IMG/VR virus record: IMGVR_UViG_3300020084_000129
Coordinates: 1-21,352 of that record
Strand: one strand, 5' to 3'
DNA from: a virus
Length of the DNA: 21,352 nucleotides
The notes under the pieces were generated by a model. The model had not been told where the DNA came from. It saw nothing but the letters and a program-made list of their open reading frames with translations, and made no database searches. Positions 1 to 21,352 of the stretch are shown here, piece by piece. A program made the translations under genes and the position numbers. Position 1 is the first letter of the stretch, and every line of letters starts with the position of its first letter.

Positions 1-239
1 GTCATTATTGCGGTCACAATCAGGCATATAGAGACACGCAAACGATTGACCTGATGGCAGCAAAAGACCTTGCCGCACATTTCTGTCAGGCAAACATCCT
101 GAAGTATGGTAGTCGCTATGGTGATAAAGATGGACGCAATAAGCGTGACTTGCTCAAAGTGATTCACTATGCTATGCTTCTGCTACACTTTGACGGGCAT
201 TATTCCCGTCAAGATAATGGTCTTACTGAATTCCGTTGA
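1..239 (+). CDS. DUF3310 (SaV-like) family protein, 5' end missing
   Basis: The frame is open from base 3, so this is the C-terminal part of a gene that starts before the window. About 78 residues are visible. They show the pattern I associate with DUF3310 small phage proteins: an HY near the start (residues 1-2 of the visible part), then IDLM, ANILKYGSRYG, KDG and a DLLKVIHYAMLLL helix. The family is common in phage replication regions and its function is unknown. An internal ATG at 54 is unlikely to be the start because the conserved HY and ID residues lie before it. The gene is followed after 26 bases by the next ORF, which has its own ribosome binding site. Family assignment is by motif only. 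Confidence 0.65.
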   Translation, partial: HYCGHNQAYRDTQTIDLMAAKDLAAHFCQANILKYGSRYGDKDGRNKRDLLKVIHYAMLLLHFDGHYSRQDNGLTEFR

Positions 240-265
240 TTATTTTATTTAAAAGGAGTACTACA

Positions 266-553
266 ATGTCAAAAAATCCAAAAGTTGAAGTTGTTCTTAA
301 ATTTGGCACAGTTAAAGCAAATCGTGTGCTTGACGCTTTTGCTGCTTTGCTAAATGATCATGATAATAAAGTTTATATGATGAAAGATACAAATTATACA
401 ATCTATAAAAATTTGTATGAAGAGGTTAACACCGCTCTTGTGAGAGCACAAAAGGGATCTGGTTATTCCAGTCGTGGTGTGAAACGTCAATTTATTGATC
501 CTGAAAAACGTGAACATTTACTCAATCAGGACTACCGCCCAGAATTTAATTGA
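266..553 (+). CDS. Hypothetical protein, 95 aa
   Basis: I chose the ATG at 266 because AAAGGAG lies at 252-258, about 8 bases upstream. The frame stays open to a TTG/ATG-like codon at 236, but that would overlap the previous stop and has no ribosome binding site. The protein begins MSKNPKVEVVLKFGTV, is rich in Lys, Asn and Asp, and ends in a basic tail with RGVKRQFIDPEKREHLL. There is no signal peptide or membrane segment. It sits directly upstream of the clamp gene, so it is probably co-transcribed with the replication genes. I do not recognise a characterised family; it resembles conserved hypotheticals of cyanophages. Confidence 0.75.
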   Translation: MSKNPKVEVVLKFGTVKANRVLDAFAALLNDHDNKVYMMKDTNYTIYKNLYEEVNTALVRAQKGSGYSSRGVKRQFIDPEKREHLLNQDYRPEFN

Positions 554-573
554 TTATGAAACTCAGAGAACCT

Positions 574-1239
574 ATGAAACTTTCTGAAAAGACCACTGAT
601 CTGCTTAAAAACTTTGCCAGTATTAATCAATCACTGCTATTCAAAGCTGGAAATAAAATTCGTACTGTTTCAGTAATGAAGAATATCTTTGCTGAAGCAA
701 CAATTACTGAATCAATTCCTAAGGACTTTGGCATTTATGATTTAAGTCAATTTCTTTCGGGACTGAGCATTCACAATGATCCAGAAATTCTTTTTGAAGG
801 ATCTTCATACCTTTTGATTAAAGGTGATGGTCATACTACAAAATACTACTTTTCCGATCCCAGTGTAATTGTAAGTCCTCCAGATAAAAATCTTTCTCTT
901 CCTTCAGAGGATGTTTGCTTTGAATTGGCTTCTGGTCAATTGGATAAACTTTTGAAAGCTGGTAATGTTTATGATCTTCCAGATCTTACTGCAGTTGGAA
1001 ATGGTGAGCGAATTAGTCTTCTAGTTCGTGATAAAGAGAATGCAACATCAAATGAGTTTTCGATTGATGTTGGTGAAACTAGCTCTGTATTTACTCTCAA
1101 CTTTAAATCAGAAAATATTAAGATTCTTCCTGGACGATATGAAGTTGTGATGTGTCCTCAAATGGCAAAGTTCACAAACAAGAATATGAACCTTGTTTAC
1201 TTTGTGGCACTTGAACCTGATTCTAACATTGAATCTTAA
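574..1239 (+). CDS. 45: Sliding clamp, DNA polymerase accessory protein (gp45)
   Basis: This is the processivity clamp, which forms a ring that tethers DNA polymerase gp43 to DNA and in T4 also serves as the mobile activator of late transcription. The 221-residue product starts MKLSEKTTDLLKNFASIN, close to T4 gp45 (MKLSKDTTALLKNFATIN), and ends in VYFVALEPDS, like the T4 C-terminus. That homology decides the start at 574. Upstream in-frame starts at 556 (ATG) and 550 (TTG) would add 6-8 residues and cannot be excluded; the 556 ATG is 2 bases after the preceding stop. Length matches the family (T4: 228). Clamp-loader genes 44 and 62 follow, as in T4. The start is less certain than the identity. 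Confidence 0.93.
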   Translation: MKLSEKTTDLLKNFASINQSLLFKAGNKIRTVSVMKNIFAEATITESIPKDFGIYDLSQFLSGLSIHNDPEILFEGSSYLLIKGDGHTTKYYFSDPSVIVSPPDKNLSLPSEDVCFELASGQLDKLLKAGNVYDLPDLTAVGNGERISLLVRDKENATSNEFSIDVGETSSVFTLNFKSENIKILPGRYEVVMCPQMAKFTNKNMNLVYFVALEPDSNIES

Positions 1240-1256
1240 TTTATTTTTTCTTTATT

Positions 1257-2204
1257 ATGACAACTAATGATTTCCTGTGGGTGGAAAAGTACCGCCCACG
1301 TAAAATTGAAGATTGCATTCTCCCAGAATCTAACAAAAAGTCTTTCATGGAGTTTCTAGCTGATAAAGAAATTCCAAATCTTCTCCTTTCTGGGCCTCCT
1401 GGAATTGGTAAAACTACGGTTGCAAAAGCATTATGTGAAGAAATAGGAGCTGATTGCTATGTCATCAATGGATCTGATGAAGGACGATTTTTGGACACGG
1501 TACGGAACAAAGCAAAAAACTTTGCTTCGACCGTCTCACTTCACTCGGATGCTAAACACAAAGTCATCATCATTGATGAGGCTGATAACACAACCCACGA
1601 TGTTCAACTCTCCCTACGGGCTAATATTGAGACGTTTTATAACAACTGTCGATTCATCTTCACTTGCAACTACAAGAACAAGATCATCGAACCCCTCCAC
1701 TCCAGATGTGCCGTTATTGACTTTTCAATTAAAGGAAAAGAAAAAGCACAACTTGCAGCAGAATTTTACAAGCGTCTCAGGTTTATTCTTAAGGAAGAGG
1801 GTATTAAAAATGATCCAAAGGTTGTTATTGAATTAGTCAATAAACACTTTCCTGATTGGCGACGAGTTTTAAATGAGTGTCAACGATACTCTGCTGGTGG
1901 TGAAATTGATTCTGGTATTCTTAATTGTTTTTTTGATGTAAAAGTAGATGATCTCACTAAATATCTCAAAGAAAAAAACTTTACTGAAGTCAGAAAGTGG
2001 GTGGTCTCCAACTTGGACAACGATTCTTCTAGTTTACTTCGCAGGATTTATGACGCCTGTTATAGTTGCCTTTCACCCTCCTCTATCCCCGCTGCCGTTC
2101 TTATTATTGCTAAGTATCAATACCAATGTGCGTTCGTGGCTGATCAGGAAATTAACCTCCTAGCAGCACTAACTGAAATCATGGTTGAGTGTAACTTTAA
2201 ATGA
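1257..2204 (+). CDS. 44: Clamp loader large subunit, AAA+ ATPase (gp44)
   Basis: With gp62 this ATPase opens the gp45 ring and loads it at primer-template junctions. The 315-residue protein has the N-terminal WVEKYRPRKIEDC motif of clamp loaders, Walker A GPPGIGKT (46-53), Walker B IIIDEAD (104-110) and the SRC arginine-finger motif (149-151). T4 gp44 has 319 residues, so it is full length. It starts 17 bases after gene 45 in a T-rich gap with no clear Shine-Dalgarno. Its stop (2202-2204) overlaps the ATG of the HNH endonuclease gene. The last 10 or so codons, ending TEIMVECNFK, are present a second time just before gene 62. This suggests the present 3' end arrived with the endonuclease. Confidence 0.96.
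   Translation: MTTNDFLWVEKYRPRKIEDCILPESNKKSFMEFLADKEIPNLLLSGPPGIGKTTVAKALCEEIGADCYVINGSDEGRFLDTVRNKAKNFASTVSLHSDAKHKVIIIDEADNTTHDVQLSLRANIETFYNNCRFIFTCNYKNKIIEPLHSRCAVIDFSIKGKEKAQLAAEFYKRLRFILKEEGIKNDPKVVIELVNKHFPDWRRVLNECQRYSAGGEIDSGILNCFFDVKVDDLTKYLKEKNFTEVRKWVVSNLDNDSSSLLRRIYDACYSCLSPSSIPAAVLIIAKYQYQCAFVADQEINLLAALTEIMVECNFK
2171..2202 (+). repeat. Direct repeat copy 1: present 3' end of gene 44
   Basis: These 32 bases recur at 2711-2742, exactly 540 bases downstream, with 30 of 32 identical. The two differences (2180 C versus T; 2185 T versus G) are synonymous in the gene 44 frame. This copy is the functional end of gene 44 and also carries the region upstream of the endonuclease start at 2201. 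Confidence 0.9.
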
Positions 2205-2716
2205 AGAATTTAAATTTAAAACAACATCCATTATACAAAGATTATTATGGAACTGAAGATGGTGGTGTTTACAGTAAAAAATTTAAATCTGGTAGAATTA
2301 AACAACTAAACCCGATGCGTTTAAACACTGGATACTACTTATTGGGTTTATGCTATCAAAAACAACGAATACAAATTTTACATCATAAATTTATTGCTGA
2401 TATATTTGTTTCAAACCCAAATAATTATACTGAAATAAATCATAAAGATGAAGATAAATCAAATAATTGCTCTAGCAATTTAGAATGGTGTGACAGATGT
2501 TATAATATGCAGTATTCTAAACATAAGTTAGTTGACTGTAATGCTAAATGGTATGTTATTGAAAATAGGAAAACAGGTGAGATATTTAAAATATTTAATT
2601 TAAAACAATGGTGTGAAGAAAATAATGTGAATAGAATATCCGCTCATAAAGTTGTTAATGGTAAATGGAGACATACCAAAAATTTTATTATAAAAAAATT
2701 GGATACTGCAAACTGA
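2201..2716 (+). CDS. HNH homing endonuclease, free-standing
   Basis: A 171-residue protein of the NUMOD/HNH type seen in phage homing endonucleases. The N-terminal part has Y-x-x-Y, GGVYSKKF and NTGYYLLGL. The HNH core follows, with ILHHKFIADIFV (59-70), INHKDEDKSNN (79-89) and NLEWC (93-97). The C-terminal segment 129-168 (IFNLKQWCEENNVNR...GKW) resembles a NUMOD1/IENR1 helix-turn-helix DNA-binding module. Such enzymes nick or cut homologous DNA that lacks the insertion and spread by repair. The gene overlaps the gene 44 stop by 4 bases and runs 6 bases into the second repeat, so the insert is almost all ORF with no room for an intron. It is more A+T-rich than its neighbours, consistent with transfer. 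Catalytic residues look intact. Confidence 0.88.
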   Translation: MKNLNLKQHPLYKDYYGTEDGGVYSKKFKSGRIKQLNPMRLNTGYYLLGLCYQKQRIQILHHKFIADIFVSNPNNYTEINHKDEDKSNNCSSNLEWCDRCYNMQYSKHKLVDCNAKWYVIENRKTGEIFKIFNLKQWCEENNVNRISAHKVVNGKWRHTKNFIIKKLDTAN

Positions 2717-2742
2717 AATTATGGTGGAGTGTAACTTTAAAT
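2711..2742 (+). repeat. Direct repeat copy 2: orphan 3' end of gene 44
   Basis: Read in the former gene 44 frame this copy and its flanks give LQTEIMVECNFK followed by a TAG stop at 2742-2744, one base before the gene 62 ATG. It looks like the ancestral 44-62 junction left behind after the endonuclease insertion. It also provides a GGAG (2726-2729) upstream of gene 62. Confidence 0.88.
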
Positions 2743-2745
2743 AGT

Positions 2746-3126
2746 ATGGAACTGAAGGATTGGTTAAATTCTATCAATAGTACAAAGCAAAATATTTTAG
2801 ACGAAGATTCATCTGTTACTAAAGAATATCCTCCATTCATTATTAACAAGTGTATGTCTGGGCATATTGATACTGTGCTATATGCAAATGAAATGAATAT
2901 GAATCATAGCTTGGACAAAAAGCTACAATATGATTTTTATATAAATATTGTCAGGAAACGGAAGAGATTTTCTCCGTGGCTAAACAAAAATAAGATCAAA
3001 GACCTTGATGTAGTCAAATCTTACTATGGTTATAGTAATGAAAAGGCTGAACAAGCTTTGAAAATTCTTACTGAAGAACAAATTAATTTTATTAAATCAA
3101 AATTTGAGATTGGAGGAACAAAATGA
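2746..3126 (+). CDS. 62: Clamp loader small subunit (gp62)
   Basis: A 126-residue protein starting MELKDWLNSINSTK. It is the partner of gp44 in the clamp-loader complex, assigned by its position between 44 and regA and by resemblance to cyanophage gp62, with EYPPFIINKCMSGHIDT, a DKKLQYDF segment, RKRKRFSPWL and YGYSNEKAEQAL. It is shorter than T4 gp62 (187 residues), as is usual in cyanophages. The ATG at 2746 is preferred over upstream in-frame codons, which would run back through the orphan gene 44 repeat. The stop overlaps the regA start by 4 bases (ATGA at 3123). Because of the endonuclease insertion it is now separated from gene 44 by about 540 bases, so the translational coupling expected between these subunits is probably changed. 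Confidence 0.88.
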   Translation: MELKDWLNSINSTKQNILDEDSSVTKEYPPFIINKCMSGHIDTVLYANEMNMNHSLDKKLQYDFYINIVRKRKRFSPWLNKNKIKDLDVVKSYYGYSNEKAEQALKILTEEQINFIKSKFEIGGTK

Positions 3127-3554
3127 GTGTTGTTCAAGAACCTGAAGTCCATTGGTCTCCCGACCAAATGGTTGAAATTATTTTGAATGAACCTGATGAT
3201 TTTTTGAAGGTTCGTGAAACACTTACCCGTATTGGTGTTGCAAGCAGAAAAGAAAAAACACTTTATCAATCTTGCCACATTCTTCACAAACAGGGCAAGT
3301 ATTACATTGTACACTTTAAAGAATTGTTTGCCCTTGATGGTAAACATGCAAATTTAACTGTTAACGATGTTCAACGTCGTAATCGTATTACTCAATTACT
3401 TGCTGACTGGGGATTGATTACAATTGTAAACGTTGATAAAATCTTAGACATTGCACCACTAAATCAAATCAAAGTTCTTTCTTACAAAGAAAAAGATGAG
3501 TGGACTCTTGAAACCAAATATAATATTGGTAAAAAAAAGAAAGCCGAAGAATAA
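3123..3554 (+). CDS. regA: RegA translational repressor
   Basis: RegA binds the translation start regions of early phage mRNAs, in T4 including 44, 45 and its own, and represses their translation. The 143-residue product matches T4 RegA clearly: EPDDFLKVRETLTRIGVA, LYQSCHILHKQGKYYIVHFKE, RRNRI..LLADWGLI and EWTLETKYNIG. It has an N-terminal extension of about 14 residues relative to T4 RegA, and a Lys-rich end. The start ATG is within an ATGA overlap with gene 62, with GGAGG at 3112-3116. It is the last gene of the clamp operon; a strong terminator follows 48 bases later. Confidence 0.95.
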   Translation: MSVVQEPEVHWSPDQMVEIILNEPDDFLKVRETLTRIGVASRKEKTLYQSCHILHKQGKYYIVHFKELFALDGKHANLTVNDVQRRNRITQLLADWGLITIVNVDKILDIAPLNQIKVLSYKEKDEWTLETKYNIGKKKKAEE

Positions 3555-3564
3555 ATAGTATTGA
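3550..3564 (+). promoter_or_regulatory. Late-promoter-like motif AATAAATAGTATTGA after regA
   Basis: The sequence overlaps the regA stop. It contains AATAAATA, close to the TATAAATA late promoter -10 of T4-like phages, and shares the 14-mer ATAAATAGTATTGA with 4143-4156 at the end of hsp20. A transcription terminator lies just downstream in both places, so its role as a promoter is doubtful. Confidence 0.35.
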
Positions 3565-3602
3565 GACTTTCGTGCGGTCTCTACGAAGTTTGGAACATAC
3601 CC

Positions 3603-3636
3603 AAAGAGGTTCGGTTTTTACTGAGCCTCTTTTTTT
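3603..3636 (+). terminator. Rho-independent terminator after regA
   Basis: AAAGAGGTTC (3603-3612) pairs with GAGCCTCTTT (3623-3632), including one G-U pair, around a 10-base loop, followed by a T-run to 3636. It ends the 45-44-62-regA operon and separates it from hsp20. Confidence 0.9.
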
Positions 3637-3649
3637 AATTAGTATCCTA

Positions 3650-3655
3650 TATAAT
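3650..3655 (+). promoter_or_regulatory. Candidate -10 box (TATAAT) for hsp20
   Basis: A perfect TATAAT lies between the regA terminator and hsp20. No good -35 is present at 16-18 bases upstream, where the terminator stem lies, so it may be a middle-type or weak promoter. A UUCG-loop hairpin (roughly 3658-3676) follows immediately and would be at or near the 5' end of the transcript. Confidence 0.4.
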
Positions 3656-3690
3656 ATTGAATGCCTTCGGGGTTCACAAAACACAAACTC

Positions 3691-3704
3691 GCTTTCTAAG
3701 GAGC
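3691..3704 (+). promoter_or_regulatory. Hairpin sequestering the hsp20 Shine-Dalgarno (possible RNA thermometer)
   Basis: GCUUU (3691-3695) can pair with GGAGC (3700-3704) around the loop CUAA, with two G-U pairs. This buries GGAG, the ribosome binding site of hsp20, whose ATG is at 3712. A weak, U-rich stem over the Shine-Dalgarno is the usual design of RNA thermometers on small heat-shock genes. The role is inferred. Confidence 0.45.
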
Positions 3705-3711
3705 TACAATA

Positions 3712-4146
3712 ATGAACAGCATCACACGATATACTGCCTCAGATCTTCCTGCGTTAATGGATAGGATTACACGTAATAGTATTGGTCTAGATCAATACTT
3801 TGATCGACTACTTAATCTTCACGAAACTTCAACAAATTATCCTCCATATAATCTTGTACAGGTAAATAATGTAGAATCTCATTTAGAGATTGCCCTTGCA
3901 GGATTTAAAAGGGAGGAGGTAAATGTCTTCACAGAGTATGGAAAACTTTTTGTCGAGGGGCAAAAATCAGATACAGAATCGGATAGGACGTTTGTCCACA
4001 AAGGTCTGGCTCAAAGAAGTTTTAAACGGGCGTGGACACTATCCGACGACACCGAAGTCCGAGAAGTCAGCTTTGAAGATGGATTACTTACCATTCGATT
4101 AGGTAAGATTGTTCCCGAGCATCATGCACGAAAAAATTATCTATAA
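3712..4146 (+). CDS. hsp20: Small heat shock protein, Hsp20 / alpha-crystallin family
   Basis: A 144-residue ATP-independent holding chaperone that binds unfolding proteins. The alpha-crystallin domain covers about residues 44-134: YNLVQVNNVESHLEIALAGFKREEVNVF, the EGQK strand, FKRAWTLSDD and the conserved GLLTIRL near 127-133. The C-terminus lacks an obvious I-x-I oligomerisation motif and ends in a basic NYL tail. AAGGAG at 3698-3703 supports the ATG at 3712. The gene is isolated between two terminators and so is its own unit. Hsp20 is a frequent cyanophage gene, presumably helping folding or assembly, or protecting host proteins during infection. Confidence 0.95.
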   Translation: MNSITRYTASDLPALMDRITRNSIGLDQYFDRLLNLHETSTNYPPYNLVQVNNVESHLEIALAGFKREEVNVFTEYGKLFVEGQKSDTESDRTFVHKGLAQRSFKRAWTLSDDTEVREVSFEDGLLTIRLGKIVPEHHARKNYL

Positions 4147-4156
4147 ATAGTATTGA
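4142..4156 (+). promoter_or_regulatory. Late-promoter-like TATAAATA at the hsp20 stop
   Basis: A perfect TATAAATA (4142-4149) overlaps the hsp20 stop codon and continues GTATTGA, as at 3550-3564 after regA. If it is a promoter, its transcript would run straight into the hairpin at 4171-4203. It could also be a shared 3' processing or chance A+T-rich motif. Confidence 0.4.
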
Positions 4157-4170
4157 ATATCGTCGGCGCT

Positions 4171-4208
4171 GGGGAGGGGATGGTCAGAATCATCCCACTC
4201 CCCCTTTT
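4171..4208 (+). terminator. Rho-independent terminator after hsp20
   Basis: GGGGAG (4171-4176) and GGGATG (4177-4182) pair with CATCCC (4191-4196) and CTCCCC (4198-4203). This gives a very G+C-rich stem of about 12 pairs with one bulged A and an 8-base loop, followed by CTTTT. Confidence 0.88.
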
Positions 4209-4225
4209 CATAAATAAAAATAAAA

Positions 4226-4939
4226 ATGGATTTAGAGTCATTTCTTGAACAAAAAATAACATTTAGATACCATGATAAATTGAATCCAAAAATTTGGAAT
4301 GGTGACAAACTCAAATCAGAAGTTAAAATTAAGTTAGTTAGAATTGGTCAAGCATGGGCAGATTTTGCTAATATCCCCATGGCTTCAATTAAAGATGTGA
4401 TCCTTGTTGGTGGAAACGCAAACTATAATTATACAGAATATTCCGATATAGATTTACATTTAGTAGTTGATAAGAATAAACTTCCAGATTGTCCAGATCT
4501 TCTTGATGATTACCTCAAAGATAAAAAACAACTTTGGGCTTTGACTCACAGCGTTAAAATATACGGACATGATGTAGAACTTTATGCTGAAGAAGAGGGT
4601 ATTGAACGCCCATCAAATCAAGGCGTCTATTCGGTAAAGTATAATAAATGGATATCCAAGCCAACATATAAAACTCCAGAAGTTGACAAAGCCTTGCTAA
4701 AAAGAAAGACTCATGATATAATGGATAAAATTGATATGTTCATTCAAAGCAAGTCTAATGACATTGCTGAAATGAATAAACTCAAAGAAAAATTTAGAGT
4801 TATGAGATCTGTTGCTATTCGTAGAGGTGGTGAATTTTCTATTGAAAATTTAGTCTTTAAAGAATTGCGTAACAACGGATATCTAAATAAATTTTCACAG
4901 TACATTACATCTAGAAAAGTTAAAGAGCTGTCCCTATGA
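4226..4939 (+). CDS. Nucleotidyltransferase (pol beta-like NTase fold)
   Basis: A 237-residue protein with the minimal nucleotidyltransferase signature: VGG (61-63), then about 10 residues later SDIDLHLVV with D74 and D76 as the likely metal ligands. VELY near 117-120 (E118) could supply the third acidic residue. This pattern is shared by enzymes that move nucleotides to proteins, RNA or small molecules. The C-terminal third is helical and basic (KLKEKFRVMRSVAIRRGGEF). Its substrate cannot be told from sequence. The gene starts only 18 bases after the hsp20 terminator in an A-rich leader with no Shine-Dalgarno, while a CATAAATA lies at 4209-4216. It is coupled by an ATGA overlap to the next gene. 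Similar genes are known as unassigned nucleotidyltransferases in cyanophages. Confidence 0.8.
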   Translation: MDLESFLEQKITFRYHDKLNPKIWNGDKLKSEVKIKLVRIGQAWADFANIPMASIKDVILVGGNANYNYTEYSDIDLHLVVDKNKLPDCPDLLDDYLKDKKQLWALTHSVKIYGHDVELYAEEEGIERPSNQGVYSVKYNKWISKPTYKTPEVDKALLKRKTHDIMDKIDMFIQSKSNDIAEMNKLKEKFRVMRSVAIRRGGEFSIENLVFKELRNNGYLNKFSQYITSRKVKELSL

Positions 4940-5322
4940 GTGTAAAAATTGCATTATTGAAATCTAATGAAGAAGTCATTTGTGAAATGAAAGAAGTTTT
5001 AACAGATGAAAATAAGTTAGCTTTCTATTCATTTACTTTACCATATGTTGTAAAAATTGATGGTAGAAAACACATCGAAGAAGAAGATGATGGAACACGT
5101 CTGTGGGCTATCACTTATACGCCATGGGTCATGTTGTCTCATGACAAAGAGTTTTATGTAAATCCTGATTGGATAGTTACAATTTATAACCCAACTCCAG
5201 AAATGGAGGCATCTTATACGGAGAGAATTAATGGACGACTTGGAAATGATGGACATGATGGAGGAACTTCAGGAGGAGACGGTGGAGAATCCTCAGATTC
5301 CGATCAAACTGATCCTTCTTAA
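4936..5322 (+). CDS. Conserved cyanophage hypothetical with Gly/Ser/Asp-rich tail
   Basis: A 128-residue protein, start in an ATGA overlap with the nucleotidyltransferase. The folded part (about 1-95) begins MSVKIALLKSNEEVICEMKEVL, a small beta-type pattern, and ends VNPDWIVTIYNPTPEMEASYTERI. The last 30 residues are low complexity (Gly, Ser, Asp), and this tail is encoded by the same bases as the start of the next gene in another frame. The protein resembles the next one: both have an xLLK....I...EEVL start and a ..D..xTI.xP...M...Y end. Function unknown; an Lsm-like fold is possible but not demonstrable here. Confidence 0.78.
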   Translation: MSVKIALLKSNEEVICEMKEVLTDENKLAFYSFTLPYVVKIDGRKHIEEEDDGTRLWAITYTPWVMLSHDKEFYVNPDWIVTIYNPTPEMEASYTERINGRLGNDGHDGGTSGGDGGESSDSDQTDPS

Positions 5323-5554
5323 AGGTGGCATTTATATCATCTCTCAAATAGAAGAGGTGTTGGCAGAATATGGAATGCCAAATTGCAGATTAATTTCACC
5401 ACGCCAAATTCTTAAAAACGTTTCAACATATTTGGAACAGTTTCCAATGTATACTGATCAAGAAGAAATCATGATGAGTTCAGATTCCTTCTTGACAATT
5501 TGCGATCCTTCCAGTATGATGGAAGACATGTACCGCAAAGCCATTGGCGAATGA
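5231..5554 (+). CDS. Paralogue of the upstream small protein, 107 aa
   Basis: It overlaps the preceding gene by 92 bases in another frame. The N-terminus MDDLEMMDMMEELQEETVENPQ is an acidic, Met-rich helix encoded in the overlap. The rest (from about residue 24, IPIKLILLKGGIYIISQIEEVL) matches the upstream protein in outline and ends SFLTICDPSSMMEDMYRKAIGE. An internal ATG at 5246 or 5252 could be used, but the paralogous part starts only near 5300, so some overlap is unavoidable. It ends in an ATGA overlap with the DNA polymerase gene. Its position next to gene 43 suggests a replication or regulatory link, unproven. Confidence 0.78.
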   Translation: MDDLEMMDMMEELQEETVENPQIPIKLILLKGGIYIISQIEEVLAEYGMPNCRLISPRQILKNVSTYLEQFPMYTDQEEIMMSSDSFLTICDPSSMMEDMYRKAIGE

Positions 5555-8046
5555 GATTTTATACTAATGTTCAATTGGTCGGAAACGACTTTTTGATTCG
5601 TGGATATGACAATGGAAAAAGTTTTATGACTCGGGAGAAGTACTCTCCCACACTTTTTCTTGCCTCTAAAGAACAGGGTCAATATAAAACTCTTGATGAT
5701 ATCTATGTCAAGCCAGTTCAACCTGGAACTGTGGGTGACTGTCGGGAGTTTTATAAAAAGTATGATGGTGTAGAAAATTTTAAAATTTACGGCAATAATC
5801 GATTCATCTATCAGTATATCTCTGATAAGTATCCTGAGGATGAAATCAAATTTGATATTTCTAAAATTAAGATCTTTACGATTGATATTGAGGTTGCCTC
5901 AGAAAATGGTTTCCCCAATGTGAGGGATTGTGCTGAAGAACTTCTTACAATTTCAATTCAAGACTATGCTACCAAGCAGATTACTACTTGGGGTGTTAAA
6001 CGTTTTTTAAACAAACAGAAGAATGTAGAATACATCTATTGTTCTGATGAGCGGGATCTTATTAATAGATTTTTGTATTTCTGGGAAAATAATTTTCCAG
6101 AAGTAATTACTGGTTGGAACTGTAACCTGTATGATATTCCATATCTTGCAGGTAGGATTGAACGTATCTTTGATGAAAAAACCGCCAAACTTCTTTCTCC
6201 GTGGAAACTTCTAACTAAAAGTGAAGTTTTTATTTCTGGCAGATCCCACATATGCTACGACATTGGTGGTATTACAGTTCTAGATTATCTTGATCTTTAT
6301 AAAAAGTTTACTTATAAAGCGCAGGAATCTTATCGTCTAGATCATATTGCTTTTGTTGAACTTGGACAAAAGAAATTAGATCACTCTGAGTTTGAAACCT
6401 TTAAAGATTTTTATACTCAGGGATGGCAAAAGTTTGTAGAATACAATATTGTTGACGTAGAACTTGTTGACCGTTTGGAAGACAAAATGAAACTGGTTGA
6501 ACTTGCAATTACCATGGCATATGATGCTAAGGTAAATTATATGGATGTATTCTCACAGGTAAAAATGTGGGATAGTATTATCTACAATTATCTAAAGAAA
6601 CAGAACATTGTAGTTCCTCCAAAGAAAGAACACAAAAAAGATGCACAATATGCTGGTGCATATGTGAAGGAACCGATTCCTGGAAAGTATGATTGGGTAG
6701 TAAGCTTTGACCTTAACTCGCTATATCCCCATCTCATCATGCAATATAATATCTCACCAGAGACTTTAATCGCACATAGACATTCCACTGCAACTGTTGA
6801 TAGGTTGTTGAATAAAGAGCTTGATCTTTCTGATCTTTATGGTCAAACACTTTGTCCGAATGGTGCATTATTTGATACAAATCGCCAAGGGTTTCTTCCC
6901 AAATTAATGGATAAGATCTATCAGGAACGAACCATCTACAAAAAAAAGATGATTGCTGCTCAAAAGGAATATGAAAAAACTCCTACGAATGCATTGAAAA
7001 AAGAGATTGCTCGATGCAATAACATTCAAATGGCACGTAAGATTCAACTTAACTCTGCCTATGGTGCTATTGGTAATCAATACTTCAGGTATTATAAACT
7101 TGAAAATGCGGAAGCAATCACTTTATCTGGACAGCTCTCAATTCGTTGGATTGAACGTAAAGTTAATAAATATTTCAATAAGGTTCTTAAAACAGACAAC
7201 GTTGACTACGTGATTGCGGTAGATACTGATTCTATCTATCTTAATCTTGGTGGTTTCGTTGATAAAGTTTTTGCTGGCAAAAATCCAGACACAGAAACAA
7301 TCGTAAACTTCTTGGATAAAGTCTGCCAAAAAGAACTTGAACCTTATATTGATACATCGTATCAAGAACTTGCAACTTATGTAAACGCTTTTGAACAGAA
7401 GATGTTTATGAAGCGTGAAACAATTGCTGATCGTGGTATTTGGACTGCCAAGAAGAGATACATTCTCAATGTATGGGACAGTGAAGGTGTTCGTTTCTCG
7501 GAACCTAAACTCAAAATTATGGGTCTTGAGGCTATCAAATCATCAACACCAGCAGCTTGCAGAACTAAAATTAAAGAAGCACTTAAACTAATTATGACAG
7601 CAACTGAAGCTGATGTCATAAAATTTATTCAAGATTTCAAAAAAGAATTTCCATCATTACCAATTGATCAAATAGCATTTCCTAGAACGGCAAGCGATGT
7701 TGAGAAGTGGAAGTGCTCAAACAGCATTTACAAAAAATCAACACCGATTCATGTACGTGGTGCATTGCTTTTCAATTACTACGTTAAACAAAATAAACTT
7801 ACTCATAAGTATGCGTTGATTAATAATGGTGAGAAGATTAAATTTATGTATTTGAAGACACCAAACCCAATCCGAGAAAATGTAATCACATTTATTCAAG
7901 AATTTCCTAAGGAACTTGGGTTAAATCAATACATCGATTATTCATTGCAATTTGACAAATCCTTCATGGATCCGCTAAAATCGATATTAGATTGTATTGG
8001 ATGGAAATCTGAACAACGTGGTTCATTAGAAAACTTTTTTGCTTAG
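5551..8046 (+). CDS. 43: DNA polymerase, family B, with 3'-5' exonuclease (gp43)
   Basis: The replicative polymerase, 831 residues (T4: 898; cyanophage versions are of this length). Exonuclease motifs: Exo I FTIDIEVA with D112 and E114, Exo II TGWNCNLYDIPYL, Exo III YNIVDVELVDRL. Polymerase motifs: A SFDLNSLYPHL with D387, B KIQLNSAYGAIGNQ, C AVDTDSIY with D558 and D560, then KKRYILNVWD. The C-terminus RGSLENFFA resembles the clamp-binding tail by which T4 gp43 docks on gp45. The start at 5551 lies in an ATGA overlap with the preceding gene; open frame upstream of it only extends into that gene. The gene is intact, with no split, intron or intein, although this locus is often invaded in T4-like phages. 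Confidence 0.98.
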   Translation: MRFYTNVQLVGNDFLIRGYDNGKSFMTREKYSPTLFLASKEQGQYKTLDDIYVKPVQPGTVGDCREFYKKYDGVENFKIYGNNRFIYQYISDKYPEDEIKFDISKIKIFTIDIEVASENGFPNVRDCAEELLTISIQDYATKQITTWGVKRFLNKQKNVEYIYCSDERDLINRFLYFWENNFPEVITGWNCNLYDIPYLAGRIERIFDEKTAKLLSPWKLLTKSEVFISGRSHICYDIGGITVLDYLDLYKKFTYKAQESYRLDHIAFVELGQKKLDHSEFETFKDFYTQGWQKFVEYNIVDVELVDRLEDKMKLVELAITMAYDAKVNYMDVFSQVKMWDSIIYNYLKKQNIVVPPKKEHKKDAQYAGAYVKEPIPGKYDWVVSFDLNSLYPHLIMQYNISPETLIAHRHSTATVDRLLNKELDLSDLYGQTLCPNGALFDTNRQGFLPKLMDKIYQERTIYKKKMIAAQKEYEKTPTNALKKEIARCNNIQMARKIQLNSAYGAIGNQYFRYYKLENAEAITLSGQLSIRWIERKVNKYFNKVLKTDNVDYVIAVDTDSIYLNLGGFVDKVFAGKNPDTETIVNFLDKVCQKELEPYIDTSYQELATYVNAFEQKMFMKRETIADRGIWTAKKRYILNVWDSEGVRFSEPKLKIMGLEAIKSSTPAACRTKIKEALKLIMTATEADVIKFIQDFKKEFPSLPIDQIAFPRTASDVEKWKCSNSIYKKSTPIHVRGALLFNYYVKQNKLTHKYALINNGEKIKFMYLKTPNPIRENVITFIQEFPKELGLNQYIDYSLQFDKSFMDPLKSILDCIGWKSEQRGSLENFFA

Positions 8047-8053
8047 GAGAATT

Positions 8054-9055
8054 ATGGATTTTTTAAAAGACATTGTAAAGGAAATCGGTGGCGAGTATAC
8101 ACAACTTGCTTCTGATATTGAGGAGACCGAGACTTATGTTGACACGGGTTCGTACATTTTTAATGCACTGGTTTCAGGTAGCATATTTGGTGGTGTATCT
8201 GGGAATAAGATTACTGCTATTGCTGGTGAGTCTTCTACTGGAAAGACTTTCTTTTCTCTCGCTGTGGTTAAGAATTTTCTTGATACTCATCCCGATGGTT
8301 ATTGTCTCTACTTTGATACTGAAGCTGCAGTTACTAAGTCCCTTCTAGAAAGTCGTGGTATTGATCTGAGTCGTTTGGTTGTTGTGAATGTTGTAACTAT
8401 TGAAGAATTCCGTAGCAAGGCACTCAAGGCAGTGGATATTTACTTAAAAAAACCTGAAGGAGAACGCAAACCTTGCATGTTTGTATTAGACTCTTTGGGT
8501 ATGCTTTCCACAGAGAAAGAGATCACCGATGCACTGAACGATAAACAAGTTCGTGACATGACCAAATCTCAATTGGTCAAGGGTGCATTCCGAATGCTTA
8601 CTCTCAAGTTGGGTCAGGCAAACATTCCAATGTTAGTTACGAACCACACTTACGATGTCATCGGTGCTTATGTTCCTACTAAAGAGATGGGTGGTGGTAG
8701 TGGTCTTAAGTATGCCGCTTCTACTATCATATATCTCAGTAAGAAAAAAGAGAAAGATGGAACGGAAGTGGTTGGAAACATTATCAAGGCTAAGACTGCT
8801 AAGTCTCGTTTAAGTAAGGAGAATATGGACGTTGAAATCCGTTTATTTTATGATGAGCGCGGTCTTGATCGTTACTACGGTCTTTTGGAACTTGGTGAGA
8901 TTGGTGGACTCTGGAAGAATGTAGCAGGTCGTTATGAGATGGACGGTAAGAAAATTTATGCCAAACAGATTTTAGCTGAACCTGAAAAATACTTCACTCC
9001 AGAAGTAATGCAAGCCCTTGATGAAATTGCACATAAAGAATTCTGTTATGGATAA
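8054..9055 (+). CDS. uvsX: UvsX RecA-like recombinase
   Basis: UvsX coats single-stranded DNA and catalyses strand exchange in recombination-dependent replication and repair. The 333-residue product has Walker A GESSTGKT (58-65), a Walker B VLDSLGML strand, and a loop NHTYDVIGAYVPTKEMGGGSGLKY typical of UvsX DNA-binding loop 2. The start at 8054 has AGGAG at 8045-8049 and begins 7 bases after the polymerase stop. The gene end overlaps helicase gene 41 by 8 bases. Slightly shorter than T4 UvsX (391), as in other cyanophages. Confidence 0.97.
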   Translation: MDFLKDIVKEIGGEYTQLASDIEETETYVDTGSYIFNALVSGSIFGGVSGNKITAIAGESSTGKTFFSLAVVKNFLDTHPDGYCLYFDTEAAVTKSLLESRGIDLSRLVVVNVVTIEEFRSKALKAVDIYLKKPEGERKPCMFVLDSLGMLSTEKEITDALNDKQVRDMTKSQLVKGAFRMLTLKLGQANIPMLVTNHTYDVIGAYVPTKEMGGGSGLKYAASTIIYLSKKKEKDGTEVVGNIIKAKTAKSRLSKENMDVEIRLFYDERGLDRYYGLLELGEIGGLWKNVAGRYEMDGKKIYAKQILAEPEKYFTPEVMQALDEIAHKEFCYG

Positions 9056-10418
9056 AATCGAGACAACTATTCTCAAAAATTTAATTTTTAATGAACCTTA
9101 TTGTAGAAAGGTATTACCTTTCATTAAACCTGAATACTTTAGTGAAAAAATTGAGAGAGTTGTTTTTGAAGAAATAGCTAAGTTTTTAACTCAATATGAA
9201 AACTTAGCTACCAAAGAAATTCTTTTTATTGAAGTGGATAATCGTCGTGATTTAAGTGAATCGGAAAGTAAGGACATTCTTACTTTGATTAGAACTTTAG
9301 ATCCTGATGAAATCAGTCTTGAATGGTTGGTTGATACCACTGAAAAGTGGTGCCGTGAACGTGCCATTTATTTGGCACTCATGGAATCTATTCACATTGC
9401 TGATGATGACAGTGGGAAGAAGAGTAAAGATTCTATTCCACACATTCTCAGTGAAGCATTAGGCGTATCCTTTGACCACAATGTTGGTCATGATTACATT
9501 CAAAATTACGAAGAACGTTATGATTTCTATCACAAGCAAGAGGACAAAATTCCCTTTGATCTTGAATACTTTAACAAAATTACGAAGGGTGGCATCCCTA
9601 ACAAAACTCTTAACATCGCTCTTGCTGGTACGGGTGTCGGCAAATCTCTATTCATGTGCCATGTGGCTAGCTCCATCCTGCTCCAGGGACGGAACGTTCT
9701 GTACATTACGTTGGAAATGGCAGAGGAAAAAATTGCTGAACGAATTGACGCAAACTTATTGAATGTAAACATTAAAGATTTGCAGGATCTTTCTAAACCT
9801 ATGTTTGAATCTAAGATTACTGCAATATCTAAAAAGACTCAAGGTAAACTTATTATTAAAGAATACCCTACTGCATCAGCACATGTTGGACACTTTAAGA
9901 CTCTTCTCAATGAGCTGAGTATGAAGAAAACTTTTAAACCAGATGTTATTTTTATAGATTATCTGAATATCTGTGCCTCATCTAGATATAAGGGGAGTGT
10001 TGTAAACAGCTACACGTATGTTAAAGCTATTGCTGAGGAGCTTCGTGGTCTTGCTGTGGAATGTAATGTTCCTATTGTCTCCGCTACCCAAACTACTCGC
10101 TCAGGTTATGGGTCTTCTGATGTTGAACTTACTGATACTAGTGAGTCCTTTGGTCTCCCTGCTACTGCTGATCTTATGTTTGCCCTTATTAGCACAGAGG
10201 AATTGGAACAGTTGGGACAGATTATGGTGAAACAATTGAAGAATCGATATAATGATCCAACAATGAATAAAAGATTTATGGTTGGAATTGATCGTGCAAA
10301 AATGCGTCTCTATGATGTTGAGCAGTCAGCACAGAAAGATCTGGTTGACAGCGGACAAGAAGAGGAGTATAATAGTAAAGAAACCAAAACAGCAAAATTT
10401 GAGGGGTTTAAATTTTAA
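9048..10418 (+). CDS. 41: Replicative DNA helicase, DnaB-type (gp41)
   Basis: Hexameric 5'-3' helicase that unwinds the fork and recruits primase gp61. The 456-residue protein has an N-terminal helical domain (about 1-150) and a RecA-fold ATPase domain with Walker A AGTGVGKS (193-200), the TLEMAEEKIAERIDANL helix, Walker B DVIFIDYLN and the late motif KRFMVGIDRAKMRLYDVEQ, all as in gp41. ATG 9048 lies inside the end of uvsX (8-base overlap), which suggests coupling; the upstream in-frame ATG at 9018 would extend 10 residues further into uvsX. The stop overlaps the MazG start in TAATG. Confidence 0.96.
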   Translation: MDKIETTILKNLIFNEPYCRKVLPFIKPEYFSEKIERVVFEEIAKFLTQYENLATKEILFIEVDNRRDLSESESKDILTLIRTLDPDEISLEWLVDTTEKWCRERAIYLALMESIHIADDDSGKKSKDSIPHILSEALGVSFDHNVGHDYIQNYEERYDFYHKQEDKIPFDLEYFNKITKGGIPNKTLNIALAGTGVGKSLFMCHVASSILLQGRNVLYITLEMAEEKIAERIDANLLNVNIKDLQDLSKPMFESKITAISKKTQGKLIIKEYPTASAHVGHFKTLLNELSMKKTFKPDVIFIDYLNICASSRYKGSVVNSYTYVKAIAEELRGLAVECNVPIVSATQTTRSGYGSSDVELTDTSESFGLPATADLMFALISTEELEQLGQIMVKQLKNRYNDPTMNKRFMVGIDRAKMRLYDVEQSAQKDLVDSGQEEEYNSKETKTAKFEGFKF

Positions 10419-10828
10419 TGGAAAAGCAAATTGATTTTAGTCGTTATGTTCACTTTGTTGATGCTGTAACTTCTGATGCATCAAAAGATTTTGTTGCTCT
10501 TTCTGATCGTCTGGTTGAACTTGATGCAAAGGGGGCAAATATTGAACGACTCCTGACTGCTGCCGTTGGTATCAATGCTGAAGGTGGTGAGTTTATGGAG
10601 ATTGTCAAGAAAATGATCTTTCAAGGCAAACCCTTCAATGAAGATAATCGAGAACATCTGATTATCGAACTGGGTGATATTATGTGGTATGTTGCTCAAG
10701 CATGTAAGGCATTGGAAGTTAGTATGGATGATGTGGTTGCTAGGAACGTTCAGAAACTTATGAAGCGTTACCCTGAAGGATACTTTGATGTTTATTATTC
10801 TGAAAATCGTGCAGAGGATGACCGATGA
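10418..10828 (+). CDS. mazG: MazG-like nucleotide pyrophosphohydrolase
   Basis: A 136-residue all-alpha NTP pyrophosphatase. The metal-binding pattern is visible as EGGE (E55, E58), a further acidic residue E61, and ELGDIMWYV with E84 and D87. Cyanophage MazG was first proposed to degrade ppGpp, but published biochemistry on a cyanophage enzyme showed preference for deoxynucleoside triphosphates such as dGTP and dCTP, which would fit recycling of G+C-rich host DNA. It starts in a TAATG overlap with gene 41, with GAGGGG at 10401-10406 upstream. Tight coupling to helicase and polymerase supports a role in nucleotide metabolism during replication. Confidence 0.9.
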   Translation: MEKQIDFSRYVHFVDAVTSDASKDFVALSDRLVELDAKGANIERLLTAAVGINAEGGEFMEIVKKMIFQGKPFNEDNREHLIIELGDIMWYVAQACKALEVSMDDVVARNVQKLMKRYPEGYFDVYYSENRAEDDR

Positions 10829-10849
10829 CTAAATAATTAAAAATGTATA

Positions 10850-11104
10850 ATGCCACCTACATTACGAGTTATTTTTGATCAATTTTTGCAAAAGTATTTG
10901 CAAACAAATAAACGTATAGTAAATGATAGAGATGCAATGATTGATTTGTATCTCTATTTTTCGGCATTTATGGATACAAAGATCAAATTAAAACGTAATA
11001 AATATGATATAGATAAGTATACCAAACTTAAAAAGTTAGGTATACAATACATCAAACAAGAACCTAAAACAATTTTAAATTATTTAAAAACCATAACACC
11101 ATGA
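10850..11104 (+). CDS. Hypothetical protein, 84 aa, basic
   Basis: Begins MPPTLRVIFDQFLQKYLQ and is rich in Lys, Tyr and Ile, with a predicted helical pattern and a basic middle (KIKLKRNKYDIDKYTKLKKLG). No signal peptide, membrane span or recognisable domain. The start at 10850 has no clear Shine-Dalgarno. The stop overlaps the next start (ATGA at 11101), so the two are probably translated together. Base composition is more A+T-rich than the helicase gene. Function unknown. Confidence 0.65.
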   Translation: MPPTLRVIFDQFLQKYLQTNKRIVNDRDAMIDLYLYFSAFMDTKIKLKRNKYDIDKYTKLKKLGIQYIKQEPKTILNYLKTITP

Positions 11105-11370
11105 GAAGTTTTTTAGATTTCATTTCAGAAGCAAAATCTAAAATACCAGTTCTTGAATCTGTTCAAGAAGATATTGATCTTTTTTATTCTGAGGAAGATC
11201 TTCGTGAGCATTATATTGCTGGTGAAATTTTTAATGAAGGATGTTTGATTGAGCAGATTTCAACTGGTAAAGTTGGAACTGTTATGCGTCGCGGAACAAA
11301 TTATTTAATTTGTCTTACTGATGAAGGTGAGTTATTTAAACCATGGATAAGCGATTCTAAAGAAATTTAA
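11101..11370 (+). CDS. Candidate capsid internal protein with CTS-like N-terminus, 89 aa
   Basis: The N-terminus MRSFLDFISEA closely matches the capsid-targeting sequence of T4 internal proteins (IPIII starts MKTYQEFIAEA). It includes an I-S-E|A site fitting the consensus L/I-x-E|A/G cut by prohead protease gp21. Cleavage would leave 79 residues, about the size of mature T4 IPI. The rest ends in a compact beta-type segment, GKVGTVMRRGTNYLICLTDEGELFKPWI, that I associate with other cyanophage proteins. The start is in an ATGA overlap. If the reading is right, the protein is packed in the head and delivered to the host with DNA. The role is inferred from the N-terminus and size only. Confidence 0.72.
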   Translation: MRSFLDFISEAKSKIPVLESVQEDIDLFYSEEDLREHYIAGEIFNEGCLIEQISTGKVGTVMRRGTNYLICLTDEGELFKPWISDSKEI

Positions 11371-11376
11371 TAAATA
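11369..11376 (+). promoter_or_regulatory. Candidate T4-type late promoter
   Basis: AATAAATA at 11369-11376, repeated by overlap at 11373-11380, lies about 35 bases before the ATG at 11412. That is the same spacing as the TATAAATA before 13089. The region is very A+T-rich, so the exact element is uncertain. Confidence 0.5.
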
Positions 11377-11411
11377 AATATATAAAATAGAAAAAAATTA
11401 CTAGTAGGAAT

Positions 11412-12785
11412 ATGTCTAATCCTTGGCAGCAAATATTTGAATCACACAGAGAACAAATTGAGCAAGAATATATTGCTGAAAAGTATGGTCAGCACAAGAG
11501 CGATGAAAGTCAAGAGACTCAAGCTCTTTATGATCTTCGTAACAAATTGAAGAACATGGGTAAGGACGCAGTGGTTGCATACCTTAAGCGTTCTAAAATG
11601 TCTCCTGAAAGAAAGGCAAGACTTGCTAGAGAATTGGGAATTAATATTACTGAAGAATTTGTAGATGCTCAGCATAATTCTTATGAATTGGAAGGTGATT
11701 CTTTTGAAGCACTTCAAGAAGAAGCAAAAGTTCTTGTAAGAGTTACTAAGGAAGATGGATCTGTATTCCAAAAGAAAATCCCAGCATCGCAATTAGATGA
11801 TTATAGAAAGAGATATAAGACTGTAGTAGTTGTTGGTGGATCTGAGCAATCCAAAACGAATGTTACTGCAAAGAATGAAGAGTATGTAAGTGAGGCTAAA
11901 AAGAAAAAGCCAGCACGTTGGTGGGATAATGATGGTGACGGCATAGGCTATGAGCCAGGCGAAGTATCTGGTAAGTTTAAAAGAAAAACAAAGAAAGAAG
12001 AATATTCAGATTGGAGATCTGAAGTTCCTGAAATTGCGGAAGCAACTAAAGCTCAAAAAAGTGTAGAAGGAAAAGCTCACGCCTCTTATGAAAACCAAGA
12101 GGGAGAGAAAAAAAAAAGGAAAAAGAAGTCCGCTAAGTCCGAGTGTAGTTGTTCACATGAAGTAAAGGAAGCTGCTGAGATTCTCGCTTACGAACTTGGT
12201 GGGGATCTTGTTGATATTAAGGAATATGTAAAAGCTGCTACTAGTGTCATTAAAGCTTTTGTTAGACCAAAGCCTATAGTGATACCTCAAGTTCCATTTA
12301 TTAGACCAACTAAACCAGGTCCAATTGTACCTGCAACACCGCAGCCAGCCCCAGTTCCTGCACCTAAGCCTGGAAAACCTGTTCCTGCACCTAAGCCTGA
12401 AAAACCAGTGCCCTCACCTAAGCCTGGTAAGCCAACTAAACCAGAACCACAAACAAAACCCCAACCTCAACCTCGACCAGCTATCAATCCAACAAAAACT
12501 GGAATATTGGTTAAAATTGACCCAAAAACAGGAGCAATAACTGGTGGTCAAACACAACCACAAACAAAACCACAAACAAAAGCACAACTACCCTTAACAA
12601 CACTTAAACCACCAAAGGGAAGAGGACCAGGTCCTGGTACTGGTGGTAGAATACCAGGAGGGCTACCAAATTTATGTACGCCAATTCCAAATCCTTTAAC
12701 TGGAAGACTGCAACTTCCACCATGGTGCAAAACAAAACCTTACTTACATGATCCAGTTGCTGACCCAGGAAGACTAAAACTTTGA
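11412..12785 (+). CDS. Proline-rich, probably virion-associated protein, 457 aa
   Basis: Modular protein of unknown function. Residues 1-75 are a charged helical region (MSNPWQQIFESHREQIEQ). About 105-140 is a small domain ending KRYKTVVVVGG. At about 168-190 WWDNDGDGIGYEPGEVSGKFK contains a DxDGDG calcium-loop-like motif. A Lys-rich stretch follows, then a CSCS pair near 244. The last 170 residues are Pro/Lys/Gln-rich with tandem VPAPKPGKP units and Gly-rich spacers. Several I/V-x-E|A sequences (EIAEA, YVSEA) resemble prohead-protease sites. A late promoter candidate lies upstream. TAGGA at 11405-11409 is unusually close to the ATG. A structural, head- or tail-associated role is plausible but unproven. 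Confidence 0.82.
   Translation: MSNPWQQIFESHREQIEQEYIAEKYGQHKSDESQETQALYDLRNKLKNMGKDAVVAYLKRSKMSPERKARLARELGINITEEFVDAQHNSYELEGDSFEALQEEAKVLVRVTKEDGSVFQKKIPASQLDDYRKRYKTVVVVGGSEQSKTNVTAKNEEYVSEAKKKKPARWWDNDGDGIGYEPGEVSGKFKRKTKKEEYSDWRSEVPEIAEATKAQKSVEGKAHASYENQEGEKKKRKKKSAKSECSCSHEVKEAAEILAYELGGDLVDIKEYVKAATSVIKAFVRPKPIVIPQVPFIRPTKPGPIVPATPQPAPVPAPKPGKPVPAPKPEKPVPSPKPGKPTKPEPQTKPQPQPRPAINPTKTGILVKIDPKTGAITGGQTQPQTKPQTKAQLPLTTLKPPKGRGPGPGTGGRIPGGLPNLCTPIPNPLTGRLQLPPWCKTKPYLHDPVADPGRLKL
12354..12434 (+). repeat. Three 27-base tandem repeats coding for VPxPKPxKP
   Basis: Units at 12354-12380, 12381-12407 and 12408-12434 encode VPAPKPGKP, VPAPKPEKP and VPSPKPGKP. The first two are nearly identical in DNA; the third has more synonymous change. 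They form part of the proline-rich stalk of the 457-residue protein and could change in copy number. Confidence 0.9.
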
Positions 12786-12791
12786 TTTTTT

Positions 12792-12799
12792 TCTAAATA
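12792..12799 (+). promoter_or_regulatory. Weak late-promoter-like TCTAAATA
   Basis: One mismatch to TATAAATA, 24 bases between its end and the ATG at 12824. It lies just after the preceding stop. Support is only sequence similarity and spacing. Confidence 0.3.
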
Positions 12800-12823
12800 T
12801 ATTTGTCGAGTTCTGTGCATTTT

Positions 12824-13003
12824 ATGTCTGCAGCAATCGCATGGTGTCTTGCTAACCAAGCTTTAATCGCAACTGTTCTTTTTGCAGTTTCGGAAGGATT
12901 GGGAGCAAACCCAAAAGTAAAGTCAAACGGTATTCTTTCACTAGTTCTTCTTCAAACACAAGCAGTTCTGAAGAAAAAAGGTGCTCAAGATCTTACTCCA
13001 TGA
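12824..13003 (+). CDS. Small membrane protein, 59 aa, holin-like in outline
   Basis: MSAAIAWCLANQALIATVLFAVSEGLGANPKVKSN... has one hydrophobic segment (about 3-24), a short loop with GANPKVKSNGI, a second moderately hydrophobic helix (SLVLLQTQAVL) and a basic KKKG end. Small size, one or two membrane spans and a charged C-terminus are holin-like, and the pattern recurs in marine phages, but no holin family can be named. ATG 12824 is chosen; a TTG at 12803 would add seven residues. No clear Shine-Dalgarno. It is followed directly by a terminator, so it ends a transcription unit with the proline-rich gene. Confidence 0.72.
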   Translation: MSAAIAWCLANQALIATVLFAVSEGLGANPKVKSNGILSLVLLQTQAVLKKKGAQDLTP

Positions 13004-13025
13004 CTTTAAAATTGTAAAATCTTTC

Positions 13026-13048
13026 GGGATGTTTACATCCCCTTTTTT
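13026..13048 (+). terminator. Rho-independent terminator
   Basis: GGGATG (13026-13031), loop TTTA, CATCCC (13036-13041), then C and six T to 13048. It ends the unit carrying the proline-rich and small membrane proteins and abuts the next late promoter. Confidence 0.9.
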
Positions 13049-13055
13049 ATAAATA
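13048..13055 (+). promoter_or_regulatory. T4-type late promoter TATAAATA
   Basis: A perfect match to the late -10 consensus of T4-like phages, 33 bases between its end and the ATG at 13089. Its first T is the last base of the terminator's T-run. Confidence 0.8.
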
Positions 13056-13088
13056 CTTCTAGCAAAAAATTATTTCAGGGTAAGAAAC

Positions 13089-13634
13089 ATGGCTCTATGG
13101 GGTAATAAAGATAACATTGGAGCAGGTGGTACAGTAAATTTAAATTACGCCACCCGAATCGTAACTGGGTACGGTACAACTTTCGGTCAAGTTGGCGCAG
13201 CTAAAACTGGTGACATCATTCGCTTTGGTGTTAGAGGTGGAACTGGTTTATATTTTGGTAGTGCTGTTATTGTTGGAATTGCAAGCACTCAGCAAATCAC
13301 AATTGGCTCAACTGCCAATTTAAGTGGAGCTGCAATTGGCAATACCAGCTTTACAATTAATGAATCACCAATCTCAGCATATCAAGATAGCCAGTATTCT
13401 AGAAAGAGAGCTTCTGTTGGTTTAAATACTGCTGATCCCTTTGTATATGGTGTATCAAATGCTAGCCTCGCAGGTGCAGGCAATACTAGCTACACGAGTG
13501 GCATTCATGCAGGTTGGGTGGGAATTCAAACATATGTTGACATGCATGGTAAACTAAGAGTTAAGAAAGAAACCTTAGTTGCGTTGTCGGGCATTCAAAC
13601 TGGTAATCAGCCTAAGTTCCCAGGTCAACTATGA
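13089..13634 (+). CDS. Probable virion structural protein, 181 aa
   Basis: Begins MALWGNKDNIGAGGTVNLNYATRIVTGYGTTFG and is rich in Gly, Thr, Ser and Ile, with repeating short beta-strand patterns (GTGLYFGSAVIVGIAS, QQITIGSTANLSGAAIGNTSFTI). That composition is typical of phage neck, tail or decoration proteins, and similar proteins starting MALWGNKD are common in T4-like cyanophages. It has no signal peptide. Transcription from the TATAAATA at 13048-13055 supports late expression, and AGGG lies upstream of the ATG at about 13077-13080. Its exact place in the virion is not determined from sequence. It stands out as a late gene among early and middle replication genes. Confidence 0.82.
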   Translation: MALWGNKDNIGAGGTVNLNYATRIVTGYGTTFGQVGAAKTGDIIRFGVRGGTGLYFGSAVIVGIASTQQITIGSTANLSGAAIGNTSFTINESPISAYQDSQYSRKRASVGLNTADPFVYGVSNASLAGAGNTSYTSGIHAGWVGIQTYVDMHGKLRVKKETLVALSGIQTGNQPKFPGQL

Positions 13635-13645
13635 TTTAATAATAT

Positions 13646-14017
13646 ATGAAATTTGATGAGTTGAATGAAAACAATTATTTGATGTTTGCAATAAAGTATT
13701 ACGAAAATCCGCAAGCAGCAACTCAAGAAGATTTTCTTGAGGACATGAAAAGATTTAAGTATATCAAAAGGCTGCTTAGGAAGTATAAGAATACTGGTGA
13801 ATTAAATACTCATTTACTCATCAATCATTTCATTATCATCTATAATATTTTTGGTGATGCTGCCACTCCTTTATTATTTTTTAAATTAGACAGAGATCTT
13901 TGGGGAGTGGTTAAAACCTTTATGGTATTTTTACAAAGGTTTCCTGAATATCCAAGATCAATACTACACGATGTAGATCTTGACGATAACTGTATGGCAC
14001 AACTTCTAAACCTATAA
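13646..14017 (+). CDS. Conserved cyanophage hypothetical, 123 aa
   Basis: Starts MKFDELNENNYLMFAIKYYENPQ and is largely helical, with KYIKRLLRKYKNTGELNTHLLINHFIIIYNIFG, LFFKLDRDLWGVVKTFMVFLQRFPEY and an acidic end (DVDLDDNCMAQLL). I recognise it as a widespread conserved hypothetical of T4-like myoviruses, without known function. No signal peptide or convincing membrane span. It begins 11 bases after the virion protein gene and its stop overlaps the next start in TAATG, so it begins a chain of coupled genes that leads to primase and NrdAB. Confidence 0.82.
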   Translation: MKFDELNENNYLMFAIKYYENPQAATQEDFLEDMKRFKYIKRLLRKYKNTGELNTHLLINHFIIIYNIFGDAATPLLFFKLDRDLWGVVKTFMVFLQRFPEYPRSILHDVDLDDNCMAQLLNL

Positions 14018-14208
14018 TGGAAAAAATAGACAGAATTATAAATATCATTAGATCATTAAATGAAGATGCTCCTACAATGAGTTTGGGTGCTGGTAAAATT
14101 GCGGGCACTACAGAGGCTGGAGATCAACCACCAGTAAGGAAAAAGTATCTATATCTGGGTAATAAATCACGAATACCTTGGATGCAAAGAAGAAAACCTC
14201 CCGTATAA
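14017..14208 (+). CDS. Conserved small basic protein, 63 aa
   Basis: MEKIDRIINIIRSLNEDAPTMS starts with a short helix, followed by a Gly-rich linker (LGAGKIAGTTEAGDQPP) and a basic end (RKKYLYLGNKSRIPWMQRRKPPV). Proteins with this layout, including the GKIAG and YLG..SR..WM signatures, are common in T4-like cyanophages. Function unknown; the basic tail might bind nucleic acid or a partner. Start in a TAATG overlap with the preceding gene; stop 2 bases before the next ATG. Confidence 0.78.
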   Translation: MEKIDRIINIIRSLNEDAPTMSLGAGKIAGTTEAGDQPPVRKKYLYLGNKSRIPWMQRRKPPV

Positions 14209-14210
14209 AA

Positions 14211-14636
14211 ATGTTTCCCACATCATCCACCGAAACAAAAATAGCATTACTTGAAGAGCGCATCACTGTTTATGAGCAGATGATGGAACGCATTGATACT
14301 GCGATTCAAAAGATAGGAGAGACGAGTCAAAATATCAGTCAAATGCTTGCTGTTCATAATGAAAAAATTGAACAGTGCAATAGAACAGATAATTTAATTG
14401 TATCAATGATTGAAGATATTAAAAAATCTTCAAAAGAACAACATGATGAAATTAGTAGAGAACTTGGACAAAGAATAGAAAAGGTAGAAATAAAAGTAGA
14501 AGGACTTTCTAAGTTCAGGTGGCAACTTGGTGGCATAGTAGCAGTGGCAGTGGTTGGCTTAGGACTTATTGTTCCTTTTGTTGACAACATGATGCAAATA
14601 CCTTATAATGGGAGCAGTCGTACCATTACAAAATGA
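14211..14636 (+). CDS. Coiled-coil protein with C-terminal membrane anchor, 141 aa
   Basis: MFPTSSTETKIALLEERITVYEQ opens a long heptad-rich region (about 8-105, with ALLEERI, YEQMMERID, EISRELGQRIEKVEIKVEGL). Next comes a single membrane helix, WQLGGIVAVAVVGLGLIVPFV (about 107-127), and a short tail. The layout resembles XhlA-type or spanin-like accessory membrane proteins of phages, but no family is certain. ATG 14211 is chosen because it follows the previous stop by 2 bases; an upstream ATG at 14178 would overlap the preceding gene. It ends in an ATGA overlap with the primase gene. Confidence 0.78.
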   Translation: MFPTSSTETKIALLEERITVYEQMMERIDTAIQKIGETSQNISQMLAVHNEKIEQCNRTDNLIVSMIEDIKKSSKEQHDEISRELGQRIEKVEIKVEGLSKFRWQLGGIVAVAVVGLGLIVPFVDNMMQIPYNGSSRTITK

Positions 14637-15610
14637 GTTATGTGGACAGCAAATTTATCGGGCTGCTGTCAGTTCGGTTACCTAAGTTTGCGAAGAAAAA
14701 AAATGGTTTGTATAACTTTCGATGTCCCTATTGTGGTGATTCAGTAAAGAATAAAAATAGGGCTAGAGGTTATATCTACCAATACAAGAATGACCATAAC
14801 TTTAAGTGTCATAATTGTGGGGTATCAAAATCCTTTACACATTTCCTAAAGGATCAAGATGAAATGCTCTATAAACAGTATGTCTTGGAGAGATACAAAA
14901 ATGGTTTAACTGGTAAAGGTACTGTGACGCCTGACCCAGAATTTAAGTTTGAAAAACCTAACTTCACTAAACCGCTTTTTGAGCTGCCAACAATATCAAA
15001 ACTAAATACATCACATCCAGCTAGAGAGTATCTTACCAACCGCAAAATACCAGAGGAATTTTTTTCTCAATTGTACTACGCAGAGAACTACAATGCATGG
15101 GCTGGCACACAAAACACAAACACTGAATCAAGAATTATCATCCCTTTGTTATCAAAAAATAAAACCTTGTTTGGATATCAAGCAAGAGCTTTGGATAAGA
15201 ATTCAAAGCTTCGTTATATCACAAACATTCTTGATAACAGATATCAAAAATTATTTGGACTTGATCGTATAGATTATAGTAAACGTATATTTATTACCGA
15301 AGGGCCATTTGATTCTATGTTTTTAGAAAATTCGTTAGCTATGTGTGGTGCCGACGTAACCTTAGATAAAGACATTTATCCTAATCGAGTATATGTTTTT
15401 GATAACGAACCGCGAAATGCCGAGATCGTTAAGCGTTATGAAAAAGCAATCAATTCAGGAGAGTTGATTGTAATATGGCCCCCCGAGGTTAATGAAAAGG
15501 ATATCAATGAAATGTTTTTAGCAAGTCGCAATGTCAATCAGGTAGTTCAATGCAACATTTATGGGGGGTTGGAAGCCAAAGTCAAATTGTACCAATGGAA
15601 GAAAGTATGA
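14633..15610 (+). CDS. 61: DNA primase (gp61)
   Basis: Makes RNA primers for lagging-strand synthesis with helicase gp41. The 325-residue protein has an N-terminal zinc-binding site C31-P-Y-C34 ... C59-H-N-C62, a linker, and a TOPRIM-type catalytic region with ITEGPFDSMFL (E223) and YVFDNEPRN (D257), followed by NEKDINEMF. Length is close to T4 gp61 (342). It starts in an ATGA overlap with the coiled-coil gene and ends in an ATGA overlap with nrdA, so priming and dNTP-supply genes share an operon. Confidence 0.94.
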   Translation: MSYVDSKFIGLLSVRLPKFAKKKNGLYNFRCPYCGDSVKNKNRARGYIYQYKNDHNFKCHNCGVSKSFTHFLKDQDEMLYKQYVLERYKNGLTGKGTVTPDPEFKFEKPNFTKPLFELPTISKLNTSHPAREYLTNRKIPEEFFSQLYYAENYNAWAGTQNTNTESRIIIPLLSKNKTLFGYQARALDKNSKLRYITNILDNRYQKLFGLDRIDYSKRIFITEGPFDSMFLENSLAMCGADVTLDKDIYPNRVYVFDNEPRNAEIVKRYEKAINSGELIVIWPPEVNEKDINEMFLASRNVNQVVQCNIYGGLEAKVKLYQWKKV

Positions 15611-17898
15611 GCAACGGAACTAAAGTAGTAAAAAGAAACGGCGCTCTAGAGCCCTTGAATCTAGAAAAACTTCATATCATGGTTGAGGAGGCTTGTAAGG
15701 GGCTTGCAGGCGTTTCTGCATCACAGGTAGAGATGCAATCTGGTATTCAATTCTATGATGGTATTACTACTGCAGAAATTCAAGAAATTTTAATCAGATC
15801 TGCGTCTGATCTTATTGATCTTGAGACTCCCAATTATCAATTTGTTGCAGCTAGACTTTTACTATTCTCGATTAGAAAGTCTATCTATGGAAAGATGAAG
15901 GATCTTCCTAATCTTTCTAAGCAAGTTTTTGCTGGAGTAGATGGTGGAATCTATGATTCTCATTTAATCAAAAAGTATAACATGGCAGAGTTTCATGAAC
16001 TTGATCGTTACATTGATCATGATCGTGACTTTCTGTTCACCTATGCTGGTCTTAGACAGGTTGTTGATAAGTATCTTGTACAAGATAGAAGTTCTGGAAA
16101 AGTTTTTGAAACTCCCCAGTTCATGTATATGTTAATTTCTATGGTTCTGTTTGCTGAGTATCCAAAAGAAAAGCGTCTCTCATATGTTAAGAGGTATTAT
16201 GATGCCATCTCAAAACACAAAATCAACATTCCCACGCCCATCATGGCAGGAGTGCGAACTCCGCTTAGACAATTTGCTAGCTGTGTCCTTGTTGATAGCG
16301 ATGACACCCTCGATAGTATCTTTAGCAGTGATATGGCTATTGGCAGATACGTTGCACAGAGGGCGGGGATCGGCATCAACGCTGGTCGAATCCGTGGCAT
16401 CAACAGTAAAATCAGAGGGGGAGAAGTTCAACACACGGGTGTTGTACCATTTCTCAAGAAGTTTGAAGCGACTGTCAGATGTTGTACGCAAAATGGCATA
16501 CGAGGTGGATCCGCGACAGTCCACTTCCCCATCTGGCACCAAGAAATAGAAGACATTCTTGTACTAAAGAATAATAAAGGAACCGAAGATAACCGTGTTC
16601 GTAGGTTAGATTATTCTATTCAAGTTAGTAAACTGTTCTATGAGCGATTCATTGAAAATGCAGAAATTACCCTATTTTCTCCCCATGATGTACCTGGGTT
16701 GTATGATTCTTTCGGGACTCCTAGCTTTGATGATTTGTATACCAGTTACGAATCAAATGATTCAATCCCTAAAAAGCGAGTCAACGCTCAAAAATTAATT
16801 CTAAATCTTTTAAAAGAAAGAGCAGAGACTGGTCGTATTTACATTATGAATATTGATCACTGCAATTCACATTCATCATTTATTGATAAAGTGAATATGT
16901 CTAATCTTTGCCAAGAGATTACTCTACCAACTGATCCTATTCAACATATTGATGGTGCAGGAGAAATTGCACTTTGCATTCTTTCTGCTGTTAACGTTGG
17001 TAAGGTAAAGTCTGATGAAGAGTTGGAAGAACTTTGTGAGCTTTCTGTTCGTGGACTTGAAGAATTGATTGATTATCAGAATTATCCTGTGCTAGCTGCA
17101 GAACTGTCTACAAAGGCTCGTAGATCCCTTGGAATTGGTTATATTGGTTTGGCGCACTACTTAGCCAAGCTTGGGTTCTCATACAACTCTCAGGAAGCCT
17201 GGGACGCCGTACATGGTCTTTCTGAATCATTCCAGTATTATTTACTTAAAGCATCCAATCAAATTGCCAAAGAAAAAGGTGCATGTCAATTTTTTGAACG
17301 CACAAAATATTCTCATGGCATTCTTCCAATTGATACATATAAAAAAGATGTAGACGAAATTTCATCAATTTCATATCAACATGATTGGGAAAGTTTACGT
17401 GCCGAGATTAAGGCACATGGATTACGACATTCAACATTGTCTGCACAGATGCCATCGGAGAGCAGTTCCGTTGTGTCAAATGCCACTAACGGAATCGAAC
17501 CTCCTAGAGGATACTTGTCTGTTAAGAAATCAAAGAAAGGACCTCTTAAGCAAATTGTTCCACAGTATCAAACTCTCAAGAGCAACTATACGCTTCTTTG
17601 GGATATGCCTGACAATACTGGTTACATTAATCTTGTTGCTGTAATGCAAAAATTCTTTGATCAGGCAATCAGTGGAAACTGGAGTTATAATCCAGAACAC
17701 TACCCTGACAATGAAGTTCCAGTATCAGTCATGGCTAAGGACTTCCTAACTACTTATAAGTATGGGTGGAAGACCTCTTACTATCAGAATACTTATGATC
17801 ATAAGACTGATGAAATTAAAGAGGAACCTAAGTTAACCAATCTACTTCAAGAACTATTAGAAACAGGAGACGAGGATTGTGAAAGCTGCAAAATTTGA
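15607..17898 (+). CDS. nrdA: Ribonucleotide reductase class Ia, large subunit (NrdA)
   Basis: Reduces ribonucleoside diphosphates to dNDPs. The 763 residues align along nearly the full length of E. coli NrdA (761). N-terminal ATP-cone-like region: VVKRNGALEPLNLEKLHIMVEEA. Active-site residues: C226 (ASCVL), N433-L-C435-Q-E437, C457 (ALCILS) and the radical-transfer tyrosines Y725-Y726 (TSYYQNT). The redox-active C-terminal pair is C758-E-S-C761, a C-x2-C, whereas E. coli has C-x4-C. The gene is uninterrupted, although nrd genes are common homing-endonuclease targets. It overlaps primase by 4 bases and nrdB by 20 bases. Confidence 0.98.
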   Translation: MSNGTKVVKRNGALEPLNLEKLHIMVEEACKGLAGVSASQVEMQSGIQFYDGITTAEIQEILIRSASDLIDLETPNYQFVAARLLLFSIRKSIYGKMKDLPNLSKQVFAGVDGGIYDSHLIKKYNMAEFHELDRYIDHDRDFLFTYAGLRQVVDKYLVQDRSSGKVFETPQFMYMLISMVLFAEYPKEKRLSYVKRYYDAISKHKINIPTPIMAGVRTPLRQFASCVLVDSDDTLDSIFSSDMAIGRYVAQRAGIGINAGRIRGINSKIRGGEVQHTGVVPFLKKFEATVRCCTQNGIRGGSATVHFPIWHQEIEDILVLKNNKGTEDNRVRRLDYSIQVSKLFYERFIENAEITLFSPHDVPGLYDSFGTPSFDDLYTSYESNDSIPKKRVNAQKLILNLLKERAETGRIYIMNIDHCNSHSSFIDKVNMSNLCQEITLPTDPIQHIDGAGEIALCILSAVNVGKVKSDEELEELCELSVRGLEELIDYQNYPVLAAELSTKARRSLGIGYIGLAHYLAKLGFSYNSQEAWDAVHGLSESFQYYLLKASNQIAKEKGACQFFERTKYSHGILPIDTYKKDVDEISSISYQHDWESLRAEIKAHGLRHSTLSAQMPSESSSVVSNATNGIEPPRGYLSVKKSKKGPLKQIVPQYQTLKSNYTLLWDMPDNTGYINLVAVMQKFFDQAISGNWSYNPEHYPDNEVPVSVMAKDFLTTYKYGWKTSYYQNTYDHKTDEIKEEPKLTNLLQELLETGDEDCESCKI

Positions 17899-19069
17899 TT
17901 TTAAGGAATCAACCCCTAAAGTAAAGACCATTGATGGAATGACAGTCTTTAACACCACCACGGTGGACTTAAAAAAACAACCAATGTTCTTTGGTCAACC
18001 ATTAGGTATTCAGAGATATGATACTTATAAGTATCCTATTTTTGATAAACTGACACAACAACAGTTGGGATATTTTTGGAGACCTGAGGAGATCTCTCTT
18101 CAAAAAGATCGTGGCGATTATCAATCTCTTCGTCCTGAACAAAAACACATTTTCACTTCTAACCTTAAGTATCAAATTCTTCTTGATTCTGTTCAAGGAC
18201 GTGGACCTGGTATGGCATTTATTCCCTACTGCTCACTCCCTGAGCTGGAAGCATGTATGGAAGTATGGGGATTCATGGAGATGATTCATTCCCGTTCATA
18301 CACTTATATTATTAAGAATGTTTATTCTGATCCAAGTGAAGTTTTTGATTCAATTCTAAATAATGAAAAAATTCTTGAGCGAGCATCTTCTGTCACAGGT
18401 GCTTATGATGACTTTATTAAGGCTGCACAAAATTATGGCACTTCTAATGAGTGGATTTTTGCACAAGAGGGTGCAGGTTATGCAAAAGAAAATAGAATTG
18501 AATTAAAGAGGAAACTTTACAGAGCAATTGCCAATGTCAACATTCTCGAAGGTATCAGGTTTTATGTCTCGTTCGCTTGCAGCTTTGCGTTCGGAGAACT
18601 TAAGCTTATGGAGGGATCCGCTAAAATTATCTCTCTCATCGCAAGAGACGAAAATCAGCACCTTGTCATTACTCAAAACATCCTCAATAAGTGGCGTGAA
18701 GGAGATGACCCAGAGATGCTACAAATTGTTAGGGAAGAAGAAGACTGGGTAAAACGTGCCTTTGAGACCTGTGTAAATCAGGAAAAAAGTTGGGCAGAAT
18801 ACCTTTTTAAAGATGGATCCATGATAGGATTGAATGACAAACTTCTCAACAACTATGTTGAGTGGATTGCAAACCGTCGTATGAAAGCCATTGGCATCAA
18901 ACCCCACTATGATATCTCTGCCAAAAATAACCCATTACCATGGACAGAACATTGGATCTCTTCCAAAGGTCTACAAGTGGCTCCCCAAGAAACGGAGGTT
19001 GAATCCTACGTTGTTGGCGGCATTAAGCAAGATGTCAAAAAAGACACCTTTGCAGGATTCAAACTGTAA
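17879..19069 (+). CDS. nrdB: Ribonucleotide reductase class Ia, small subunit (NrdB)
   Basis: Houses the di-iron centre and tyrosyl radical used by NrdA. Conserved residues are visible: D in LLDSVQGR, E, H and Y in FMEMIHSRSY, E in LEGIRFYVSFACSFAF, and E and H in ARDENQHL. It ends VESYVVGGIKQDV...FAGFKL, like E. coli NrdB. The GTG at 17879 is preceded by AGGAG (17865-17869) at ideal spacing and lies inside the end of nrdA; it gives 396 residues. The alternative ATG at 17939 (MTVFNTTT) matches the E. coli start better but has no Shine-Dalgarno. The start is therefore open; the identity is not. Confidence 0.96.
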   Translation: MKAAKFDFKESTPKVKTIDGMTVFNTTTVDLKKQPMFFGQPLGIQRYDTYKYPIFDKLTQQQLGYFWRPEEISLQKDRGDYQSLRPEQKHIFTSNLKYQILLDSVQGRGPGMAFIPYCSLPELEACMEVWGFMEMIHSRSYTYIIKNVYSDPSEVFDSILNNEKILERASSVTGAYDDFIKAAQNYGTSNEWIFAQEGAGYAKENRIELKRKLYRAIANVNILEGIRFYVSFACSFAFGELKLMEGSAKIISLIARDENQHLVITQNILNKWREGDDPEMLQIVREEEDWVKRAFETCVNQEKSWAEYLFKDGSMIGLNDKLLNNYVEWIANRRMKAIGIKPHYDISAKNNPLPWTEHWISSKGLQVAPQETEVESYVVGGIKQDVKKDTFAGFKL

Positions 19070-19087
19070 CAAAAGTTACAAAACTAT

Positions 19088-19116
19088 TTGACTATATAGA
19101 AATAATAGGTTATAAT
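19088..19116 (+). promoter_or_regulatory. Near-consensus sigma70-type early promoter
   Basis: TTGACT (19088-19093) and TATAAT (19111-19116) are separated by exactly 17 bases. Transcription would begin at about 19122-19124, exactly where the riboswitch-like leader begins. This would be read by host RNA polymerase early in infection. Confidence 0.88.
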
Positions 19117-19122
19117 ACACCT

Positions 19123-19175
19123 ATCGTTCATCCCTATAGGACGGAAGTAAGCCGACTCGGAACGGATCGTTCATC
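19123..19175 (+). ncRNA. Glutamine-II (downstream-peptide) riboswitch candidate
   Basis: The leader contains CGUUCAUCC, GGACGGAAGUAAG and CGGAACGGAUCGUUC, which I recognise as the conserved blocks of the downstream-peptide/glutamine aptamer of cyanobacteria and their phages. CGUUC (19125-19129) pairs with GAACG (19160-19164). UCC/GGA (19131-19133/19139-19141) and CCG/CGG (19152-19154/19158-19160) form short hairpins, the latter sharing G19160. The second CGUUC (19168-19172), 4 bases before the AUG, can pair with GAACG, or with GGACG (19139-19143) as a pseudoknot. It precedes a short ORF, as is usual for this class. Assignment is from memory of the consensus, not a covariance search. Confidence 0.75.
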
Positions 19176-19176
19176 T

Positions 19177-19332
19177 ATGGAAATCATTCTCTGGTCTTGC
19201 GTAGAAGCTCAAAAACTTATCAATAATGTTCGCACCTCAAAAGTGCCAGATGAGATAAAAGCAGAGCTTATTCAAATTCATAAAGAACACGCACCAAAGA
19301 CTTGTAAATTCATAGACGCAAAAGCCGACTGA
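19177..19332 (+). CDS. Riboswitch-controlled short protein, 51 aa
   Basis: The first ORF after the riboswitch candidate. It begins MEIILWSCVEAQKLINNVR and continues with a helical, charged region (PDEIKAELIQIHKEHAPKTC) to a stop at 19330-19332. Two cysteines (residues 8 and 43). No signal peptide or membrane span. There is no Shine-Dalgarno before the ATG; the second riboswitch strand lies there instead, so translation is probably set by the leader fold. Downstream-peptide riboswitches characteristically precede short ORFs of 17-100 codons. In cyanobacteria some encode glutamine synthetase inactivating factors, but I see no convincing similarity to IF7 or IF17. Function unknown. Confidence 0.8.
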   Translation: MEIILWSCVEAQKLINNVRTSKVPDEIKAELIQIHKEHAPKTCKFIDAKAD

Positions 19333-19372
19333 AGGAACGCTCTTTAACCTGAACAACTAAGGAGAAAACCTA

Positions 19373-19513
19373 ATGTCAAAAGTAGTATACCGTGGCGTCG
19401 CATATGACACCGAACAGCGCATTGCATATCAACAGCAAATGCAACAACAACCTCAACAATACAATGAGACCTATCGTGGGGTCAAATTTGTAAAAGAGGG
19501 GAACAAGGGATGA
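19373..19513 (+). CDS. DUF4278-like YRG-motif protein, 46 aa
   Basis: A short protein with two YRGV motifs: VVYRGVAYD near the start and ETYRGVKFVK near the end, joined by a Gln-rich linker (QQQMQQQPQQ). The YRG(V/I)xY motif is the hallmark of the cyanobacterial DUF4278 family, of unknown function. AAGGAG at 19359-19364 supports the ATG at 19373. The stop overlaps the next start in ATGA. Probably transcribed from the promoter at 19088-19116, hence early. Confidence 0.75.
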   Translation: MSKVVYRGVAYDTEQRIAYQQQMQQQPQQYNETYRGVKFVKEGNKG

Positions 19514-19671
19514 CAGCAACCTATCGTGGTGTGAAGTATAACACTCACACTCCGAAACTAGAATATCGTAAGTGGTATTCACAAACACATGCTCCATCTC
19601 ATCCACCAAATAAGTATCGTGGTATTTCTTATCGTCCATGTAATAACTGGGACTGGGAGGAAAAACAATGA
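19510..19671 (+). CDS. DUF4278-like YRG-motif protein, 53 aa
   Basis: Begins MTATYRGVKYNTHTPKLEYRKWY and ends with KYRGISYRPCNNWDWEEKQ, so it again carries one YRG motif at each end, with a His/Pro linker. It looks like a diverged tandem copy of the preceding gene; the DNA around ACCTATCGTGG is shared between them. ATGA overlaps join it to genes on both sides. No known function. Confidence 0.75.
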   Translation: MTATYRGVKYNTHTPKLEYRKWYSQTHAPSHPPNKYRGISYRPCNNWDWEEKQ

Positions 19672-19757
19672 TACAAACTATCGTATCTCTAACTGCTGCA
19701 GCAGCTCTAGGAACATTCTTACTTTCAACCTATATTCAGTGGTTGTATAAGTATTAA
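19668..19757 (+). CDS. Tiny single-span membrane protein, 29 aa
   Basis: MIQTIVSLTAAAALGTFLLS followed by TYIQWLYKY: one hydrophobic span of about 18-20 residues with an aromatic, basic end. The start is in an ATGA overlap with the YRG protein and GGAGG lies at 19656-19660, a good Shine-Dalgarno. That supports a real gene despite its size. Function unknown; a membrane-acting micropeptide made early in infection is a reasonable guess. Confidence 0.62.
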   Translation: MIQTIVSLTAAAALGTFLLSTYIQWLYKY

Positions 19758-19880
19758 GTTATACTAAAAAGATACAAATGTTAGTGAATAAACACAAAGT
19801 ATGCTAGATAGTATATTCTATGGAGTAGAAAGATGATCTGAAACTTTTTATTATGATATTCTTTGTGCTCGGAGGTTATT

Positions 19881-20057
19881 ATGCACAACTTAATCTCTTA
19901 CAATCAATTAGCTGGATGGAAACACTTTGAAGAAACTGTAGATCGATGTAATGAACAAAACGACTTGGTTAATGATTATTTTAATTGTTTAATTGAGTGT
20001 GATCATGAAAAACAAACTTGTAAAAAAATTTGTAGGGAATTGTTAACCAAGTCATAA
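19881..20057 (+). CDS. Hypothetical protein, 58 aa, Cys-rich C-terminal half
   Basis: ATG 19881 is preceded by GGAGG (19871-19875). The protein begins MHNLISYNQLAGWKHFEETVDRC and has five cysteines in DRCNEQND, FNCLIECDHEK and TCKKICREL, spaced so that they could bind metal or pair along two helices. No membrane span. It follows 123 bases of A+T-rich sequence in which I see no clear promoter or other gene, and it is followed by a terminator, so it is the last gene of the early unit. No family recognised. Confidence 0.7.
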   Translation: MHNLISYNQLAGWKHFEETVDRCNEQNDLVNDYFNCLIECDHEKQTCKKICRELLTKS

Positions 20058-20063
20058 GTAAAC

Positions 20064-20088
20064 GGGGGGCTGACTACCCCTCTTTTTT
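20064..20088 (+). terminator. Rho-independent terminator
   Basis: GGGGGG (20064-20069) can pair with CCCC plus TC (20077-20082), giving about six pairs with one G-U and a 7-base loop, followed by six T (20083-20088). It ends the riboswitch-led unit. Confidence 0.82.
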
Positions 20089-20117
20089 AATATATACTTT
20101 ATCTTATAAAATTATGA

Positions 20118-20471
20118 ATGAAACCACAGTCATGTAAAGCTAAAGGTAGAAACCTTCAGAAGTGGGTTAGAGAACAACTTATAGAACAACTTGATATTCA
20201 TCCTGAAGATATTGAATCTCGTAGCATGGGTGCTAGTGGAGAAGATTTGATCATGGCAAGAGCTGCTAGACAAAAGTTTCCCTTTAGTGTAGAATGTAAA
20301 AATGCTGAGAGGTTAAACGTATGGGAAGCATATGAGCAAGCTTCTGCAAACTGTGGTACATATGAACCAATTGTGGTTATGAAAAAAAATCACAAGAAAC
20401 CTTTGGTAGTCATTGATGCTGAAACCTTTATTAAATTAGTTGGAAGGATTGACACAACCGAATTTTCGTGA
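20118..20471 (+). CDS. PD-(D/E)XK nuclease-like protein (Holliday resolvase type)
   Basis: A 117-residue protein beginning MKPQSCKAKGRNLQKWVREQL. The core reads SMGASGEDLIMARAARQKFPFSVECKNAERLNVWEAYEQA. D43 (in GED), E59 and K61 (in ECK) fit the D-(x)n-E-x-K metal site of the PD-(D/E)XK nuclease fold, and Q74 follows in the next helix, as in Holliday-junction resolvase or VRR-Nuc-like enzymes. It is compact and may act as a dimer on branched or damaged phage DNA. A TATAAA lies just upstream (20105-20110) without a clear -35. No Shine-Dalgarno is seen. Family-level call only. Confidence 0.75.
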   Translation: MKPQSCKAKGRNLQKWVREQLIEQLDIHPEDIESRSMGASGEDLIMARAARQKFPFSVECKNAERLNVWEAYEQASANCGTYEPIVVMKKNHKKPLVVIDAETFIKLVGRIDTTEFS

Positions 20472-20498
20472 TAAACTAACCAAGTCCGCATAGAAGCA

Positions 20499-20696
20499 AT
20501 GTCCTCTTCCGATGTTCAGCAAGCCAACCTTAAAAAGGTGGTACAGAGTAGCATTCAATATGCTATTGACAGAATTTTAGAACTATATGATTGTAATAAA
20601 ATTCAAGATGCTGAAGCATTGTCTAGAGAATTTGATGTTTGGTTTGAAGAAGACTATGGTGATTACTACATCATGTTCATGGTAGTTGAGGAATAA
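20499..20696 (+). CDS. Hypothetical acidic protein, 65 aa
   Basis: Begins MSSSDVQQANLKKVVQSSIQYAIDRILELYDCNKI and ends with a very acidic, aromatic tail (FDVWFEEDYGDYYIMFMVVEE). It is helical at the start and probably folds as a small helix-plus-strand unit. Found 27 bases after the nuclease-like gene, probably in the same transcript. No family recognised. A late promoter-like AATAAATA overlaps its stop. Confidence 0.7.
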   Translation: MSSSDVQQANLKKVVQSSIQYAIDRILELYDCNKIQDAEALSREFDVWFEEDYGDYYIMFMVVEE

Positions 20697-20699
20697 ATA
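20692..20699 (+). promoter_or_regulatory. Candidate late promoter AATAAATA
   Basis: One mismatch to TATAAATA, overlapping the preceding stop. The next gene is a virion-type lysozyme, which would be expected to be late. The leader from here to the ATG at 20802 would be about 90 bases, longer than for the other late genes. Confidence 0.5.
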
Positions 20700-20730
20700 A
20701 ACCAATATCATTTCTATGTGACAATTAGAG

Positions 20731-20779
20731 CCGTGGGGTCTGCCCTCTGAGAAGAGGGAAGTGCGCTTTCCCTATACGG
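20731..20779 (+). promoter_or_regulatory. Structured leader with two mutually exclusive hairpins
   Basis: CCCTCT (20743-20748) pairs with AGAGGG (20753-20758) around a GAGA tetraloop. The same AGGG strand can instead pair as GGGAA (20756-20760) with TTCCC (20768-20772). CCGT (20731-20734) and ACGG (20776-20779) could close the whole element. It lies in the leader of the lysozyme-like gene. I cannot match it to a known RNA family. Confidence 0.5.
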
Positions 20780-20801
20780 ATGTAGAGTTCAATTAAACTA
20801 A

Positions 20802-21352
20802 ATGCAACAATTCCTTACAGTAGCCATGCCCCTTCTGGCAACGGTTACAACCAATGTGGCAACACTGCCCCTGTTTCCTCCTCTGACGACGCCTCCAGCG
20901 CCGTTTTCTATTATTAAGGAGTTTGAAACACTGACAGCGACCAAAGAGGTTGCTCCGCCTGAAAAGCCAAAAGAGAAAAGGCTAATTTGTAAAGGGTGTA
21001 ATGACAATGAGAATGCTACCCTGGTATACTTCCAGGATCGTGGTATAAAAGACAGAAACGCCCTTGCTACCATCATGGGCAACATTAGGCAAGAATCCAC
21101 TTTCGTGCCTAACATTTGTGAGGGTGGTAGCAGAACCAGTTACGGTAACTGCTGGCGCGGTTACGGTCTGATTCAATGGACATCTGCCAACAGATATTAT
21201 GGATTGGGTGATTTTGCTAAGAGGTATGGTGGTTCACCATCATCCCTTGACACGCAACTTCGTTATCTAACAAATGAGGTTCAGTGGTTGGATATTGAGG
21301 AGAAGATGAAAACTCCTGGCAAATCAATTAACCGCTACATGGACTATGCGTA
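20802..21352 (+). CDS. Tail-lysozyme-like protein, 3' end beyond the window
   Basis: The frame is open from the ATG at 20802 to the end of the window (183 complete codons). Residues 1-35 form a hydrophobic, Pro-rich N-terminus (MQQFLTVAMPLLATVTTNVATLP), then a Lys/Glu/Pro linker. A C-x-x-C follows at 63-66 and, from about residue 75, a domain resembling the phage tail lysozyme family: ALATIMGNIRQESTF with E98 as the likely catalytic acid, then YGLIQWT, RYYGLGDFAKRYG and LRYLTNEV. It would cut peptidoglycan during entry or lysis. The N-terminus could be a signal or membrane anchor. No Shine-Dalgarno before the ATG; an in-frame ATG at 20826 is an alternative start. Confidence 0.82.
   Translation, partial: MQQFLTVAMPLLATVTTNVATLPLFPPLTTPPAPFSIIKEFETLTATKEVAPPEKPKEKRLICKGCNDNENATLVYFQDRGIKDRNALATIMGNIRQESTFVPNICEGGSRTSYGNCWRGYGLIQWTSANRYYGLGDFAKRYGGSPSSLDTQLRYLTNEVQWLDIEEKMKTPGKSINRYMDYA

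Follow-up and report, generated by a model that had tools for sequence, protein, structure and literature searches.

Clamp-loader locus of the window

The window, by which we mean the whole stretch of DNA that was analysed, is a 21 kb IMG/VR fragment (21,352 nt). It carries the genes for the sliding clamp, the clamp loader and a regA-like repressor, with an endonuclease gene between genes 44 and 62. The features of this region are as follows.

550..1239, + strand: gene 45, sliding clamp; ORF as listed with an uncertain start codon, named from its position 5' of gene 44 and from annotated relatives
1257..2204, + strand: gene 44, clamp loader large subunit (phrog_168, E 2.1e-132; Pfam Gp44_lid), stop codon TGA at 2202-2204
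2171..2202, + strand: tail copy 1, the end of gene 44, with a weak SD-like TGAG at 2186-2189; includes the ATGA that starts the HNH gene, and is the recipient's own in the comparison of the window with locus L099
2201..2716, + strand: free-standing, I-HmuI-like HNH endonuclease, 171 aa, intact (phrog_59, E 3e-23; PDB 1u3e, I-HmuI, E 2e-5)
2711..2742, + strand: tail copy 2, the trailing copy of the gene 44 end, with an SD-like GGAG at 2726-2729; seems to travel with the HNH gene, right breakpoint 2742/2743
2742..2744, + strand: TAG stop of copy 2, specific to the window; TGA (within ATGA) in L097 and L099, ahead of an Endonuclease VII-like gene
2746..3126, + strand: gene 62, clamp loader small subunit (phrog_225, E 3.9e-48; PF16790)
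3123..3554, + strand: regA-like translational repressor; an ORF whose position matches the annotated regA of relatives

The first-pass annotation had reported that the last 32 bases of gene 44 occur on both sides of the HNH gene, and a recount confirmed this. The copies at 2171-2202 and 2711-2742 are identical at 30 of 32 positions, with a start-to-start spacing of 540 nt, and the probability of an equally good match arising by chance within the region is about 4e-11. The remaining 17.8 kb of the window had no repeat comparable to the gene 44 tail copies. Both differences between the copies are synonymous in gene 44 (ATC/ATT, Ile, and GTT/GTG, Val). The ATG of the HNH ORF overlaps the TGA of gene 44, and its own stop (AAC TGA) falls within copy 2 (ORF end 2716) rather than ahead of it. 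Copy 2 reads ..LQTEIMVECNFK-stop, and the TAG at 2742-2744 is followed by a single T and then the ATG of gene 62. The encoded protein is related to phrog_59/959 and to I-HmuI (1u3e), so that its HNH domain is akin to those of known homing endonucleases. Two contigs from other samples are identical to the window from the HNH start through copy 2 and gene 62, base by base in one (L095) and by protein match in the other (L096).

Short repeats in metagenomes may be collapsed or chimeric, and the window is itself an assembled fragment, but an assembly artefact or chance similarity is an extremely improbable explanation for the duplicated end: the same structure is present in many samples and in the cultured isolates S-8S53 and DSL-LC03, which refute an artefact, and the chance probability is as given above.

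Elsewhere in the window, 27-nt tandem repeats at 12351-12431 encode a proline/lysine-rich stretch within the ORF at 11412-12785.

Gene 44 tails and nuclease families in the 44-62 gap

The gap between genes 44 and 62 is variable in cyanophages, ranging from about 0 to 2.7 kb and containing dam, phrog_2000 and other genes, and empty 44-62 junctions are present in relatives. We scanned 154 non-redundant 44-62 intervals, the majority of them on metagenome contigs, with a 21-nt profile (PSSM) of gene 44 ends, taking the 99th percentile of shuffled sequences as the threshold, and 20 loci had a second tail that exceeded it. Second tails lie behind 21 of the 36 ORFs in six nuclease clusters and behind none of the 287 other ORFs (dam, phrog_2000, 2OG oxygenase and others), with a cluster-level Fisher p of 2.4e-7; the nuclease queries used in sampling enrich for nucleases, and the association test compares ORFs inside the same loci. 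Another 107 gene 44 junctions, picked solely by one tail codon, gave one clear second tail (L411, which carries the same HNH and Endonuclease VII genes as L099) and one borderline case, both at loci with nuclease hits, while the 102 loci without a nuclease hit showed no second tail above threshold. The trailing copy is found behind nuclease genes only. Nuclease-free phages with the duplicate, named in the first-pass annotation as evidence that would count against an endonuclease insertion, were absent among the 287 ORFs and 102 loci just described.

The trailing copy is 15-32 nt long. It is often in frame as the C-terminus of the nuclease (..VECEFK-stop) and nearly always provides the ATGA start of the next gene: in 19 of 20 such scars the next ORF begins at the ATGA of the scar, the window being the exception. 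The other 15 of the 36 ORFs in the nuclease clusters have no detectable trailing copy.

The six clusters cover two HNH types, an Endonuclease VII type and PD-(D/E)XK types, and nuclease genes of at least five kinds have inserted at the gene 44 end with a short tail copy behind them. The tail forms the nuclease C-terminus in three families, with ends that read, up to the stop, ..RRKQVECEFK in the HNH_3 type (L018), ..LKECEFK, ..KRECEFQ and ..LMECEFK in the Endonuclease VII type (PF02945; L157, L159 and isolate S-8S53, respectively) and ..NRVECEFK in the L023 family. Members of the PD-(D/E)XK family PF11645 (PDDEXK_5) are present in L002, L020 and L121, with a second phrog_5018 protein in L157. 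Several loci carry tandem nucleases separated by tails, in the order HNH-tail-EndoVII in L097 and L099, PD-(D/E)XK-tail-HNH in L002 and EndoVII-tail-PD-(D/E)XK-tail in L157; L097 combines a left half of the window type with a right half like that of L099, and may be chimeric. In T4-like cyanophages, the gene 44 3' end is probably a hot spot for the insertion of free-standing, presumably homing, nucleases from several unrelated families.

The L023 family is an unannotated family of 174 aa adjoining gene 44 (L023:3945-4466, with relatives in L024, L075, L114, L117, L118, L030 and L119). Neither Pfam nor PHROG gave a hit for it, and tblastn against 50,697 phage records found no match. A PD-(D/E)XK fold is predicted by its AF2 model (pLDDT 81.5), which resembles archaeal Hjc (Z 9.8) and I-Ssp6803I (Z 7.2); a Foldseek search with the model found nothing below E 0.01, which leaves the fold assignment at moderate strength, and we regard the family as a candidate new family of homing nucleases. 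Its tails have drifted (VECEFK, VEYELK, VEFELK, IKFDLK), as expected where the stretch now serves as the nuclease's own end.

Two further observations concern individual nuclease genes. The HNH gene at L099:2501-2845 has a 168-nt in-frame deletion relative to that of the window, with both tail copies kept, and is possibly a decaying nuclease. About 100 nt past gene 44 in L018, L128 and L130 there is a two-gene cassette (MARNPYDL.. and HNH_3); between its genes lies a conserved, TCTTACACACAGACACACA-rich stretch that may contain a promoter of its own.

I-HmuI is encoded within an intron in SPO1-type phages. Its relative in the window differs in being free-standing.

Identity islands and the origin of the two copies

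Comparison of diverged phages shows that the nuclease and its trailing copy form an island of identity with edges at or near both tail copies. The window and L099 share 99.4% identity over the HNH gene, compared with 86.7-90.4% in the gene 44 flank and 86% downstream. On the left, the differences cease 9 nt short of where the gene 44 stop ends, and on the right, the first difference is the base directly after copy 2 (0 nt). Between L158 and L160, the Endonuclease VII genes reach 98.1% identity and the flanks 80-81%, and the island edges lie 5 and 0 nt from the tails; L121 and L124 likewise diverge from the base after copy 2 (right edge 0 nt). In two other comparisons, L130/L128 and L106/L114, the left edge is 101-114 nt upstream and not in the tail, which we read as co-conversion of the gene 44 end.

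The same nuclease and copy are also found ahead of different downstream genes, and in L118 a foreign 21-nt tail (ATGTGAGTGTGAATTCAAATGA) stands ahead of the nuclease, behind a complete and different gene 44 end. At L118:2474-2504 two gene 44 tails are thus back to back, the phage's own (..GCGAATTTAAGTAA) and the foreign one, with the latter starting the nuclease. Among cultured isolates, gene 44 of S-PRM1 abuts the next gene with no insert, while S-8S53 has an Endonuclease VII gene and an ECEFK tail in between; the two near-isogenic isolates are 94.7% identical in gene 44 and 98.7% in the next gene. A nuclease with a trailing tail is also present in the isolate DSL-LC03. Features typical of a free-standing HNH homing endonuclease, a patchy presence and horizontal movement into a homologous empty site, are evident in the window/L099 island and in the empty junctions of relatives. 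The view of the first-pass annotation, of an endonuclease that is inserted between duplicated ends of its target gene and mobile as a cassette, is upheld by these islands and by the restriction of the tails to nucleases, since nuclease and tail together form a high-identity segment between diverged phages. The tail copy seems to travel along with the enzyme gene, allowing it to slot in beside differing neighbour genes.

In the isolates S-RS29 and S-8S29 (L315 and L316), a related HNH gene lies at the far side of the gap, flanked by dam and gene 62, and has no tail copy. Together with the 15 copy-less ORFs, these two show that the copy is not essential for residence. Another relative, in isolate SynMITS9220M01 (L314), overlaps the end of uvsX through an ATGA and has no uvsX tail copy behind it, and this gene was set aside as a candidate for extending the arrangement to a second locus.

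A passive origin of the trailing copy would be that a coupled junction was duplicated once per lineage and kept only to supply the next gene with a ribosome-binding site and an ATGA, with no role in recombination. The use of the scar ATGA by the next ORF in 19 of 20 cases is consistent with this, as is the translational coupling of the clamp-loader genes in T4 (PMC2988022), but several independent pairs have right breakpoints exactly at the end of the copy, identical nucleases and copies precede different downstream genes, and non-nuclease genes at the same junction never have the copy. We consider a purely passive scar unlikely.

The first-pass annotation had further proposed that the nuclease brought the upstream copy with it, as a recoded end resistant to cutting, and that the downstream copy is the displaced native end, a polarity like that of the yeast WHO elements. 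For the window this fails. Over 36 nt, copy 1 of the window and that of L099 have 3 mismatches, and each goes with its own phage's gene 44, whereas copy 2 is identical (32/32) and, with the HNH gene, is common to both. Similarly, copy 1 of S-8S53 is the lineage-typical VECNFK (as in S-PRM1 and S-8S55) and its copy 2 a foreign MECEFK, and the Endonuclease VII trio, too, has a recipient-specific copy 1 with a shared or foreign copy 2; copy 1 of L106 and of L117 equals that of nuclease-free relatives. Replacement of the host 3' end by a resistant version from the donor, as in WHO, is not seen in window/L099 or S-8S53, and the other loci are mixed. Copy 2 of L121 matches the nuclease-free junction of L021 over 22 nt while copy 1 differs, and copy 2 of L103 equals nuclease-free L033, both of which fit the proposed polarity. 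So do L018-type loci, in which copy 1 ends in a non-overlapping TAA and copy 2 retains the native ATGA overlap, and the L130/L128 and L106/L114 comparisons, with their co-converted stretch of about 100 nt of gene 44 ahead of the nuclease. L019, initially considered as a nuclease-free twin of L121, was left out because its contig stops 7 nt past the point where the gene 44 stop codon begins.

Recoding for resistance to cutting, as an explanation of the two synonymous changes, was likewise rejected, as the ATC is absent in L099 and GTT-GAG is common without a nuclease (102 of 107 loci with that codon). Uninserted phages had been expected to match copy 2; they match neither copy exactly, and the nearest nuclease-free gene 44 is about 80% identical to that of the window. 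Overall, an imported, resistant upstream copy is improbable as the general rule. A mixed polarity is what crossovers at varying points within the tails would give, and crossovers do seem to fall at different points inside them. The tail copies are too short for phylogeny, and calls of origin are weakened by some copy-2 sequences being equal to the commonest native tail. Copy 2 of L097 and L099 ends in the ATGA that starts the Endonuclease VII gene, and that of the window in TAG-T-ATG at gene 62, so its 3' edge is the point where the arrangements part.

Proposed role of the trailing copy and related systems

Free-standing homing endonucleases are usually assumed to depend on long homology on both sides of the cut. 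The gene 44 site suggests a way of bypassing this need where the downstream genes change, in that a piece of the target gene goes along with the nuclease, on its downstream side. We favour, as the probable reading of the sequence comparisons, a portable cassette at the gene 44 end whose trailing copy serves both as a right homology arm and as a ready ATGA translation start. The typical cassette would comprise a nuclease ORF starting at the gene 44 ATGA, followed by a copy of the last 15-32 nt of gene 44. A putative cut by the nuclease at or near the gene 44 end of a recipient would leave a left broken end that pairs with the donor's gene 44 and a right broken end that pairs with the trailing copy, which could work as a portable arm because the genes behind gene 44 vary among phages. 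The position of the crossover would vary within each tail, and either copy could then appear native. The copy would also restore the translational start of whichever gene comes next, and selection may keep it for both functions. In T4, genes 44 and 62 are translationally coupled (PMC2988022), so an insertion without the copy would part the next gene from its start signals. Against the homology-arm reading, 15-32 nt is a short arm. That unrelated nuclease families convergently gained the same 3' piece of the target gene, as a portable arm and translation start that permit homing despite a non-homologous downstream side, is a plausible but more tentative proposal.

The trailing tail provides a sequence signature for new homing nucleases, and it flagged the unannotated PD-(D/E)XK-like family described above. 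Natural pairs of empty and occupied isolates are available for direct tests.

The cassettes link phages with two eukaryotic systems. In the yeast WHO elements at FBA1 (Coughlan et al. 2020, PMC7282813), as at the phage loci, a nuclease gene lies just 3' of a conserved host gene and precedes a piece of the same gene's 3' end, which in WHO has been proposed to act as a homology arm in homing, and both systems include tandem nuclease-fragment clusters (as in L097/L099, L002 and L157). The WHO proteins are LAGLIDADG/zinc-finger proteins of yeast nuclei, a type not found at the phage loci, which have HNH, Endonuclease VII and PD-(D/E)XK types. WHO elements substitute a resistant version for hundreds of bp of FBA1 (PMC7282813), whereas the phage tail is 15-32 nt, copy 1 is usually the recipient's, and the copy also gives the next gene its translation start. 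In the mobile ORFs of fungal mitochondria (Allomyces atp6; Glomus atp6, atp9, cox2 and nad3; Beaudet et al. 2013, PMC3630166), a nuclease ORF is again found between two copies of the target's C-terminal coding region, in frame in some cases, but there the copies are long, and the C-terminus that came with the insertion is the foreign one, with the native end downstream, opposite to the polarity of the window.

We found no description of a nuclease with a trailing tail in phages in the literature searched, which left subscription papers outside, and a text search of the T4 review (PMC2988022) gave no mention of duplicated target-gene ends. In other respects the cyanophage genes resemble the free-standing homing endonucleases of T4-like phages (SegF, SegG and MobE, PMC2988022; F-CphI, PMC6083498), which are phage-borne, lie between conserved replication genes, are of HNH or Endonuclease VII type and spread selfishly during co-infection. 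F-CphI is a cyanophage nuclease with an Endonuclease VII-type catalytic motif, and while its target is psbA and not gene 44, it is a precedent for homing nucleases of this type in cyanophages (PMC6083498).

Follow-up and report, generated by a model that had tools for sequence, protein, structure and literature searches.

Both types of glutamine riboswitch, glutamine-I (glnA RNA, RF01739) and glutamine-II (Downstream-peptide RNA, RF01704), are described in PMC6316151 as ON switches that stand mainly in front of DUF4278 genes; the same source places an NtcA motif at one host gene, reports the gif genes as repressed by NtcA, and describes DUF4278 as the part of IF17, a GS inactivating factor, that is dispensable for function. 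Glutamine riboswitches have already been reported in cyanophages (portions of PMC9964418 and PMC9602691) and in tandem (portions of PMC2864571 and PMC9481103), the survey in PMC9481103 counting, in the portion used, only cases where no intervening ORF was seen. Within the portion of the open literature on glutamine riboswitches that was covered, no description was found of an aptamer that encloses an ORF, nor of a fold in which the first of four P1 strands pairs with the fourth and the second with the third (1-4/2-3).

The leader described here lies in a virus record of 21,352 bases (the window, i.e., the whole stretch of DNA analysed), which we take to be from a T4-like cyanophage. At this locus the annotated phage nearest to it was Synechococcus phage DSL-LC03 (Kyanoviridae), which covers 98% of the query with 70.8% identity and in which the genes for the large and small subunits of ribonucleotide reductase precede the locus in the same place as in the window. 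Apart from those matched in Pfam or PHROG, the gene names used for the window are presumptive. The ORF at 20118–20471 matched a RusA-like Holliday junction resolvase (phrog_244, E 1.1e-20; Pfam PDDEXK_15 below cut-off) that is also found in DSL-LC03, and the ORF at 2201–2716, beside a clamp-loader-like gene, has what we take to be the look of an HNH-type homing endonuclease.

Results

The leader and the Rfam families

Covariance models were run over the whole window (cmscan, up to E 5), as the original prediction of a glutamine-II aptamer had proposed. The single match was to RF01739 at 19123–19168 (E 7.5e-4), its 33.4 bits falling just below the curated gathering cut-off of 35 bits, which no unit of the window reached; RF01704 gave no match in the window up to E 5. 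The aptamer was thus of glutamine type as predicted, but Rfam placed it with glutamine-I and not with glutamine-II. Among 8 phage records, one RF01739 unit passed the cut-off in each of two (L006 and L007), and RF01704 matched 3 units below its cut-off. The RF01739 model cannot span the pairing of strands 1 and 4, and these scores are for single units and not for the composite. Nor was the 46-nt unit of the prediction the whole structure: the composite is about 215 nt, with two junctions sharing P3; the prediction covered one quarter of it, and the aptamer runs on to 19339 (Table 1).

The outer junction of the window matched the conserved blocks CGUUCA, CGGAAGUA and GAAGGAACGC. P1 (CGUUC/GAACG) closes the junction as in RF01739 when strands 1 and 4 are joined (288/290 arrays), and the RF01739 blocks CGGAAGUA, after P2, and GAAG (19331–19334), before the 3' strand of P1, are both present. 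Most relatives carry CGC instead of CGG in the first core segment, and in place of the short local P3 hairpin of RF01739 there is a long-range, covarying P3.

Table 1. Predicted features of the leader and its surroundings in the window
Feature	Position	Strand	Basis or remark
NtcA-type box GTAACAAAAGTTAC (GTAN8TAC)	19066..19079	+	upstream of -35; sequence and related arrays
sigma70-like promoter TTGACT-17-TATAAT	19088..19116	+	predicted start about 19123; -10 position conserved
Leader / composite domain	19125-19339	+	four P1 strands
P1 strand 1 (CGUUC), partner strand 4 at 19335-19339	19125..19129	+	288/290 arrays; RNAalifold
Outer P2 hairpin (UCC / GGA)	19131..19141	+	loop houses second ORF in other phages, e.g. 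P-SSM4, P-HM1
Core segment CGGAAGUA of glutamine-I	19142..19149	+	RF01739 consensus match
P3 5' strand AGCCGACU, partner 19323-19330	19150..19157	+	6/8 pairs, two A.C mismatches
Inner P1 hairpin, strands 2 and 3, GAACG-GAU-CGUUC	19160..19172	+	2-3 pair in 364/364 arrays
Inner P2 5' strand UCUAUG, holds nested AUG	19174..19179	+	pairs with 19311-19316; covariation
Nested ORF, 51 codons (phrog_504), two-cysteine peptide	19177..19332	+	pN/pS <1 in 225/225 relative pairs
Inner P2 3' strand CAUAGA, within ORF	19311..19316	+	complementary to UCUAUG
CGCAAA core segment, inner junction, coding	19317..19322	+	same core sequences in ORF-free compact copies
P3 3' strand AGCCGACU; final base is first base of stop UGA	19323..19330	+	short/long class matching
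GAAG and P1 strand 4 (GAACG), overlaps stop UGA 19330-19332	19331..19339	+	arrays and window fold
Shine-Dalgarno AAGGAG of first YRG gene	19359..19364	+	predicted paired with CUCUUUA just 3' of P1
YRG gene 1 (DUF4278-like, phrog_5049)	19373..19513	+	PF14105 E 5.6e-4, below cut-off; phrog_5049 E 7.4e-13
YRG gene 2 (DUF4278)	19510..19671	+	PF14105 E 7.1e-7, above cut-off
Hydrophobic ORF, 29 codons	from 19669		ORF list

Pairing of the P1 and P3 strands

Among the matches listed, 364 distinct arrays were parsed, strand 4 being unparsed in 66 and strand 1 in 16. With kinship ignored, as in all pair counts here, strands 2 and 3 remained paired in 364/364, and strands 1 and 4 in 288 of the 290 arrays with both strands parsed; the two exceptions (L290, L293) may be parser errors. 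The pairs of a tandem arrangement failed in part of the arrays among the matches listed, 1-2 in 74/348 (kept in 274) and 3-4 in 45/298 (kept in 253). The combinations of strand 2 and strand 3 in the same 364 arrays were GGAACG/CGTTCA (284) and GCAACG/CGTTGA (80), with 0 mixed, i.e., the 80 arrays carry a two-sided C-G swap in pair 2-3, and in these strand 1 was still CGTTC (72/72 parsed) and strand 4 still GAACG (45/45 parsed). One-sided swap variants, sought in all of IMG/VR, gave 2 and 11 matches, and 13/13 were without the aptamer core. Our first reading, two tandem aptamers with the ORF in the second, was dropped after the swapped arrays: pairs 2-3 and 1-4 hold while 1-2 and 3-4 fail, which argues that these are not tandem aptamers.

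P3 occurred in a short and a long class, strand 2 ending in a tail of AGUCG or AGCCGACU and strand 4 following a core of CGACU or AGCCGACU. The classes agreed in 296 of 298 arrays among the matches listed (209 short-short, 87 long-long, 2 mixed), and compensatory types were seen (AAUCG/CGAUU, AGUCA/UGACU, AAUCU/AGAUU). When the distinct types were permuted, kinship being ignored, their own pairing was reached by 15/5000 permutations for the short class and 4/5000 for the long. RNAalifold, run unconstrained on two sets of ORF-free arrays, returned the outer P1 (1-4) with its P2 and the inner hairpin (2-3) with its P2, and recovered P3 in the short set. The pairing data and RNAalifold together therefore argue for a junction of glutamine-I type in which another junction, in circularly permuted order, takes the place of the P3 hairpin, and at the level of sequence comparison we regard this pairing scheme as established. 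For the window by itself, the composite scheme forced without P3 gave -46.3 kcal/mol, the free optimum -47.0 and the tandem scheme -43.9; forcing P3, which has two A.C mismatches there, cost energy (-40.9 kcal/mol), and the minimum energy of the leader was no lower than that of shuffles (z -0.10).

ORFs within the P2 loops

The second block set of the window is split, its 5' part running to 19176, the ORF starting at 19177, and its 3' part, CAUAGACGCAAAAGCCGACUGAAGGAACG, occupying 19311–19339; the nested AUG lies within the inner P2 helix, and the last codons and the stop are aptamer core. The 51-residue ORF of the original prediction is therefore present, but it is not simply downstream: it sits in an aptamer hairpin loop. 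In S-PM2, S-CREM1, P-TIM68 and Bellamy the two block sets are consecutive with a 3–5 nt linker (the annotated glnA element of S-CREM1, 99 bp, spans the whole array), and in P-SSM4 and P-HM1 each set holds an ORF. P-SSM4 also carries a manA RNA (RF01745, 184 bits; L004:1019-1204), which lies some 90 nt before the first aptamer strand, in the interval from pstS to the array.

A scan of IMG/VR with the junction CGGAACGGANCGTTCATC gave at least 120 stretches, the initial sampling being by aptamer motif. The matches listed and the phage loci supplied 203 distinct units, 82 compact and 121 with 143–239 nt between the halves. All 121 gapped units (among the matches listed) contained an ORF from an ATG 9–21 nt after the start of CGTTCA, and 80/84 inner-type units, again among the matches listed, had the stop (TGA or TAA) inside the core, so that the C-terminus of the peptide consists of aptamer-encoded residues, e.g., DAND or DAKAD. 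The bias of a motif search was removed by recruiting loci with the peptide only, its aptamer-coded residues trimmed; 6/160 loci cut by a contig end or lacking a stop were set aside. Both aptamer halves surrounded the ORF in 76/76 complete inner-type loci (best 80 of 491 relatives) and in 78/78 complete outer-type loci (best 80 of 453 relatives), and these loci establish the nesting by comparison. In most of the marine cyanophage arrays examined a complete tiny gene lies within a hairpin of the sensor, so that one stretch of RNA seems to do double duty as gene and sensor.

Occupancy of the outer and inner loops in 100 arrays among the matches listed was 53 empty-filled, 27 filled-filled, 12 empty-empty and 8 filled-empty. 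A scan with the 3' half yielded 61 new loci: in 37 the loop was filled and the junction present, 12 lacked the junction and were filled or ambiguous, 7 were empty, and in 5 the 5' half was missing; 10 of the 12 junction-less loci were inspected by eye, and several were parser failures. Of these ten, two (L272, L299) carried additional sequence from one junction to the other, the inner 5' strand following an unrelated stretch that ends in AAATCACTCTAAT where the usual linker would stand, and in two others (L264, L288) the first half was absent and a similar stretch stood in its place.

Matches to the junction on genome contigs numbered 73, and the 5 with an aptamer core were taken as contigs of phages within MAGs, one SAG and one isolate assembly. 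The array was noted on contigs (L180, L182, L195, L149, L199) of assemblies named Nonlabens, Euryarchaeota, Rhodospirillaceae and Prochlorococcus, which are probably phage contigs within those assemblies. The nested pattern with a 130–160 nt gap was found in 0/300 genomes of the family of the Prochlorococcus SAG, and RF01739 in 1/151 genomes of its genus, that one being the array in the SAG itself; RF01704 was present in 21/21 host genomes.

Base pairing across the ORF was assessed at P2. Positions 3 and 4 of the inner P2 were paired in 84/84 units (CG, UA, AU, UG), where 69.5 and 46.8 were expected if the strands were independent; position 5 was paired in 73/84 (42.6 expected), and positions 6–7 were at chance. 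With kinship ignored, the inner strands formed 5.90 bp with their own partners compared to 4.17 when permuted within class (sd 0.15, maximum 4.70 in 5000), and shifts of register gave 0–2.4 bp; the outer P2 gave 5.54 bp compared to 3.86 (sd 0.25). Outer position 4 was unpaired in 12/37, many of these regaining pairing beyond a bulge or internal loop. Compensatory changes in P2 were also found between close relatives, 80–88% identical; for the outer class the close-relative listing also held 104 one-sided comparisons and 38 two-sided comparisons with one member unpaired. The codon before DAND/DAKAD tracked the 5' strand, AUA (Ile) occurring in 17/19 with UCUA and UGG (Trp) in 40/44 with UCCC. 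In the peptide-recruited sets the helix was 5.38 bp compared to 3.60 (sd 0.27) for the outer type and 5.25 compared to 4.87 (sd 0.08) for the inner, the small contrast in the inner set arising because one P2 type dominates; that set included three replacements of U-A by C-G at position 1.

The nested peptides

In each nested family the peptides begin with a hydrophobic stretch and contain exactly two cysteines, spaced 31–40 residues apart (37/37 and 84/84), and the two family profiles are homologous (hhalign probability 96.7, E 3.2e-10). From these features the peptides may be exported or disulfide-bonded. The inner family corresponds to phrog_504 (window E 3.8e-5) and the outer peptide of P-SSM4 to phrog_6471, both of function unknown in PHROG, and a second outer subfamily had no match in PHROG. 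Median pN/pS was 0.36 for the inner family (225 pairs) and 0.28 for the outer (98 pairs), with no pair >1, values that demonstrate selection on the peptide. A tblastn search of the phage records with the 51-residue peptide gave no match up to E 1, although related ORFs were present, the reason being the rapid divergence of the family. Nothing usable came from Pfam, from NCBIfam or from Foldseek with the structural model of the peptide (best Foldseek E 2.0), the model being a two-helix hairpin with mean pLDDT 83.7. A GGAG linker was found in 54/80 arrays with an inner ORF and 0/20 without (Fisher p 1.0e-8, kinship ignored); the linker of the window is GGAU, not GGAG. Translation of the inner ORF is supported because the GGAG linker goes with ORF-filled inner loops.

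Promoter, NtcA-type box and downstream genes

The sigma70 promoter and the start near 19123 stood as originally predicted, and so did an aptamer at +1, its blocks beginning at about 19123–19125 of the sigma70-like transcript. The promoter matched the consensus at 11/12 positions and was the top of 18 sites in 17000–21352; by itself it is weak evidence, because the whole window held 5 sites of at least 11/12 compared to an average of 1.25 over 20 simulated windows. Where it lies carries more weight than the motif alone, a -10-like hexamer lying 4–12 nt before the first CGTTC in 68/98 related arrays compared to 916/3444 control windows. GTAN8TAC, which we take to be the NtcA consensus, occurred within 100 nt upstream in 73/97 related arrays compared to 46/1982 control windows, its commonest end being 44–45 nt before the first CGTTC. 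In the 73 arrays the box ended 38–56 nt before the aptamer in 58, 24–25 nt in 4 and 5–9 nt in 11; the box of the window belongs to the 38–56 nt class, upstream of -35, and the 5–9 nt class has the host-like placement. These placements suggest two promoter designs, possibly with opposite effects of NtcA.

Of the tiny genes originally predicted behind the leader, the two YRG ORFs are present, and the predicted micro membrane protein corresponds to a hydrophobic ORF of 29 codons (Table 1). The next ORF had the YRG-type motif in 94/94 arrays, with a Shine-Dalgarno-like sequence in 90, and the phage YRG proteins matched DUF4278 only; comparison of the arrays thus demonstrates the DUF4278/YRG association. 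The glutamine-II loci of host Prochlorococcus that were examined likewise lie mostly upstream of a YRG-type gene, with GTAN8TAC close before the aptamer. Alignment folding of the stretch from the aptamer to the YRG start, aimed at a conserved expression platform, returned an empty structure. The YRG Shine-Dalgarno of the window was predicted to be paired both in the free state and in the forced closed state, and for that reason the downstream ON step is not explained.

Discussion

We favour, with moderate confidence, the reading that leader 19125–19339 is one composite glutamine-I-type riboswitch domain with a gene in its loop and reciprocal control. Its outer three-way junction consists of P1 (the 5' end with the stretch after the nested stop), the P2 hairpin, CGGAAGUA, P3 and GAAG, and the terminal loop of P3 is replaced by a circularly permuted junction, with P1 closed by a triloop and a P2 loop holding the complete 51-codon gene. 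Binding of glutamine would stabilise P1, P2 and P3, and the closed domain would hide the nested AUG (all of its bases are paired in the predicted ensemble) and turn off the nested peptide; by analogy with the hosts, it would favour YRG translation downstream. If closure by ligand turns off the nested peptide and favours YRG, then one sensor would act on two genes in opposite directions. At low glutamine, ribosomes on the nested ORF would traverse the inner P2 and the P3 strand and stop beside P1 strand 4, and their passage would keep the domain open, translation of the inner gene competing with folding. Nitrogen status is a plausible signal for the leader, and the NtcA-type box would be a second nitrogen input beside the glutamine sensor.

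The composite might instead control the YRG genes only, the nested ORFs being passengers in a tolerant loop and sharing promoter and message. P2 loops of aptamers usually tolerate insertions, and ORF-free arrays exist (12/100 among the matches listed); against passengers, almost every ORF has its AUG at the P2 helix and its stop codon within the core or close to it, arrays with an ORF inside have a different linker, and the peptide families were never outside the aptamer in 154 complete loci (from the best 80 of 491 relatives and the best 80 of 453). We hold this reading to be unlikely, while giving it real weight. Two ordinary tandem glutamine-I aptamers (1-2, 3-4), the second split by a short ORF and the pair acting as a cooperative switch, would accord with the Rfam scores of some single units, with the GGAACG/CGTTCA majority, which permits either scheme, and with the 157 doublets and 4 triplets of glutamine riboswitches reported as tandem (in the portion of PMC9481103 used). 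That arrangement is nonetheless very unlikely, since it would set C against C in 1-2 (72/72 parsed) and G against G in 3-4 (45/45) in the 80 swapped arrays, where 2-3 and 1-4 stay paired; moreover, unit 1 has no GAAG and unit 2 no GUA, full consensus arising only from the 1-4 scheme, and RNAalifold chose 1-4/2-3.

A ligand other than glutamine, or a structural lock on the start codon, would be consistent with the usual CGC in place of CGG in the first core segment and with an inner junction without GUA; we consider it quite unlikely, as the outer junction of the window retains all conserved glutamine-I blocks and the downstream gene type is a known target of host glutamine riboswitches. The halves could also mark, in the DNA, the two ends of a small gene cassette that inserts into aptamer cores or recombines there, the RNA pairing then reflecting copied repeats and not a working switch. 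All four combinations of empty and filled loops do occur, and the two peptide families are homologous, but we find a cassette hard to credit given the pair-specific compensatory changes in P1, P2 and P3, also among 80–88% identical relatives, the conserved core segments, which point to an RNA fold, and the constancy of position and downstream gene.

Of the composite domain that we favour, a fuller account is offered only tentatively: an aptamer with whole genes in its hairpin loops, two ligand-binding-like junctions with a shared P3 and pseudo-two-fold symmetry, would form a reciprocal switch in which ligand silences the inner gene and permits the gene behind, and the sensor is kept open by ribosomes translating the inner gene. 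The usual picture of a riboswitch is a sensor and then a gene; here the sensor encloses the gene. With the start codon base-paired in the sensor and the last codons forming its core, translation and ligand sensing would compete for the same nucleotides. Some cyanophage leaders whose current annotation is that of tandem glutamine riboswitches probably form a single interlocked fold, and phrog_504 and phrog_6471, short ORFs of function unknown, gain a constant regulatory setting linked to the nitrogen status of the host.

Tandem glutamine riboswitches (PMC9481103, in the portion used) resemble the phage leader in having two aptamer block sets in a row in one leader, whereas the phage pair is interlocked in a single fold (1-4, 2-3). 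Compared to glutamine-I, the leader has the same P1, P2, CGGAAGUA and GAAGGAACG, and likewise stands upstream of DUF4278-type genes; it differs in the usual phage sequence CGC, not CGG, in a P3 that is long-range and carries the second junction, and in P2 loops that can house whole ORFs. Glutamine-II has the same P1 letters (CGUUC/GAACG) and a similar first core segment (CGCA), and its host version precedes YRG genes with a GTAN8TAC box; it was, however, unmatched in the window, and in the host loci examined the ORF comes after the aptamer, none being nested. Group I introns can carry homing endonuclease ORFs in their loops, and there too a gene lies in a peripheral loop of a folded RNA; the phage leader, in contrast, bears no sign of a ribozyme or of mobility, and its start and stop codons are themselves part of the fold.
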